A stretch of DNA of 64,000 nucleotides from Verrucomicrobiales bacterium (GTDB taxonomy: Bacteria > Verrucomicrobiota > Verrucomicrobiia > Limisphaerales > UBA11320): positions 1 through 64,000 of the forward strand of contig JAEUHE010000179.1 of the NCBI GenBank assembly GCA_016793885.1, in the 5' to 3' direction. Positions 1 to 64,000 of the stretch are shown one piece after another. The position numbers and the translations under genes were made by a program. Each line of letters begins with the position of its first letter. The stretch's first letter is position 1. Under the pieces are notes generated by a model, which saw only the letters and a program-made list of their open reading frames with translations, ran no database searches and had not been told where the DNA came from.

Positions 1-60
1 AGGCGCTCCGGCTTCGCGCCAACCCTGGGCTTTGAGGCGGAATCCCTGTGGGATTCTAAC
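1..60. repeat. Short palindrome-rich intergenic stretch
   Basis: Two hairpins are visible. One pairs GGCGC at 2-6 with GCGCC at 16-20. The other pairs GAATCCC at 40-46 with GGGATTC at 50-56 around a TGT loop. No open reading frame of plausible composition covers the segment. It resembles the palindromic intergenic repeats seen elsewhere in this window, but I find no second copy of it here. Between 60 and 183 I see nothing recognisable. Confidence 0.4.
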
Positions 61-182
61 ATCTGGTCGAAGAACTTGTGGGTAATGCTCAGGGCACGAC
101 ACCGCTGTTCCTTCACGCTGCCTCAACCTCTTCGAGCCACGCATTTACCAGGGGCACCTTTAGCCACTCCGTCGCGTGCAGG

Positions 183-285
183 AAAAGCGGAGACATGTCT
201 CCGCACTCCATAGGGCTAGGCCTCTAGCACGTCGTTGGGGAGCGGGAGCGAGATATGGACTGCGGTAGCCCTCTGCCGCTTTTGT
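183..285. repeat. Palindromic intergenic repeat
   Basis: It holds a perfect 18-bp palindrome, GCGGAGACATGTCTCCGC, at 187-204. About 60 bases further on, a second GC-rich element starts at TGCGGTAG and ends in CTCTGCCGC before a T run. The layout, two GC-rich palindromic ends around a less structured middle, is that of a small interspersed repeat. It lies just past the 3' end of the serine hydrolase gene, which reads towards it, so a role in transcript ending is possible. No copy was found elsewhere in the window. Confidence 0.45.
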
Positions 286-310
286 CCCCCCGGCGGAGCC
301 GGGATCCCCC

Positions 311-1528
311 TCACTTGCCTTGAGTGAGATACTTCCGAATCAACGCTGCGGCCGTCTCATCGGTCGCTTGTGCCGCCACATCGCCGCCCAGATTGGTGCA
401 TACCACCACGGCAAAGTTTCGCTTCGGAGCGATCCAGATGACCGCGAAATTCTTAGTGTTCGACCCGTTATGGGTGAGGACTTCGCCGTCGCCCCAGGCA
501 CGCGGAACTACATTCCAGCCCCCAGCATAGGTCGTCGCACCGCCCCCTCGGTAGGGCTGATGTAATCGCGAAAAGGTTTCCGGGCGTAGCAGGGTGCCTT
601 GGCCTCGTGCTCCGCGGAGGTGCCACCGGGCGTAGCGAGCAAGGTCGAGAATGGTGCAATGGACGGTGCCTCCGGGCCCGATGGCCGCTGGGTTGTCACC
701 GTTGGGACCGGGTTCGTCCGGCACATTCACCCCAGTGTCGTCACGGTGATGGCCCCACGGGCCGTTCAGCTTTCCTGGACTGGCGGTGCAACCAAACCCA
801 ACCGACCGCAATCCGATCGGACGGGCCAAGCGCTTCACCAATAGGGTTTCCCAGGGTGTTCCTAACTTCAGTTCGATCGCGTGGCCAGCGAGTGCGAATC
901 CCGCATTCGAATACCGGAAATGCGTCCCGGGTGCATCCTGCGGTGTTTGCTTGGTGAGCAAGACGCGCGCGAGCATCGATCGTTGTTCCATCGCCGGAAG
1001 GCCGTGGCGGAGCCACAGAAGTGTCCAGAGACCGTCCTTGTCCAGGCTCTCCGGAGCGCCTGCCTGGTTCTTGAGCAACTGTTCCAAAGTGGCTGACCGC
1101 CACTCGGCTTGCATCGCATCCCGCAGATCTGGAAACAATTCGCCTACAGGCGTCGTCCACTCAAACCGTCCTTCCTGGATCAGTAGCCCTGCGAGCGAAG
1201 CCGTCATGGACTTGGTGCAGGACCCAATATGCCATCGGTCGCTCAGCCTGACTCGACGGGTAGCTCCTTCCTTCCTGACGCCCACAGCTCCCGCCGCTTG
1301 CACTTCACCATCCACCACCACCGCGGCCGCGAGGGCGGGCAAGTGATACTGTTGCCGAATCGGATTCAGGAGGGTGTCGAGAGAGGGGAGCGCCGCGACC
1401 GATCCGGTCCAACACGAGAAGAAGAGAATGGCTGTGAAATGGAGGGTGCGAGCGCTTGCCCAAGGCTGGTACCGCGGGCTACGGACACGCGAGAGGGAAA
1501 ACTGGCCTTTGCTATCGAATGACTGCAT
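311..1528 (-). CDS. Secreted serine hydrolase, beta-lactamase/penicillin-binding (class C-like) family
   Basis: Predicted exported hydrolase of the beta-lactamase superfamily (PF00144), about 405 residues. The three active-site motifs are visible. The nucleophile motif SxxK is in GSCTKSMTA near residue 102, YSN is near residue 207, and a HNG triplet near residue 350 stands in for the KTG box. A hydrophobic stretch at about residues 29-48 (HFTAILFFSCWTGSVAA) looks like a signal peptide with a long n-region, so the true start may be further in. I chose the ATG at 1528 over a TTG one codon upstream. Family members act as esterases, D-aminopeptidases or transpeptidase-like enzymes, and the sequence does not tell which. 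It is the last gene of a minus-strand run and lies 67 bases after argF. A true antibiotic-hydrolysing role is not supported. Confidence 0.85.
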   Translation of the reverse strand: MQSFDSKGQFSLSRVRSPRYQPWASARTLHFTAILFFSCWTGSVAALPSLDTLLNPIRQQYHLPALAAAVVVDGEVQAAGAVGVRKEGATRRVRLSDRWHIGSCTKSMTASLAGLLIQEGRFEWTTPVGELFPDLRDAMQAEWRSATLEQLLKNQAGAPESLDKDGLWTLLWLRHGLPAMEQRSMLARVLLTKQTPQDAPGTHFRYSNAGFALAGHAIELKLGTPWETLLVKRLARPIGLRSVGFGCTASPGKLNGPWGHHRDDTGVNVPDEPGPNGDNPAAIGPGGTVHCTILDLARYARWHLRGARGQGTLLRPETFSRLHQPYRGGGATTYAGGWNVVPRAWGDGEVLTHNGSNTKNFAVIWIAPKRNFAVVVCTNLGGDVAAQATDETAAALIRKYLTQGK

Positions 1529-1595
1529 CAAAGCTGGTTCTTGAGTCGAGCCCGCCGCGGCAGGCGGCAGGAACTCCGAGCGCCGTCCCGCCGAG

Positions 1596-2492
1596 TTAGG
1601 TGACCAACCAGTTCACGATGGACTTCTGCACGTGCAAGCGATTCTCGGCCTGCTGGAAAATTGTGTCGGCATGACCTTCGAAGGTCGCTTCATCAATCTC
1701 TTTGCCTCGATAAGCCGGCAAGCAATGCATCACTAAAGCATTCGGTTTGGCGCGATGCAGCAGCGATTGATTGATTTGATAACCTTGCAAGGTGCGAATT
1801 CGGTCCGCGGCTTCAGCCTCTTTTCCCATCGACACCCACACATCGGTGTAAAGCATGTCGGCACCGTCGGCCGCAGCCTGCAAATCGGCCGTGACAACCA
1901 CATTGCCTCCGGCACGCTTCAGAATCGCTTCGGCCGGCTGAAACTCCTTCGGGGCGGCGATCCGGAGCTCGAAGCCCAGCTTCGCTGCCGCAAAGATCCA
2001 GGAGACCGGCATGTTGCACGCGCCATCTCCCACAAACGTTACCACCCGCCCCTGGATGGGCCCGCGTTTCTCTTGGAACGTGAAGATGTCCGTCAAGACC
2101 TGACAGGGATGCTCGTCGTCCGTCAGAGCGTTGATGGTTGGGATACCCGAGTACTGAGCGAACTCCTCCACATCCGCCTGCGCGAACGTGCGGATGACCG
2201 CTCCGTGCAACATGCGGCCCAAGACTCGGGCGGTATCCTTGATGGGCTCGCCTCGCCCCAGTTGGATGTCATTCGCATTGAGGAACAGCGGACGACCACC
2301 GAGTTCGTGGATCCCAACCTCGAAGCTCACGCGAGTGCGCGTGGACGATTTCGAGAAGATCAAAGCCCAGGTCTGGCCCTTCAGAGGTTGGGTGGATGGC
2401 GCTCGACGCTGTTGCTTAAACGCGACGGCATCCCGGAGGACGGCCTCCATGGCGTCGCGTGACATCGTCTCGAGGCTCAGCAAATGTTTCAT
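1596..2492 (-). CDS. argF: Ornithine carbamoyltransferase
   Basis: Transfers the carbamoyl group from carbamoyl phosphate to ornithine to give citrulline in cytoplasmic arginine synthesis. The 298 residues are a normal length for the family. The carbamoyl-phosphate loop SxRTR appears as SKSSTRTR near residues 47-54, the HPCQ motif as DDEHPCQVLTD, and the ornithine-side HCLP motif as MHCLPAYRGKEI near the C-terminus. It lies 45 bases downstream of argD on the same strand, so two consecutive arginine steps are probably co-transcribed. The other carbamoyltransferase families (aspartate, N-acetylornithine) fit the motifs less well. Confidence 0.96.
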   Translation of the reverse strand: MKHLLSLETMSRDAMEAVLRDAVAFKQQRRAPSTQPLKGQTWALIFSKSSTRTRVSFEVGIHELGGRPLFLNANDIQLGRGEPIKDTARVLGRMLHGAVIRTFAQADVEEFAQYSGIPTINALTDDEHPCQVLTDIFTFQEKRGPIQGRVVTFVGDGACNMPVSWIFAAAKLGFELRIAAPKEFQPAEAILKRAGGNVVVTADLQAAADGADMLYTDVWVSMGKEAEAADRIRTLQGYQINQSLLHRAKPNALVMHCLPAYRGKEIDEATFEGHADTIFQQAENRLHVQKSIVNWLVT

Positions 2493-2537
2493 GGCATCGA
2501 AATCCTGCGTTGCAGGAAAGCGGGTAGTTTGAGCAGG

Positions 2538-3821
2538 TCAGGCCAGCTTTGCCAATACCGATTCGAGGATTTCTATCCCGGTTCCCGCCTCGTTCCGACT
2601 GAGGTTCAGAGCGGGTAACAGGCGGATTCGATGCGTGCCGGAGGGGATCACCAGCATTCCGGCATCCTGAAGCCGGCCCACCATCTGAAGCGATGCCGCC
2701 TTCTCGGATCCAGCGAACGCTCGAATCTCGCGGGTCAGTTCGAATCCCACCATAAAGCCGACGCCTCGGACGTTCAGAATCAGCTGGGGGTATCGCTTCA
2801 TGAGGCGGGTCAGCTCGGCCTGCAGAAACTCACCCGTCTCTCGGGCATTGCGCGCCAACCCGTCCCGTTCGATCACTTCCAACACCTTAAGCGCCACCGC
2901 ACAGCCCAGAGGGGTGCCGCCATAAGTCGTTCCATGGGTCCCAGGTCCGAGAAGCTCGGTGTGCTTGGCATTCACCCAAAACGCTCCCATGGGGAAGCCA
3001 CCTCCGAGGGATTTCGCCATGGATAAGCCATCCGGCAGGAACCCTTCCGCACCCATCACTCCCTCCAACGTTCGCTGAAAACTCTGGAATCGTCCGGTCC
3101 TGAAATGGCCACACTGCACGCCATCCATGAGCAGGAGCATCTTTTTTTCATCGCAGAGCCGACGCAACCCCAACAGGTACTCGGCGGTGGCTGGCGTGAT
3201 GCCGCCCTCGCCCTGGATGCCCTCGATCAGAATGGCAACGGTGGAGGGTGACAGCGCCTCGCGGGCGGCCTTCAGGTCATTGAAGGGAATATGGCGAAAG
3301 CCCGAGACCATCGGCTCGAACCCCTTCTTCACCTTCTCTTGTCCCGTCGCGGCGATGCCCCCCAGGGTTCGGCCGTGGAACGAATCGAACGCGGTCAGGA
3401 TTTCAAAACGACCTTCCTCGTGACCGAATTTGCGAGCCAGTTTGTAGAGGCCTTCGTTGGCCTCCGCGCCGCTGTTGCAAAAGAAGATCTTACCCGGGGC
3501 GAGGTGCTGGTTGAGAGCCTGGGCGAGTCGGCCCTGAGGCTCATGGTAGTAGAGGTTGCTGACGTGGACCAATCGCTGCGATTGCTCGGTCAGGGTGGCC
3601 GTGATCTCGGGATGCGCATGGCCGAGCGAGCAGACCGCGATCCCGCCGCCGAGATCCAAGAATCGCCGTCCATTGACGTCAAATAACCAGCTTCCCTGGC
3701 CGCGGCTGAGCACCAGATCAAAACGTGAATAGGTGGGAAGCACGTTCTTGTGGAACAGCTCCTGAATCGACTTTTGCTCCTGCCGAACAATGGCGGGAGG
3801 GGCCGGAACGAGATCTTTCAT
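2538..3821 (-). CDS. argD: Acetylornithine aminotransferase
   Basis: A PLP-dependent class III aminotransferase that converts N-acetylglutamate semialdehyde and glutamate to N-acetylornithine. The same family can also act on succinyl-diaminopimelate. The reading frame shows the N-terminal LDLGGGIAVCSLGHAHPE block, the PLP phosphate region CNSGAEANEGLYKLARK, the substrate-side FDSFHGRTLGG motif, and the Schiff-base lysine in SMAKSLGGGFPMGA. I start it at the ATG at 3821 (427 residues). The frame stays open to a TTG at 3887, but the extra 22 residues look non-conserved. It lies between pabB and argF with short gaps, which points to one operon. Acetylornithine rather than GABA transaminase is preferred because of argF next door. 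Confidence 0.94.
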   Translation of the reverse strand: MKDLVPAPPAIVRQEQKSIQELFHKNVLPTYSRFDLVLSRGQGSWLFDVNGRRFLDLGGGIAVCSLGHAHPEITATLTEQSQRLVHVSNLYYHEPQGRLAQALNQHLAPGKIFFCNSGAEANEGLYKLARKFGHEEGRFEILTAFDSFHGRTLGGIAATGQEKVKKGFEPMVSGFRHIPFNDLKAAREALSPSTVAILIEGIQGEGGITPATAEYLLGLRRLCDEKKMLLLMDGVQCGHFRTGRFQSFQRTLEGVMGAEGFLPDGLSMAKSLGGGFPMGAFWVNAKHTELLGPGTHGTTYGGTPLGCAVALKVLEVIERDGLARNARETGEFLQAELTRLMKRYPQLILNVRGVGFMVGFELTREIRAFAGSEKAASLQMVGRLQDAGMLVIPSGTHRIRLLPALNLSRNEAGTGIEILESVLAKLA

Positions 3822-3908
3822 GGGTTGAAACGGGTTCTCACGGACAATGCAGCGAGCATAAAAGACAGAGGTTCGTCCGAAGCGCAAGCAGATGCTGCGA
3901 ATGACCGA

Positions 3909-5351
3909 TTATTTGAACGTACGTACGGAATAATCGGTAGGGGTGGGAATGCACTCCAAGAAGCCAGCGGCCTTGGCGAGGGTTTCCTGATACTCAGCTT
4001 CCGGCTGGGAATCGGCCACGATCCCAGCTCCCACGTAAAAGTGGGTTGAGTCCGGTTGGCAAATGGCGGTCCGAATCAAAATGCTCAGCTGGCTCTCGCG
4101 GTTGAATCCTAGGTAACCCAAGCTGCCCGTATAGGGTCCCCGGGTGACCGGCTCCAATTCTTCGATGATCTCCATCGCTCGGATTTTCGGAGCTCCGGTA
4201 ATGCTGCCGCCCGGAAAACACCGAGCGAACGCATCCAGATGAGTGGTTCCAGGCCGGAGGCGTCCCTCCACAGTGGACACCAGATGCTGCACATGCGAAT
4301 AGCGCTCGAGCTGCACCAGCTCCGGCACCTGAATGCTTCCATACTCGCAGACCCGGCCCAAGTCGTTGCGCAGCAAATCGGTAATCATGACCAATTCCGC
4401 CATCTCTTTGGCACTGGTCTGAAGCTCATAGCTCAGCTGCGCATCGCGAATTGGATCGTTCGATCGCGGCCGGGTGCCTTTGATCGGCCGGGTAACGATC
4501 TGGTCGGCACTCAACCGCAAGAACAGCTCCGGTGACGACGACGCCAAGGCGAAATCGCCAGCATGGTAGTAGGAAGCGAACGGCGCGGGCGACAAGGCCG
4601 AAAGACGCTGATACAGCGTCCACGGCGGCAACCCCGCCTCCACCGTCAACCGCTGCGCCAGATTCACCTGATAGATGTCTCCCGATCTGATATAGGCCTG
4701 CGCTTTCCGGACCGCTTCTAAAAAGGCTTCGCGCGGGAGACTCGAACGCCACAGCCCCGAAGCCAGTGCGGGTAGCAGCCGCGTTGAGGCGGTCGGGCTG
4801 TCGTGCTCCTGTGCGGAAGCGCTGGCCTTGCGCCAAAATTCGGTGGCCTGGGCAGCTCGCGTTTCGTCTCGGGATCCATCGGGGGACAGCCCCGTGCTCA
4901 CGATCCAGGCTTGCTGCAACTCATGATCGAAGACCACCAGACTGTCATAAAAACCGACGACGCAGTCGGGGAGTTCCAAATCGCCGGTTGCCCTGCGGTT
5001 TAGCCGGGGCTCTACGAAATTCTTCAAGTCGTAACCCCAGTAGCCAAAACAACCGCCCAGCGGGAACGGGAAATCGATTTCGTCCAGAAGCTCACACCGG
5101 GCGAGGAGCGAGGCTTGAAGTTTCCAGGGGTCGCCATATTGGACCTGGGTTCCGGCGGCCGTGGTGATTTCGCAGCGAGCACCCCAGGAACGGAACGTGA
5201 GGAAGGGGCGGGCGCCCACCAAGGAATAGCGCGCCCGCTGGGGTTGAAGCCGGGCGCTTTCCAACAAGAAGCTGCCCGCCTCCGCATGAAATCGAGCCGC
5301 GAGCCCCTGGGGACCTGACTGCCACGGGACCTGTTCGATCAGCGGTCTCAT
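3909..5351 (-). CDS. pabB: Aminodeoxychorismate synthase component I
   Basis: A chorismate-utilising enzyme of 480 residues. With a glutamine amidotransferase partner it makes 4-amino-4-deoxychorismate for folate. The C-terminal chorismate-binding domain is well conserved: SPELFLR, PIKGTRPR, ELVMITDLLRNDLGR, HLVSTVEGRL, and FPGGSITGAPKIRAMEIIEELE. The lysine in PIKGT is typical of PabB, whereas TrpE usually has alanine there (PIAGT). No PabA or PabC gene is near, so the amidotransferase must be elsewhere. The start codon is 3 bases after the stop of the PSCyt1/DUF1549/DUF1553 gene, which suggests translational coupling to a functionally unrelated protein. Anthranilate synthase component I is the main alternative and is less likely. 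Confidence 0.92.
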   Translation of the reverse strand: MRPLIEQVPWQSGPQGLAARFHAEAGSFLLESARLQPQRARYSLVGARPFLTFRSWGARCEITTAAGTQVQYGDPWKLQASLLARCELLDEIDFPFPLGGCFGYWGYDLKNFVEPRLNRRATGDLELPDCVVGFYDSLVVFDHELQQAWIVSTGLSPDGSRDETRAAQATEFWRKASASAQEHDSPTASTRLLPALASGLWRSSLPREAFLEAVRKAQAYIRSGDIYQVNLAQRLTVEAGLPPWTLYQRLSALSPAPFASYYHAGDFALASSSPELFLRLSADQIVTRPIKGTRPRSNDPIRDAQLSYELQTSAKEMAELVMITDLLRNDLGRVCEYGSIQVPELVQLERYSHVQHLVSTVEGRLRPGTTHLDAFARCFPGGSITGAPKIRAMEIIEELEPVTRGPYTGSLGYLGFNRESQLSILIRTAICQPDSTHFYVGAGIVADSQPEAEYQETLAKAAGFLECIPTPTDYSVRTFK

Positions 5352-5354
5352 GCG

Positions 5355-7967
5355 TCAGTCCAGATAGAGAAACTCGTTCAGGTTCAGAAGCACCCGGCAA
5401 ACCTCGGTCAGGCTTCTTTGAGAAAGGAGCTGCTCGCACTCGCGCAGTTCCTCGGGAGCCGGGGGGCGCTGCAGCACGAGCTGGAAGGCACGCCGGATCT
5501 GGGCGGAGCCCCCAGCCTCGGACTCGCGCGAGACGCGCTCGGCTAGCGCGCGAGCACTCTGCACGGCCAGCGGCCCGTTCAGAAGTGCGAACGCCTGGGG
5601 GGCGACGATGGAAACCGTGCGGCGAGCGCAGGACGTGCTGTTCTCCGGAAGATCGAAAGTCTCCAGAAACGGCACCCGCACCGTTCGCTTCTGCACCAAG
5701 AAAACGCTGCGAACATGCTGGTCGCCCGCCGGGGAGGGATACCAGCCCTTGGTTTTCTCGGCATTGTCGTCGAGGAAGGCGGGATTGGCCTGCAGCACTT
5801 CGGGCGGGAGATCCGGCCAGGCGGGGGGGCCTCCAGGCCGGAGCTGTAGCTGACCGCTGGTCAGGAGCAGGGCGTCCCGAAGTTGTTCGGCTGAGAGCCG
5901 CCTCAGACTCTGCGTTGCATAGAGCGCGGCTTGGTCAGCGTTCTGCCCGGGCAAAGTCGCAACGCTTGGCGGGTTCCCCAAGCTGCGGCTTGAGCTTTGC
6001 CGGTAGGTGGCGCTGAGAACCACCGTGCGATGCAGGGCTTTGATCGAGTAACCACCCTGGATGAACTGCTCCGCTAACCAGTCGAGCAACTGGGGATGCG
6101 TCGGGCGCGACCCCGCGAGTCCAAAATCGTTGGGAGTTGCCACCAGAGCCCGATCGAAGTGTTGCTGCCAGACCCGGTTGACAAGAACCCGCGGCGTTAG
6201 CGGGTTCTGGGGATGCGTGATCCAATGGGCCAAAGCCAAGCGACGTCCGCTGGTCTTAGGGTTGGCTGGCTTGACTACCGGCGCAGGGTTGGGATCTAAG
6301 GCCGATGGAAAACCAGGCTCCACGGGATCGCGGGGACTCTTGTAATCGCCCTGGAACAAGATGCGCGTGACTGGGATTTTCTCTCCGTTCTCAGACATTA
6401 ACAACCCCTGAGTCCAAGGCTTCAGCTGAGCCTTCAGCTCGGAAATCCGTTGCGCCACTGACTGTTCCGCCGCTTTCTCCTGCTCGCGCTTAGCCAGCGC
6501 GGCCTTCACTTCCTTGTCGGAGGGCTCCACCTTTTTTCGGATCCCCTCCAGGCGGCTTTTGTCCGCGTCTGAGGGAGCTTCCGGAGGCTTTTCGAGCAGT
6601 GTTCGTTCGTCGGCCGATAGCTTGGTCAGCCGCTCCTCGCGCAGGCTCTGACGGACTCGATCCAGGATGGCTTGGCGATCTTTCTCCAAGGGTGCGATGT
6701 TGCGCTCGAGGTTCTGGTTGAACGCACGGATCCGTTCTTGGTCGGCGGCGAGATCGAGGGGGAGATCGTCGGCTGGCCTCACGCCCTCAAAGAATGCCCG
6801 CATTCTGAAATGATCGGCCTGGGAAAGTGGATCAAACTTGTGGTCGTGACAACGGCAGCAGGACATCGACAACCCGAGGAAGGCCGAGGAGGTGGTCTCG
6901 GTCAGGTCAGCCAGGAGCTCGGCACGGCTCCGGTCCTGTTCATTGAACGCGGCCGAGGAATTATCCTGCGGTCCCAGTCGGAGGTAGCCGGTTGCAATGA
7001 GATAATCCTGCTCGGCGGGAGAGGACGGAGGGCCTGCTAGCAATTCATCACCGGCCAGCATCTCGCGCACCAGCTGGTCGAACGGTTTGTCGGCATTCAA
7101 GGAGCGAATGACGTAATCCCGGAAGCGCCAGGCCTTCGGCCGGAACTCATCCCAGTCGAAGCCATTGCTGTCGCTGTAGCGAATGACATCCAGCCAAAGC
7201 CGGGCCGCATGTTCGCCGTAACGCGGGGAAGCCAGCAATCGATCTACCAGATGTTCATACGCCAACGGAGATGGGTCCGAGACGAAGGCGGCTACTTCGG
7301 TTGGGGAGGGTGGAAGGCCCGTGAGATCAAACGTCAGCCGACGGATCAAGGTCCGGCGATCCGCTTCAGGAGCCGGCTGGGATCCAGCTTTTTCCAAGGA
7401 GGCGAGAATGAAGGCATCCAGGGGACTTCGAACCCAAGGGTTCGTGGCCGATGCGGGTAAGGCGGGCCGGGCTAGGGGACGAAACGACCACAGGTCCAGC
7501 CTCTGGCCCCCGAAAAGGCGGGTGATGGGATTCTTGGGATCGCTCCAGGCGTCGCCCACTCGCTCCCCCGGCGTCTGAGCGGCTGTCGAATTCGTAGAAT
7601 GCCCCTGAGGCCACGGCGCGCCGGCGCCGATCCACCTCTCCAGCACCGCGATATCGGCGGGCGTGAGGCGTTCCTTCGGTGGCATTTCGAGGTCCTTTTT
7701 CTGGTGAAGCACCACTTGGACCAGCAGGCTTTCGGAAGGTTTTCCGGGGATCAAGACCGGGCCTGACTCGCCCCCTTTCAGCATCGCTTCCCGTGAATCC
7801 AAGCGGAGCTGCCCCTTTTGCTTGTCTGGGCCGTGACAGCTTACACAACGGGATTCGATCAGGGGTTGGACTCGGTCCTGAAAGAACGTCGGCGCGAGGG
7901 TGTCCTGAGCCTCTAGCAGAAAAGAGCTCCCAAGCACCATCGGCAAAATGCACCATGCAACCGTCAC
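5355..7967 (-). CDS. Secreted PSCyt1/DUF1549/DUF1553 (planctomycete-type cytochrome) protein
   Basis: A large exported protein of 870 residues with the domain order typical of Planctomycetes and Verrucomicrobia. It has a signal-like N-terminus (VAWCILPMVLGSSFLLEA), a PSCyt1 cytochrome-like region with a CVSCHG haem-binding motif near residues 40-46, a DUF1549 domain at about 155-390, a helical charged middle at about 420-520, and a DUF1553 domain at about 590-850. The block CCRCHDHKFDPLSQ near residue 375 is characteristic of DUF1549. The only start seen is a GTG at 7967, and an ATG at 7940 is possible. Such proteins usually travel with DUF1501 partners and are suspected to work in degradation of sulfated or complex polysaccharides. 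Here the DUF1501 gene is divergent rather than downstream. The biochemical activity of the family is not established. Confidence 0.93.
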   Translation of the reverse strand: MTVAWCILPMVLGSSFLLEAQDTLAPTFFQDRVQPLIESRCVSCHGPDKQKGQLRLDSREAMLKGGESGPVLIPGKPSESLLVQVVLHQKKDLEMPPKERLTPADIAVLERWIGAGAPWPQGHSTNSTAAQTPGERVGDAWSDPKNPITRLFGGQRLDLWSFRPLARPALPASATNPWVRSPLDAFILASLEKAGSQPAPEADRRTLIRRLTFDLTGLPPSPTEVAAFVSDPSPLAYEHLVDRLLASPRYGEHAARLWLDVIRYSDSNGFDWDEFRPKAWRFRDYVIRSLNADKPFDQLVREMLAGDELLAGPPSSPAEQDYLIATGYLRLGPQDNSSAAFNEQDRSRAELLADLTETTSSAFLGLSMSCCRCHDHKFDPLSQADHFRMRAFFEGVRPADDLPLDLAADQERIRAFNQNLERNIAPLEKDRQAILDRVRQSLREERLTKLSADERTLLEKPPEAPSDADKSRLEGIRKKVEPSDKEVKAALAKREQEKAAEQSVAQRISELKAQLKPWTQGLLMSENGEKIPVTRILFQGDYKSPRDPVEPGFPSALDPNPAPVVKPANPKTSGRRLALAHWITHPQNPLTPRVLVNRVWQQHFDRALVATPNDFGLAGSRPTHPQLLDWLAEQFIQGGYSIKALHRTVVLSATYRQSSSRSLGNPPSVATLPGQNADQAALYATQSLRRLSAEQLRDALLLTSGQLQLRPGGPPAWPDLPPEVLQANPAFLDDNAEKTKGWYPSPAGDQHVRSVFLVQKRTVRVPFLETFDLPENSTSCARRTVSIVAPQAFALLNGPLAVQSARALAERVSRESEAGGSAQIRRAFQLVLQRPPAPEELRECEQLLSQRSLTEVCRVLLNLNEFLYLD

Positions 7968-8161
7968 AGCGGGAATATGTCAGAGGAAGGTTGGTTTGAC
8001 CAGTGGCCTGTGCGGGTTAATCTGCGGGTGGAGGGGGCAGGGAACCTGCCCGGGCCGGAACTGCCGGCCTCGGCAGCGTTAAACCCGAAATCGAAAATCC
8101 TAAAGGAGAATCCTCCTCCTTCTTCTGGCATTTTTGCCGTCCGCCTGCCATTCTTTCCCTC

Positions 8162-9622
8162 ATGTTCGCCATCCCACAGAACTACACCCGGCGCGGGTTC
8201 CTCGCTCGTTGCGGAGCTGGTTTTGGCTCGGTGGCCTTGGCGACGTTGGCGGCCAGCCACGCACGGGGTTTGGGATCTCAGCCTCCCACGATTGATCCCC
8301 TGAATCCGTTTCTCTCCCGCGCTGGGCACCACCCCGGCCGAGCCAAGTCGGTGATCTTTCTTTTCATGGTCGGAGGTCCGTCGCAGGTGGACACCTTCGA
8401 CTATAAACCCACGCTGCAAAAACTTCACGGCAAGCCAGTACCCGAGTCGATTCGCAAGGCCGTCACCGGCACCAAATTCGCCAATGTGTTTCACGGGTGC
8501 AAGGATGAGCTGCTCGCCAGCCCGTGGGGTTTTCATCAGTATGGTCAAAGCGGCATGTGGGTCAGCGACCTGTACCCGAATGTGGCCCGTCATGTGGACG
8601 ACCTTTGCTTTGTTCATTCCTTGCAAGCCGATAGCAACAATCACGCCCCCGCCAGCTACCAGCTCCACACCGGCGACATTCGGCCGGGGAAAGCCAGCCT
8701 GGGATCCTGGGTGACCTACGGGCTAGGCACTGAGAATCAGGATTTGCCGGGATACGTCATGCTATTCGATGCCGGCCCATTGGGGGGAGCGGCCAACTAC
8801 TCCAATGGCTTTTTGCCGGCGGCTTTTCAGCCCACGCGATTGCGCGATACCGGTTCTCCGGTTCTGGATCTAACGCCGCCTCCCGATTTCGCTTCCGGAC
8901 AAAGGCATTCTCTCGACGTGCTGCGGACGCTGAACCTGCGACATCGTCAGGGACGGGAAACCTACACCGAACTGGATGCGCGGATCGCGTCCTACGAATT
9001 GGCCTACCGCATGCAAGCCGCGGCCCTGGAAGTCGGTGGCCTGGATAAGGAATCTGACAGTTTGAAAACCAGCTACGGGGTGGACCATTCCGACAAGCGC
9101 CTGGCGAGCTTTGGGCGAAAGTGCTTGCTCGCACGTCGGCTGGTGGAGCGCGGAGTGCGCTTCGTTCAGCTCTACGACATGCCGGACAAGGATGGATGGG
9201 ATGCCCACGCCAAGCTCACGGACAACCACACCCCGCGCGCCCGATGGACGGATCAACCGATCGCTGCGCTCCTCGCCGATCTGAAGCAACGCGGTCTTCT
9301 CGACAGCACGCTGGTCATTTGGGCCAGCGAGTTTGGTAGAACGCCCATGATGCAAGGAGACCTGGGACGCCAGCACAATGCCGCGGGTTTCACCGTGTGG
9401 ATGGCCGGTGGGGGCGTGCGACCCGGGATGCGCATTGGATCAACCGACGAGATCGGGCTCATGGCCGCCGACCCCGGGCATCCCATGAAGGACCTGCATG
9501 CGACCATCCTGGCTGCGATGGGTTTGGAAAACGACGCCTTGTATTTTCCTTTGGAGGGAAGACAGGAACGGCTCACCGGAGTGGCGAATAGTGCCAAGAA
9601 AATTCCGGGGGTATTGGGGTAA
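8162..9622 (+). CDS. DUF1501 protein (sulfatase-like fold, Tat-exported)
   Basis: A 486-residue member of DUF1501 (PF07394), distantly related to sulfatases and alkaline phosphatases. The N-terminus has a Tat-like signal, with the twin arginine in TRRGFLARCGAG followed by a hydrophobic run. Family landmarks are visible: SVIFLFMVGGPSQVDTFDYKP near residue 62, the QLYDMPDKDGWDAH block near residue 340, LVIWASEFGRTPMMQG, and GRQHNAAGFTVWMAGGGVRPG near residue 410. It is divergent from the PSCyt1/DUF1549/DUF1553 gene and separated from it by 194 bases, so the two probably share a bidirectional promoter region. These protein pairs are usually adjacent and likely work together outside the cytoplasm, but no substrate has been shown. 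Confidence 0.94.
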   Translation: MFAIPQNYTRRGFLARCGAGFGSVALATLAASHARGLGSQPPTIDPLNPFLSRAGHHPGRAKSVIFLFMVGGPSQVDTFDYKPTLQKLHGKPVPESIRKAVTGTKFANVFHGCKDELLASPWGFHQYGQSGMWVSDLYPNVARHVDDLCFVHSLQADSNNHAPASYQLHTGDIRPGKASLGSWVTYGLGTENQDLPGYVMLFDAGPLGGAANYSNGFLPAAFQPTRLRDTGSPVLDLTPPPDFASGQRHSLDVLRTLNLRHRQGRETYTELDARIASYELAYRMQAAALEVGGLDKESDSLKTSYGVDHSDKRLASFGRKCLLARRLVERGVRFVQLYDMPDKDGWDAHAKLTDNHTPRARWTDQPIAALLADLKQRGLLDSTLVIWASEFGRTPMMQGDLGRQHNAAGFTVWMAGGGVRPGMRIGSTDEIGLMAADPGHPMKDLHATILAAMGLENDALYFPLEGRQERLTGVANSAKKIPGVLG

Positions 9623-9743
9623 GAGTCGCCCCTGGTCGGAGGACAGGAGTCAGGGGAAGCCGGGTTACCGCGGCTCTTACCCATCTGGGTTTTCAAGAGC
9701 CTCTTGACGCCATGGACTTTCGCCAGCGAACCTCCGTTCATTC

Positions 9744-12071
9744 ATGAGACCTACTTTGATCGCCCTCATCATCCAGGCGATGCTCCTCAGCGGCCTAGAT
9801 GTCGTCTGGGCTCAGTCCAAGGCACCGTTGCCCGGCACGTTTCGTGTCACTCCCGCCGCGACCGGCACGCAGTGGATCCGCGCTTCGATTCCCTTGGGCC
9901 CTCAGGTGCTGACCAACCCGGCGTCCCTCCGGCTTCATGACGGCCAATCCCAAATGACACCTGCTGTTCGTCCGCTGACCTGGCACCATGGCGAGGGCCC
10001 TTCGATCCAAGGAATTCGGCGAGCCTTGGTGACATTTCTTTACGACTTCCGAACTTTGGACCCGGTTGATTTTCGACTCCAAACCGAGGCAGCCTCCGAA
10101 CCGCGCATCGGCTCCTTCCCCCTGCGGCTCGGCTTCGAGGGCGATCGCTTGCTGGCGCGAGGTAGTAACGGCCCACTTTGGTCCGCTCGACTTCTCGCTC
10201 CACCCCGCACCGCGTCGACGCCTCCACGCGCCGAGCTCGTGGAATCGAATCAGTGTTTCCTTTGGACGCGGTTTCATTTTGCCGATCCGGACTGGCCGCG
10301 CATTGTCGAAATTCGGCAGGATTCCATGGGCGGACTAGTCGTAGTTGCACACCTGCAACGGAACCAGCCCACCAATGGGTGGGCGCCTACGCTGGGATGG
10401 GAGATCCTGCTCACAGCGAATCAGGCCCAATGGGTTGCGAGTCCCGGCTCTCCTTCGTCCGCCAGCGGTCCTGCCATTCACTCTTACGAGCAGGGGGCAG
10501 GAGGTAGGTTGGTGTTTGGGGAGGACTCCGCTCAATTGTATCACCCAACAGCTCCCTTCCAGCGGCGCGGATGGAGTGAGTGGACGCGAGTGGAGGACCT
10601 CAGCTGGCGCTATCGTTACTATCGCTCCCGTGTGGAGGAGAAGATTCCCATGCAGCCCATGAGTTGGCGTCGCGCCGAATTTGTGATCACCCCCCGCGGG
10701 GTCGCCCCGCTCACCCCCGCATTGGAACCACCTCATGCCATCACCTTCGCCATTCCGGATTGGCAGCGGCTCCATGCGTTCGCGGAGACCCCTGATCTCA
10801 GCGCTTACCCGAGACTATTGGAACTTTTGGAGTATCATCGCCTTGCCATGAGCCGCAGCGCGGCGATGGGCGATGACTGGGGAAATGTGACCGGGTATTC
10901 CGACGGTTCAACCCAGGCGGGGAACTTCGGCATGAACCGGCTCAACCACTGCCCGCCCCTGTTCGAAGAGGGATGGCGCAGCGCCGATGGCCGACTGCGG
11001 CAGGTAGGCTTGCTCTGGTGTGACAACTTTTACGATCTCAGCATCTGGTGGGGTGCGAAGGCCCGCGGCGGCACCCGCTACAACAACATTCGAGCCCAGA
11101 ATCAAAGCCCACCGGATGACGACCAGGCCTTCATGTGGAGATCCAACAGTTCAGTCAACTTCTGCACGAAAGGGTACGATTCTTTCTATCTAGCTTACGA
11201 GGAATCGGGAGATCCCCGGATGTTGGAGGCGTTGCAGGCTCAGTTGGGCTACGCCGAGGAACACCTGCATGTGGATCGAGGGGAATGCCGCAACATCGGT
11301 GATGCACGAGACTTCGTGCGGCTGTACCGCTGGACAGGAGAACGCAAACACCTGAACGAGGCGCTTCGCCTGTTCCGTCAACTGCGCACCAAGCTGTCCA
11401 CAGGAGATCTGTTTGACCAAGGAGGGAAACCTCTGACGGCGGAGCCGCCTTTCATCGAAGACGATGCAGCCGGTTTAAAGGTAGGATATGCCAAGCCCTA
11501 CATCATCGGTTACGCGCTGGCGGGTCTACCGGAACTGGCAGGATTCGTCCCAATGGAACCGAAGCTTCGGGAGGTCATCGTGGCGGTGGCTGATTTCATG
11601 GCCGCCAGCCAGGACCCGGTGGGCGGCTGGCGCTACCCGCATCCGCGATCGAGTCATGTGATTATGGGACAAGCGATCGAACACGCCTGGCAACTGGTTC
11701 AGGCCGATCGCTATCTCGGACCCCAGGCTTCGCATCTCGACGCGATCGAACGAGTCTTGCGCCAGCGAATTCAGGGTTGGCTGCTGACAGGGAAACTCTT
11801 CGCCGGGCTGACCGGCTGGGAACTCGCCACTGGAAAAGTCAAAGTTCAGCAGGAGATCAACGCGCTCTACCCGCATCCTGAGGATCGGGATTTTCGACGG
11901 GACTACACCGAAGGGCGCGCCGATTGGGGCTCAAGTCCCCCCGAAGGGTTGGTTTACTTTCCGGAAGTGTTGGCCTTTTACCTGAAGCATCGTCCGGCCA
12001 GCCGACTGATGGAGGCGCCCAAACCGGACGAGCCGTTAGGCCAGGTGCTCAGTCGAGTGAAGGTAAGGTAG
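9744..12071 (+). CDS. Large secreted protein, possible polysaccharide lyase or glycosidase with alpha/alpha toroid
   Basis: A 775-residue exported protein with a clear signal peptide (LIALIIQAMLLSGLDVVWAQ). I do not recognise it with certainty. The first 320 residues look beta-rich, while the middle and C-terminal part are rich in helical repeats with aromatic residues (DNFYDLSIWWGAKARGG, YLAYEESGDPRMLEAL, FVRLYRWTGERKHLNEALRLF, GGWRYPHPRSSHVIMGQAIEHAW). That pattern is typical of alpha/alpha toroid carbohydrate-active enzymes. The arrangement of an N-terminal beta domain, a beta-sandwich and a toroid resembles the PcRGLX/YetA exo-rhamnogalacturonan lyase group. It lies 121 bases after the DUF1501 gene on the same strand. 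The function is inferred from fold-like features only. Confidence 0.6.
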   Translation: MRPTLIALIIQAMLLSGLDVVWAQSKAPLPGTFRVTPAATGTQWIRASIPLGPQVLTNPASLRLHDGQSQMTPAVRPLTWHHGEGPSIQGIRRALVTFLYDFRTLDPVDFRLQTEAASEPRIGSFPLRLGFEGDRLLARGSNGPLWSARLLAPPRTASTPPRAELVESNQCFLWTRFHFADPDWPRIVEIRQDSMGGLVVVAHLQRNQPTNGWAPTLGWEILLTANQAQWVASPGSPSSASGPAIHSYEQGAGGRLVFGEDSAQLYHPTAPFQRRGWSEWTRVEDLSWRYRYYRSRVEEKIPMQPMSWRRAEFVITPRGVAPLTPALEPPHAITFAIPDWQRLHAFAETPDLSAYPRLLELLEYHRLAMSRSAAMGDDWGNVTGYSDGSTQAGNFGMNRLNHCPPLFEEGWRSADGRLRQVGLLWCDNFYDLSIWWGAKARGGTRYNNIRAQNQSPPDDDQAFMWRSNSSVNFCTKGYDSFYLAYEESGDPRMLEALQAQLGYAEEHLHVDRGECRNIGDARDFVRLYRWTGERKHLNEALRLFRQLRTKLSTGDLFDQGGKPLTAEPPFIEDDAAGLKVGYAKPYIIGYALAGLPELAGFVPMEPKLREVIVAVADFMAASQDPVGGWRYPHPRSSHVIMGQAIEHAWQLVQADRYLGPQASHLDAIERVLRQRIQGWLLTGKLFAGLTGWELATGKVKVQQEINALYPHPEDRDFRRDYTEGRADWGSSPPEGLVYFPEVLAFYLKHRPASRLMEAPKPDEPLGQVLSRVKVR

Positions 12072-12100
12072 GCTGAAGATCCGCGATGCGCCCTGTATCG

Positions 12101-12134
12101 TCACGGCGGTAGGGCGAGATTCCACTCGAGCCCA
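12101..12134 (+). repeat. Interspersed repeat copy A (GTAGGGCGAGA...CTCGAGCCCAC type)
   Basis: The core GGTAGGGCGAGATTCCACTC leads into GAGCCCAC. It matches copies at about 26306-26332 on this strand, and 26450-26480 and 30279-30306 in the opposite orientation. In each case GTAGGGMGAGA is followed about 6-8 bases later by TCGAG. All copies are intergenic and near gene ends. It lies 30 bases after the stop of the secreted 775-residue protein. Confidence 0.5.
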
Positions 12135-12224
12135 CTCTTGCCCCAGCTCGGGATTGATAGGTGGGCAACTCCGCGAGGGTCGACAGGCGGTCGTTAACCA
12201 CTTGGCTCTCCATGAACTCTTTCC

Positions 12225-12318
12225 CCTCCGCGTTCTCCGCGCCTCCGCGAGAGATTCCGGCAGTCCTTCCGAGTTAGGGGAAGGATCTTTTCTCGCGGAG
12301 GCGCGGAGAACGCGGAGG
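12225..12318. repeat. Long perfect inverted repeat, 28-bp arms
   Basis: The left arm at 12225-12252 is exactly complementary to the right arm at 12291-12318, 28 bp each, with a 38-base spacer that itself can pair (TCCTTCC with GGAAGGA). The arms are internally repetitive, built on CTCCGCG and CGCGCCTCCGCG units. RNA from either strand would fold into a very stable hairpin. It sits between two convergent genes (the 775-residue protein on plus and the amidohydrolase on minus), where a bidirectional terminator would be expected. The rest of the 367-base gap holds repeat copy A and a further GGCGAGATTCG-like fragment near 12425. No gene is seen. Confidence 0.8.
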
Positions 12319-12438
12319 AGTACTAAACCAGTGAGAACCGAAGGATCGTGCTGATCAGCCCGATCAAAGCCTGCTCCCCTCCATGAACCAAGCCTCGTCA
12401 ACCGGCTCCTACACTTCGGACTGTAGGCGAATCTCGCC

Positions 12439-13707
12439 CTATGCCATCCCAAAAAACCGCTTCGCATTCTTGCTTAAAATCTTCTCGGCCAAACGCAACG
12501 CATCGTCGATGGCGAAGTAGCCTTGGTCGACCTTCTCGGCCAGGACCTCGGACAGAAGACGTCGGGCTAGTCGCATCGTGGCCCAAGTTTCTTCAGCATG
12601 CCAGTTATCGCCGCCGATCATCAGGCGCGATTCATCGGGCAAGAGTTCAATCGCCTCATGCAAGGCCAGTTTAAAATGCGAAGGACTGAGCAGCAGAGAC
12701 CACGTCAAATCAATCCAGATATTGCGGTAAACGAAAGCCATCGCCAGCAGGTCCCGACTCCACGGATACGCCAGATGCATCAGCAGGAAACGCGTCTGCG
12801 GATGCCGCTCGATCAACGGTGCGACATTCAACGGGTGGGATCCTTGAATGATGGCGGTGCCGAGGTGCATCTGCATGGGAACTCCGGTTTGGGCGGCGAT
12901 TCGACACAAATGGTCGACGACAAAGTCTCCGAAGGCCTTCTTCTCGGCGGGGTCGGGTTTAGGTTTTCCCCACACGGCGCGAGCTTCTTCGATAGATCCA
13001 GCGTCGAAGTGAAGGTCGCGGTCATACGCCAGAGCGTTCTTCAGTGCAACCTGTCCCCGGTCCGCCAAGGTGGCTACCAATCGGGTGCAACCCGCGCGAA
13101 ACTCATCGAAATCTCCCGCCGGCGACCCGATGCGAGCCAGCAATTCCCGGCCGGAGTTGCCGTTATGGTCCCGCGATTCGGGATTCCACGCACAGGCGAG
13201 TGAGTTAATCCGCATGACGGATCGGTAAGAAGCGCCCAGCGCTTGACGGGCGTCCAGGAGCGGATCGGTGTAGGGGTCGGTGATGGTGGACTCGATTCCA
13301 GCCTTCGACTGCAGTTCGGCTGACCAACTGGGCCGGGCATGGGCCGATCGAATCGCGGCATCGATTTGTTCCCAGTTGCCTTGATGGATTTTTGATTCTC
13401 CCGGCGCGTGGAGGTCGAGGATCGCGTGAACGAGGTTCCGAACGAAGTGGTTGGATCCACAGTCCTCCGTGAACCGCCGGATGTCCTCCCAACACGCGTT
13501 GCTCGCGTCTTCGAGCATAGGGTCCGACGTGCGCGACTCGCTGGGTAGCGGGTAGGGACGAGCGACCGACCAGCCCGCATAGCTCTGTCGGAGTAGGTTG
13601 AGCAGGCCGACGGATCGCGAATTAAAGATCTCCGGAATATGATGTTCGTGGACATCCACGATTGTCATCCTCGACACGGCCTCTCGAATGATAGGTAGCG
13701 AGCTCAT
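12439..13707 (-). CDS. Amidohydrolase-family metal-dependent hydrolase
   Basis: A 422-residue TIM-barrel metal-dependent hydrolase of the amidohydrolase-2 (PF04909) type. The metal-binding HxH motif is at the start (IVDVHEHHIPE, residues 16-26). A QMHLGTA block near residue 285 provides the next histidine, and GGDNWHAEE near residue 367 contains the catalytic aspartate. The first part resembles uronate isomerase-like members (DVHEHH), so isomerase or decarboxylase activity is as possible as hydrolysis. No signal peptide is seen, so it is likely cytoplasmic. It stands alone, with repeats on both sides, so the neighbours give no pathway clue. Confidence 0.85.
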   Translation of the reverse strand: MSSLPIIREAVSRMTIVDVHEHHIPEIFNSRSVGLLNLLRQSYAGWSVARPYPLPSESRTSDPMLEDASNACWEDIRRFTEDCGSNHFVRNLVHAILDLHAPGESKIHQGNWEQIDAAIRSAHARPSWSAELQSKAGIESTITDPYTDPLLDARQALGASYRSVMRINSLACAWNPESRDHNGNSGRELLARIGSPAGDFDEFRAGCTRLVATLADRGQVALKNALAYDRDLHFDAGSIEEARAVWGKPKPDPAEKKAFGDFVVDHLCRIAAQTGVPMQMHLGTAIIQGSHPLNVAPLIERHPQTRFLLMHLAYPWSRDLLAMAFVYRNIWIDLTWSLLLSPSHFKLALHEAIELLPDESRLMIGGDNWHAEETWATMRLARRLLSEVLAEKVDQGYFAIDDALRLAEKILSKNAKRFFGMA

Positions 13708-13829
13708 GAGCTCGTGAGCATGCGCCGAGCCGGGGCGGGTGACAATCTGAGAGTTGCCTGAGGTTGGCTCGCGAGCCTGAGTGGAAGCGGGTCAGCCAGG
13801 TGGTGAAGTTATCACAGACTCGGCGGCCT

Positions 13830-13920
13830 TATGTCGGGCTTTCAGCCCTGGATGGGAAGGGCTATGGGTGCCTCGGATTGTCACCCCAGGCTGGGATGGG
13901 ACGCACCATTGGTGCTTGGG
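13830..13920. repeat. Palindrome cluster, three short hairpins
   Basis: Three hairpins follow one another: GGGCT (836-840)/AGCCC (844-848), CCCAG (885-889)/CTGGG (891-895), and GCACC (903-907)/GGTGC (911-915), all counted within 13 kb. The phrases around them (TTTCAGCCCT, CACCATTGGTGC) have the look of the REP-like intergenic elements common in Planctomycetes and Verrucomicrobia genomes. The 271-base gap between the amidohydrolase and the SGNH hydrolase holds nothing else that I recognise. No second copy is present in this window. Confidence 0.5.
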
Positions 13921-13978
13921 AGCGAGAGGTTACCGTTCCGGTATCGTGGTTCAACCCGCGTGGATGTAACGAGGTGCC

Positions 13979-14653
13979 TTAAATCCGCCTGCGAATGATC
14001 TGAGTCCAGAGAGCGTAGCCATCGGCGTTGAGGTGAAGGCCATCGGATTGAAACAACTCGATGCGAAGCTCACCCGACGACCTCAGCATCGGGGTGAACA
14101 CATCTATGTAGCCCACCCGACTCTGCGTCTTCGCCCACTGCGCGATGGACTCGTTGGTGGTCTTGATCCGGTCGAACAGATGCCAGCGTGCTTTGCTGGG
14201 TTTGACGGCAATATAGTCAATTCGAACGCGAGGCAGTCGCGCTCGAACACGGGAGACAAAGGTCTGAAAGTCAGTTAGCACTTGCTCCGGGCTCTTCCCG
14301 CTCGCGAGATCATTGTCGCCCTCGTAGACAAGAATATGTCTAGGAGAATAGGGGAGCACGATGCGTTCAAGATAGTGGTTCAGGTCGGACATCTCCGAGC
14401 CGCCAAACCCGCGTCCCAACACATAGCGCTGGGGAAAGTCGGTTTCGAGGGTCTTCCAAAGCCGGATACTGGAGCTGCCGGTAAACAGGATCGCGCCGGG
14501 TTTGGGGGGGTGAGCGCGATCCTTTTCCTCGAACTGCCGAATCTCCTTCTCCCAGCGTTCGGCGGACTTCGGAGCCGCCGCCGATCCAGATACAACCAGG
14601 CCGAATAGAGCGAGCGCCACGACGAAAGGATTCAGGAGCCGGAAAAGATTCAT
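13979..14653 (-). CDS. Secreted SGNH/GDSL-family hydrolase
   Basis: An exported esterase-like enzyme of about 224 residues. The SGNH blocks are visible. The block I motif ILFTGSSSIRLW carries the likely nucleophile serine (GSSS rather than GDS), GRGFGGSEMSDL is block II, VYEGDNDLASG is block III with the Asn, and SDGLHLNADGY is block V with the Asp and His. The ATG at 14653 gives a good signal peptide (MNLFRLLNPFVVALALFGLVVSGSAAA), and the frame remains open to 14713. Members deacetylate carbohydrates or hydrolyse lipids, and the substrate is unknown here. It is probably a single gene. Confidence 0.9.
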   Translation of the reverse strand: MNLFRLLNPFVVALALFGLVVSGSAAAPKSAERWEKEIRQFEEKDRAHPPKPGAILFTGSSSIRLWKTLETDFPQRYVLGRGFGGSEMSDLNHYLERIVLPYSPRHILVYEGDNDLASGKSPEQVLTDFQTFVSRVRARLPRVRIDYIAVKPSKARWHLFDRIKTTNESIAQWAKTQSRVGYIDVFTPMLRSSGELRIELFQSDGLHLNADGYALWTQIIRRRI

Positions 14654-14853
14654 AGGATGGGGCCCACTAAGGAGAATTGAAGGACGGGTGTCAATTCGGC
14701 AGTGGCGGTTCACCTCGATGCTCGTCGGATTAGAGTTGTCAGGAGTCAGGTGAACGAGGTCACGCCTTGGCGGTCGAAGTCCCGAACCCGGAGGGATCGC
14801 GGCTGGGAGAGCCTAGCTTTCTGACTAAACAAGGGACCCTTCTTGCGTTTGCT

Positions 14854-15801
14854 TTAGGCGCTGCGCTGCGATCCTCCGAGGCCCTGCATCGTGGAGACTA
14901 CGATTTCCATACGCTTGGAGATTTCCGTCGTGGCCTCCACCTGCTCCCGCACCGAGGTGGAGATGCTCGAGGTGTTGCCATGGATCTGATGGATAAACTT
15001 CCCAATGCCTTCGATCGCGGACTGAACGTTCGTGGAAGATCGCCTCAGCAGATCAACTTGGGTGGCGATGTTCTCGATGGCGTTACTGGTGCCTTGCGAG
15101 AGATTTTTCACTTCCTGAGCCACGACATTAAAGCAGGCCCCATGCACCCCGGCTCGAGCCGACTCGATGCTGGCATTCAAAGCGAGCAGCTTGGTCTGAC
15201 TCGCGATCTGGCTGATCAAGGTGACTACGCTCTCGATCTCCTGGGTAGCCTTCATCAGGGCGTTCATGGCCGACAACGTGCGATCGGTTTCGGACACCGC
15301 GGTGCTGGTAAGCTCGCTCGACAGGCCCGCTTGTCGAGAAATCTCGTTGGTCGTGGCGGAGAGTTCCTCGCAGGCCGCCGCAATCGACCCCGTGGTTTCG
15401 GTCACATCCTTCACGACGCGTTCCCGCTCGGCCTGGAATTCGGCTATGCGCCCCGCATCTGTCTTCATCTTCAGCGCGGCACGATTAATGGTGATCGCAG
15501 CCTTGCGATACGATCCCGCCAACCCTTGGCACAAGATGGGGCGTTCGTAGTGTCCCTCACTGCACTGGTCCATGGCCGCGGAGGATTCCCGCACGTAGGC
15601 ATCGGCGACATCAAGCAGGTGATTAATCGAGCGGGCTAGAGGGCCGAGCGACGTGTCGTCGCAAAAACCGCTCAGGCGAGCTTCCAGATCACCGGCCGCA
15701 GCCCGGGCACAAACCTCGGCCATGTGATTGAGTCGGCCATCCAAATCCCCAGTGGGAAGCGCGCGCGATACCAATTGTAGGGAGTCGGTTAGCCCTTTCA
15801 T
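14854..15801 (-). CDS. Soluble methyl-accepting chemotaxis-type signalling protein, partner of the PAS protein
   Basis: A chemoreceptor signalling domain of 315 residues with no membrane span in the chosen frame. The first part holds an amphipathic helical region (RLNHMAEVCARAAAGDLEARL) that resembles a HAMP/linker segment. The C-terminal part is the MCP coiled-coil hairpin, whose conserved tip LLALNASIESARAGVHGACF...VVAQEVKNLSQGTSNAIENI contacts CheA and CheW. The start ATG at 15801 overlaps the stop of the PAS gene in an ATGA, so the two are translated together. The same frame is open further upstream inside the PAS gene, but that part is a shadow. With the Aer-like PAS protein it forms a bipartite redox or energy taxis sensor of the CetA/CetB kind. 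No che genes are in the window. Confidence 0.88.
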   Translation of the reverse strand: MKGLTDSLQLVSRALPTGDLDGRLNHMAEVCARAAAGDLEARLSGFCDDTSLGPLARSINHLLDVADAYVRESSAAMDQCSEGHYERPILCQGLAGSYRKAAITINRAALKMKTDAGRIAEFQAERERVVKDVTETTGSIAAACEELSATTNEISRQAGLSSELTSTAVSETDRTLSAMNALMKATQEIESVVTLISQIASQTKLLALNASIESARAGVHGACFNVVAQEVKNLSQGTSNAIENIATQVDLLRRSSTNVQSAIEGIGKFIHQIHGNTSSISTSVREQVEATTEISKRMEIVVSTMQGLGGSQRSA

Positions 15802-16355
15802 ACCGCCGCCTCCAATCGGGTGCTGGCAGACAGGCCAAAGACGAACCCTCGATAGTCGATGTTCTGGTTTCGGAGCATTCCGAGGAACAGGTTGTAACCT
15901 GCGCCAACGGCTTTTGCTCGTTCGTGGTGTCGCTGTTCTTCGGCTAGAAGCTGGGCATAGAGTTTTCTCACCTTGGGCAGGGCGTCGGGCGCGGGAACAC
16001 GGCGATTCGAGTGGTATCCAATGCACTCCCCGGAGGCGTCAAAACTAGGCGTCATGTGGGCAAACACCCAGTAGTGCCCACCGTTTTTGGCAAGGTTGAT
16101 GACATAGGCGAAAATCTCCTGGCCGCTCTTGAGGGTGTCCCAGGCCAGCTTAAAGACGCATCCCGGCATATCCGGGTGGCGGATCAGGTTATGAGGCTGG
16201 TTCAATAACTCCTCTTCGCGATACCCGGAGACGCGCATAAACACGTCGTTGGCGTAGGTGATGATTCCACGAGTGTCTGTTTTACTCACGATAAACTCGT
16301 CATCGCGGAATCGGATCTCTTCTCCGGTAGGGGCTAGCTTGCTCAAGGTGGACAT
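15798..16355 (-). CDS. Aer-like PAS domain sensor protein
   Basis: A 185-residue soluble protein. Residues 15-125 form a PAS domain very similar to the FAD-binding PAS of the aerotaxis receptor Aer. The signature GYREEELLNQPHNLIRHPDM is followed by a KNGGHYWVFAHMTP block. In Aer these regions hold FAD and report redox state. The remaining 60 residues are helical (VRKLYAQLLAEEQRHHERAK) and may pack on the partner. It lacks the HAMP and signalling domains of Aer, and these are supplied by the next gene, which overlaps by 4 bases. FAD binding is inferred from similarity. It could instead bind haem or another ligand. Confidence 0.88.
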   Translation of the reverse strand: MSTLSKLAPTGEEIRFRDDEFIVSKTDTRGIITYANDVFMRVSGYREEELLNQPHNLIRHPDMPGCVFKLAWDTLKSGQEIFAYVINLAKNGGHYWVFAHMTPSFDASGECIGYHSNRRVPAPDALPKVRKLYAQLLAEEQRHHERAKAVGAGYNLFLGMLRNQNIDYRGFVFGLSASTRLEAAV

Positions 16356-16522
16356 GATCGTCAGGTGAACCGGGATTCACGGCTCTAGTGGAATTTCGAC
16401 AATCCGGGGCAAATCCTAAGGGGGATATCCTCAACATTTCTTGGCCTAGCCGCCGGTCCGCCTTGTCCCCACTGCACTTGCGTCCGGTGGAGACAAGCCA
16501 GACAGGCTTGCGAGTAACGATT

Positions 16523-17086
16523 TCAATCGAGCAAGCCTTGATTCAGGCGAAGGCTCACAGCGAAGCCCTCCACTCGATCCGCCTGCTGATTGACCAACCG
16601 GTCCAGGTCATCGAGTGATCGGATAACCGTCTTTCGATAATAACCCAGCGAGCTGTCGTTCTCGATCATGGCTGGGTTGGCCCCGCTGGCCATGGAAGTC
16701 ACACGATCGACCGCGGGAGGGAGGACTGCGGTTCCAGATCGATCGAACTTCCAAGCCCCGATGAGGAGCGCCAGCACCGCCGCTGCCGCAGCGAACCTTG
16801 GCAGCCAACTCCGCCTTGGATCGACCAAGCACGGCGGCGAAGCAAGTGGCGTTGAGTTCCTGATCTCCAGGGCCACGCGCTCGTAGATCTGAGTGGGTAG
16901 GGTAGCGGGTTGGAGATGATCCGCCGCCTCTGTCTGGCGTTGGCAGAGGGTCAGGATTTCTTGGTGGTACTCTTTGCACCCGGGGCAAAGGTCTAAATGT
17001 TCTTGGACCGGGGCACTCGCCGCTGACGAAAGGCTGCCCGCCGCGAAGAGGGCGATGGATTTGCGGTGCTGAGGACAAGGCTTCAT
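16523..17086 (-). CDS. Membrane-bound anti-sigma factor with zinc-binding motif
   Basis: A 187-residue single-pass membrane protein. The N-terminal segment HRKSIALFAAG...EHLDLCPGCKEYH shows the HxxxCxxC arrangement of the anti-sigma zinc finger (ZAS) domain. One hydrophobic span follows at about residues 92-112 (FAAAAAVLALLIGAWKF), then a short outer domain that I do not recognise. It overlaps the sigma gene by an ATGA, the usual arrangement for an ECF sigma and its inhibitor. It is expected to hold the sigma factor at the membrane until a signal releases it. The signal is unknown. Confidence 0.85.
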   Translation of the reverse strand: MKPCPQHRKSIALFAAGSLSSAASAPVQEHLDLCPGCKEYHQEILTLCQRQTEAADHLQPATLPTQIYERVALEIRNSTPLASPPCLVDPRRSWLPRFAAAAAVLALLIGAWKFDRSGTAVLPPAVDRVTSMASGANPAMIENDSSLGYYRKTVIRSLDDLDRLVNQQADRVEGFAVSLRLNQGLLD

Positions 17087-17703
17087 AGGGTTGGAGTGTC
17101 GTTGGAGCGGGACTGGAGCTTCCGGAGACGTTCGAGGCCATGGAATAGGCGCGATTTCACGGTGCCGACCGAACAGCCGATCGCCCCAGCGATACCCTCC
17201 AAGCTCTCGTCGGCGTAGAATCGCAAGTAGAGAACGAGGCGTTGCTTTTCCGGCAACTGATTAAGGCTTCGAAGGAGTTGACCGGCCTGTTCGCCTAGCT
17301 CTGCTTGTAGACTCGGGCCGGGTTCCGGATCGGACAGTTGAAGGAGGTGAGACTGCACCTGCTTTTCTGAGCCGCCAAACAGCCAGCTAAACGGGGTGGG
17401 AAGACGCTTCCGCAAACTGTCTCGGTGTCTATGGATGAGAATGCTGCAGAACCAGGTGAACAATTGGCACTGGCCGTTGTATCGCCGCAGCGACTTCCAG
17501 GACTGGACGAGCGTTTCCTGCACGAGATCTTCTGGAGACCCGCGTCCGCCACACAGCGCCTGGGCTTGGCGGAGTAAACGGTCCCCGTACAAGCGGCAGA
17601 GGCGATCGAACGCCTCTGTGTCCCCCCGTTGAGCCCGCGCCACAAGCAGCAGTTCATCGGGCGCGGGCTCAACAATGGTCAGGATTTTCGGGGGGACGTT
17701 CAC
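17083..17703 (-). CDS. ECF-type RNA polymerase sigma factor
   Basis: A sigma-70 family factor of 206 residues. Region 2 is visible around DTEAFDRLCRLYGDRLLRQAQAL and the core-binding EDLVQETLVQSWKSLRRYNG at about residues 55-75. Region 4 has the helix-turn-helix LPEKQRLVLYLRFYADESLEGIAGAIGCSVGTVKSRLFHGLERLRK at about 150-195. The start is GTG at 17703. It is followed directly by its anti-sigma gene with a 4-base overlap. The upstream gene for a secreted protein ends only 34 bases before it on the same strand, so the three may be one unit. Target promoters cannot be read from this window. Confidence 0.93.
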   Translation of the reverse strand: MNVPPKILTIVEPAPDELLLVARAQRGDTEAFDRLCRLYGDRLLRQAQALCGGRGSPEDLVQETLVQSWKSLRRYNGQCQLFTWFCSILIHRHRDSLRKRLPTPFSWLFGGSEKQVQSHLLQLSDPEPGPSLQAELGEQAGQLLRSLNQLPEKQRLVLYLRFYADESLEGIAGAIGCSVGTVKSRLFHGLERLRKLQSRSNDTPTL

Positions 17704-17737
17704 GATTTTAGCAAGCGAGGGGTGACGCTGACCGTCG

Positions 17738-18982
17738 CTATTTCAGCGGTTTTCCGGCGTCCTTTCCATAAGGATAAAACGCTGGGCCATCCTTTTCCGC
17801 GAAGATCAGCACGCCCGGCGCGTCCCCGAACCCGAACTGGGCACGCAGTTGGAAACCTCGCCGGGCTCCGTTGAGTGAAAACGGTTGGAACTCGAAGGGC
17901 AAGCGGGTTGAAGGATCGATCACGCTGTTCAAACCGGTTTCGCCTTGGGTGGTGTAGGCAACCGCGGCTCGGAGCATCGAAAGTTTCACCTCGGCCTCAA
18001 ACTGCTTCGCGAGTGACCGATCGAAGGGCCCGAGAAACTCTCGAGCCAGCAAGTTCGGCTGGTTCTCGATCTTTTGGTTGAACTGCTTGATTTGAACGGA
18101 GGCTTGCGAATAGGGAAGGCGGAGTATGCTTTCCAGCTCCGTGTAGAGAGGATCCAGTTGCTTGACGTAGTTCATGAGCCCGTCCATGGATCCCCCCGCC
18201 GCAGCCAAAACGTCCTTCGCCCATTCGGGTCTAGGTTGATCCGGAGTGGACACGATCATCTGTAGGAGGGCTTGCGCCTTCTCGAGCATCTCTGGTTCGT
18301 TCTTGGCCTCTGCTTTTAGGTCGGCGAGTTTCACCAAGATCCATCCATACATGGATGATCGCTCGGTCGAGATGGAATCGGCGATGCTGCCGCGAGCGGG
18401 AGCGGCAGCGAACCCTGCCATTACTTCCTTCAAGGTTTCTGGTTTGAATCGGTGATAGTTGTCGACGACCGCGTTCATACAGATGTTTTCGATCGCGAAT
18501 TGGACCAATGCCGAGATGAGAATCCGGTCGGTGGCGAGGTTTCTTCCCTCAATGAATGCAGCGATCAGTTCGTCGCGTGCCGCGGCCTGGTTGCCTTGCT
18601 GGAGATGCCAGCTCACCCGAAGCCGGGCGGCCTGGGCTACCGCCTTGGCCTTGGCCAACCCAGGGAGGAGCGCTTCTGGACCATCCGTGAGGTCGTATCC
18701 CCAGACACAGGGGACCTGCGCCTTGCCCCCGCGATACAACAGTTTGAAGACGCTGTTATAGCGGGACAAGAGCTCCCCGGCTCGGGGGGGGAGAACCTGG
18801 CCGCGCCACTCGTTGGTGAATAAGTAACCCCGGTCAGCTTCCGAGAAGTCGGGGATCTGAGCCCAGGCCTGCCAGTAGAGCAGGGCGGGGTTGATGTCTG
18901 TTCGGAATCGTTCGGCCGCCTGGAGATGCGCCGCGTTACCAAGGTATAAACCTATCAGAGAAAGAATGATGCGTTTGAGCAT
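17738..18982 (-). CDS. Exported protein of unknown function
   Basis: I do not recognise the family. From the ATG at 18982 the protein has 414 residues and a signal peptide (MLKRIILSLIGLYLGNAAHLQA). The body is largely helical, with an alanine-rich region (LAKAKAVAQAARLRVSWHLQQGNQAAARDELIAAF) reminiscent of helical repeats, and a C-terminal FGFGDAPGVLIFAEKDG segment that may be a small beta domain. The frame is open to 19063, but the extra residues are polar and would bury the signal sequence. It is followed after 34 bases by the sigma/anti-sigma pair, so a link to envelope stress is possible but only positional. Confidence 0.6.
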   Translation of the reverse strand: MLKRIILSLIGLYLGNAAHLQAAERFRTDINPALLYWQAWAQIPDFSEADRGYLFTNEWRGQVLPPRAGELLSRYNSVFKLLYRGGKAQVPCVWGYDLTDGPEALLPGLAKAKAVAQAARLRVSWHLQQGNQAAARDELIAAFIEGRNLATDRILISALVQFAIENICMNAVVDNYHRFKPETLKEVMAGFAAAPARGSIADSISTERSSMYGWILVKLADLKAEAKNEPEMLEKAQALLQMIVSTPDQPRPEWAKDVLAAAGGSMDGLMNYVKQLDPLYTELESILRLPYSQASVQIKQFNQKIENQPNLLAREFLGPFDRSLAKQFEAEVKLSMLRAAVAYTTQGETGLNSVIDPSTRLPFEFQPFSLNGARRGFQLRAQFGFGDAPGVLIFAEKDGPAFYPYGKDAGKPLK

Positions 18983-19451
18983 GGGATCTATTTGGTTGTG
19001 CTGATTGGAGTTCAGTTCGCGGCCGCTTGGGTGTTCATCGCAGAGGAGACGCAAAAGGTTCAAAGTATTTGTAGGGTTTACGGGATGAGAACCACGGATA
19101 GAGGTCTGTCCCTGCCTGCGAGGCGGCAGCGGATGAGGTCTGTCCCCAGTGAGGCGGTTCAGGGTGAGGCCTGTCCCTTGTCGGGGATTCTTGGGTTTGA
19201 TGCGGTTGGATTGCGGCTCGGCCAGCGCGCGACGACAGAGGGGCGGGGAAGGGGACCTGCAGCGCGGATAGGCCCGATTTTGCTCACCTGGCGTAGGCTT
19301 TAGGCCCCACCCGCGGTTATGAGAATGGTGAGTAAGAATAATACCTCATGCAAAAACCTGAAAAAACCCTTGTGAAATAATTCACACTCCGGCAATTTCA
19401 CGCCGCTCTTAGCGGTGACCCTTCATCTCGCGTCGTTTCTTTATCGTCGAG
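18983..19451. promoter_or_regulatory. Divergent leader region with direct repeats, upstream of the ATP synthase operon
   Basis: This 469-base gap must hold the promoters of atpB (plus) and of the exported protein (minus). It contains three direct repeats of GAGGYCTGTCCC at 19101-19112, 19135-19146 and 19166-19177, spaced 34 and 31 bases apart, which could bind a regulator or be remnants of a repeat element. A small hairpin (CCGCT 19403-19407 / AGCGG 19411-19415) lies about 40 bases before atpB. The segment 19320-19400 is AT-rich compared with the surroundings and is the likeliest place for the atp promoter. I could not assign -35 and -10 boxes with confidence. Confidence 0.45.
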
Positions 19452-20516
19452 ATGGCGACTTATTTATCACTCATGCGGCTGACAAAATTGATCTTGGCAT
19501 TGGCTTTGGTTCTGGGATGGGTATCCCTTTCCCAAGCGGCAGAAGGCACCCACGCTGCGGCTACGGCGGTCGCGCACGCCGCTGAAGGAGCACATGGGGA
19601 CGCCCATGGCGACGGCGGCCACGCTGGTTTGCCTCCCGCGGCCCTTGAGGTGTTTAACATCGGCGGTTTACCGGTCACCAACTCCATGGTGGTAACGTGG
19701 GTGGTGGCTCTGCTGGTGATCCTGTTTGCACGAATGGCGACTGCCAACATGAAGCAGGTGCCCGAGGGGGCTCAGAACTTCTGGGAGTGGCTGGTGGAGA
19801 GCTTGCACAATTTCCTTTCTGGAATTATCGGCGGTGAACTGGTGAGCAAGACCTTCTGGTTCTTCGCGACGGTCTTCATCTTCATCCTCTTCACGAACTG
19901 GTTCGGACTTATCCCGGGTGTTGGCACCGTCGGATGGGGCAGCCATTCAACCGGCAACCTGATCCTCCCAACTTTTGATCACGTCGAGAGGCCGCTTCTC
20001 CGCGGTGGTAACGCGGATCTGAACATGACCTCGGCCATGTCGATCGTGTTCTTCGCTTGCTGGATCGTTTGGGCTCTGCGGGCGAACGGTCCGGGCGGTT
20101 TTATCAGCCATATCTTCGGATACCGCGGCGATGCCAAGGGCGGGATGCGCGCCCTGCTGGTTGCGGTCTTTTTGGCAGTTGGCCTGCTCGAGGTCATCTC
20201 CATCATGTTCCGTCCAGTCTCCCTTTCCTTCCGTCTTTACGGAAACATCTTCGCCGGTGAGAACCTGCTCGAGGCCATGGCCGTCATGGGCGGTAAGTAT
20301 TTTGGCTGGTTGGTCCCGCTGCCGTTCTACGGCATGGAGCTGATTGTCGGTTTGGTTCAAGCGCTGGTGTTCACGTTGCTCACCGCGATTTTCACCTCCT
20401 TGATCTGCGCTCATGGCGACGGTCATCACGAAGAGCATGCTCACGATCATGAGCATGGGCCTGACTGTAAACATGACCACGATCATGGTCATGGTCACAA
20501 GAACGCGGCGCACTGA
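19452..20516 (+). CDS. atpB: ATP synthase Fo subunit a, with His-rich tails
   Basis: Membrane subunit a of the F1Fo ATP synthase (354 residues), which forms the ion half-channels against the c-ring. The conserved arginine helix is seen in SLSFRLYGNIFAGENL near residue 260, and the helix before it ends in LLEVISIMFRPV. The N-terminus has a signal-like stretch (LTKLILALALVLGWVSLSQAA) and then a His-rich segment (AEGAHGDAHGDGGHAG). The last 35 residues are also packed with His and Asp (GHHEEHAHDHEHGPDCKHDH and onwards). Most subunit a proteins are shorter, about 240-280 residues, and lack such tails. It is the first gene of atpBEFHAGDC, and no atpI precedes it. Confidence 0.97.
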   Translation: MATYLSLMRLTKLILALALVLGWVSLSQAAEGTHAAATAVAHAAEGAHGDAHGDGGHAGLPPAALEVFNIGGLPVTNSMVVTWVVALLVILFARMATANMKQVPEGAQNFWEWLVESLHNFLSGIIGGELVSKTFWFFATVFIFILFTNWFGLIPGVGTVGWGSHSTGNLILPTFDHVERPLLRGGNADLNMTSAMSIVFFACWIVWALRANGPGGFISHIFGYRGDAKGGMRALLVAVFLAVGLLEVISIMFRPVSLSFRLYGNIFAGENLLEAMAVMGGKYFGWLVPLPFYGMELIVGLVQALVFTLLTAIFTSLICAHGDGHHEEHAHDHEHGPDCKHDHDHGHGHKNAAH

Positions 20517-20598
20517 GCCACGCTCAATTTAAACGATTTCGGACGTCGGACCGTGGCAAGACTGCGGGGGCGAACGAGAACAAAAGAAAGGATAGTCT

Positions 20599-20805
20599 AT
20601 GGAAATGCTCGCAGAAATCACGGGCAGTTTGCACGTCGGTCTGGCTGCTATCGGTTCGGCCATCGGCGTGGGTATCATTGGTATGAAGGCATCTGAAGCG
20701 GTCGGACGTAATCCGGGCGCGGCTGGTGCTATCCTGACGCAAGCGATCATCAGCTCAGCGTTGGCTGAAGGTATCATCTTCTTCGCCATCTTCTTGGTGA
20801 AGTAA
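20599..20805 (+). CDS. atpE: ATP synthase Fo subunit c
   Basis: The 68-residue proteolipid that forms the c-ring. Two hydrophobic helices are separated by the polar loop with the invariant RNP (SEAVGRNPGAAG). The ion-binding carboxylate is the Glu in SSALAEGIIFFAIF. Helix 1 is Gly/Ala-rich (GLAAIGSAIGVGIIG). The residues after the Glu (GI) and the absence of a Gln in helix 1 do not fit the sodium-binding pattern, so proton coupling is inferred. A good Shine-Dalgarno (AAAGGA) precedes the ATG. A strong hairpin follows the gene and may raise its share of the message. Confidence 0.97.
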   Translation: MEMLAEITGSLHVGLAAIGSAIGVGIIGMKASEAVGRNPGAAGAILTQAIISSALAEGIIFFAIFLVK

Positions 20806-20812
20806 CACCTTA

Positions 20813-20838
20813 GCCTCCTGGGCTCCGGCCCGGGAGGC
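20813..20838 (+). promoter_or_regulatory. Stem-loop between atpE and atpF
   Basis: An 11-bp stem pairs GCCTCCTGGGC (20813-20823) with GCCCGGGAGGC (20828-20838) with a single T-G wobble and a TCCG tetraloop. It starts 7 bases after the atpE stop. A short CCCCTTTTAAAA follows rather than a clean U tract, so it is a weak terminator at most. In position it suits a 3' stabiliser or partial terminator that increases subunit c output relative to the downstream subunits. Confidence 0.7.
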
Positions 20839-20860
20839 AACCCCTTTTAAAAGAGCGACT

Positions 20861-21412
20861 ATGGTTAACTGGTTTTTGATGGGAGCAGCGGCAGCGGGAG
20901 AACAGAGCATTCCGGCGAAGATCGCCGAGACGTTCGGATGGAATCCGACCTTGTTCATCTCCCAGGTCATCAGCTTTTGTTTGGTGGCTTTTCTACTGTC
21001 CAAGTTTGCTTACGGCCCGATTTTGAAGGTGCTGGATGAGCGGCGCCGGAAGATCGCCGAAGGTCTAGCCAACGCGGAAAAGATCAAAACCGAACTCGCC
21101 AACGCCCAAGCCAAGTCTCAGGAAATCCTGACCAAGGCCAGCGCGGAAGCGAACAAGCACATCGAAGAGGCGCGCCAGGCCGCTGCCAAGGTGTTTGAGA
21201 CCGAATCGCAGAAGGCGATTGCCACCGCCAACGACATCATTGCCAAGGCTCGTCAGGCCAGCGAAGCGGAGCTCGCCCGTATGAAGGCTGAACTCCGTCG
21301 CGAGGTTGGACGTCTGGTGGTTCAGACCACCGCGAAAGTTGCGGGCAAAGTGCTCTCGCCTGAAGACCAGCAACGTTTGGCCGACGAGGCCACCCGCCAT
21401 CTGGCCGCCTAA
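20861..21412 (+). CDS. atpF: ATP synthase Fo subunit b
   Basis: The peripheral stalk subunit, 183 residues. One membrane helix (TLFISQVISFCLVAFLLSKFAYGPIL, about residues 29-54) is followed by the usual VLDERRRKIAEGLANAEKIK start of the dimeric stalk coiled coil. Charged, alanine-rich helix continues to the end (KAELRREVGRLVVQTTAKVAGKVL). The stretch before the membrane helix (GAAAAGEQSIPAKIAETFG) is longer than in E. coli. It comes between the atpE hairpin and atpH. There is only one b gene, so a homodimeric stalk is expected. Confidence 0.95.
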   Translation: MVNWFLMGAAAAGEQSIPAKIAETFGWNPTLFISQVISFCLVAFLLSKFAYGPILKVLDERRRKIAEGLANAEKIKTELANAQAKSQEILTKASAEANKHIEEARQAAAKVFETESQKAIATANDIIAKARQASEAELARMKAELRREVGRLVVQTTAKVAGKVLSPEDQQRLADEATRHLAA

Positions 21413-21436
21413 TATTCCGCTGGAGCTACGCCTCGC

Positions 21437-21829
21437 ATGAAAATCTCCAAGAACGCTCGCCGGGACGCCAAGTCGCTCTTCACTTGCTGCAAGGTGAACG
21501 GCATTCTGGACGAAGCGAAGGTTCGCCAAGCGGTGACGTCCGTCATCGCTCAGAAGCCCCGAGGCTACGTGGGCGTTCTTTCCCACTTTCAACGATTGGT
21601 GAAGTTGGAAGTCGCCAAGCGTACCGCCCGGGTGGAAAGCGCGGTGGCCATCACCCCAGCGATCCAAGCGAACATCGAACGCAGCCTGATCCAGAAGTAC
21701 GGACCGGGTCTCACCACCACCTACAGCCAGAATGCCGCCCTGATCGGCGGATTGAAGATCCAAGTCGGCAGCGACGTGTATGACGGGAGCATTCAAGCTC
21801 GCCTGAATGCGTTGGATGAGAGTTTTTAA
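21437..21829 (+). CDS. atpH: ATP synthase F1 subunit delta, short form
   Basis: The OSCP-like subunit that ties the peripheral stalk to F1. Its place between atpF and atpA and its C-terminal half identify it: VESAVAITPAIQANIERSLIQKYG, then LIGGLKIQVGSDVYDGSIQARLNAL. The last block matches the conserved C-terminal motif of the family. At 130 residues it is about 50 shorter than usual. The missing part falls in the N-terminal six-helix bundle, which normally binds the alpha subunit tip. After the first helix (NARRDAKSLFTCC) the sequence goes almost directly to KPRGYVGVLSHFQRLVKLE. No frameshift is evident and the downstream spacing is normal. Confidence 0.85.
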   Translation: MKISKNARRDAKSLFTCCKVNGILDEAKVRQAVTSVIAQKPRGYVGVLSHFQRLVKLEVAKRTARVESAVAITPAIQANIERSLIQKYGPGLTTTYSQNAALIGGLKIQVGSDVYDGSIQARLNALDESF

Positions 21830-21869
21830 ACGAAGTGACTTTTTCCATTTCCACTAAGAAGACAGAACT

Positions 21870-23402
21870 ATGAGTTCACTACTCCAGGACATCGAAGCGC
21901 AAATCTCCGGCGTGAAAACGTCGGTCTCCAAGCAAAACGTCGGCGTCGTCCGCGAATGCTCCGACGGTGTCGCCAAGATCGAAGGGCTCTCCGATTGCAT
22001 GGCCAACGAAATGTTGGACTTTGGCAACGGAACCGTCGGTCTGGCCTTGAACCTTGAAGAGACCGAAGTCGGCGCCATCATCCTCGGTGACTACCTCGCG
22101 ATTCGCGAAGGCACCGAAGTGCGCACCACCGGCAAGTTGCTGTCCGTTCCGGTCGGCAAGGGCCTGCTGGGTCGCGTGGTCGACGTGCTTGGCCGCCCCT
22201 TGGACGGCAAGGGGCCGATCAAGGAAACTGCTTTCTATCCGGTCGAGAAGATCGCGCCCGGCATCGTCAAGCGCCAGTCCGTGAGTCAGCCGCTCCAGAC
22301 CGGCATTATGTCCATCGACGCGATGATCCCCGTTGGCCGTGGCCAGCGCGAACTGATCATCGGCGACCGTTCGACGGGCAAGACCACGATCGGGGTGGAC
22401 ACGATGATCAACCAGGCGCGCATCAACAAGCAGGGGCGCGCGTCGGGGGACAAGAGCTTCCGCCCGGTTTATAACATCTACGTGGCTGTCGGTCAGAAGC
22501 AGTCCAACATCGCGCGAGTGATCGCTGAGTTGGAGAAGGCGGGCGCGATGGAAGACACCATCGTGGTGGCCGCCGGCGCGTCCGACTCGGCTGCGAACCA
22601 GTATCTCGCTCCGTTCTCGGGAGCGTCGATGGGCGAATGGTTCATGGATAACGGCATGGACGCGCTGATCATCTTTGATGATCTCTCCAAGCAGGCCGTA
22701 GCTTACCGCCAGGTCTCATTGGTTCTGAAGCGCCCCTCCGGCCGTGAAGCCTATCCTGGTGACGTTTTCTATCTGCACAGCCGCTTGCTCGAGCGTAGCG
22801 CTCGTGTGAACGAGAAAAACGGTAACGGTTCCCTCACCGCGCTCCCGATCATCGAGACGCAGGCGGGTGACGTTTCGGCTTACATCCCGACGAATGTGAT
22901 TTCGATCACGGACGGCCAGATCTACCTGGAAACCGACTTGTTCTACCAAGGTATCCGTCCCGCGATCTCCGTCGGTCTGTCGGTGTCCCGCGTCGGTTCC
23001 GCCGCGCAGATCAAGGCCATGAAGCAGGTCGCGGGCAAGATCAAGCTGGAGCTGGCTCAGTATCGCGAGCTCGCCGCCTTCGCGCAGTTCGGATCCGATC
23101 TGGATGCCAAGACTCAGGCAACTCTCGAGCGCGGTAAGCGCATCGTCGAGTTGTTCAAGCAGAACCAATACAACCCGATCCCGGTGGAGATTCAGTCGGC
23201 GATCTTGTTTGCGATGCAGAACAACATGCTGGACGACGTCGCGGTGGAAAAGGTCAAGGACTTCCAGAACAAGCTGACAACCTTCCTTCAAGACCGCAAA
23301 GAACCACTGCTGGCCAAGATTCGCGCCGAGAAGGCGTTCAGTGACGCGCTGGGCGCGGAACTGAAGGCGGCAGTGACCGAGTTCAAGCAGACCTATAGGT
23401 AA
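21870..23402 (+). CDS. atpA: ATP synthase F1 subunit alpha
   Basis: The non-catalytic nucleotide-binding subunit, 510 residues, standard length. The P-loop GDRSTGKTT is near residues 166-174. The Walker B region [16 protein letters not shown] and the VSRVGSAAQ signature near residue 372 (family pattern [14 protein letters not shown]) are intact. The N-terminal beta-barrel ([17 protein letters not shown]) and the C-terminal helical domain are both present. It is followed by atpG with an 8-base gap, so the two are surely co-transcribed. Confidence 0.99.
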
Positions 23403-23410
23403 TTGCTTCC

Positions 23411-25752
<2,342 letters not shown>

Positions 25753-25759
25753 TTTACGA

Positions 25760-25797
25760 GAGGTGGCGGCGGTTCCATCTGGGACCGCCGCTCCTCG
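25760..25797 (+). promoter_or_regulatory. GC-rich stem-loop between atpD and atpC
   Basis: GCGGCGGT at 25766-25773 pairs with ACCGCCGC at 25784-25791, and GAGG outside it pairs with CCTC. No U tract follows, so it is probably not a full terminator. It lies 8 bases after the atpD stop and could trim expression of the epsilon subunit or protect the atpD 3' end. Confidence 0.55.
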
Positions 25798-25849
25798 AGA
25801 AGGCCCGGGTGGGTCGAGTTCCGACTTATAGAATTTGCAGAGATCGCTT

Positions 25850-26254
25850 ATGCCCCTCAAGCTTGAAATCGTCACTCCGGAAGCCAAGATCTATTCGGAG
25901 ACCGTGGACATGGTGACCTTGCCCGGCGTTGAGGGCGAGATGGGAATCTTTCCCAATCACGTGCCCTTGATGACTCAAGTGGCGGCCGGCGAAGTGATCG
26001 CCAAACGTGGGGGACAGAACCAACACCTGGCCGTCGGCGAAGGGTTCGTGGAAATCACGGGCGAGCGCGTCGCGATCCTGACCGACATGGCGATCAAGGC
26101 GGACGACATTGACGAGGTGAAGGCTGAAGAGGCACGTAAGCGTGCCGAAGCTCGCCTCCAAGAGAAGCTCAGCGAAGAGGAATCGGTCGCCGTCACCGCT
26201 GCCTTGGCTCATTCCTTGGCGCAGTTGAAGGTGAAGCGCCGGAATCGGTCGTAG
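25850..26254 (+). CDS. atpC: ATP synthase F1 subunit epsilon
   Basis: The small rotor subunit that regulates ATP hydrolysis. From the ATG at 25850 it has 134 residues. The N-terminal beta-sandwich has the family pattern LKLEIVTPEAKIYSETVDMVTLPGVEGEMGIFPNHVPL. The C-terminal helical hairpin starts at DDIDEVKAEEARKRAEARL. The frame is open 5 codons further to a TTG, but the MPLKLEIVTP start is standard. It closes the operon. A gap of 97 bases with a hairpin separates it from atpD, unusually large for this operon. Confidence 0.95.
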   Translation: MPLKLEIVTPEAKIYSETVDMVTLPGVEGEMGIFPNHVPLMTQVAAGEVIAKRGGQNQHLAVGEGFVEITGERVAILTDMAIKADDIDEVKAEEARKRAEARLQEKLSEEESVAVTAALAHSLAQLKVKRRNRS

Positions 26255-26277
26255 CAACTTGGATTCTCCCTGACGGC

Positions 26278-26500
26278 TTCTCGCCCTACCACGTCACGTC
26301 ACTGAGGTAGGGAGAGACTCCGTCGAGCCCACAATGGCCCCCGGCTCCGCGGTAGATGGAGGGTTAACCCCGATGAGGGTACCTTCGACGTAGATGATCT
26401 CTGAGCGCTTCTCGCCGCGCCCCAAACAACCCTCTCACACGCTGAGCATTCATGGTCTCGAGCAGGGTCTCTCCCTACCCCGTCACGTCACTACGGTGCT
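26278..26500. repeat. Paired interspersed repeat (copies B1 and B2)
   Basis: Copy B1 is an inverted repeat, TCTCGCCCTACC (26279-26290) against GGTAGGGAGAGA (26306-26317) with one mismatch and a loop ACGTCACGTCACTGA, running on to CTCCGTCGAGCCCAC. Copy B2 at about 26450-26495 repeats the left arm and loop (CTCTCCCTACC, CGTCACGTCAC) and carries the TCGAG part upstream in inverted order. Related copies occur at 12101-12134 and 30279-30330. The unit fills most of the gap between the converging ends of atpC and the Sco gene, where a bidirectional terminator would be useful. Confidence 0.65.
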
Positions 26501-26502
26501 CA

Positions 26503-27486
26503 CTAGTTAGCCTTCTTCCCTGAAAGGGCGTTGCTCATTTCTTCCACTAAATCTTCAGGCTTCCACTCGTTTCCGATCAGAATCTTGTGAACTTTTCCCT
26601 GAGGATTCACGACCACCGTTCGCAGATTGTGGTTGAGCACTCCCGACTCCCGATAGAAGTTCAAACCGAAATGGCGTGCCAGTAACTCGATCTGAGCCTC
26701 TTCGCCGGTGAGGAAACTCCATCGGCTCGGGTCGTACTGTAGACTGGTCCCGTAGCGCTTGAGCACCTCGGGTTGGTCCGTGGCTGGGTCAATGGTGATA
26801 CTAAAGAAATGCCAATTGGTCGGCCCGTTCGGTTGAGCTCCCAACAACTGATACGCCTTCTGGAAGTTCGAGCTCATCCGGGGGCACATGGTCGGGAACG
26901 GGCAGGTGGTAAAGATGAAGGTAAAGGCAATGGCCTGGCCTTCATACTGACTCAGCAGCACGGGACGACTGAACTCGTTGGTGAAGGCATAATCGGGAAG
27001 TGTGTCTCCCGGGAACAACGGCTCAGACGGGGCAATCTTGGGACGAGAAACCGAACTGTTCGTGCTAGCTCCCACCTTGGCGCCGGGCTCTCCGGTGCGC
27101 TTCAGAGCCTCGATCCACCCATCTTCCTCCGTGACCTTCATTGTGAAGCTGACGCGGTCACCAGGCTTGAGTACGGTCAAATCGCTTTGATCGCGGATCT
27201 CAAACTCCATGGTCATCTTGCGCATGTAGCCGGGAATCTCATCATGAGTGATCCGGGCGATGCGCTTCGAAACGTTGATCTCCTTGAGTTCGCCTCCCAC
27301 TTGGTAGCTGGTAGGGGCTGCCGCTGCGTTGGTGGCAATGGTTGCGGCTGGACTCGGCAGGGCCGTCGCGGATGGGGAATTTGAGTTGGGCCCGCACCCG
27401 GTGAGAGCTAGCACGGCCCAGCCCAGGCTCAGAAAACCACACAAACCGCGAAAGGGCTGAGAATGGCTGACGACGATCAATCTCAT
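26503..27486 (-). CDS. CusF-like plus Sco1/SenC copper-handling lipoprotein
   Basis: A predicted lipoprotein of 327 residues with lipobox LALTGC near residue 30. After a low-complexity Ala/Ser/Pro linker, residues 55-115 resemble the CusF copper-binding domain (GGELKEINVSKRIARITHDE, then MRKMTMEFEI with a MxM pair). Residues 150-320 are a Sco1/SenC thioredoxin-like domain with CPFPTMCPRM, a variant of the CxxxC copper site with two extra residues, and the conserved histidine in VLNHNLRTVVVNP. Sco proteins deliver copper to cytochrome oxidase or act as redox sensors. No oxidase genes are in the window. It precedes nothing obvious on its strand. The start ATG at 27486 is preferred over an upstream start at 27510. 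Confidence 0.88.
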   Translation of the reverse strand: MRLIVVSHSQPFRGLCGFLSLGWAVLALTGCGPNSNSPSATALPSPAATIATNAAAAPTSYQVGGELKEINVSKRIARITHDEIPGYMRKMTMEFEIRDQSDLTVLKPGDRVSFTMKVTEEDGWIEALKRTGEPGAKVGASTNSSVSRPKIAPSEPLFPGDTLPDYAFTNEFSRPVLLSQYEGQAIAFTFIFTTCPFPTMCPRMSSNFQKAYQLLGAQPNGPTNWHFFSITIDPATDQPEVLKRYGTSLQYDPSRWSFLTGEEAQIELLARHFGLNFYRESGVLNHNLRTVVVNPQGKVHKILIGNEWKPEDLVEEMSNALSGKKAN

Positions 27487-27560
27487 GGCAGTTTTAGACC
27501 TTTGGACCAACTTTCTCCGGCCTTATTCATCCCGTCAGTAAACCCGGGCTGGGCAGCTCT

Positions 27561-27809
27561 TTACTGCTCCAGCTTTTCCCAGAATGCTTCGAGCTGATCG
27601 GTATCAAAATCCGAAAGGATGGTGCCATCCACGTCGAGAACCGGGGCCAGAGTTTGCCCTGATAGCTCCTGCATTTCACTACGGGCGCTCGCATCGCTGA
27701 TGACATCGATGACCTCGTGGGGAATTCCTCGCTCGTCGAGCCAATCCCGGGCTTCCTGACACCAATCACAGTAGGGTTTTACGAAAAGTCTAACGTTACG
27801 AGGTTTCAT
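27561..27809 (-). CDS. Glutaredoxin-family protein
   Basis: An 82-residue thiol-disulfide protein with the glutaredoxin fold. The active site is YCDWC at residues 13-17, and the later conserved segment TLAPVLDVDGTILSDFDTDQL includes the cis-proline position (AP) and the glutathione or substrate loop. The DW between the cysteines is unlike the PY of classic glutaredoxins and closer to NrdH-like or UXX-star-type variants. It lies 14 bases downstream of the cupin gene and upstream of the Sco gene, all on the minus strand, so the three may be co-transcribed. Confidence 0.87.
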   Translation of the reverse strand: MKPRNVRLFVKPYCDWCQEARDWLDERGIPHEVIDVISDASARSEMQELSGQTLAPVLDVDGTILSDFDTDQLEAFWEKLEQ

Positions 27810-27823
27810 GAAAAGGGAGGGAT

Positions 27824-28189
27824 TCAGGGTTCGGTAAGGATGGTATCGGCGTGTTCATAGGCGGGAGCGCAGCAGCACAGGAGGCGAAGTGGCTCGGATC
27901 CTGTGTTCCAAAGTTTGTGCTTCTTGCCCGGAGGGATCGCGATGGCATCACCGGCCACCACATCGCAGGTCTCGGACTCGATTCGCATCTGTCCCCGACC
28001 GTGCGTGATGAAATAAATCTCCTCAGTCTTGAGATGATAGTGCTCCTGCGTGCTACCTCCGATCGGCAGCCGCGCTTCCGCGAGACTCTGCTGACGGATC
28101 GCCGAGTTGCGGTACGCCAGGAGTTCGCGGATCTCGGAACCATCCTTCGTAATGAAGGCAGGGATTGCCTCGAGATTTTTAACATCCAT
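27824..28189 (-). CDS. Cupin-domain protein
   Basis: A single-domain cupin of 121 residues. The two cupin motifs are visible: GSTQEHYHLKTEEIYFITHGRG (metal ligands HxH and E) near residues 45-65, and AGDAIAIPPGKKHKLWNTG with the fourth-ligand histidine near residue 95. It resembles mannose-6-phosphate isomerase-like cupins of unknown substrate. The ATG at 28189 follows a GGGGG stretch and is preferred over a TTG at 28225. Its promoter faces that of rhaB across about 145 bases, so a role in sugar metabolism is possible but unproven. Confidence 0.85.
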   Translation of the reverse strand: MDVKNLEAIPAFITKDGSEIRELLAYRNSAIRQQSLAEARLPIGGSTQEHYHLKTEEIYFITHGRGQMRIESETCDVVAGDAIAIPPGKKHKLWNTGSEPLRLLCCCAPAYEHADTILTEP

Positions 28190-28334
28190 ACCCCCATAAA
28201 ATGCCCGACTGGGATCCAACTGCAAAGAGGAATTCTATCGTAATTTTCGTAGACTTTGGGCTTCCCAAGCGTTGAACTTTTGCATTCCTCAATGCGAAGT
28301 CGAGTCGGCGGTGCTCCTCGGCTGCGAAGAAACA

Positions 28335-29831
28335 ATGCGATTTATGGGTCAACAAGTTTATCTCGGAATCGATCTGGGCGCGGAGAGCGGGCGGGTGATG
28401 GCCGGTTTGTGGAACGGCAACACGATCCGATTGGAGGAACTTCACCGATTCTCCAATGGCGGGGTCTGGTTGGGGGATTCTCTGCGCTGGGATATTCTTC
28501 GGCTTTGGGCAGAAATTCAGAACGGTCTTTCGCTGGCCGCACGGAGGTTCGGGGACTCGATTGTTTCCGTGGGCATCGACACGTGGGGCGTGGACTTTGT
28601 GCTCCTGTCCAAGTCGCAGGAGCTGCTGGGTTTGCCGTATCACTATCGCGATCCGCGTACGCAGGGGATCATGGCCCGGACCTTGCAGCAAGTACCACGG
28701 GAGCGCATCTTTCAGACAACCGGTCTCCAGTTCATGGAAATCAACACCCTGTTCCAACTGATCGCCTTCAGGGACAAAAACCCAGAGCTCCTCGCCGCGG
28801 CGGATTGCTTCCTGATGATGCCTGACTTCCTGAACTGGTGTTTGTCCGGCGAGCGGGTCTGCGAGTTCACCAATGCAACGACCACCCAATTCTTTGATCC
28901 GACGGCACGCGGCTGGGCGGTCGATCTGCTTCGTGACCTCCGGCTTCCTAACTCCATTTTCCCACGGGTCGTGCAGCCAGGATCGGTGCTCGGAGGCATT
29001 CGCCCCTCCGTGGCCTCGCGGACCGGCCTTAAAAAGGTCCAAGTGGTCGCCCCGGCTACACACGACACCGGATCGGCGGTGGCGGCAGCTCCCACGGCCA
29101 ACACCGGTCATCCAACCTGGGCCTACATCAGTTCGGGCACATGGTCCCTGATGGGGGTTGAAGTTCAACAGGCCATTTTGACATCCCGCAGCCTCGAACT
29201 GAACATGACCAATGAGGGAGGGGTTGATGGCACATACCGCCTCCTTAAAAACATTATGGGCCTGTGGCTGTTGCAACAATGCAAACGGTCCTTTGAGAGG
29301 AGCGGCACGGTCTACTCCTATGAGCATCTGGTTAGCCTGGCCGCTGCGAGTACGCCACTCCGGAGCCTGGTCGATCCTGACCATCCGAGCTTTCTGAGTC
29401 CTGAAGACATGCCCTCCGCCCTCCAGGAATTTTGTCGCAGGACGGGGCAGCCTGAGCCTCAGTCCGAAGGCCAACTCGTCCGGTGCGTGCTAGAAAGTCT
29501 GGCGCTGAAGTACGCCACCACGCTCGGAGCCCTAGAAGACTTGGTCGGGAGGCGCGTGGAGGTAATCCATGTCATGGGCGGGGGATCGAGGAACGCCCTC
29601 CTCAACCAATTCACGGCCGATGCTTGCGCTCGTCCGGTGTTGGCCGGACCGGTCGAAGCGACCGTTTTGGGCAATCTGCTCGTGCAAGTGCAGGCCCGCG
29701 GGGAGCTGGGATCTTTGGCCCAACTCCGCTCGGTAGTTCGTCAGTCGAACGAGCTGCAGAGCTTCGAGCCTCAGAACAGTGAATCCTGGTCAGCGGCGCG
29801 GGACCGCTTCCAAACCCTTTCGCAGGCCTGA
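28335..29831 (+). CDS. rhaB: Rhamnulokinase
   Basis: Phosphorylates L-rhamnulose to rhamnulose-1-phosphate. It is a FGGY/hexokinase-actin-fold kinase of about 498 residues from the ATG at 28335. The phosphate-1 motif [13 protein letters not shown], the [13 protein letters not shown] block, [23 protein letters not shown] and the adenosine motif [19 protein letters not shown] are all present. The frame is open upstream to 28272, but the actin-fold start makes that unlikely. The rhamnose mutarotase gene follows with one base between stop and start. Isomerase and aldolase genes (rhaA, rhaD) are not in this window. Confidence 0.94.
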
Positions 29832-29832
29832 G

Positions 29833-30186
29833 ATGATCCGGAAAGCCTTCAAGATGTTCGTTCATCCGGATCAGCATGCTGAGTATGAGCGTCGACATCG
29901 TCCGATCTGGCCAGAGTTGGAAGCGGTGCTCCGACAACACGGGGTGCGATCCTATAGCATCTTCATCGACAGCACTACGAATGAGCTGTTTGCGTACGCG
30001 GAGATTGAGGATGAATCTCGTTGGGAACAGATCGCGGCCACTGAGGTTTGCCAGCGATGGTGGAAGTCCATGAGCTCCCTGATGGAGAGTCATCCCGACC
30101 ACCGACCTAAGTCGGTGGAGTTACGTGAAGTGTTTCGGCTAGGTGACCGAGGTGGATCTGCCGTTCGGGGCGCTGAAGAGGTTTAG
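29833..30186 (+). CDS. rhaM: L-rhamnose mutarotase
   Basis: Interconverts the alpha and beta anomers of L-rhamnose. It is 117 residues, slightly longer than the usual 104. The family pattern is clear: [30 protein letters not shown] with the catalytic-type His, [20 protein letters not shown], then [17 protein letters not shown]. The sequence TGAGATG joins it to rhaB, so translation is coupled. The last 12 residues after LREVFRL are extra and probably disordered. Together the pair shows that the organism uses rhamnose, a common plant and algal sugar. Confidence 0.94.
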
Positions 30187-30274
30187 AGGCAAGCGCGAGA
30201 AGGAGCCTCGGTAGATCGATCAAGCGTTGGCTCTCGGCGAGGCGGCTTCGTTCCCAACCCGAAAGCTTCTGGCC

Positions 30275-30335
30275 TATCGGGGCTCGAGTCGAATGTCGCC
30301 CTACCTCGTCGTAGCGTGAGGCTCCGTCGTCCTTG
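30275..30335 (-). repeat. Interspersed repeat copy C
   Basis: GGGGCTCGAGTCGAATGTCG followed by CCCTACC and a GTCGTAGCGTGAGGCTCC tail matches, in inverted orientation, the TCGAG...CCCTACC...CGTCACG layout of copies A, B1 and B2. It lies between rhaM and the esterase gene, about 90 bases after rhaM. Just beyond it a degenerate GTGTTCTCTGCGCTCTTCCC resembles the arm of the 12.2 kb inverted repeat. Confidence 0.5.
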
Positions 30336-30445
30336 TGTTCTCTGCGCTCTTCCCGTCTCTGCGGTGCAAATCGGGCCTGTTTAGAGGAAGAACCTGGCTT
30401 CGCTTTTTTATTGATGCGGTTGCGGTCCCCTCTCACTGTCGCGCC

Positions 30446-31345
30446 ATGCTCCGAATACTCCTCATCGCTTGGATCATTGTCTCGAGTGGCTTTGCAACTG
30501 CCGCCGCGCTTCCGCCGGTGGAGCTTTGGCCGGGAACGCCTCCGGGAGAACAGAAACCTCTGGGCGAGGAGAAGGATCTTTCCAAGCCGACCGATGGGTT
30601 AGTTGCCGGCAAAGCTGTCATTCGTCTGGGAAATGTTTCGAAACCCACTCTGCAAGTGTTTACCCCACCGCAGGGACAGGCCAATGGCTCAGCGGTGCTG
30701 GTTTGTCCCGGGGGAGGCTACCATATTCTGGCCATGGATTTGGAAGGGACCGAGGTTTGCGAGTGGCTGAACTCGATTGGCGTCACGGCCCTGCTGCTGA
30801 AGTATCGAGTGCCGAAACGGGAAGGGGCATCGGAAGGTCTCGCCCCCATCCAGGACGCGCAACGCGCCCTGGGGCTGACGCGGCTGAACGCCAAAGTCTG
30901 GGGGATCAATCCCGACCGAATCGGTGTGATGGGATTCAGCGCCGGAGGACATCTGTCCGCGCGATTGAGCAACAACTTTCGAGAGCGGAGCTATCCTGCG
31001 GTGGACGAGGCGGATCGACTGAGCTGCCGTCCCGACTTCACGCTGCTCATTTATCCCGCCTACTTAACCGACAAGGACAAGGGCGATCAGCTGCGACCCG
31101 AGATGCCGGTGTCGAACCAAACTCCACCTACTTTCATAGCGATCTCTCAGGACGATCCGGTTCGGGTGGAAAACGTATTGCACTACTCGATCTCACTTCA
31201 GGCCTCCAAAGTGCCCATGGAACTGCATATCTATCCCAAAGGCGGGCACGGCTACGGGCTGCGTCGCACGCAAGAAAACGTCACGAGTTGGCCGGATCGT
31301 GCCACAGACTGGATGCGCGGGCGAGGTCTCTTGCGGGCGAACTAG
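30446..31345 (+). CDS. Secreted alpha/beta hydrolase (esterase-like)
   Basis: An exported esterase of 299 residues with signal peptide MLRILLIAWIIVSSGFATAAA. The alpha/beta hydrolase fold shows the oxyanion strand LVCPGGGYHILAM, the nucleophile elbow GVMGFSAGGHLSARL near residue 165, the acid in FIAISQDDPVRVEN, and the histidine in YPKGGHGYGLR. The pattern is that of BD-FAE/acetylxylan esterase-like enzymes that remove acetyl or feruloyl groups from plant polysaccharides. The frame is open upstream to 30335, but the signal peptide fixes the ATG at 30446. The substrate is inferred from family only. Confidence 0.9.
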   Translation: MLRILLIAWIIVSSGFATAAALPPVELWPGTPPGEQKPLGEEKDLSKPTDGLVAGKAVIRLGNVSKPTLQVFTPPQGQANGSAVLVCPGGGYHILAMDLEGTEVCEWLNSIGVTALLLKYRVPKREGASEGLAPIQDAQRALGLTRLNAKVWGINPDRIGVMGFSAGGHLSARLSNNFRERSYPAVDEADRLSCRPDFTLLIYPAYLTDKDKGDQLRPEMPVSNQTPPTFIAISQDDPVRVENVLHYSISLQASKVPMELHIYPKGGHGYGLRRTQENVTSWPDRATDWMRGRGLLRAN

Positions 31346-31359
31346 TGGAAGACACCAGA

Positions 31360-32415
31360 CTAATTTTTACCGGGAGCAGTCGCATCGACCGCGGTTTTCT
31401 CAGCGGGCTTCGGCTGCTGCTCCTTCAGGAGCGTTTCAATTTTGGATTCGAGAGCCTTCTTGGTTACGTCGTACATCGTATTGGTGATGGCGGCCATCGC
31501 TTGGCGGGCGATGTCATATCGGCCAGCATTGATATTGAGGCGGGCGAAATGGATCTGGACCCCTTGACGTTCGATATCGTCCCTCGCCACCCGGAACGCG
31601 TTAGTCCAGGCTTTGAGGGCGTCGTCGGCCAGCTTGATACGCGCCAGCAAATCCGCTTTAGGATCTCCTGATTTCGGCTGGGGAAAGCCGTAATAGCTCT
31701 GGGCGAAATCGGCGGCGAGGATGAAGTTGGTGGGATCGAGTTCCAAGGCCCGACGGTACAGAGCCATCGCATCGTGCATCACAGCGGTAACGTCCTTCTT
31801 GAGGACTTTGGCACCATCCGCTCGGAAGAGATACAGCGTGGTGGCTAGATTGTGATAGTAAGTGGGTTCCCAAGGATTCAGTTCAATGGCTTTGGCATAG
31901 TGGAAAAAAGCGTTGGTCACGGGGCCTCGATGCCCGTAGAGGTTTGCCAGATTGTTCCAGGCCGCCGGATCCTGGGGATTCAGTTCCTTCGCTTTCAACC
32001 ATTGGACATAGGAGCCCTCCTCGTCGTCGCTATCGCTAAGGAAAGCGCCGAAGGCGCTGCGTCCCTTGGCGTGGTTGGGGTAGAGCTGAACGAAGTCCTC
32101 GTAGGCTCGTCGGACCGGAGCCAGCTTAGCCTGAACTCGTGCCTTCAGCAGTTGGTCGGAGCCGGCCAAGGAGTTGGTGCTGGATTGCGTGATGAGGTCA
32201 TCGATCTCGGCGCGAGACTGGTCATCCAGTTCCATGACGCGCTTGAGAGCCAGGTCAGCGGGGGAGTTGGTAGCTACGGGGCCGGACTTAGCGGTGTCGA
32301 GCCGGCTCGTCGAGAGGGTAGGCCGAGCGATCAGCCAGTTGCTGACCGTTGTGGGCGAATTCGTGGCCAGGAGGGCGGTGAGCACACCGACGAGCAGATC
32401 ATTCACGTCCGGCAA
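31360..32415 (-). CDS. Tetratricopeptide-repeat protein
   Basis: A 351-residue protein with TPR-like helical pairs between about residues 130 and 250: PAAWNNLANLYGHRGPVTNAFFHYAKAIELNPWEPTYYHNLATTL and MALYRRALELDPTNFILAADFAQSYYGF. The N-terminus (NDLLVGVLTALLATNSP) is weakly hydrophobic and may be an export signal. The first codon of the frame is TTG, so the start is uncertain. The C-terminus is a Lys/Ala/Pro-rich tail. It probably serves as a protein-protein scaffold. It converges with the esterase gene and is divergent from the cytochrome/dehydrogenase gene. Confidence 0.8.
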   Translation of the reverse strand: MPDVNDLLVGVLTALLATNSPTTVSNWLIARPTLSTSRLDTAKSGPVATNSPADLALKRVMELDDQSRAEIDDLITQSSTNSLAGSDQLLKARVQAKLAPVRRAYEDFVQLYPNHAKGRSAFGAFLSDSDDEEGSYVQWLKAKELNPQDPAAWNNLANLYGHRGPVTNAFFHYAKAIELNPWEPTYYHNLATTLYLFRADGAKVLKKDVTAVMHDAMALYRRALELDPTNFILAADFAQSYYGFPQPKSGDPKADLLARIKLADDALKAWTNAFRVARDDIERQGVQIHFARLNINAGRYDIARQAMAAITNTMYDVTKKALESKIETLLKEQQPKPAEKTAVDATAPGKN

Positions 32416-32503
32416 GCTAACAAGGCCACTCCGCGAATTCCACAGGAGTTTTCCGCCGATCTGGCATTGTCTGATTCCGGAATCCGTCTAAGATCATTGG
32501 AAC

Positions 32504-34198
32504 ATGCATCTTGCAAACCGCATACCCCACTTCCCTCGAGGAAGGTCCGTCGGCTTCCTGGGGGCCTTGGTTCTCAGTCTTGGCTTCTTGCTCGGTTCCA
32601 ATGCCTGGGCCGCTAGTCCCACGGCGGAACAAATGGAACGCGGACGAACGGTGTACCAACAGAACTGCTTTATTTGTCATCAGCTCAACGGATTGGGACT
32701 GCCGGGCACCTATCCGCCGCTGGCAAAGTCGGACTACCTTTTCGAGGACCGAGCCCGCTCCATCCGTGTCATCATCGAAGGTCTTTCGGGCGAAATTCGG
32801 GTGAACGGGCGTCGGTTTGCCGGCGCCATGCAACCTGTGCTCATCAACAATGAGCAGATCGCCGACGTTTTGACGTTCGTAGGCAACAGCTGGGGCAACG
32901 AATGGGAACCGTTTACGGCGGAAGAAGTGCAGCAAGTCCGCAGGAAGACCCCCTATAAGACTTTTGAAGCCCTGGTGGCTGCCAGTCAGTTTCCACCCTT
33001 ACCTACTCCTCCTGAAGGCTTTACGATTCGCGAGGTGGTCAAAATGCCCGCTAACCCGCTCCGTATCGCCAGTGATGGCTCGGGCCGAATGCTTTACGTT
33101 TTGACCGGGAACAATGGCGACGTATGGCGAGTGGATCCGGTCAACAACGCGCTCAAGCAGGTACTCTGGGGTAGCAAGTATTTGGAAAAACGGCCGAAGG
33201 ATCTTGGTGGGCCGATCATTCTGGTCGGGATGGTGATGGACAAGGAAGGTCGGCTCTATATCGGATCGAATCAGCAGAACGAAGAGACCTTGCCGGTGCA
33301 AAACATTGTGACGATCTATCGCACTACCGAAACCCTGGCTGGCGACCCGGCCAGCCCGAAGCCCTGGTATCAGACAAACTATCCGGGAAATGGGGCCTAC
33401 GTCCATGGCTTGGAAGGCATGGCCTTCGCTCCGGACGGAGCCTTGTTTGTGGCGAACGGTGCCCGTACAGACGCCGGACAACTAGGCGGTGAGCCTCGGT
33501 TTTATGGAAAAGGGGAAACGGAACTGACCTCTTCCATCTGGCGGATCGACCCGAAGACCACCCCGCCTTCCATGGAGGTTTTCGCTCGTGGGATCCGCAA
33601 CGGCTACGGGTTGGCGTTTAACGAAGCCGGCGAGCTCTTCGAGAGTGAGAACGGCCCGGATGCTCACGCTCCTGAGGAACTCAACCTGATCGAGAAGGGT
33701 AAACACTATGGCTTTCCCTATCGGTTCGGAGACTGGACCCGCAAAGCCTATAGCCATACCCCCGACGCCCCCGAAGGCCTCGAGTTCACGCTCCCGATCG
33801 TGAATTTAGGCCCGGATGGAGGTTACGGCGGAACCCCGCTCTACAGCTTTCACCCCCATTCCTCCCCGGGAGGTATGGCATTCCTGGGCTCCGACTTTCC
33901 CGAAGGATGGCGGGGAACCCTGCTGATGAGCCGCTTCGGAAACTTTATTCGCAGCCCGGAGCCCCATATGGGTTTTGATGTGCTTCAAATCAAATTGCAC
34001 AAGAACGCCAAAGGAGTCTATGAGAGTTACGTCCACACGGCTTTGGCCCCTTTGGGACGCCCCAACGATGTTCATGTTAGCGGCAAGGGTAAGGTGTATA
34101 TATCAGAGTACGGTCGAGCCACCAACAGCTTCGCTTCCTATTCTCTGCCCGGCCGGATACTGGAACTCGCCGTTAAACCCTCTTCAACAGCTCAGTAG
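32504..34198 (+). CDS. Cytochrome c fused to PQQ-type sugar dehydrogenase beta-propeller
   Basis: An exported 564-residue protein with signal peptide (GFLGALVLSLGFLLGSNAWA). Residues 40-130 form a class I cytochrome c domain with the haem motif NCFICHQ and a likely axial Met in FAGAMQP. Residues 160-560 are a beta-propeller of the glucose/sorbosone dehydrogenase type (PF07995), with repeats such as IASDGSGRMLYVLTGNNGDVWR, GLEGMAFAPDGALFVANGAR and IRNGYGLAFNEAGELFESENGPDAHAPEELNLI. The cytochrome would pass electrons from sugar oxidation to the respiratory chain. PQQ use is inferred from the family. The order cytochrome-then-propeller in one chain is seen in Verrucomicrobia and Planctomycetes. 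Confidence 0.88.
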   Translation: MHLANRIPHFPRGRSVGFLGALVLSLGFLLGSNAWAASPTAEQMERGRTVYQQNCFICHQLNGLGLPGTYPPLAKSDYLFEDRARSIRVIIEGLSGEIRVNGRRFAGAMQPVLINNEQIADVLTFVGNSWGNEWEPFTAEEVQQVRRKTPYKTFEALVAASQFPPLPTPPEGFTIREVVKMPANPLRIASDGSGRMLYVLTGNNGDVWRVDPVNNALKQVLWGSKYLEKRPKDLGGPIILVGMVMDKEGRLYIGSNQQNEETLPVQNIVTIYRTTETLAGDPASPKPWYQTNYPGNGAYVHGLEGMAFAPDGALFVANGARTDAGQLGGEPRFYGKGETELTSSIWRIDPKTTPPSMEVFARGIRNGYGLAFNEAGELFESENGPDAHAPEELNLIEKGKHYGFPYRFGDWTRKAYSHTPDAPEGLEFTLPIVNLGPDGGYGGTPLYSFHPHSSPGGMAFLGSDFPEGWRGTLLMSRFGNFIRSPEPHMGFDVLQIKLHKNAKGVYESYVHTALAPLGRPNDVHVSGKGKVYISEYGRATNSFASYSLPGRILELAVKPSSTAQ

Positions 34199-34258
34199 AC
34201 AAACGATAAGGTCCAAGGCAGGTTGGAGTGTCAGCTACACAGATCAGCCATTTGTATC

Positions 34259-37200
34259 ATGGCCTTGAACGATAAGCGTCGTATTCGAGACCGAGTCGTG
34301 GGCAAAAATCCCTCGCCGGGCTGCTCTGCCTTCACGCATCCCCTGCATTTTGTGAACTCTCCGTTCCATTGCCTCATCCTGGCCTGGTGGTTGATGACCG
34401 CTGTAGGCTCCCTTTCAGCGGGAGATATTCTGTTCCATGAAATCCTGTTCCATCCCAAACAGCCGGTGGATGGACCGGAGCCGGTGGGAGAAGAGTTCAT
34501 CGAACTTTACAACCAGGGTACAAACGCCGTCAGCCTGAATGGTTGGCGGCTAACCCGCGGAGTGGATTACGTGTTTGGCGATATCACGATGCCGGCGGGC
34601 GGATATCTGGTGCTGGCGGCCGACACCAACATCTTTGCTGCTCGATATCCGGGAGTGGCGCCCGTGGTGGGAAACTGGAGAGGGCGACTTAGCAATCGAT
34701 GGCAGAGCCTGGACTTGGTGGAACCGACCGGGAGGATTCATGATAGCCTGAGTTATGCCACCGACGGAGACTGGGCGGTTCGGATTAAAGGCCCACCGCT
34801 GTCCGGCACCCGAGGTTGGGAATGGCATTCATCAGCTGATGGGCCAGGAGCATCCTTGGAAGTGATCCACTCCGATCAGGCCAATGAACACGGCCAAAAC
34901 TGGAGCGCCAGTTTGATCGAGGGCGGCACACCGGGAGCACCCAATTCGACCGCCAGTTCCAGCATTCCTCCGATGATCCTTCAGGTGGAACATGCTCCGG
35001 CCATCCCTAGGTCCACCGACCAGGTCACGATTCAAGCGCGACTCGTCGACCGAAGCTTAGTGGGGGTCACGGCCCTGGTGCATTACCGCGATGCTAGCAC
35101 GACGACTCCGGCTGACTTTGTGGCGGTTCCCATGTCTGACACCGGGCTCCTGGGCGATGGGGCTGCCGGCGACGGCGTATTCGCGGCCCGGCTGCCGGCT
35201 CAGCCGAACGGAACCATTATCGAATTCTTCATCGAAGCCAAGAGTCCAGCGGGCGGTCAGCGTTTTTGGCCGGCACCGGCGCTGAACGAGGCTGGACAGT
35301 GGGAGCAGTCAGCCAACGCACTCTACCAAGTCGACGAAAGCCCAATCGAAAGTTCGCAGCCGTATTACCGGATTGTGATGACGCAAACCGAGCGTCAGAT
35401 CCTCCGCAATATCAATCCCTCGAGCGATGCTGCGATGAACGCCACATTCATCAGCTCGGATGACCGAGGCATCGAGATTCGCTATCTGTGCGCGGTTCGA
35501 ATTCGCGGCGCCGGCAGCCGGTTTCGAAACCCGACCAATTTGCGGGTGAGCTTTCCCAACGACAAGTTGTGGAAAGGTATTCCCGACATCAATTTAAACA
35601 CTCAATACACCTATCTTCAGCTGGCGGGAGCCCGGCTCGCTCAAAAGGCGGGGCTGAGCATGGCCGATGCGCGCGCCGTCCAGGTGCGCGTCAACGGGGC
35701 GAACCTCGCGGCGACCGGACCGGACAGCGTTCAACAAGGCTCCTACGTGGCGCTTGAGCCCTTGGGTCCCGACTGGGTGGAGAATCACTATCCCCTCGAC
35801 TCGAATGGCAACCTGTACCGCGTCTCGGTCGGGAATCACGCTGGAACATTAAGTCCACTCGCGAACAAATCTCAGGCGGTCTCCATCGGTTACACCAAGA
35901 ATTCCAACTCCAGCGAGGACGACTGGTCAGATCTCCTCCGACTCACCGAGGTTCTGAATAATGTCCCGGATGAGGAATACGTCGCGGAGGTTCGCAAGGT
36001 GATCGATGTCGAACAATGGATGCGCTACTTCGCCTTCATGACCTTGGCGACTTCCCTGGAAACCTCTTTCGCAACCGGCCGAGGCGACGACTATTCCCTC
36101 TATCGAGGAGTCACCGATCCACGCTTCCATCTGATCGTTCACGATCTGGACACCGTGTTCGGGTTGGGCGACACCACGAGCAATCCGGGGATCAATATTT
36201 TCCGCATGGTACCGGTTGTGAATCGGAACGCGAACACGACTGTGTTGAACCGCTTCATGCTGCATCCCGAATTCGTTCCCATCTACTTTCAGGAACTGAT
36301 GCGGATGATCGAGACGATCTTTGACGCTCGATACCTGAACCCTTTCTTGGATTCCACGCTGAAAGAGTTTGTGAATCCCGACTTGATCGCCGCCATGAAG
36401 GCGTTCCAGGTGGCCCGGAACCAAGGCGTGCTCACCCAGATTCCCCGCGAGATGGTGATTACCAGCTCTCTGCCGATCGTTGACGGCTATCTGCGAACAG
36501 CGATTTCCGAGGTGGACCTCAGCGGGCTCGCCGACGTGGTCCAGACTCGATCCGTCGAAGTGAACGGCATCAAAGCCAACTGGACGGCGTGGAAGGGAGA
36601 GTGGTCTCGGACGGGGATCGCTCTGCAGCCCGGGATCAATCGGGTGCAGGTCCGATCACTCGATGCGGGCGGGAAGGAGCTGCGGCGACAGTTTCTGGAC
36701 ATCTGGTACGATGCTGGCCCCGCCCAGGCGGTGACCGGCCCCATCACCTCCGATACCACTTGGACGGCTGCCGGAGGGCCGTATGACATCTCTGCATCCC
36801 TTACCGTTCCCGTGGGCAGGACTCTCACGATCGAGCCGGGTGCCACCGTCTGGTTTGGCAACGGAGCTGGCTTGGTGGTTGCGGGTCGTTTGGTCGCAGA
36901 AGGAACGGAGACGGCCCGCATCCGATTCACCCGGCCGCCCGGGGGAACCGGCCGATGGAACGGTATCCAGTTCAACGGCACGCTCGCCGATAATCGGATC
37001 CGTTTCGCTGAGTTTGAGTTCTCCGACGGTGGCTCGCATCATGTGGGTGGCTCAAACTCCAAGTTGTGGATCGAAGGTTGCACCTGGCAGGCTGGGGGAT
37101 CGAAAAGCATCATCGAACTGGCCAACTCTTCGGCACTCATTCGTGGAAACCAGCTCCCTGATCTGGTCGGAGCGGAGCATATCCATGGCGGGCCAGTGCC

Positions 37201-40200
37201 AGCCGGAGGCTTCGTTCGCATCGAGGAGAATATCTTTGGCACCACCACCCTGCTAAACGATATCATCGACTTTACGGGGGCCAAACGCCCCGGGCCCGTG
37301 CTCGAGATTCTCAACAATGTGTTTACTGCCGCGAGTGACGATGTGCTGGACTTGGACGGCACCGACGCCTGGGTGGAAGGGAACCTGTTCATGCACGTGC
37401 ACAAGGCCAACCCCAACGCAGGGGACACCTCTAGCGCCATCTCGTTCGGAGAAGACAGCGGCTACGGGCCGCACGTGCTCGCGATTCGGAACTTCTTCTA
37501 CGACGTGGATCACGTGGCCTTGTGCAAAGAGGGTGGCACACTGAGTCTGCTGAACAACACCGCGGTCGGAGTTCAGGTTGCTGCGGTGAATTTCAGCGAG
37601 CCCGAGCGCAACACCAGGCCCGGGGCCTCCGCCGTCTTGGATGGGAACCTCTTTTGGAACCCCCCAGGCTGGGCTGGCACCAATTTTCAGAATCGCTTTC
37701 CCACCAATGGGAGCGTTCTCCTGACCGCCCACCGCAATCTCCTGCTGCCGGGGGACACCGTCCTAGGAGGCACCGATAACTGGGTGGGAGATCCGATGCT
37801 CTTCGATGTCAGCTCCAATGCGGTTAGTGCCACCGGCTTCCGGTCTGCCCTTGCTCCACGATCTGGCTCCCCAGTGCTGGGACGCGGGCCCAATGGGATC
37901 GATCTCGGGGCAGCGGTGTCCTCCTGGGCTTCGCTCTCGGGTGTGCCTCTCGCCTTCAGTGGCCAGAGGGCAGTCACGCTCACCGTAGGTGGGCCGGGCA
38001 TCTCCAATTATGTGTACCGGGTGAATTCTGGACCGTGGAGCCCGGAGCGCCCCGTCGCCTCCAAAATCCAGCTCAATGATCTAACGACCGGCGACTATCG
38101 CGTGGAAGTCCTCGGACGGAAGGCCGATGGAGCGGTTCAGCCTGCTGAGCAGCCAACGCAATCAACTTCCTGGACCGTCATCCAGGATCTCGCTGCCGTG
38201 CAGCTGAACGAACTCTTGACCCGGAATGATCGCGCACTCGAAGTCGAGGGTGAGTTCCCCGACGCCGTGGAATTGCTGAACCTGGGCACTACGAGCCTGG
38301 ACTTGTCGGGGTTCGGCCTGAGCGACGATCCAGAGGACTCCTTTAAATTTACCTTCCCAGAAGGCACCGCCATAAGTCCATCCGGTTACCTCGTGCTTTA
38401 CGCAGACCGGGGATCAGACCCCACCAAGTATCTTGGGTTTGGTCTGGGGCAGGCGGGAGGTCAGCTCCTGCTCACGTACCCGGACGGCACGATTGCCGAC
38501 TCGATTCACTACGGACTTCAGCTCGCCGATTTGTCCCTGAGCCGCAAAAGTGACGGTACCTGGGGCCTAGGGCGGCCGACTTTGGGTTCCAGCAACCAAA
38601 GCATCCCCACCTCCGATCCCTCACATCTCCTGATCAACGAATGGCTCGCCAATCCTCAATTCGAGTCGAACGACGATTTCGTGGAGCTTTACAACTCCGG
38701 AGCTGCTCCAGTGGACGTGGGCGGATGTTACTTCTCGGATCAACCGGTGGGTGACCCCAAGCGACATCTCATTCCCGCGCTCAGCTTTGTAGCGGCCAAG
38801 GGCTACGCGGTGTTTCGGGCGGATGGGAACATCGGCCAAGGAGCCGATCACTTGGGATTCAAGTTGACTGCCGATGAGGGCCTTATCGGCCTGGCTGACC
38901 CATCGGGCATTCTCATCGACTGCGTGACCTATGGTCCTCAACCGGTGGACCGATCCGAAGGTCGACAGCCCAACGGCGGCGAGGGGTGGGCGCGATTTCA
39001 GGTTATAACTCCCGGTTCGGCGAATCCTTCCTTGGGCGGGGGGACAACCTCTGTCACCAACGAACTCAAGCTTTTGGTTCCGCTGGAAGCGACCTGGTCC
39101 TATGACGAGTCCGGCCAGAATCTGGGCACGGAGTGGAGTGCGGAAGCGTTCGACGACACGACTTGGGCGGAAGGGGTTGCCCTGTTCGGTGCTGAGACGA
39201 CACCGGAGATTTATCCAATCCCATTCAGCACGCCGCTCACTCTGGCCAATGGCCGAGTGACTTACTACTTCCGAACTCGCTTCCTTTACGATGGTCCGCT
39301 CTCGGGTGTGCGACTCATCACGACCAATCTGCTTGACGATGGGGCAGTCTATCATCTCAACGGAATTGAAGCTGGGCGCCGTCGGATGAACGCAAATTAT
39401 GACTTTCTAACGCGCGCGACTGGAGGTCCCGCCAACGAGGGGGCGTTTGAGGTGTTCGATATTTCCGCCAACACTCTTCGTCAGGGAGAGAACGTGTTGG
39501 CGGTGGAGGTGCATCAGAATAGTCTTAACAGCACTGACCTGGGGTTCGCGATGTCCCTAACTGCGTCCCGCTCCATCACTAACATCACCGGCCGAAGCGT
39601 GGTGCTGAACGAAGTGTTGGCCAGCAATGCCGGCTTGACTAATGAGTCGGGGGCAACCCCTGATTGGGTGGAGGTCTTCAACCCCGGCCCGACTAGCATC
39701 GACCTGGGCGGAATGAGCCTCACGGATGATCCGGCCTTACCAAAACGATGGGTGATCCCGGCTGGCATCAGCCTCGCTTCCCAATCGTATTTGCGAATCC
39801 GCTGTGATGCGGATCAACCGGCTACTCTGGTCGCTGGTCCCGATCTGAACGCCGGATTCGGCCTGAATGACCGAGGCGACAAGGTTCTGCTCTACGACGC
39901 CGAAAGCCGAGGCTCGAGTCTGCTGGATTCGATCAGCTTCGGACTACAGGCGGCGGACGTGGCCATCGGACGAGTGCCGGATGGGGAAGGGGCTTGGGGT
40001 GTCACCGCGCCGACCTTCACGGGCGATATCCCCAATCGGCGCACGCCAACCGCTGATCCGCGGAATCTGCGTCTCAATGAATGGATGGCCAATCCCAAGT
40101 CCGGTGAAGACTGGTTCGAACTGTTCAACCCCACCGCCCAGCCGGTGGCGCTGGGTGGTCTCTTCCTGACTGACGATCTGAACGACCGTCAAAAGTCTCG

Positions 40201-43200
40201 TATCCCCGCGCTTTCATTCATCGGTGCTTCAACCAACGGCTTCGTGCGCTTCGAGGCCGACAACGATCTCTCCAAAGGTGCTGACCATGTCGCCTTCAAG
40301 TTGAGCAATGCTGGGGAGTCTTTGGGTCTCTTCCTTCCCGATGGTGCCCTGGTGGACTCCGTCATCTTCCGGCAACAGTATTCGGGTGTCTCGGAAGGGC
40401 GCATTCCCGATGGAGGCGAGGCCATCGTCCAATTTACCCACACAAGCTCACCGGGGGAGGAAAACCATTTGGCGCTTTCGACGGTAGTGGTCAGCGAGAT
40501 ACTCACCCACACCGACCCGCCCTTCGAGGATGCCATCGAGCTGCAGAATCTTGCCGAGGAAGCAGTCGACATCGGGGGCTGGTTCTTGAGCGACAGCACG
40601 GGGGATCTGCGGAAGTATCGAATTCCCGACGGCCGAGTCATTCAGCCCGGTAGCTTCGCAGTGTTTTACGAGTACGAGTTTAACGCGCTTCCCGGGAATC
40701 GCAGGAGCTTCTCGTTGAGTTCCGTCAAAGGGGATCAAGTCTACCTCTCCGCTGCGGATCCTGCTGGCAACTTGCTGGGCTATCGGTCCACCGCCAAGTT
40801 CGGTGCTGCGAGGAACGGCGTGTCCTTCGGTCGCGTGGTCACGACCAGCGGTGTGGATTTCTCCTCGCTGTCCACACGTTCATTGGGAGTGGACAATCCT
40901 GCCACCACCAATGCATTCCACTTAGGCACCGGCGCAACGAACTCCACCCCGATGGTGGGACCCATCGTTATCAGCGAGATCCATTATCATCCGCCCAATC
41001 TCGGAACCAACGACAATCTCCGCGACGAATTCATCGAACTGCGCAACATCACCGCCTCGGCTGTGCGGCTCTTTCATCCCGTCTACACCACCAACACCTG
41101 GCGGCTGCGTGATGGGGTGGACTTTGAATTCCCCGGCAACACGACTCTTCCGGGCGGCGCCGCGCTGCTTCTGGTTGGCTTCGATCCCAAGACCAATGCT
41201 GCTGCGCTCGCCAGTTGGCGGACCCGGCTCGGTGTTCCTGCCGCTGTGACGATTCTGGGCCCCTACCGTGGCAAGCTGGACAATGGCAGTGATTCGATTG
41301 AATTGTATCAGCCAGACGACGTTCAACTGCCGCCCCATCCCGATGCTGGGGTGGTGCCCTTCGTCCTGGTAGACCGCGTCAAGTATTCCGACGAGGCTCC
41401 TTGGCCGACGCTCGCCGACACGGCGACAACCGGCAATGGAGCTTCCCTGCAGCGCCGGAGCCTCCCGGCGTATGGCAACGAAGCCACCAATTGGGTGGCT
41501 GGAACTCCCACCGCCGGCCAGGCTAACGCCTCCGCTCTGGTGACTCTTCCTGCGATTACCCTTCAGCCTCAGGGGGCACGGGTCTCCGAAGGGCTGAGCC
41601 ACACGCTCAAAGTCACCGCCAGCGGAGCACCGCCGCTTGCCTATCAATGGCGTCTGGGAGCCGAGAGCTTGCTCAACGCGACGAACTCAACCTACGCGAT
41701 CGGTGCCGTCGGCCCCACGAATGTGGGCCTTTATACGGTCGTGGTGAGCAATCCCGGCGGGGCTGTCCTGAGCAGTGGCGCGGTGATTCGCTCAGGCGGA
41801 GCTCCAGCCATTCTGGAGGAACCCGTGCCGCAGTATGTAGAGGTCGGGAGCACGGCTCAGTTTTCGGCGCTGGTCGGAGGGACTCTGCCGATTCGCTACC
41901 AGTGGCGGCGCGAAGGCGCAAACCTTACCGGAGCGACGAACCGGCTGCTCACGCTGACCAACGTCCAGGCCGGTAACTTGGGCCGATACGCCCTGGTTGC
42001 CACCAATGTCTTCGGGGCCGTCACCAGCACCCCGGCGGCTTTGGTGCTGGGGCTACGTCCATCCCTCTCCGCCACGCCTCAGAGCCGCGAGGTGCTCGCC
42101 GGCCAGAATGCGCTCTTCTCCGTCAGCGCTACGGGCACCGCACCGTTCTCCTATCAGTGGATGCGCGGAACGGTGCCCCTACCTGACGCCACTAATTCGA
42201 CGTTACAGCTGAGTGCTGTCAGCCTGGGGCAGAGCGGCGACTACTCAGTCGTGGTGTCGAACCTGTTTGGGGCGGTGACCAGCCCCGCCGCCCGACTTTC
42301 CGTCTTTCCTCTACCGGCCGTGACGGTGACAGCCCTCGACGAGGTTATGTCGGAGTCAGGTCCCGATGCTGGAGCCTTTCTCATCACGAGATCCTACGCA
42401 ACCAACCAACCCCTGACCGTCGCCTTTGGCTTCGGAGGCACGGCGATCCCTGGAAACGATTACACCGCTCCCGTCCAAGCCACCATCGAAGCTGGCGCAT
42501 CATCCGCGGTTGTGTTGGTTACCCCCACAGATGACTCCATCAAGGAAACCACCGAGACCGTTCGTCTCACCTTGGCGTTCGGGGCTGGTTACGTGGTCGG
42601 GGTGCCTGGGAGTGCGACTCTCAATCTGAGTGACAACGACACGGTCCCCATCAACGGGACCAACGTGGTGGAGCTGGTAACCTTGACCAATCTCTGGCGT
42701 TTCGAACAAACCGACGACCTGTCGTCGGTGCCCTGGACTCAGCGTGGATTCGATGACTCAGGCTGGCCCGTCGGTCTGGGCGCGCTCACGGCGGAAACGG
42801 CCAACCTACCGGTGCCTAAGTTGACCCCGTTGGTACTCGGACGCTGGACCTATTATTTCCGAACCTCCTTCCAGCTCCTATCGACGCAATCGCTGACACT
42901 GAATGCCCTGATGGCGATCGACGATGGAGCCGTGGTCTACCTCAACGGACAGGAGGCGTATCGAGTCGGAATGCCGTCGGGTGACATTGTATACTCCACC
43001 CCTGCCACGCGCACGGTTGGTAACGCGACTTTGGCTGGACCTATCAGCCTACCGACCACCAATCTGGTGGTGGGAGACAACGTTGTCGCTGTGGAGGTCC
43101 ACCAAAGTGATGTGGACAGCTCCGACGTCGTGTTCGACTTGGCCCTCACCGGCCAGGTAGTCGAAGAGGTTCCGCTCGAATTGGTGGACCCGCAGCAGGC

Positions 43201-43393
43201 GCCCAATGGCGATTTTGCCTTCAACGTGGTAGGGACCCCGGGTTCGGTGATCCAGATCGAGGTATCAGTCGATCTTGAGACCTGGGCATCCTGGCTGACC
43301 GTCGATCTTCCAGCCTCCGGAGTCCTCCGGGTGAGCGAGCCAACCGGGCTAGGGGCAGGGCCCAGGTTTTATCGTGCCAGGCTCGGTCCGTGA
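34259..43393 (+). CDS. Giant secreted protein with CotH, seven lamin-tail, Ig-like and Calx-beta domains
   Basis: A single uninterrupted frame of 3044 residues from the ATG at 34259. It has a signal-type helix at 36-54. Lamin-tail domain (LTD) 1 is at about 56-180 (EEFIELYNQGTNAVSLNGW). A CotH-like protein kinase region at about 368-745 ends near HDLDTVFGLGD. A right-handed beta-helix region spans about 826-1215. LTDs 2-7 start near 1311, 1456, 1779, 1935, 2076 and 2236. A beta-sandwich near 1602-1772 is repeated near 2801-2968 (YYFRTRF/YYFRTSF and LAVEVHQN/VAVEVHQS). Three Ig-like domains lie near 2432-2685, and a Calx-beta domain near 2686-2795. No sortase, PEP-CTERM or T9SS tail is seen. 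It is probably a surface or matrix adhesin. Kinase activity of the CotH part is not tested. The upstream TTG at 34223 is less likely as a start. Confidence 0.9.
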   Translation: MALNDKRRIRDRVVGKNPSPGCSAFTHPLHFVNSPFHCLILAWWLMTAVGSLSAGDILFHEILFHPKQPVDGPEPVGEEFIELYNQGTNAVSLNGWRLTRGVDYVFGDITMPAGGYLVLAADTNIFAARYPGVAPVVGNWRGRLSNRWQSLDLVEPTGRIHDSLSYATDGDWAVRIKGPPLSGTRGWEWHSSADGPGASLEVIHSDQANEHGQNWSASLIEGGTPGAPNSTASSSIPPMILQVEHAPAIPRSTDQVTIQARLVDRSLVGVTALVHYRDASTTTPADFVAVPMSDTGLLGDGAAGDGVFAARLPAQPNGTIIEFFIEAKSPAGGQRFWPAPALNEAGQWEQSANALYQVDESPIESSQPYYRIVMTQTERQILRNINPSSDAAMNATFISSDDRGIEIRYLCAVRIRGAGSRFRNPTNLRVSFPNDKLWKGIPDINLNTQYTYLQLAGARLAQKAGLSMADARAVQVRVNGANLAATGPDSVQQGSYVALEPLGPDWVENHYPLDSNGNLYRVSVGNHAGTLSPLANKSQAVSIGYTKNSNSSEDDWSDLLRLTEVLNNVPDEEYVAEVRKVIDVEQWMRYFAFMTLATSLETSFATGRGDDYSLYRGVTDPRFHLIVHDLDTVFGLGDTTSNPGINIFRMVPVVNRNANTTVLNRFMLHPEFVPIYFQELMRMIETIFDARYLNPFLDSTLKEFVNPDLIAAMKAFQVARNQGVLTQIPREMVITSSLPIVDGYLRTAISEVDLSGLADVVQTRSVEVNGIKANWTAWKGEWSRTGIALQPGINRVQVRSLDAGGKELRRQFLDIWYDAGPAQAVTGPITSDTTWTAAGGPYDISASLTVPVGRTLTIEPGATVWFGNGAGLVVAGRLVAEGTETARIRFTRPPGGTGRWNGIQFNGTLADNRIRFAEFEFSDGGSHHVGGSNSKLWIEGCTWQAGGSKSIIELANSSALIRGNQLPDLVGAEHIHGGPVPAGGFVRIEENIFGTTTLLNDIIDFTGAKRPGPVLEILNNVFTAASDDVLDLDGTDAWVEGNLFMHVHKANPNAGDTSSAISFGEDSGYGPHVLAIRNFFYDVDHVALCKEGGTLSLLNNTAVGVQVAAVNFSEPERNTRPGASAVLDGNLFWNPPGWAGTNFQNRFPTNGSVLLTAHRNLLLPGDTVLGGTDNWVGDPMLFDVSSNAVSATGFRSALAPRSGSPVLGRGPNGIDLGAAVSSWASLSGVPLAFSGQRAVTLTVGGPGISNYVYRVNSGPWSPERPVASKIQLNDLTTGDYRVEVLGRKADGAVQPAEQPTQSTSWTVIQDLAAVQLNELLTRNDRALEVEGEFPDAVELLNLGTTSLDLSGFGLSDDPEDSFKFTFPEGTAISPSGYLVLYADRGSDPTKYLGFGLGQAGGQLLLTYPDGTIADSIHYGLQLADLSLSRKSDGTWGLGRPTLGSSNQSIPTSDPSHLLINEWLANPQFESNDDFVELYNSGAAPVDVGGCYFSDQPVGDPKRHLIPALSFVAAKGYAVFRADGNIGQGADHLGFKLTADEGLIGLADPSGILIDCVTYGPQPVDRSEGRQPNGGEGWARFQVITPGSANPSLGGGTTSVTNELKLLVPLEATWSYDESGQNLGTEWSAEAFDDTTWAEGVALFGAETTPEIYPIPFSTPLTLANGRVTYYFRTRFLYDGPLSGVRLITTNLLDDGAVYHLNGIEAGRRRMNANYDFLTRATGGPANEGAFEVFDISANTLRQGENVLAVEVHQNSLNSTDLGFAMSLTASRSITNITGRSVVLNEVLASNAGLTNESGATPDWVEVFNPGPTSIDLGGMSLTDDPALPKRWVIPAGISLASQSYLRIRCDADQPATLVAGPDLNAGFGLNDRGDKVLLYDAESRGSSLLDSISFGLQAADVAIGRVPDGEGAWGVTAPTFTGDIPNRRTPTADPRNLRLNEWMANPKSGEDWFELFNPTAQPVALGGLFLTDDLNDRQKSRIPALSFIGASTNGFVRFEADNDLSKGADHVAFKLSNAGESLGLFLPDGALVDSVIFRQQYSGVSEGRIPDGGEAIVQFTHTSSPGEENHLALSTVVVSEILTHTDPPFEDAIELQNLAEEAVDIGGWFLSDSTGDLRKYRIPDGRVIQPGSFAVFYEYEFNALPGNRRSFSLSSVKGDQVYLSAADPAGNLLGYRSTAKFGAARNGVSFGRVVTTSGVDFSSLSTRSLGVDNPATTNAFHLGTGATNSTPMVGPIVISEIHYHPPNLGTNDNLRDEFIELRNITASAVRLFHPVYTTNTWRLRDGVDFEFPGNTTLPGGAALLLVGFDPKTNAAALASWRTRLGVPAAVTILGPYRGKLDNGSDSIELYQPDDVQLPPHPDAGVVPFVLVDRVKYSDEAPWPTLADTATTGNGASLQRRSLPAYGNEATNWVAGTPTAGQANASALVTLPAITLQPQGARVSEGLSHTLKVTASGAPPLAYQWRLGAESLLNATNSTYAIGAVGPTNVGLYTVVVSNPGGAVLSSGAVIRSGGAPAILEEPVPQYVEVGSTAQFSALVGGTLPIRYQWRREGANLTGATNRLLTLTNVQAGNLGRYALVATNVFGAVTSTPAALVLGLRPSLSATPQSREVLAGQNALFSVSATGTAPFSYQWMRGTVPLPDATNSTLQLSAVSLGQSGDYSVVVSNLFGAVTSPAARLSVFPLPAVTVTALDEVMSESGPDAGAFLITRSYATNQPLTVAFGFGGTAIPGNDYTAPVQATIEAGASSAVVLVTPTDDSIKETTETVRLTLAFGAGYVVGVPGSATLNLSDNDTVPINGTNVVELVTLTNLWRFEQTDDLSSVPWTQRGFDDSGWPVGLGALTAETANLPVPKLTPLVLGRWTYYFRTSFQLLSTQSLTLNALMAIDDGAVVYLNGQEAYRVGMPSGDIVYSTPATRTVGNATLAGPISLPTTNLVVGDNVVAVEVHQSDVDSSDVVFDLALTGQVVEEVPLELVDPQQAPNGDFAFNVVGTPGSVIQIEVSVDLETWASWLTVDLPASGVLRVSEPTGLGAGPRFYRARLGP

Positions 43394-43401
43394 TCGCCCT
43401 C

Positions 43402-43436
43402 GGCGGGATCCGGCAGAGGCGATCCCAGCCTTTTTA
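43402..43436 (+). terminator. Intrinsic terminator after the giant gene
   Basis: GGC-GGGATC (43402-43410) pairs with GATCCC-A-GCC (43421-43430) with one bulged A, followed directly by TTTTTAAATT. The position, 9 bases past the stop codon, and the U tract make it a convincing rho-independent terminator separating the giant gene from the sigma factor operon. Confidence 0.75.
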
Positions 43437-43509
43437 AATTCCTTGCAACTCTTTGCCCTTCACGCGGGTCCTTCAAGTATGTTGAGCTGGACGCGCTCGG
43501 GAGCGCCGG

Positions 43510-44058
43510 ATGGATGATCTCCAACAATTCGAGGCTTTTATGCGAGCCTATCAGGACATGGTTTATGGAACAGCGGTGCGGCTGGTCGGAAGCCCCGCTG
43601 AAGCCCAGGACATTTCCCAGGAGGTCTTCCTCAAGGCCTACGAGCGCTTCAGCGAGATCGGGCAGAGCCCGACTGCAGGCGGCTGGCTCAAAACCGTAGC
43701 CCGTAACCTGGCCTTAAACCACCTGACTCGGTACCGGGCACGTTGGAACTTTTTTTCGGAGCTTGCGGCCCCGGGACAGGATGATCATGACCCCGTCGCC
43801 GATCTGCCGGCGCCGAACTTGGAATCCGAACGTTGGGATGCCGACGCGCGTAATCGTTGGGTTGAGGCCGGGTTGGCCCGTTTGCCGGCCGGTCAGCGGA
43901 TCCCGTTGGTGCTGTATCACTTTGAGGATCTGAGTTATGAAGAAATTGCGGCCCAGCTCAAGATATCGCTGAGCAAGGTCAAAACCGACATTCATCGGGG
44001 ACGCGAGTCGCTGAAACGTCACTTACAGCGGATACCGGAAGGAATCGATGACTTATGA
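43510..44058 (+). CDS. ECF-type RNA polymerase sigma factor
   Basis: A 182-residue sigma-70 family factor. Region 2 is seen as YQDMVYGTAVRLVGSPAEAQDISQEVFLKAYERF, with the -10 recognition helix ending in GGWLKTVARNLALNHLTRYRAR. Region 4 carries LPAGQRIPLVLYHFEDLSYEEIAAQLKISLSKVKTDIHRGRESLKRHL, a standard helix-turn-helix. It is the first of three genes joined by ATGA overlaps. The next gene encodes a membrane protein in the position of an anti-sigma factor. It begins 74 bases after the terminator of the giant gene. Confidence 0.94.
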   Translation: MDDLQQFEAFMRAYQDMVYGTAVRLVGSPAEAQDISQEVFLKAYERFSEIGQSPTAGGWLKTVARNLALNHLTRYRARWNFFSELAAPGQDDHDPVADLPAPNLESERWDADARNRWVEAGLARLPAGQRIPLVLYHFEDLSYEEIAAQLKISLSKVKTDIHRGRESLKRHLQRIPEGIDDL

Positions 44059-44528
44059 GTGAGAACATGGATCAAGATCCGGAATTGGACCAAATACTGC
44101 GCCGTTTGCCCTATCCCAAGGCTCCGGCGACGCTCACCCCCTCCGTGCTCGCTCGCCTGACCGCCGAACGCCAGCAGGTGTGGTGGCGTCGTCCGATTCT
44201 TTCCTGGCCTTTGGCCGCTCGTGTTCTCGGGATGAGCTGGCTGTTCGCCCTGGCTCTCGGGGTCGCGTATTTCGCGGGAGGCTTGGCGGCAGAATCCCCT
44301 TTATTGTTTAGCGAAAGCACCTCCAGCGGGGGAGCCTCGTCGGTATTCGGACTCCTGGCTTTGTGCCTACAGGTCATCTCCAGCTTGGGGGCGGCTGTCG
44401 AGGCCTGTCTAGCGGTGGTTCCCATGACCGTGTGGTGGTTGCTCGGCGGCGGGCTTGCCATTGTCTATCTGAGCTGCCTGGCGGTGGGAACCCTCATTTA
44501 CCGACGCATGTTTCCTCATCACTCATGA
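44055..44528 (+). CDS. Small membrane protein, putative anti-sigma factor
   Basis: A 157-residue protein translated from the ATGA that ends the sigma gene. The first 50 residues are cytoplasmic and helical (DPELDQILRRLPYPKAPATL...PSVLARLTAER), as in other anti-sigma proteins that lack a zinc finger. About three hydrophobic spans follow (AARVLGMSWLFALALGVAYFAG, VFGLLALCLQVISSLGAAVEACL, and VWWLLGGGLAIVYLSCLAVGTLIY). There is no CxxC motif. The role is inferred from gene order and the N-terminal region only. Confidence 0.72.
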   Translation: MSENMDQDPELDQILRRLPYPKAPATLTPSVLARLTAERQQVWWRRPILSWPLAARVLGMSWLFALALGVAYFAGGLAAESPLLFSESTSSGGASSVFGLLALCLQVISSLGAAVEACLAVVPMTVWWLLGGGLAIVYLSCLAVGTLIYRRMFPHHS

Positions 44529-45955
44529 GCTGCCTCTCCGTAACCATCCGATCATTCTGGGGACAGGCAGCAGCGTTCCTCGGCATCTTGATATGGGCCG
44601 CAGGCCGAGCCCTGGGGGCTGAGGCGGAGCCCGAACCAACCCTACCCCAGCCGCCCCGGCTCCATGAAGTGGTTCGCTTTGGAAACGACGGAGCGGTTGC
44701 CGCTGAAGATAGCGTTTCCAAAGTCGTGGTCGTCAGCGGCGACGCCACCGTCGATGGCGAGGTGCGCGAGGGAGTGGTGGTGGTGGGCGGGAACCTCAAA
44801 GTGACCGGAAAGATTCGGGGAACGGTGGTGGTGGTCTTTGGAGATATCGAAGCATCGTCGAGCGCGGTCCTCCGTCGGCCGGCGTTTGTTATCGGGGGCA
44901 AGATTCAGCAACAGACCGGCGCTAAACTACGATCGGACAATATTGTCATCAACCAAGACAATTTCCCGCTCCTGACCGGCTTCTTGAAATGGGTGACCCA
45001 AGGCGCAGTCTATCTGCGTCCTCTTCCGCCCCGCGTGCTCTGGGCATGGTCGGTTCCGGCCGCCTTCCTGTTGCTCTATGCTTTGATGGGTTTGATTCTG
45101 GCAGGCCCCACCGACCGCTGTGTTCAGGTGCTGGCCAACCGCCCCATGGCCTGCTATTTGGCGGGATTGCTGGGCTGCGTTCTTTTTTCGCTCTGCTTTC
45201 TCTTTTTTCTAATTCTCGGCACGATCGGGATCGGACTGATCCTCGCGTTCGCTCTGCTCATGCTGGTGCTGTTCGGACGAATGGTGGTGGTCCGGTTCAT
45301 CGGATTTCAGCTAGGACAGCAGCTTGGTCTAGCCTTCCTGCAGCGACCGTTGGTGAGCTTGATCTTGGGGAGTGTCGTGCTTTGCCTGATGTATATGATC
45401 CCGGTCATCGGTCTGGGGGTTTGGATTGGAGTGTTCCCTCTGGCGGTCGGGGGACTCATTCTCGCCGGTTTTCAAGCCGTGCGTCCCGCCCGCCCCCCCG
45501 AAGGCGAAGCCATGCTTGCCACCGAGCACGGCGCAGGGCAGGGGGGGCGCTCAGGGGAAGCCCCCATCCCTCCGATGCCTCCCCCCTACACCGTCGGTCG
45601 GCCGGTAGGATTCTTTGTCCGCACGGTGGCCACCCTGCTCGATTTCATCGTGGTTATCTGCCTGGCGCATCTAGTGGGTGCGGAAGGGCGGGGTTTTCTG
45701 CTGCTGTGGCTGGGATATCATGTGGCTCTCTGGTCCTGGTCGGGCGCTACACTCGGCGCTCGCGTTTTCGGCTTGGCGCTGGTTGAAACCGATGGCCGGG
45801 CCGTTGGCTTTCAGGTGGCCCTGGTTCGCGCTCTCGCCTCTTTTCTGTCCGCTATTCCCCTGTTCCTGGGGTTCCTTTGGGTCGCCTGGGATGTTCGCAA
45901 GCAGTCGTGGCATGACAAGCTGGCGGGAACGACTCTGATCTGGCGTCGGGGCTGA
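44525..45955 (+). CDS. Membrane protein with bactofilin-like beta repeats and an RDD domain
   Basis: A 476-residue protein that begins in an ATGA overlap with the putative anti-sigma gene. After a signal-like helix, residues 55-150 are short repeated beta strands (VVVVSGDATVDGEVREGVVVV, then GNLKVTGKIRGTVVVVFGDIEASSSAVL) like the right-handed helix of polymer-forming bactofilin-type or DUF-type proteins. Several membrane spans follow, between about 185 and 320. A Pro/Gly-rich linker then leads to an RDD domain at about 350-476 (VGFFVRTVATLLDFIVVICLAH, and GATLGARVFGLALVE). RDD proteins have been linked to ion transport. The first codon cannot be further upstream without running through the preceding gene. 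The function is unknown. Confidence 0.82.
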   Translation: MSCLSVTIRSFWGQAAAFLGILIWAAGRALGAEAEPEPTLPQPPRLHEVVRFGNDGAVAAEDSVSKVVVVSGDATVDGEVREGVVVVGGNLKVTGKIRGTVVVVFGDIEASSSAVLRRPAFVIGGKIQQQTGAKLRSDNIVINQDNFPLLTGFLKWVTQGAVYLRPLPPRVLWAWSVPAAFLLLYALMGLILAGPTDRCVQVLANRPMACYLAGLLGCVLFSLCFLFFLILGTIGIGLILAFALLMLVLFGRMVVVRFIGFQLGQQLGLAFLQRPLVSLILGSVVLCLMYMIPVIGLGVWIGVFPLAVGGLILAGFQAVRPARPPEGEAMLATEHGAGQGGRSGEAPIPPMPPPYTVGRPVGFFVRTVATLLDFIVVICLAHLVGAEGRGFLLLWLGYHVALWSWSGATLGARVFGLALVETDGRAVGFQVALVRALASFLSAIPLFLGFLWVAWDVRKQSWHDKLAGTTLIWRRG

Positions 45956-45968
45956 AGCCAGTTGGAGC

Positions 45969-47015
45969 CTACCCGCGATGAGCGTCGGCAAGGCTTCGGG
46001 AAATCTCCTCGGGAGATACCACCGCCGTGCCAATTTTTCCCACGACCACCCCCGCCGCGTGATTGGAGAGCAGAGCCGCCTCCACGGGCGAAGCCCCACT
46101 CGCGATGGCCAGCGTGAAGCAGGCAATCACCGTATCGCCCGCCCCCGAGACGTCAAATACCTCCTGGGCAACCGTTGGGATGTGCAAGGGAGGGGTGTCA
46201 CGTTGACAAAGCAGCATGCCTTGTTCTCCCAGGGTGATCAGCAGGAGCGCCGGTTCCAGCTCCTCGAACAATGCGCGCGCGACCGCCCTGAGCCCTTTAT
46301 CGCGCAGCGGATCTCGGTCTCGGGGAGCCTCGGTCATTCTCGCCAGCTCGAAGGCCTCTTTCCGATTCGGCGTGATTAAGGAGAGGCCGCGTAAATCCAG
46401 CCGGTGAACGGGCTTGGGGTCGAGGCTCAGCCACACTCCGTGGGCACGACAGAGTTCTTTCAGCGCATCCAGGAGCGTCTGGGAAACCAAGCCTTTGCCA
46501 TAATCGCCCACGATGACCGCATCGCAGTGTCTGATGTCCCGTGCTACCGCCGCAATCAGGCCGCGAGTGGCCGCCTCGTCTAATTCCTCCTTGGATTCGC
46601 GGTCCACCCGGACCACCTGTTGCCGGTGAGCTACAATGCGCGTCTTGATGCTGGTGAACCGTTTCGGATGGCGGAGCAGGTGACGGCAGTTCACATGCTG
46701 GGCAGAGAGCAGGTTTTGCAACTGCTCTCCCGCACGGTCATCCCCAACCACACTATAGATCTTGGCCGGGCAACCCAGTGCCGCCAGGTTCCGGGCGACA
46801 TTGGCCGCTCCGCCGGGAATAAAGCTTTCCCGCTCGAAATCGACGATCGGCACCGGCGCCTCCGGTGAGATTCGACCCACGCTGCCCCAGATGAACTGGT
46901 CGAGCATGACATCCCCGATCACCAAAACACGGGCGTCGCCGGCCCGCTTCAGCAGTGCCTGAATGCGTGCGGGTTTGGGGTAACCGTGGGAGGAATTGGA
47001 CGGGGAGGATGCCAT
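45969..47015 (-). CDS. hldE: D-glycero-beta-D-manno-heptose-7-phosphate kinase (RfaE domain I type)
   Basis: A PfkB-family sugar kinase of 348 residues that matches the kinase half of HldE. It shows VLVIGDVMLDQFIWGSVGRISPEAPVPIV at the start, the GGAANVARNLAALG motif near residue 75, and the anion-hole DVSGAGDTVIACF near residue 285. It makes heptose-1,7-bisphosphate for the ADP-heptose of the LPS inner core. The nucleotidyltransferase half of the bifunctional enzyme is absent, so it must be a separate gene elsewhere (the symbol rfaE1 is equally used). It follows thiG with a 25-base gap and converges with the RDD gene, 13 bases apart. Confidence 0.92.
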   Translation of the reverse strand: MASSPSNSSHGYPKPARIQALLKRAGDARVLVIGDVMLDQFIWGSVGRISPEAPVPIVDFERESFIPGGAANVARNLAALGCPAKIYSVVGDDRAGEQLQNLLSAQHVNCRHLLRHPKRFTSIKTRIVAHRQQVVRVDRESKEELDEAATRGLIAAVARDIRHCDAVIVGDYGKGLVSQTLLDALKELCRAHGVWLSLDPKPVHRLDLRGLSLITPNRKEAFELARMTEAPRDRDPLRDKGLRAVARALFEELEPALLLITLGEQGMLLCQRDTPPLHIPTVAQEVFDVSGAGDTVIACFTLAIASGASPVEAALLSNHAAGVVVGKIGTAVVSPEEISRSLADAHRG

Positions 47016-47040
47016 GGGAGATCAGATGAGGCGGTTTAGG

Positions 47041-47829
47041 TTAGTTGAGAAAAGCGGTGAGTGGACTGGTTGGCACGGCCGACGTCCCCGCCTCGGCCAG
47101 GCCCATCTCGTAGGCGGCGCGTCCCGCTTGAACCGCCTGGCTGAACGCTGTGGCCATTCGGCAGGGGTTGCTGGCGATCGCGATGGCCGTGTTGATCAGC
47201 ACCGCGTCAGCTCCTAGTTCCATGGCCTCAGCGGCATGACTGGGCGCCCCCAAACCGGCATCGACCACCACCGGGACAGTTGCTTGCTCGATAATGATGC
47301 GTATCTGGTCCCGGGTTTGAACCCCGCGATTGGAGCCGATCGGCGCCCCCAACGGCATGACAGTCGCCACCCCCACTTCCTGAAGTCGCTTCGCGAGGAC
47401 GGGATCCGCATTGATGTAGGGCAGGACGGTGAAGCCCTCTTTTACGAGCTGTTCGGCAGCCTTATACGTCTCGATGGGATCCGGCAGCAGGTAACGGGGG
47501 TCGGGGTGGATCTCCAGCTTTACCCATTTTGGCAACCCGGCCGCTGCCGCCAACCGAGCCAGCCGAACCGCTTCCTCGGCATTCATCGCTCCACTGGTGT
47601 TGGGCAGAAGGAGGTAACTGTCTCGGTCGATGAACTCCAGAATGTTGGCGAACGGGTCCTTCTTGCCGCTTAAGTCGGCCCGACGTAGAGCCACGGTGAC
47701 GATTCCAGTGCCGCTGGCAGCCAAGGCATCTCGCATGGATTCCGGGGACGAAAACTTACCCGTCCCCACCAGTAACCGAGAGCTGAAGCTGCGGCCTGCA
47801 ATGACCAAATCGGGCGCGAGTGACAACAT
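47041..47829 (-). CDS. thiG: Thiazole synthase
   Basis: Forms the thiazole phosphate of thiamine from deoxyxylulose phosphate, a glycine-derived imine and the ThiS thiocarboxylate. The 262 residues show a complete TIM barrel with [62 protein letters not shown], and [31 protein letters not shown]. The catalytic lysine is expected in the VKLEI strand. No thiS, thiF, thiH or thiO is in the window, which is unusual because these normally cluster. It lies between a MetE-like gene and the heptose kinase gene. Confidence 0.97.
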
Positions 47830-47875
47830 TGCAGAAGAGCCTATAAGCGGCCGGGTAAGTTTGTCGAGAGTCCCG

Positions 47876-48916
47876 TTAGCCAGCCAATCCCAAGGACTTC
47901 TTCACCTGCTGAATCCCCAGCACCATGTGACGTAACTTGTCCCGGGCCGCCCACCGGGCCGTTTGACTCAGTCCACAGTCGGGCGCAAAGACGAGCCGCT
48001 CCGGAGGGGCATATTGGAGGCAATGCCGGACTCGTTCGGCAATTTCGGCCGGGCTCTCGATGTAATAGCTTTTAACGTCGATAATTCCAACGGCAGCGTC
48101 CATCCGCTTCACCACCTCACCGATCAAATCGATTTCCGTGAAACAGGTGTTGGCCATCTCGATATGCATTTCATCGACGTGCATGTCTAGAAAGTCGGGA
48201 AACAGCGCACGCGCCTTGCGCCCGCCCACGGCCCGGCCCTTGTAGTTGCCGAAGCAGAGGTGGGTGGCGATACGGCATTTGCCGCGCGCTCCCTCGACGG
48301 TTCGGTTAAAGATATCCACCAGTCGACGGCGATCCTCGCGATGCCCGTAGCAACTCATGGAGGGTTCATCGACACAGATTTCCTGGCAGCCGGCGTGGGC
48401 CAGATCAATGAGTTCTTGCCGCACGATGGGGAGCAGGGCCTCCGTGACAGCATAACGATCAGGATAGCGCGCGTTGGGCAACAGTCGGCCGCTCATGGTA
48501 TACGGCCCGGGGACGCTGACCTTCAGCGTCGGCCCTGCGGGGGCAAGACGTTGCAGACGCCGAAACTCCGCCACACAACCCAATCCCCCGGGAGCCCGCA
48601 GCTCGTCTTGGATCTCATGACGCCCGCGCTGGTCATGTGCTGGTGGGCCCCAACGCCTCGGCGGCTGGCCTTCCAAGGAGATCCCTTGAAGATGTCCATA
48701 GAATGATAAATTGAAATCGAGACGGGTTTGCTCGCCATCTGTGATCACATCGAGCCCAGCCGCCGTCTGGTCGTGAACCGCCGCGATCACCGCATCCTCC
48801 TGAAGTTCCTCCACATCCTTGGAACCGAAACGGTCTAGATTCTGGCTCGCGAATTCGAGCCATCCTGGAAAAGGGTAGCTCCCGACGACCGAGGTGCGCA
48901 GTGGACAAGAGTTCAT
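47876..48916 (-). CDS. MetE-like (cobalamin-independent methionine synthase II) methyltransferase
   Basis: About 346 residues matching the C-terminal catalytic domain of MetE. The start region [15 protein letters not shown] is typical of this family. The zinc ligands are seen in [10 protein letters not shown] (His and Cys), [10 protein letters not shown] (Glu) and [13 protein letters not shown] (Cys). The substrate side contains VSVPGPYTM and [11 protein letters not shown]. It lacks the N-terminal half of full MetE, as do many archaeal and Verrucomicrobial members that use a different methyl donor or a corrinoid protein. The upstream ATG at 48946 and a TTG at 49003 also lie in frame. I chose the ATG at 48916 for its conserved N-terminus. 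Downstream thiG may be in the same operon. Confidence 0.87.
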
Positions 48917-49211
48917 AGGCGAAAAACCTGCCCGATTCGGTTTCATCAGGGAAGGCAGAAGTCGCGGGGGGGAATAAGGGGGGGAGGGTGTGAGGCTGGT
49001 CAAGCGAAGGTAATCACACCCAACGCGCTCTCGTTGCAGATTTCGGTTAAAGTCGAATTGGGTTCGTTCCGATAGTGAAATCAGCGATGTGAGGTGTTCG
49101 GTTTTCTGACCGACCGATGCACCACAGTGGGACTGTCAATCCGACCATCTGGTTTTGCGCAGCTCGAGCGATTCCAAGACCGCTGCCGACGAACGAGCCA
49201 ACCCTAGAGTG

Positions 49212-49859
49212 ATGAACATGCGTTTAGTAAAACAAGAACGGGGATTTACCCTCATCGAGATGATCGGTGTGCTGGCGATCATCGGTATCCTAGCAGCGGT
49301 GCTCGTTCCGAAAGTGATGGATGCGGTGGCTCGGAGCAAGGTCAGTGGAACAGCGCTGATCTATAACACCCTGCGAACTGCGGCGGTGGACTACTATTCC
49401 AAGAGTAACGCGTTTCCCGTGCGGAACGGTACCGGAACCGCGGATACCGCCGTCGCGGCCGGTCGGTTTGACGCCGATCTGGTCATCGGGGGCTTCATTG
49501 ATCGTTTGGTCAGCGTTCCTCTCGGCAGCCTCCTGACGTCTGGCGCACTGACGGCCCGCACTCACGTGCGCAGCCGGACCGCACAGGTCTCCGGCACCGT
49601 CACGGTAACCGCCGCCAACAGTGGCAACAATTTTGACCTCGACAACAATACCGCCACCTCCGACTTCTCCTCCGGTATTGTCATCGTCAGCCTGATGATT
49701 CCAGGGGTGCCGCTGAAGGATGCGATCTCCCTCAATCTTCTCATCGACAACGTGAACAATAACGGCAGCACTGCGTCGGACAACCGCGGGCGGTGCATCT
49801 ATTCAGCGCCGGCGGCGAACGGAACGGTCACGGTCTACCTCTACATCGCCCATCAGTAA
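49212..49859 (+). CDS. Prepilin-type major pseudopilin-like protein (system subunit 1)
   Basis: A 215-residue type IV pilin-like protein. The prepilin peptidase site is ERG|FTLIEMIGVLAIIGILAAV, with Glu at mature position 5 and a standard hydrophobic helix. The periplasmic part is Thr/Ala/Asn-rich and low in charge (SGTVTVTAANSGNNFDLDNNTATSDF), without the Asp/Glu calcium site that GspG has. Start ATG at 49212 follows an AGAG-containing stretch. It is the first gene of the cluster and is followed by a terminator-like hairpin before the ATPase gene. The likely role is as main filament subunit. A function beyond that is inference. Confidence 0.9.
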   Translation: MNMRLVKQERGFTLIEMIGVLAIIGILAAVLVPKVMDAVARSKVSGTALIYNTLRTAAVDYYSKSNAFPVRNGTGTADTAVAAGRFDADLVIGGFIDRLVSVPLGSLLTSGALTARTHVRSRTAQVSGTVTVTAANSGNNFDLDNNTATSDFSSGIVIVSLMIPGVPLKDAISLNLLIDNVNNNGSTASDNRGRCIYSAPAANGTVTVYLYIAHQ

Positions 49860-49991
49860 CGGGGCCTCCCGTCCATGAGCCATCTGTCCAGGTTCGAATT
49901 CCTGCGGAATGCGTCTCTAGAGACCCGGCTCGGGAAACCCGGACACGAAGCCTTGCCCCGAATCCCGCGCTTACAGCCTTTCGAAAACAAC

Positions 49992-50033
49992 GCGGCTCCG
50001 ATGGCCCTTAGCCCTCGGGGCCGCAGTTTTCCT
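49992..50033 (+). terminator. Terminator-like hairpin between the pseudopilin and ATPase genes
   Basis: GCGGCTCCGA (49992-50001) pairs with TCGGGGCCGC (50015-50024) over 10 bp with one T-G wobble, followed by AGTTTTCCTTT. It lies about 130 bases after the pseudopilin stop and 30 bases before the ATPase start. A partial terminator here would make much pseudopilin message and less message for the machine proteins, as expected for a filament subunit. Confidence 0.65.
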
Positions 50034-50063
50034 TTCAACCCTTAGCCTACCTATTCGTTACTC

Positions 50064-51737
50064 ATGGCTGCGACTTCCCCCTCGCCACGACTCGGTGACT
50101 GGCTCCTGAACCAGGGTCACGTCTCCCAAACCCAGCTCGACCTTGCGCTGCGCGAGCAGAAGCGCAAAGGCGGCCTGTTAGGAGAGGTGTTGCTCGAGTT
50201 GGGCTTTGTCGAAGAACAGTTGCTGGCTTCGTTCCTGGCATCCAAGACCCAGGGCGAACAAATCACTCTGGGTAACCGTTCCATTCCCCCTGAGGTGATC
50301 CGGCTGGTTCCCCAAACCCTGGCTCGGCGGTTTACTGCGATTCCAGTGGAACTGGTCGATGGCACCCTCAAGGTTGCGATCTCGGATCCCCTCAACGTCA
50401 TCGCCTTCGACGCGATCGAGCAATCCACCCAGCTTCCGGTGGAGTTTGTCGCCGCCACCGAGGGCGATGTCCTGCAGTCCATCGATCGCTGTTACGTCGA
50501 GGGTCAGCGGCTCGACCAGCTGGTCGATGAGTTGCTGAAGATGGGCACGGAGCGGCTGGCGACGACGACCGAGTCGGATGCCCCGATGATCCGGCTGGCC
50601 GACCGCATCATCAACGAAGCGATCCTGATGGAGGCGAGCGACATCCATATCCAGCCGGAGGAAAAGTATCTGCGTATTCGGTGGCGGAAGGATGGTATTC
50701 TGCAGCCTGGCTACCTGATGCCCAAGGAGCTGCAGGCAGCATTGATCGCGCGGTTTAAGATTCTCGGCAAGATGGACATCGCGGATACCCTAAGGCCGCA
50801 AGGCGGGCGCACCACCGTTACCGTGGGTGGTCGCGAGGTAGGATTACGGTTGTCGAGCCTACCGACCTCCTACGGCGAGAGCGTGGTTCTGCGGCTGTTG
50901 GATCGATCGGACAAGCGCTTGGACCTCCAGCGCCTGAACATGCCTCCCGACATGGAGCGCCGGTTCAAGGAACTGCTCGAGCGTCCCCATGGAGTGATTC
51001 TGGTCACAGGCCCCACGGGTAGCGGCAAAACCACCACCCTCTACACCGCGCTGGGGCAGATCAACGCAGCGGAAAAGAGCATTTTCACGCTGGAGGATCC
51101 CATTGAGTATCAGCTTCCACTCGTGCGGCAGACCCAGATCAACGAGACGGTAGGACTCACCTTCGCCGATGGGTTGCGAACGCTGCTTCGTCAGGATCCA
51201 GATGTCATTCTGATCGGAGAGACGCGCGACAAGGAGACCGCGCAGCTAATGGTGCGGGCCGCCCTGACCGGTCATTTGGTGTTCTCGACCTTGCACACCA
51301 ACGATGCTCCGGGAGCCATCCACCGATTGATCGACCTGGGCGTGGAGCCATACCTTATCGCCCCGACGCTCGCCGGAGTCATCGGGCAGCGTCTAGTCCG
51401 CCAGCTCTGTCATGAGTGTCGCCGGCCTCTAGCGAATCCGGAGGCGGCTCTCGCCAAGCTGCGCCTTAAGCCCGCGGGAGATCTACCAGTCCAGCTCTGG
51501 GAACCCGTTGGATGCCCAACGTGTCGTCAAACGGGTTACACCGGGCGTCTGGGTATCTATGAGTTGCTGGCTCTGGACTCCAGCCATCAGGGGCTGATCG
51601 CGATCGACAATGATGAGGAGCGGAGGCGCCGTATCGTAACCGAGGCCGGCTTTGTGCCCATGCTGCAGGATGGGCTCAACAAGGCCATGCGGGGCCTAAC
51701 GACACTGTCGGAGGTGCTCCGAGTGACGCAACTGTAG
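50064..51737 (+). CDS. GspE/PilB-family assembly ATPase
   Basis: A 557-residue hexameric secretion ATPase. The N-terminal PilB-type domain (LGDWLLNQGHVSQTQLDLAL...) is at about 5-150. The catalytic core has Walker A GPTGSGKTTTLY near residues 316-327, the Asp box region with SIFTLEDPIEY, Walker B DPDVILIGETRDKETAQ near 380, and the His box FSTLHTNDAPGAIHR near 410. A zinc-binding module with CHECRR and CPTCRQTGYTGRLG lies near 450-495, as in GspE and PilB but not PilT. It powers extension of the pseudopilus. Start codon ATG at 50064, 13 bases before the next gene at the far end, gives a compact operon with the platform protein. Confidence 0.97.
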   Translation: MAATSPSPRLGDWLLNQGHVSQTQLDLALREQKRKGGLLGEVLLELGFVEEQLLASFLASKTQGEQITLGNRSIPPEVIRLVPQTLARRFTAIPVELVDGTLKVAISDPLNVIAFDAIEQSTQLPVEFVAATEGDVLQSIDRCYVEGQRLDQLVDELLKMGTERLATTTESDAPMIRLADRIINEAILMEASDIHIQPEEKYLRIRWRKDGILQPGYLMPKELQAALIARFKILGKMDIADTLRPQGGRTTVTVGGREVGLRLSSLPTSYGESVVLRLLDRSDKRLDLQRLNMPPDMERRFKELLERPHGVILVTGPTGSGKTTTLYTALGQINAAEKSIFTLEDPIEYQLPLVRQTQINETVGLTFADGLRTLLRQDPDVILIGETRDKETAQLMVRAALTGHLVFSTLHTNDAPGAIHRLIDLGVEPYLIAPTLAGVIGQRLVRQLCHECRRPLANPEAALAKLRLKPAGDLPVQLWEPVGCPTCRQTGYTGRLGIYELLALDSSHQGLIAIDNDEERRRRIVTEAGFVPMLQDGLNKAMRGLTTLSEVLRVTQL

Positions 51738-51750
51738 AGAGGCTCGCGCC

Positions 51751-52956
51751 ATGCCAACTTATGCCTTCACCGCCATATCAGAGAAGGGCCTCGAATACAC
51801 CGGCCAGGAGGAAGCCATGTCGGAGGTCGCCCTGGAGATGCGGTTTCGCAGCCGCGGCCACTGGCTAGCGAAAGTCAGGGAGGCACGCCCAGGACTCGCC
51901 TCAGGCGCAGGATTCACCAGAGGCATTCCCGCCCAGGTTCTGACGGAATTCTTTTTCCAACTCTCGCTCCAGCTGCGAGCTGGGATTCCGCTGGTGACTG
52001 CGCTCAGCAACGACATTACCGAGAACGCTCACCCGACCCTTCGAAAGGTCATGTTGGACCTGGTCGAGCGCGTCCAGTCTGGTCAGACGCTGAGCAGTGC
52101 TTTGTCCATGCACCCGCGGTCGTTTCCGCCTCTCGTCGTCAATTTGATTCGAGCGGGTGAGGCGAGCGGGAAGCTCTCCGAGACCTGCAATCAGGTTCGC
52201 TTGTATCTCGAGTGGTGCGATCACCTTCGCGCGGATGTGCGCCAGGCGCTCATCTATCCGATGTTTATCCTCGGTTGCGCTTTAATGTTCGTTGTGGTGG
52301 TCTTCACGTTCTTGGTTCCGCGGTTCGCCAAACTCCTAACGGAGCTGAACATCCCGCTGCCGGGGCTGACTCAGGCAGTTCTGGGAGTGAGCCAGTTCTT
52401 CGTGCAATATTGGCTGCAGATGCTGCTGGCTCTGGGGGCAGCCGCCGTGGGCTTCAAATTGGTGGTTCGATTCTCGCTGGCGCTCGCTACGGCCATTGAT
52501 CGCTTCAAGCTGGCAGTGCCGTTGCTGGGGCCCATGTGGAAAATGGTGGGCCTCTCCCGATTCTCTCAGAACCTCGCGATCATGTATCAGGCAGGTTTGC
52601 CCTTGTTGGACTGCCTCGATCTCACCCGAACACTGACCGGCAACCTGGTGATCGAGCAGGCCATCGGAGATCTTCGCCAAGCGGTCAACGAGGGGCGTCA
52701 AATGCATACGGCCATGACTGCTCATCCGATCTTCGCCGGCATGCTGGTGCAGATGGTTCGGGTCGGGGAGAACACCGGAAGCCTGGGCACCGCGCTTGAA
52801 AACGTCGCCGCGTACTACAACGAAGTGCTTCCACGTCAGATCAAGCGGCTCTTCACTTTGATAGAGCCGATTCTGATCCTCTTCCTGATTGGTTTTGTTG
52901 GGATCATCGCGCTCTCCATTTTTATGCCCATCGTCAGCCTGCTAACCGTGCAATAA
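51751..52956 (+). CDS. GspF/PilC-family inner-membrane platform protein
   Basis: A 401-residue platform protein of type II secretion or type IV pili. It has two copies of the T2SSF helical domain (one around AQVLTEFFFQLSLQLRAGIPLVTALSNDI, one around FSQNLAIMYQAGLPLLDCLDLTRTL). Membrane spans are at about 165-200 (LIYPMFILGCALMFVVVVFTFLVP), 210-240 and 365-398 (IEPILILFLIGFVGIIALSIFMPIV). The family patterns GEASGKL and VGENTGSLG are present. It interacts with the ATPase encoded just upstream. It follows that gene after 13 bases. Confidence 0.97.
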   Translation: MPTYAFTAISEKGLEYTGQEEAMSEVALEMRFRSRGHWLAKVREARPGLASGAGFTRGIPAQVLTEFFFQLSLQLRAGIPLVTALSNDITENAHPTLRKVMLDLVERVQSGQTLSSALSMHPRSFPPLVVNLIRAGEASGKLSETCNQVRLYLEWCDHLRADVRQALIYPMFILGCALMFVVVVFTFLVPRFAKLLTELNIPLPGLTQAVLGVSQFFVQYWLQMLLALGAAAVGFKLVVRFSLALATAIDRFKLAVPLLGPMWKMVGLSRFSQNLAIMYQAGLPLLDCLDLTRTLTGNLVIEQAIGDLRQAVNEGRQMHTAMTAHPIFAGMLVQMVRVGENTGSLGTALENVAAYYNEVLPRQIKRLFTLIEPILILFLIGFVGIIALSIFMPIVSLLTVQ

Positions 52957-52967
52957 CTCAGAATCTC

Positions 52968-53867
52968 ATGAGCTCGATTGTCAGCCTTTTCGCCCAGAAA
53001 GACCACCGGCGGGGCAGGGGAGGATTCTCCATGATCGAGATGATCGGCGTGCTGGCGATTGTCTCCATCCTTGCCGGAATGGTGGGCCCAAACCTCATTC
53101 GGCGGGTCATCGAATCGAATGCTGCGCGGGAGGCCAAAACCCTTCAGACACTCGCTGACGGACTCAGCTCACACGTTCAGGCCTGGCAGACGATTCCCGG
53201 CTCGGCCTCGTGGGTCACCAATGTCAGCAGTTCCTTGGGGCTTAGCCCGACCGACGTGGCCTACAGTGATCCTGCGAATCCAGCAGGAAGCGGGCGTGTC
53301 TATCTGATTCATCCCGCATTCACCCCGTCCAACGGCACCGACCCGCTCTTCACGTCTTCGGCCTCAGGAAGCGTGGCGCCGACCAACGCTAGAATCCTGA
53401 TCATTAGCTGCACCAAGCGAGGTCTGACGATCCCGGTGACAAGCGGCAAAGCGGCTAACACGGCCGGCAATCGGAACCGGTTCGACAATATATGGAACTG
53501 GTCCTTGAATCCATTCACCAAGGCTCCTCCCACCGGCTGGCCAGCAGCCTGGAACGGCAACGGACACCACCTCCACGTTCAGCGCATCAACCTGGCACCT
53601 CACTTTTTTCGCCTAACCGTGAGCAATCCCAGCTTCCCCGGTGAGATCCCGTTTGCCCAGTTCAACCAGAATCCCACCTTTGCCTTTGATGTCACGAACG
53701 CTGTGGATGCCTACTACTTGCGCGGCACGGTGGTGAGGTTCTATCGGCACGACACGCCCTACACGTCGCCTCCGGCCAATCCTGACGAGTTAAACCTGGT
53801 CCATACCGTTCAAGGGCCCGCGAATTTCATCTACGACGGAATTCCCTCGCGGTGGCGGTTACAGTGA
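52968..53867 (+). CDS. Minor pseudopilin (system subunit 2)
   Basis: A 299-residue prepilin-like protein. The peptidase motif is GRGG|FSMIEMIGVLAIVSILAGM with Glu5. After the hydrophobic helix, the periplasmic region (residues 60-299) is unlike known GspH-J proteins but clearly related to the corresponding part of the next gene. Both have a YLIxPxFxPNxG motif, a xRxxIxSxTKRGLTxPxxSG motif, a Trp-rich WxWxxxP stretch with a HLHVxRxxxAxxFF motif, and a final VHxVQGxAxFxxD segment. It starts 11 bases after the platform gene. The shared domain is of unknown function. Confidence 0.85.
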   Translation: MSSIVSLFAQKDHRRGRGGFSMIEMIGVLAIVSILAGMVGPNLIRRVIESNAAREAKTLQTLADGLSSHVQAWQTIPGSASWVTNVSSSLGLSPTDVAYSDPANPAGSGRVYLIHPAFTPSNGTDPLFTSSASGSVAPTNARILIISCTKRGLTIPVTSGKAANTAGNRNRFDNIWNWSLNPFTKAPPTGWPAAWNGNGHHLHVQRINLAPHFFRLTVSNPSFPGEIPFAQFNQNPTFAFDVTNAVDAYYLRGTVVRFYRHDTPYTSPPANPDELNLVHTVQGPANFIYDGIPSRWRLQ

Positions 53868-53876
53868 GCCCGAGCC

Positions 53877-55385
53877 ATGCTCCCGGACCTTCCACCTACC
53901 GTCGGCCGACGCGCTCGTCTCAACTCCGGGTTTAGCCTGGTCTGGGTCTTAGTGCTGCTGGGCGGCATGGCTGCGGTTGCCTTGGCTCTTCTGCCAACGA
54001 TCGTCGCCCAGGCGCGCAAGACCGCCCAGGCCGAGGATGCGATCCTCTCCCAGTTGACGGAGGCCCTCCAAAAATCGGTTCTCTCGACTCGTACCGTTCC
54101 GGGAGCGAATACCTGGGCCCAAGCTGTGGTGCAGGTCAGCGGAATGAATTTGATCGCGGTGAGGCAGGTCTTCCCCCAGTTTCCCTCCGAACTCACCAGC
54201 CGCCGGATTTACCTGATCGATCCGCGCTTTCAACCGAACTTGGGTTCGGGCATCCTGCCGTTCAGCCAGCCCAACGGTGGCTTGGATCCATCCGTGCCCA
54301 CGCAGGTCCCCAACGCCTTCGCGCGTGTCATGATTGTCAGCAGCACCAAGCGGGGGCTGACGCTGCCGTTCTCATCCGGTGTCGCCACCCAGCCGGCTTT
54401 CGATAGCTTGTGGGATTGGACGCCCAGCCCCTCCAACCCGGACCCACCGGTGGCCGCCGGGTTCGGCGCCGCATGGCAAGGCAAGGCGTCCCATCTGCAC
54501 GTGGCGCGCCTCAGCTTCGCGGAGATGTTTAGCTACGTTGTATTTCGCTCTCTCGCCTTCGCAACCGACGGCGGCACGCCGATCGCCGCGCCTTCCACCG
54601 TCGCTCGATACCTGCTGCAGGGAACTCCTCTGAGCCTTTACGCTCCCTCGAATGGAGCGTTGGTCCAGCGGCATGTGGTCCAGGGGGACGCTCATTTTGA
54701 TTTTCGATCTCCGCTGCCACCGATCGGTTATTGGTCTTTTGATGAAGGGGCTACCTCGATCATCTCAACCAACCTGGGAACTGCGGGTGTGCTCGCCAAC
54801 GCCGCTCTCTCAGCAGGTGCGAGCGTGTCCAATTGCACTCTGGTGGTGCCCGCATATACCGGCTTCAGCGCCACCAACACGGCGTTAGCATTGAACGGCA
54901 CTACCGGCTTCTCGGATGTCTCGCAATCCCTGATGAATGGATTGAACGAGTTCTCCCTGGCCTGCTGGGTGAATCCGACCAGCCTTTCGGCCTTGAGCCC
55001 CGCCGGTCTTTGCGGCCAGCAAGGAGTCGCGGTGCTGGGGTTTGCTGCCGGCGGCGACCTGGTCGTTACCACCCAGCGCGCTGGGCAGGCGGCCATCGCC
55101 TATCCCTTTCCCATGGGCGAGTGGCATCATGTGGCGGTCACTGCGGATGGTCAGGCCTTGCGGATCTACGTGGATGGCACTCTTCGCGCCGCCGGTGGTC
55201 AGCGGTTGAACCGTACGGATTTTGGCAGCTCGATGCACTCTTTTAGAATCGGTGGCGGGGGACTTTTTGACGGTGGCGGCAACTACTTCCAGGGAAGTTT
55301 GGACAATGTTTCTCTCTTCGATCGCGCCCTCTCCGCCGCTCAGATTGCTCGCCTGATGTTGAACCAAGGTCCTTCCGGACTTTGA
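53877..55385 (+). CDS. Large minor pseudopilin with C-terminal LamG domain (possible tip subunit)
   Basis: A 502-residue protein. The prepilin-like start is NSG|FSLVWVLVLLGGMAAVALAL, so mature position 5 would be Trp, not Glu. GspK tip pseudopilins also lack Glu5. Residues 60-275 are related to the preceding gene (RRIYLIDPRFQPN, IVSSTKRGLTLPFSSG, HLHVARLSFAEMFSYVVF, YLLQGTPLSLY). Residues 280-502 form a LamG/concanavalin-like domain: GYWSFDEGATS at the start, LNGTTGFSDV, EFSLACWVNPTS, GEWHHVAVTADGQALRIYVDG and GSLDNVSLFDRALSAAQIARL. LamG domains bind carbohydrates or proteins. It follows the previous gene after 9 bases. Confidence 0.85.
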   Translation: MLPDLPPTVGRRARLNSGFSLVWVLVLLGGMAAVALALLPTIVAQARKTAQAEDAILSQLTEALQKSVLSTRTVPGANTWAQAVVQVSGMNLIAVRQVFPQFPSELTSRRIYLIDPRFQPNLGSGILPFSQPNGGLDPSVPTQVPNAFARVMIVSSTKRGLTLPFSSGVATQPAFDSLWDWTPSPSNPDPPVAAGFGAAWQGKASHLHVARLSFAEMFSYVVFRSLAFATDGGTPIAAPSTVARYLLQGTPLSLYAPSNGALVQRHVVQGDAHFDFRSPLPPIGYWSFDEGATSIISTNLGTAGVLANAALSAGASVSNCTLVVPAYTGFSATNTALALNGTTGFSDVSQSLMNGLNEFSLACWVNPTSLSALSPAGLCGQQGVAVLGFAAGGDLVVTTQRAGQAAIAYPFPMGEWHHVAVTADGQALRIYVDGTLRAAGGQRLNRTDFGSSMHSFRIGGGGLFDGGGNYFQGSLDNVSLFDRALSAAQIARLMLNQGPSGL

Positions 55386-55584
55386 TGGAGTAGCTTCTCC
55401 GACACTGCCTCAAGACCAGCGTCCGACCATCGGTCAGGCTCCTCTCTTGTTCAGAAAACACTTTTGCGCACGGGTTGGCCGCAGAGTTGCTTGGAGAGGA
55501 ATAGTGTCGTGCGCGATGCAGAAATTGCCTCTGTCGCGAGCGGTTGACCGTTGATCGGACCAATCCTCTTCGCGCACACCAACT

Positions 55585-57048
55585 ATGAACCGAAGCATCT
55601 TGTCCCTGAGTTGGTTGAACGGGCAGGTGAAAGCCGTCCATGTGCGGGGATCCAAGCTTGTGTCCAGCTGGGTCTGCCCGACGGTGACGGATCGGGTCGA
55701 GGAGTTCGAACGGATCCTGCGGGACGCCGTTTCCAACACCGGATTCCGCGGTAAGGACGTGATGGTGGTGGTCGAAAACCGAAGCCTGCTGTACCATCTC
55801 CAAGAGGCTCCCATCGGCCGAAGAAGCCTCGTCCGAAGCTTCCTTGAGCGGCGAGTGCAGCAGAGTCGATTCTTCGAGGACCAGCCGGCCTGTTACGGGC
55901 TGAACACCCCGGTCCCGATGAAAACCAATCAGCGTTTCCTGCTCACCCTACTGCCTCGGGATTGGGTGACCAGCATTCGAGAGGCTTGCTTGGCGCAAGG
56001 ATACAACCTGAGAGCGGTCTTCGCCCCCGCGACGGTCCTCACTCGGCAAATCCAAAAGCTCACGGCCTCCACTAACAAGCCAATTCTCCTCAGTGCTGAT
56101 ATCGGAGGCTCCATCGCCCTGGTGGTGGGACGGAAAGACCAAGTCTGGTTTGCTCGTTCGGTGGCCATGTCCGCGGCACCGTCTAGCAGTCCGCTTGATC
56201 CTACGAAAGCGGGGCCCACTCTCAAAGTTGTCAAGGCTGTTGCGCGTCCAACGGAACGACTGGAACAGGAGCTGAACCGCACCCGATTGTTCTGTCAGCA
56301 GCAGTTCGAATCAACCCTGGACGAATTCTGGGTGATTGGGGAGACAGCGAAACGGGCTCTGGAGAACGTCAAGGTGCCTTCCGGAATGAGCCAGCAGGCC
56401 ACGGACGGTGCCGAGAATGAATTTCTGCTGGCCTGGGAAACATCACAGCTATCGCCTCGCACCCCGGGGAACCTGCTGAGTCAATTTCACAGCGAGGATG
56501 TCTACCGACGGCGGCTGGCGGCTGTCGCAGTCGCTGCCGGCCTTGTTTTCTCCGTCGGGTTCAGTGGGTGGATCAACCACTTGATCAAGGACCGGGATCT
56601 GCAACTGCAGAGCATTCAGTCTCAGATCGAGGAATCGCGGACACAGCATGAAGAAACTTTAAGCGTTTGGAAGATCGCCCTCCAGAAGCAGGCCTTTGTC
56701 GCGTCCGTCGGGAGCCCCACGGATCCGCCTGTCCCGGTTCTCTTGCTACGGTATCTCGGGTCGCATCTTCCCGAAACCTTTGTTTTAGGGCGCCTCGACC
56801 TCAACCGTGCCACCAATCGATGGTACTTCCGCTTGGAAGGGCGTCAAATGGTCTCAACGATGGACTTCTTCACCGCCTTGGAGGCGTTTGAGCGTGAGCT
56901 GACCAACAGCGTTTTCAAAGCCCAGATTGCCGCCAGCACCCGAACTCGCCTTTTTCAGGAGTCTTCCACTGAGATTCGGGGGCTAACCGCAGCCGGGTCC
57001 GGGAACGATGGCGAGAAGCCGTTTTTTGTGGAGGGAGTGATTCCATGA
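55585..57048 (+). CDS. GspL-like (PilM-PilN type) assembly platform protein
   Basis: A 487-residue protein. Residues 1-300 have the PilM/GspL actin-like fold, with SLSWLNGQVKAVHVRG at the start and ILLSADIGGSIALVVGRKDQVWFARSV as the phosphate-2-like strand. A membrane span follows at about 308-333 (LAAVAVAAGLVFSVGFSGWINHLI). The last 150 residues are periplasmic with a coiled-coil segment and a ferredoxin-like part (FVLGRLDLNRATNRWYFRLEGRQMVS). That is the GspL topology, i.e. PilM and PilN joined. A gap of about 200 bases separates it from the LamG gene, so a second promoter may lie there. The next gene overlaps by 4 bases. Confidence 0.83.
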   Translation: MNRSILSLSWLNGQVKAVHVRGSKLVSSWVCPTVTDRVEEFERILRDAVSNTGFRGKDVMVVVENRSLLYHLQEAPIGRRSLVRSFLERRVQQSRFFEDQPACYGLNTPVPMKTNQRFLLTLLPRDWVTSIREACLAQGYNLRAVFAPATVLTRQIQKLTASTNKPILLSADIGGSIALVVGRKDQVWFARSVAMSAAPSSSPLDPTKAGPTLKVVKAVARPTERLEQELNRTRLFCQQQFESTLDEFWVIGETAKRALENVKVPSGMSQQATDGAENEFLLAWETSQLSPRTPGNLLSQFHSEDVYRRRLAAVAVAAGLVFSVGFSGWINHLIKDRDLQLQSIQSQIEESRTQHEETLSVWKIALQKQAFVASVGSPTDPPVPVLLLRYLGSHLPETFVLGRLDLNRATNRWYFRLEGRQMVSTMDFFTALEAFERELTNSVFKAQIAASTRTRLFQESSTEIRGLTAAGSGNDGEKPFFVEGVIP

Positions 57049-57797
57049 GCGACACGCCTGTACCTCGGGTTCCACCGGCTCCGGCGCAGCCGTCGCTCCC
57101 TCAACCGTCACCCGCCTTGAGCAAGGAGCCGCTCACGGTTGCCTCGCCCACGGATAAACCGGCCGTGAGCCGGATGCAATCCTCCGGAAAACCTCTGTCC
57201 TTGGTCGAGCAATGGGAACGTCGGCTGACCAGCATGACCTCCCTCGGCATCGGAATCGCGGTCTGCCTGCTGCTTACGCTGCACGCTTTGGTTCTCCAGC
57301 TGCCGAGGGCATCCCTGGCGCAGGTGGTGGCTGCTCGCGAAGAAGCCGCGGGCCTGGCGCAGGATATCGTGGATGCAACCGGATCCCAAGTGGTCGACCA
57401 AGCGAGCCTCAGCAACCAGGTCGCCCGTGCCGAGGATTTCCTGATCCCCAAACGAGAGAATGTTGTGGGGCTCGTGGTTGAAATAGAAAAGCTGTGTCGC
57501 CTGTCCGGCTGGAAGCCGGACCTGGTGGTGCGGACTTCCAGCGATCGAGTTCAGGCGGTGGACGGTGCGGTGATTCTTCCCGCCACGCTGCGCCTCCATG
57601 CTCAACCCGTAGCCGAAGGGGTGGCATCGTCCTTCGAGAGGCTCGTCAGCCTCCTGAGCCAAATTGAGCATTTCCCCCACAAAGTGGAAATTGTATCGCT
57701 CAGCGCTGTCGCCGAGAAGGACTCGTCCGTTTCGTCAGTCATCGTCGAACTCCAGTTCTGGACGCGGAAAGCCAATGACAAAGCTGCTGCAAAATAA
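57045..57797 (+). CDS. GspM/PilO-like inner-membrane protein
   Basis: A 250-residue bitopic protein. The first 60 residues are Pro/Ser-rich and likely cytoplasmic. A span follows at about 65-88 (MTSLGIGIAVCLLLTLHALVLQLP). The periplasmic part has a helix and then a ferredoxin-like pattern (VGLVVEIEKLCRLSGWKPDLVV, LPATLRLHAQPVAEGVASSFERLVSLLSQIEHFPHKVEIVSLS) typical of PilO/GspM-type proteins. It starts in an ATGA with the GspL-like gene and overlaps the next gene by 23 bases. The assignment relies on topology, fold pattern and order, since the sequence itself is poorly conserved. Confidence 0.7.
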   Translation: MSDTPVPRVPPAPAQPSLPQPSPALSKEPLTVASPTDKPAVSRMQSSGKPLSLVEQWERRLTSMTSLGIGIAVCLLLTLHALVLQLPRASLAQVVAAREEAAGLAQDIVDATGSQVVDQASLSNQVARAEDFLIPKRENVVGLVVEIEKLCRLSGWKPDLVVRTSSDRVQAVDGAVILPATLRLHAQPVAEGVASSFERLVSLLSQIEHFPHKVEIVSLSAVAEKDSSVSSVIVELQFWTRKANDKAAAK

Positions 57798-58356
57798 AGT
57801 GGCGGTGGCCTTCCTGCTGGCAACCGCTGTGGGGATGGCCGCCTTCCAATTCAATCTGTTCACGGGATCTGGTCCCTTGCTCGTCTCCGGAAGGGAGGCG
57901 GACAGCGAAGCGCCGCCCGAAGGCGATGAAGGGGAAGGACTGAGCACGACCAACTCCCCCCCACGCTACCTGACGGGGCTCCGTGACTGGCCGCAAATGC
58001 TCATCAGCGAGCCGTTGCGACGGGATCCCTTCCAGCCAAGGCCCCTGCAGTCTGGTGACCTTGCAGCCCATGCACCTTTGGCACCAAGCCGAACGAACTT
58101 TCGACTGCAGGCAATCAGTCGACACCAAGAACGGCGCTTTGCTGTAGTCGATGGTGGCGTGTTCGGCGAAGGCGACCGGATCGCCGAGTTCAGAATCATC
58201 CTTATTGATTCTCACTCGGTCTTGCTCCGGGGGCACGATGGGACCGAGAAGAAGCTCGAACTACACTTTGACGGCGCCACCGCTAGACCCGGTCAGACCA
58301 CGGATGAAGGCTCCGCCACTGATCCGTCCGACCCAACTGAAGCAGAACCGCGATGA
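57775..58356 (+). CDS. GspC/PilP-like periplasmic connector
   Basis: A 193-residue protein with an N-terminal membrane anchor (residues 8-27, VAVAFLLATAVGMAAFQFNL), an acidic linker (ADSEAPPEGDEGEGLS) and a small beta domain of GspC-HR/PilP type near 105-165 (FRLQAISRHQERRFAVVDGGVFGEGDRIAEFRIILIDSHSVLLRGHDG). Such domains bind the N0 domain of the secretin and bridge the two membranes. I start it at the ATG at 57775, which lies inside the preceding gene. The longer frame from 57664 is a shadow of that gene. The next gene starts in the stop codon of this one. Confidence 0.78.
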   Translation: MTKLLQNKVAVAFLLATAVGMAAFQFNLFTGSGPLLVSGREADSEAPPEGDEGEGLSTTNSPPRYLTGLRDWPQMLISEPLRRDPFQPRPLQSGDLAAHAPLAPSRTNFRLQAISRHQERRFAVVDGGVFGEGDRIAEFRIILIDSHSVLLRGHDGTEKKLELHFDGATARPGQTTDEGSATDPSDPTEAEPR

Positions 58357-60029
58357 GCGAGTGGCACACTCCAAAACCGATGAATACCATGATCGAACCT
58401 TCCCCGAGCCCCCTGGCTCGAGCCATGCGACAAGGCCGCGCCCTGAGTTGGCTTCTCCTGCTGCTCTGCCTGGTTACCCCGAGCTGCAAGAGCGGCTCCG
58501 CCAAGAAGAAGGTTGATGTGGCCGCCGCAAAGCCCGCAGCGTCGAAGCCCCCTCAGCGCCTCGAAAGCGAGTTTGCTCCGGCACCTCCACCCAAGACGAC
58601 ACCTCCGACCGCTCCGCTTCCCATCCCTCCACGGACTTCCCTCCTGCCACGTGACGCCCAGGCGGCCGCGGGTGGGCTTCCGGGTGGCGACCGGACCTAT
58701 AGCTTCAGCGCGAAGGGACTCGATCTTCAAGATGCACTCGCTCTCTTCGCTCGCACCTTCGATTTGAACATCGTTCCCGATCCCGACGTCGCCGGATCTA
58801 TCACCGTCGATTTCAAAAACCTCCCCCTCGACAAAGCGATGGACGCCTTGCTGGAAGTCTTCGGTTACTACGCCGAATACGATCGTGGATTGATTCGTGT
58901 GAAGAGCGTCACCAGCGAGGTGTTTACCATCGATTATTTGCGGTTGGTGCGTGGTGGAACCGGAAACAGCTCGGCTAACATCGCCTCGGGAGGATCTTCC
59001 GGGTCGAGCGGTGGATCCTCCTCGGGTGGATCCAGTGGCTCTTCTGGCGGGGGTGGAGGCGGAGGTGGCGGCGACGGCGCCGGTGTCTCCATCAACCAGA
59101 CGGATACCGTCAAATTCTGGGAAGAACTTGATGAGCAAATGAAGGCGTTGATTTCCGACAAGGGCAAGTACGTGATCAATCGTACCGCGGGTCAGGTCTT
59201 CGTCAGCGACCAGAAGGCGACCATGGATCGGATTCGAAATTTCCTGAGCCATGTGCGTCAGACCCTTCATCGGCAAGTGGAGATCGAAGCCCAAATCTTC
59301 GAAGTGGTACTGAACGATGAATACCATCTGGGCATCGACTGGCAGAACGTGATGGGCAAGGTGGGTGACTACTATGTCTCCTCCGGTGGCGGAACGACCC
59401 TCATCCCCACGTCCCGGATGATCGTGGACTCTCCGATTGGAGGCAACGAACCTGCGGCTCCCGCGCTTTCAATGGCCATGGGACGGAAGGACGCCCGCGC
59501 CGTGGTGGACGCACTGAAGCAAATGGGCACCCTCCGAATCGTGTCGCAACCGCGCATCCGGACCCTGAACAACCAGGCCGCGATGATCAAAGTGGGCCTC
59601 GATAAGCCGTTTTTTCGTCGTACGACTCAGGTCATCGCTACCACGGGAACACCCATCACCCAAAGCAGCGTTGAGATTCAGGTGGTGACGGTCGGAACCA
59701 TCCTATCCATCACTCCGCAGATTTCGGATGACGGCCATGTGAGCATGGACATTTCGCCGATTATCACCCGACTCATCCAGACGGCCCGCGGTCCCGACTC
59801 CTCGACCGCCCCGGAAGTCGACATCAAGCAGACTTCCTCCCTGGTGCGCATGAAGGACGGAAACACGGTCGTGATCGGGGGACTGATTCAGGACGAATCC
59901 TACAAGACGGTCCGGAAGGTGCCATTCCTCGGAGACATCCCGATCATCGGACGGCTGATGACCGGGAATTACGATAACAAGCGCAAAACCGAGCTGGTGA
60001 TCTTCATCACCCCGACGATCGTCGACTGA
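58353..60029 (+). CDS. Secretin (GspD/PilQ family), lipoprotein-like start
   Basis: A 558-residue outer-membrane channel protein. The N-terminus has a signal with a lipobox-like LVTPSC near residue 50. A Lys/Pro-rich linker is followed by an N0/STN-type domain at about 110-185 (YSFSAKGLDLQDALALFARTFDLNIVPDPD). A long Gly/Ser run lies at about 205-245. Residues 250-320 are an N-domain (VKFWEELDEQMKALI...), and the C-terminal 240 residues are the secretin domain, with VEIEAQIFEVVLND, RIVSQPRIRTLNNQAAMIKVG, ISITPQISDDGHVSMDISPII and the end block VVIGGLIQDESYKTVRKVPFLGDIPIIGRL. Only one N-type repeat separates N0 from the channel, fewer than in GspD. Start ATG overlaps the previous stop as ATGA. 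Confidence 0.95.
   Translation: MSEWHTPKPMNTMIEPSPSPLARAMRQGRALSWLLLLLCLVTPSCKSGSAKKKVDVAAAKPAASKPPQRLESEFAPAPPPKTTPPTAPLPIPPRTSLLPRDAQAAAGGLPGGDRTYSFSAKGLDLQDALALFARTFDLNIVPDPDVAGSITVDFKNLPLDKAMDALLEVFGYYAEYDRGLIRVKSVTSEVFTIDYLRLVRGGTGNSSANIASGGSSGSSGGSSSGGSSGSSGGGGGGGGGDGAGVSINQTDTVKFWEELDEQMKALISDKGKYVINRTAGQVFVSDQKATMDRIRNFLSHVRQTLHRQVEIEAQIFEVVLNDEYHLGIDWQNVMGKVGDYYVSSGGGTTLIPTSRMIVDSPIGGNEPAAPALSMAMGRKDARAVVDALKQMGTLRIVSQPRIRTLNNQAAMIKVGLDKPFFRRTTQVIATTGTPITQSSVEIQVVTVGTILSITPQISDDGHVSMDISPIITRLIQTARGPDSSTAPEVDIKQTSSLVRMKDGNTVVIGGLIQDESYKTVRKVPFLGDIPIIGRLMTGNYDNKRKTELVIFITPTIVD
58985..59080 (+). repeat. Gly/Ser-coding low-complexity tract in the secretin gene
   Basis: This in-frame tract encodes alternating Ser-Gly blocks followed by a run of Gly. 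The codon usage is dominated by GGx and TCx. It forms a flexible linker between the N0/STN domain and the next N domain of the secretin. Such tracts can vary in length by slippage. Confidence 0.75.
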
Positions 60030-60058
60030 GCAGAGAATTGCTGCCGCTTCTCTGCTCA
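60027..60058. terminator. Hairpin overlapping the secretin stop codon
   Basis: TGAGCAGAGAA (60027-60037) is exactly complementary to TTCTCTGCTCA (60048-60058), an 11-bp stem whose first bases are the secretin stop codon. The loop is TTGCTGCCGC. Only GGTTGTTG follows on the plus strand, so it is not a canonical U-tract terminator. The YlbF-family gene converges on it from the other side, ending at 60095, so it could act for both strands. Confidence 0.6.
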
Positions 60059-60094
60059 GGTTGTTGAGCCCAGTCGGGTACAATCGACGGGCTG

Positions 60095-60505
60095 CTAGTG
60101 GCAGCCGCAGCCACTACCACAGCTGCCGTCTTGGAAATCTTCCTCGCCTGGAGTCCGACCCAGTTCGAACGTCTTGGTGACGTAGTCAGCAATGAAGCGT
60201 TGGATGGTTTGGATCTCCTGCTGAGCCTGCAGAAAATCCTTGATGATCGCGTTCTGGAGAACCGCGTCACGCTTCCCCTCGAAATCGGCCACCTCTTCCT
60301 GAGTAATGGTCCCACCGGTCTGCTGGCGATGTTCCAGCATCTGCCCCTGTTCCACCAGCGCATTGTATTGATCGCGGGCTGAGTCGTTGGTCAGGAAAGC
60401 GTCGACCCTTCCCTTAAGACTCAGAAAGTCGGGATGGGTCGTGATTGTTTCACAAAGCTCGACCGTCTTTTTTTGAATTGCCGACTCTTGAGTGCTGGTT
60501 TGCAT
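60095..60505 (-). CDS. YlbF/YmcA-family protein with Cys-rich C-terminus
   Basis: A 136-residue helical protein of the YlbF/YmcA family (PF06133). The family core is visible (TITTHPDFLSLKGRVDAFLTNDSARDQYNALVEQGQMLEHRQQTGG, then a second helical half ending in ADYVTKTFEL). In Bacillus the YlbF-YmcA-YaaT (Ric) complex promotes mRNA processing and binds iron-sulfur clusters. Here the protein ends in GSCGSGCGCH, which has three Cys and a His. That tail is a possible metal or cluster ligand and is absent from simple YlbF proteins. No RicT (YaaT) homologue is in the window. It is alone on its strand between the secretin and mpl. Confidence 0.8.
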   Translation of the reverse strand: MQTSTQESAIQKKTVELCETITTHPDFLSLKGRVDAFLTNDSARDQYNALVEQGQMLEHRQQTGGTITQEEVADFEGKRDAVLQNAIIKDFLQAQQEIQTIQRFIADYVTKTFELGRTPGEEDFQDGSCGSGCGCH

Positions 60506-60649
60506 AATGCGTTAGCGGGTATGATATCACACGATGACACGGACCGCCACATTTGTGGCCGCCTTTGGACCATCGCCCAAGGAATACAGCACAAACAGGG
60601 CTCGGTGGCAAATGAAAGCTGACCTGTTGGACGAGAGGCCCCTCCGCGC

Positions 60650-62047
60650 TTAGGGTGTTAAAGCGAAGCGATCGAGAAGTCGCTGATGGATGTTTCCAAA
60701 CCCACCATTGGTGAACACACAGACGACCTCTCCGGAGCGGGCGGTGGTCCCCAAATGATCGACGATGGCATCGACCCCGGGTAAAAAGGAGGCATCCTTG
60801 CCCCTGGCTTTCAGCTGTCGAGTGAGCTTCTCGGGGTCAAGCCGCAGATCGGCCGGGATAAGCTCCGGATTGGCGATGGCGGCAACTACGACGTGATCGG
60901 CATCATCGAACGACGTGACGAGGTCCTCCTGGAAGACGTTGCGCCGGGTGCTGTTCGTTCGAGGCTCAAAAATGGACCAGATGGGCTGAGCCGGAAAGCG
61001 CACCTTGAGCGCTTTGAGGGTCTCACGGATGGCCGTCGGGTGATGGGCAAAATCATCGATCACCGTCACGCCATTTCGAACTCCGCGCACTTCCATGCGC
61101 CGCTTTACCCCTTGGAAGGTATCAAAAGCGGCTTGGATCTGAGCGTCGGTAAGGCCGCAGTGCAGCGCGCACGCTGCCACGGCCAGCGCATTGCGGACGT
61201 TGAGTTCGCCCACCAGGGGGATTCTGAAGCGGGAGGATCCGACGGAAAACGAAGATCCGGCTGGGGAGAGGTCGAGGGCGGTAGCACGGAAATCATTTCC
61301 TTCTCCAAGGCCGTAGCGGCGCACGGGGGCGTGCTTGATATCCAAAAGGGGAGCAAGATTGGGGTCGTCTCCGTTCGCCAGAACGAGGCCATTCCGTGGG
61401 ACCAGCACGATCAGCCGTTTAAACGAAGTCTGGACCGCGGCGACATTCTCAAAGATGTCCGCATGATCCAGTTCGACGTTGTTGATGATGGCAACCTCGG
61501 GCAGGTAGTGAACAAACTTGCTCCGTTTGTCGAAGAAAGCCGTGTCATACTCGTCGCCTTCGATGATAAACCACTCGCTGTCGGTGAACCGAGCGCCTTG
61601 CGAAAGATTGTTGGGAATGCCGCCGATGAGATAACTCGGTCGCAGCCCGCTGTGCTCGAAAACCCAGGTCAATAAGGACGTGGTGGTGGTCTTGCCGTGC
61701 GTGCCCGCCACGACCAGACACCGCTTGCCACGGATGAAAAACTCTTTGAGCAGCTCCGGAAGCGAGCAATACCGCATCTTCTGCTCGAGGACCGCCTCAG
61801 CCTCGGGATTGCCACGTCCGATCGCGTTGCCGATGACCACCAGGTCCGGACGATGCGAAAGGTGGCTTTCAGAGTAACCGGAGAAAACCTGAATCTTCCT
61901 CTCCGAGAGGAAGGTGGACATCGGCGGATAGACATTCGAATCCGAGCCGGAGACTTGATATCCGCGCTCCTGCATCGCAGCGGCCGTTGAAGCCATTGCG
62001 GTGCCGCAGATCCCGACGAAATGAACCGAGCGAATAGTTGAAAGCAT
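60650..62047 (-). CDS. mpl: UDP-N-acetylmuramate:L-alanyl-gamma-D-glutamyl-meso-diaminopimelate ligase
   Basis: A Mur ligase of 465 residues used in peptidoglycan recycling. It re-attaches the recycled tripeptide to UDP-MurNAc. The Mur signatures are clear: VHFVGICGTAMASTAAAMQERG at the start, P-loop VVAGTHGKTTTTSLL near residue 114, IEGDEYDTAFFDKRSKFVHYLP near 168, NVELDHADIF, and TVIDDFAHHPTAIRETL near 330. The DEYDTAFFDKRSKF block is characteristic of Mpl and separates it from MurC, which has a different segment there. It stands alone. An unlinked murC would be expected elsewhere. Confidence 0.92.
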   Translation of the reverse strand: MLSTIRSVHFVGICGTAMASTAAAMQERGYQVSGSDSNVYPPMSTFLSERKIQVFSGYSESHLSHRPDLVVIGNAIGRGNPEAEAVLEQKMRYCSLPELLKEFFIRGKRCLVVAGTHGKTTTTSLLTWVFEHSGLRPSYLIGGIPNNLSQGARFTDSEWFIIEGDEYDTAFFDKRSKFVHYLPEVAIINNVELDHADIFENVAAVQTSFKRLIVLVPRNGLVLANGDDPNLAPLLDIKHAPVRRYGLGEGNDFRATALDLSPAGSSFSVGSSRFRIPLVGELNVRNALAVAACALHCGLTDAQIQAAFDTFQGVKRRMEVRGVRNGVTVIDDFAHHPTAIRETLKALKVRFPAQPIWSIFEPRTNSTRRNVFQEDLVTSFDDADHVVVAAIANPELIPADLRLDPEKLTRQLKARGKDASFLPGVDAIVDHLGTTARSGEVVCVFTNGGFGNIHQRLLDRFALTP

Positions 62048-62194
62048 GATTGATTCGACGCGCAGAGCGCTGACTAGGTTTCAGCCTTCGCTGGGAAAGA
62101 CTTCTGGTCAAGGCGGAAGATGAATTTGAGTGGGTAGGGTGCCAGCCAGCTAAGGGTTGTCAACGGATCAACTTTATCCCAAAGTCATCCGCCT

Positions 62195-62902
62195 ATGCCA
62201 CGCCGACTCTTGCTCGCCCTTGTGATTTGGAGCCTCATTTCCCCTCAGAGTTCATTCAGTGCGGACACCGCAAACGACTCCCGGGATCCCGCGTCGGCCT
62301 GGATCGAGCTCTTTAATGGCAAAGACCTTGATGGCTGGATCCAGCGCGGAGGCAAAGCCCGGTATCGGGTAGAGAATGGTTGCATTGTGGGTACCTCGGT
62401 TACCAATACGGGAAACTCGTTCTTATGCACCCGCCGTGATTTCACGAATTTTGTGCTGGAACTGGACTTTCGAGTGGCCACCGGCGTGAACTCGGGCGTT
62501 CAAGTGCGCAGCCATTGCTTCACGAACGCCACTGAACTGAATTGGAAGGGACGTCAGATTCGTGTCCCCGCGGGCCGCGTTCATGGTCTGCAAGCCGAGA
62601 TCGACACCTCCGCCCGGGCTTGGACAGCGGGCTTGTATGATGAGGGGCGTCGCGGGTGGCTCAACGATCTCAAGGAAAACGAGGCTGCCCGCAAAGCCTT
62701 CAAGGCCGGAGAGTGGAACCAGCTTCGCGTTCAGTGTGATGGCTCCCGGGTTCGCACCTGGCTCAACGGCGTGTCCGCCGCAGATCTCCAGGATGATCTT
62801 TCCCCCGCTGGTTTTATTGGGCTTCAGGTGCATAGCGTGGGAAAAAATGGCACTCCAGGGCACGAAATTTCCTTCAAGAATATCCGACTACGGGAGCTTT
62901 AG
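62195..62902 (+). CDS. Secreted DUF1080 (3-keto-disaccharide hydrolase-type) protein
   Basis: A 235-residue exported protein with signal peptide MPRRLLLALVIWSLISPQSSFSA. The DUF1080 (PF06439) concanavalin-like fold is recognised from WIELFNGKDLDGWIQRGGKARYRVENGCIVGTS, NFVLELDFRVATGVNSGVQVRS, RVHGLQAEIDTSARAWTAGLYDEGRRGWL, and WNQLRVQCDGSRVRTWLNG...GFIGLQVHSVG. Some members hydrolyse 3-keto-glucosides. In Planctomycetes and Verrucomicrobia they accompany sugar-degrading gene sets. Here the neighbours are housekeeping genes. The activity is therefore open. Confidence 0.92.
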   Translation: MPRRLLLALVIWSLISPQSSFSADTANDSRDPASAWIELFNGKDLDGWIQRGGKARYRVENGCIVGTSVTNTGNSFLCTRRDFTNFVLELDFRVATGVNSGVQVRSHCFTNATELNWKGRQIRVPAGRVHGLQAEIDTSARAWTAGLYDEGRRGWLNDLKENEAARKAFKAGEWNQLRVQCDGSRVRTWLNGVSAADLQDDLSPAGFIGLQVHSVGKNGTPGHEISFKNIRLREL

Positions 62903-63054
62903 TTAATGGCGGCTCGCCCCCCATGAGTGGCGCTGCCGCTACTGGGGTGATCGGACCCCTTACCCTTCAACCCTTTCGCCGACGGCCTCCCAAGCTGGAA
63001 AGCTGCTGAAAGCCTTCGCTTGCCCGAGCTTGAACTCTGCCTATAATCGGCCCC

Positions 63055-64000
63055 GTGCTTGATATTAAATTAATTCGAGACCAGGCGGACATGGTGCGTC
63101 AGCGGTTGGCGACGCGTGGGGCAGGGGACGAAGCGAAGATTGATGAGGTCCTGAAATTGGATGAGCAGCGCCGCAAGCTGCTGGTCGAGGTGGAGGAGTT
63201 GAAGGCCGCCCGAAATCGAGTGTCCAAGGAGATTGGCATTTTGATGGGCAAGAAGGAACTCGCGGCCGCCGAAGCCAAGAAGTCTGAGACGAGGACTATC
63301 GGCGACCAGATCACAGTGCTCGACAAACAAGTGGCCGAGGTGGAGCAGGCGCGCGAGGATATCCTGCTGCGACTCCCGAACCTCCCGCACACGAGCGTCG
63401 CGCTCGGGAAGTCGGCCGAGGACAATCCGGAGATGCGCACCTTCGGAGCCAAGGCGCAATTCGACTTTAAGCCCAAGGACCACATTCAGCTCTGCCAAAG
63501 CCTCAAGTTGGTGGATTTTGAACGTGGTGCAAAACTTTCTGGCAGCGGCTTTCTGCTCTACACCGGGTGGGGTGCGCGCTTGGAGCGAGCCCTCATTCAA
63601 TTTCTCCTCGACCTCCATGTGCGGGAGCATCACTACACGGAAGTGTCGCCGCCGTTTATCATCAATCGCGAATGCATGGTTGGGGTGGGCCAATTCCCGA
63701 AGTTCGAGGATCAGGCCTATGCCGTTCAAGAAGGCAAGGACGCTTCCACCATGGGCAAGCTCTACCTGCTGCCCACCGCTGAGGCTCCGGTGGCGAATAT
63801 CCATCGTGATGAGACTCTGAACGAATCCCAGCTCCCCATCCAATACGTCGCCTACAGCCCTTGTTTCCGCGCCGAGGCCGGCGCCGCAGGGCTCGGTACT
63901 CGCGGGATGATCCGTGTCCATCAGTTTGACAAGGTGGAACTCATCAAGGTGGTCAAGCCCGAGCACGGCTATGAGGAATTAGAGAAGATGGTGGCCAACG
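63055..64000 (+). CDS. serS: Seryl-tRNA synthetase, 5' part (runs off the window)
   Basis: Charges tRNA-Ser. The gene is cut by the window end, leaving about 315 residues. It starts with GTG at 63055 (VLDIKLIRDQADMVRQRLATRG). The N-terminal antiparallel coiled coil that grips the tRNA spans about residues 25-110 (EQRRKLLVEVEELKAARNRVSKEIG). Class II motif 1 surrounds GARLERALIQFLLDLH near residue 180. Motif 2 is CFRAEAGAAGLGTRGMIRVHQFDKVELI near residue 275, with the arginine-containing loop. The missing part holds motif 3. No upstream gene is closely linked. Confidence 0.97.
   Translation, partial: MLDIKLIRDQADMVRQRLATRGAGDEAKIDEVLKLDEQRRKLLVEVEELKAARNRVSKEIGILMGKKELAAAEAKKSETRTIGDQITVLDKQVAEVEQAREDILLRLPNLPHTSVALGKSAEDNPEMRTFGAKAQFDFKPKDHIQLCQSLKLVDFERGAKLSGSGFLLYTGWGARLERALIQFLLDLHVREHHYTEVSPPFIINRECMVGVGQFPKFEDQAYAVQEGKDASTMGKLYLLPTAEAPVANIHRDETLNESQLPIQYVAYSPCFRAEAGAAGLGTRGMIRVHQFDKVELIKVVKPEHGYEELEKMVAN

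Follow-up and report, generated by a model that had tools for sequence, protein, structure and literature searches.

A pseudopilin lacking Glu5 and carrying a C-terminal LamG module: a candidate filament-tip protein of a type IV system in a Verrucomicrobiales bacterium

Introduction

Can a pseudopilin that lacks the glutamate at mature position +5 (Glu5) and ends in a LamG domain be the first, tip-located subunit of its filament, or does the missing residue reflect relaxed constraint on a duplicated gene? Within a type IV filament each subunit uses Glu5 to neutralise the N-terminus of the one above, and a Glu5-less subunit caps the tip complex (PMC10191384); PilX and GspK are such Glu5-less capping subunits (PMC7541494). 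A hydrophobic residue at +5, a large size and a 3' position have been proposed as the signature of first subunits, and in TcpB the exchange E5V left the start of the pilus intact and abolished efficient joining of a growing pilus (PMC5207764). The window studied here, a stretch of 64,000 nucleotides from a Verrucomicrobiales bacterium (contig JAEUHE010000179.1), contains an open reading frame at 53877 whose product appears to combine both features.

Results

Organization of the locus

The features of the filament locus are listed in Table 1. All genes from 49155 to 58353 lie on the same strand, and the ORF at 53877 is the last pilin ORF, ahead of the GspL-like gene. Its product (502 residues) is larger than the major pseudopilin (234 residues). 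The GspL- and GspM-like proteins had no family match, their orthologues included, and a GspL-like profile had none in the PDB. Convergent to the secretin gene, at 60095–60505 on the minus strand, lies a gene for a YlbF/YmcA-like protein (Com_YlbF) whose C-terminus is rich in Cys (CGSGCGCH).

Table 1. Features of the filament locus and of the ORF under study (positions in the window)
Feature	Position	Strand	Basis or remark
Major pseudopilin-like, Glu5 (GFTLIE; GspG/PilA-like N-terminus)	49155..49859	+	PF07963 2.7e-07; TIGR01710 1.6e-09, under cut-off
Assembly ATPase, GspE/PilB type, MshEN domain	50064..51737	+	PF00437 1e-127; PF05157 1.5e-16; TIGR02533 5.7e-159
Inner-membrane platform, GspF/PilC type	51751..52956	+	PF00482 7e-53; TIGR02120 9e-86
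Minor pseudopilin, Glu5 (GFSMIE), tandem paralogue	52968..53867	+	PF07963 2.3e-05; 31% identity to 53877 ORF, E 1e-30
Glu5-less (Trp at +5) pseudopilin with fused LamG	53877..55385	+	ATG start, 502 aa
Class III (prepilin) leader MLPDLPPTVGRRARLNSG	53877..53930	+	Cleavage after Gly18 predicted from sequence
Pilin moiety: predicted helix alpha1 (mature residues 2-53) and beta-rich head	53931..54719	+	Homology to 52968 ORF, alignments, low-confidence model
TGG codon, Trp at mature +5 where Glu is expected	53943..53945	+	Trp in 4/4 genus orthologues
LamG/concanavalin-like module	54720..55382	+	PF13385 core, residues 341-491
GspL-like (PilM+PilN fusion-like)	55585..57048	+	Position, size, one central transmembrane segment; no family match
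GspM/PilO-like	57045..57797	+	Position, one transmembrane segment; no family match; position conserved in L071
GspC/PilP-like, HR-type domain	57664..58356	+	NF041515 4.6e-04 and PF16537 0.003, both under cut-off; ORF called mechanically, its real start probably more internal
Secretin, best match MshL type	58353..60029	+	PF00263 1e-42; TIGR02519 242 bits vs 250-bit cut-off

The genome is unusually rich in type IV filament systems, with 45 N-methyl motifs (two of them in this locus), three more T2SS-type loci with GspK on contigs C256, C152 and C76, and many PilB/PilT-family ATPases.

The scores for machine type are mixed, and this bears on where a LamG module at the tip would be placed. The ATPase and platform score highest to GspE and GspF of the T2SS, an HR protein of GspC-like type and one GspL-like fusion protein are encoded downstream, and PilT or PilY1 family matches are absent among the scanned proteins of the system. 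These features would suit a T2SS-like, non-extending pseudopilus, in which a periplasmic LamG tip would contact substrates or the secretin gate and act as a substrate-recognition cap and not as an adhesin; minor pseudopilin tip complexes are known to bind substrates (PMC6211770). The secretin, on the other hand, scores highest to the pilus-type MshL, the ATPase has an MshEN domain, several PilT-family ATPases are encoded on other contigs, and neither the GspL- nor the GspM-like protein gave a family match. We regard this placement as unlikely, though a serious contender. MshQ, suggested as an analogue by the MshL-like secretin, was dropped, as no link to LamG was found in the literature searched.

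N-terminus of the protein

The protein begins with MLPDLPPTVGRRARLNSG followed by FSLVWVLVLLGGMAAVALALLP, that is, an 18-residue basic leader with Gly at −1 and a single hydrophobic segment after it, in which hydrophobicity peaks at residue 21. Basic leader, Gly at −1 and adjoining hydrophobic helix are together the hallmarks of a class III signal peptide. Cleavage in the context GRRARLNSG/FSLVW, after Gly18, would give a mature start of F1 S2 L3 V4 W5, Trp5 being residue 23 of the precursor. The mature N-terminus named in the original prediction, with its want of Glu5, agrees with this reading of the sequence. An A24 prepilin peptidase locus is encoded in the genome, and judging from the leader the enzyme would in all likelihood remove these 18 residues. 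In L032:7956-9452, L070:5959-7773 and many relatives in the order, including Glu5 relatives, Ala replaces Gly at −1, a substitution that is frequent in the family.

The Pfam scan found no match of the protein to the N-methylation motif PF07963 (IPR012902), which contains Glu5, whereas both neighbouring pseudopilins match it. The tested orthologues were likewise unmatched.

The LamG module

The C-terminal region matches Laminin_G_3 (PF13385) at residues 341–491 with E 2.1e-24, well above the Pfam cut-off, and the LamG domains of the orthologues exceed this cut-off too (83.8, 61.9 and 47.2 bits). The proposals that a Trp+5 pseudopilin is fused here to LamG, and that about 220 C-terminal residues are LamG/concanavalin-like, thus stand. 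Other LamG relatives in the scan were weak and sub-threshold. Against solved structures, a profile of four orthologous LamG domains found LNS domains of neurexin, a module of an arabinanase and a protein with an S-layer domain. A match to TafC (NF052521) was rejected as an identity, being due to the shared LamG domain only and far under the NF052521 cut-off; a literature search on TafC yielded no explanatory paper.

The fused domain belongs to a subtype with the motif IGGGGxFDGxGNxFxGxxDEV, which is also seen in other large and seemingly secreted proteins encoded by this genome; its closest relatives there are 35–37% identical. A grafted module is expected to share its subtype with other proteins of the genome, so this recurrence counts for grafting, and from its sequence the LamG looks like a locally available module joined to a pilin. 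Between orthologues the pilin part (41–61% identity) and the LamG part (42–59%) are about equally conserved, which argues that LamG is not a decaying appendage. It seems reasonably likely that LamG serves as a ligand-binding module; a glycan as the ligand is a fair guess to which we would give slightly less than even weight.

Structure models

Modeling of the full-length protein by AlphaFold2 with a four-sequence alignment gave a pLDDT of 38.5 with LamG unfolded. For the mature pilin moiety alone the pLDDT was 58.4, and the model has a 52-residue alpha1 helix and a beta-rich head. With this low-confidence model (pLDDT 58.4) Foldseek found no match under 0.001 and no pilin, and VIA-align had no pilin among the matches shown, the best (Z 5.6) being unrelated beta structures over residues 197–263. 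When a profile of the pilin moiety was searched against the PDB, the matches, to geopilin/PilA, were marginal only (E 0.06–0.4). Viral contigs were also searched for relatives that might deepen the alignment, and none were found; a scan of genome contigs gave a single match, L032.

Duplication and loss of Glu5

The pilin head is 31% identical to the product of the adjacent upstream ORF at 52968 over its full length, and the 53877 protein is a tandem duplicate of that product. Both genes are present at the same place in three genomes of the genus (G002/L032, G003/L012/L071 and G004/L011/L070), where the orthologues, 42–45% identical overall, retain Trp5, pilin head and LamG; on this ground the ORF at 53877 is not a chance one. 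A pilin-head profile was run against 320 genomes of the order, and 94 family members were collected. Glu occupies position +5 in 82 of them and another residue in the remaining 12. When the search was widened to the class, the pilin family turned up elsewhere, without any additional close orthologue.

Three orthologues from family f14 show what is retained over a longer distance. That of G073 begins YAALL (Leu5) and that of G074 YALLV (Val5), both with LamG; that of G076 begins FALLG (Gly5) and is without LamG. At the usual LamG site the G076 orthologue (L069:5402-6394) has a short tail, DDDWEWYRDIRDGRIRWRWRGWRRDWHGRGNDDDHWDW, in which Trp, Arg and Asp are very abundant. The original emphasis on Trp at +5 holds therefore throughout the genus and not beyond it: as read from these sequences, what is conserved is the want of Glu5, and Trp is a habit of one genus. 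The gene order of the genus (g1) is kept in G073, and in complete loci the Glu5-less gene lies immediately before the GspL-like gene.

For the tree, mature residues 1 to 7 were removed, and with them the trait columns. The seven Glu5-less orthologues from g1 and f14 form one clade (support 98), and its sister clade consists of the seven Glu5 partners (support 96); sister clades that each span g1 and f14 imply a single duplication, older than the split between the two families. LamG occurs in 6 of the 7 members of the Glu5-less clade and in none of the 87 other family rows (Fisher test 1e-6, a value that reflects a single origin and hence is no independent test). Most other family members (L072–L109) have a C-terminal extension of about 90–130 residues, whereas in g1 and f14 the Glu5 partner (here 52968-53867) lacks this extension and the Glu5-less protein has LamG in its stead.

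Outside this clade there were at least three additional losses of Glu5, each time without LamG, which makes about four losses in all by parsimony. The members concerned, with Gly or Phe at +5, belong to tandem sets (L080:2308-3486, L104:3857-4702, L107:3191-4225, L103:2422-3408 and L083:2103-3245), one per set of tandem pseudopilins, and few of them end their cluster. Because Glu5 was lost elsewhere in the family, often in genes not last in their cluster, its loss alone is no proof of a role at the tip. Such repeated losses are what one would expect if the protein were a modular minor pilin positioned in the filament shaft or the membrane, in which the glutamate disappeared through relaxed constraint after duplication; a location in the filament body has been considered possible for modular pilins given a flexible linker (PMC8179133). 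Relaxed constraint fits poorly with a Glu missing in 7/7 orthologues from two families, with pilin and LamG modules that both remain conserved, with a Glu5 partner retained in all cases beside the Glu5-less orthologue, and with the place of the gene, constant in complete loci, ahead of the GspL-like one. We consider this explanation improbable.

Relation to GspK

The original prediction drew on GspK, which lacks Glu5, caps the tip and carries a large inserted domain. Part of this analogy stands: the three true GspKs that this genome encodes have Gly, Ile and Ala at +5. They match PF03934 on contigs C256, C152 and C76 and not on that of the locus (C179), two above the cut-off and one just below. 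The product of 53877 is no GspK by sequence, as PF03934 had no match in it at E 0.1 and none in three orthologues at 0.5. The parallel between the inserted domain and LamG does not hold, because the GspK insertion lies within the pilin sheet and LamG is appended C-terminally; alignment with the Glu5 paralogue 52968 revealed no large insertion in the pilin head.

A genuine but diverged GspK would account for the hydrophobic +5 residue, the large size and the position ahead of the GspL-like gene. That the GspKs on other contigs do match PF03934, that the extra domain is C-terminal instead of inserted, and that the head duplicates a neighbouring Glu5 pseudopilin make this very improbable. By analogy, the protein would work like GspK or PilX without being GspK.

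Discussion

A probable first subunit of the filament

All three traits of the proposed first-subunit signature are found in the product of 53877, and they point, with the Gly, Ile and Ala of the GspKs of the same genome, to a first, tip-located subunit. For the tip assignment in the original prediction the support is comparative, namely the joint occurrence of Glu5 loss and LamG in one clade, the place as last pilin gene and the signature itself; the single origin of that association, the G076 protein, Glu5-less yet without LamG, and PilC of Streptococcus sanguinis, a lectin pilin that retains Glu5, speak against it. Judged by its sequence features, the protein is probably incorporated as the filament tip. 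The fuller reading, that a type IV filament starts here, at its tip, with a duplicated minor pseudopilin displaying a LamG module, appears likely, if slightly less so.

The proposed course of events is as follows. A minor pseudopilin would have been duplicated, and one copy would have lost Glu5 and gained LamG. After removal of the 18-residue leader by prepilin peptidase, this protein could not neutralise, for want of Glu5, the N-terminus of a subunit above it and could only start a filament. Glu5 pseudopilins would then dock beneath it, as in GspK/PilX systems, with LamG facing outward at the tip; its ligand may be a surface carbohydrate or protein, or a secretion substrate inside the periplasm.

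More tentatively, the nucleating cap (the role of GspK/PilX) and the tip effector (the role of PilC or PilY1) might be merged in one polypeptide, through duplication of a minor pseudopilin, loss of Glu5 and grafting of a house-type LamG lectin, and the filament might use it, at the secretin or beneath it, to catch enzymes bound to glycans or polysaccharide that is insoluble. We hold this extended version to be speculative.

If the tip reading is true, the protein is a convergent GspK replacement made by duplication of the neighbouring gene, and a natural single-protein version of the split in Streptococcus sanguinis between PilA (no Glu5) and PilC (lectin). With the 52968/53877 gene pair one can cleanly test whether, as the rule has it, a Glu5-less pilin can only be the first subunit.

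Comparison with known systems

The architecture of a pilin with PF13385 is already known, and what is new is that this subunit also shows a conserved Glu5 loss; the literature searched held no description of LamG and a conserved Glu5 loss in one pilin. We are probably dealing with a variation on a known design and not with a new kind of machine. PF13385 is among the commonest modules on pilins in an InterPro census of modular pilins (PMC8179133), whose members with this domain share with our protein a pilin N-terminus joined to PF13385. That census requires the IPR012902 motif (PMC8179133), so the present branch would escape it, and censuses of modular pilins built on the Glu5-containing PF07963 overlook such candidate tip subunits.

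Like GspK of the T2SS and PilX of the type IVa pilus, the protein has a hydrophobic or small residue at +5, exceeds the major pilin in size, and is encoded by the last minor pilin gene, beside GspL in the T2SS order. It differs from them in lacking PF03934 and the inserted alpha domain, in its C-terminal LamG and in a head copied from a Glu5 neighbour. TcpB and CofB of type IVb pili resemble it as large modular minor pilins that start the filament; unlike it they keep Glu5, and their re-entry into the filament has been proposed to trigger retraction (PMC5207764). The closest parallel in module is PilC of S. sanguinis, a lectin-module pilin with demonstrated lectin activity and Glu5 present (PMC9934059), in which a concanavalin-like module is likewise grafted C-terminally onto a pilin and a location at the tip has been proposed. 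PilC has in addition an Ig-like module, and the Glu5-less role falls there to the separate pilin PilA (PMC9934059), whereas here a single polypeptide combines both traits, and the system has an outer-membrane secretin.
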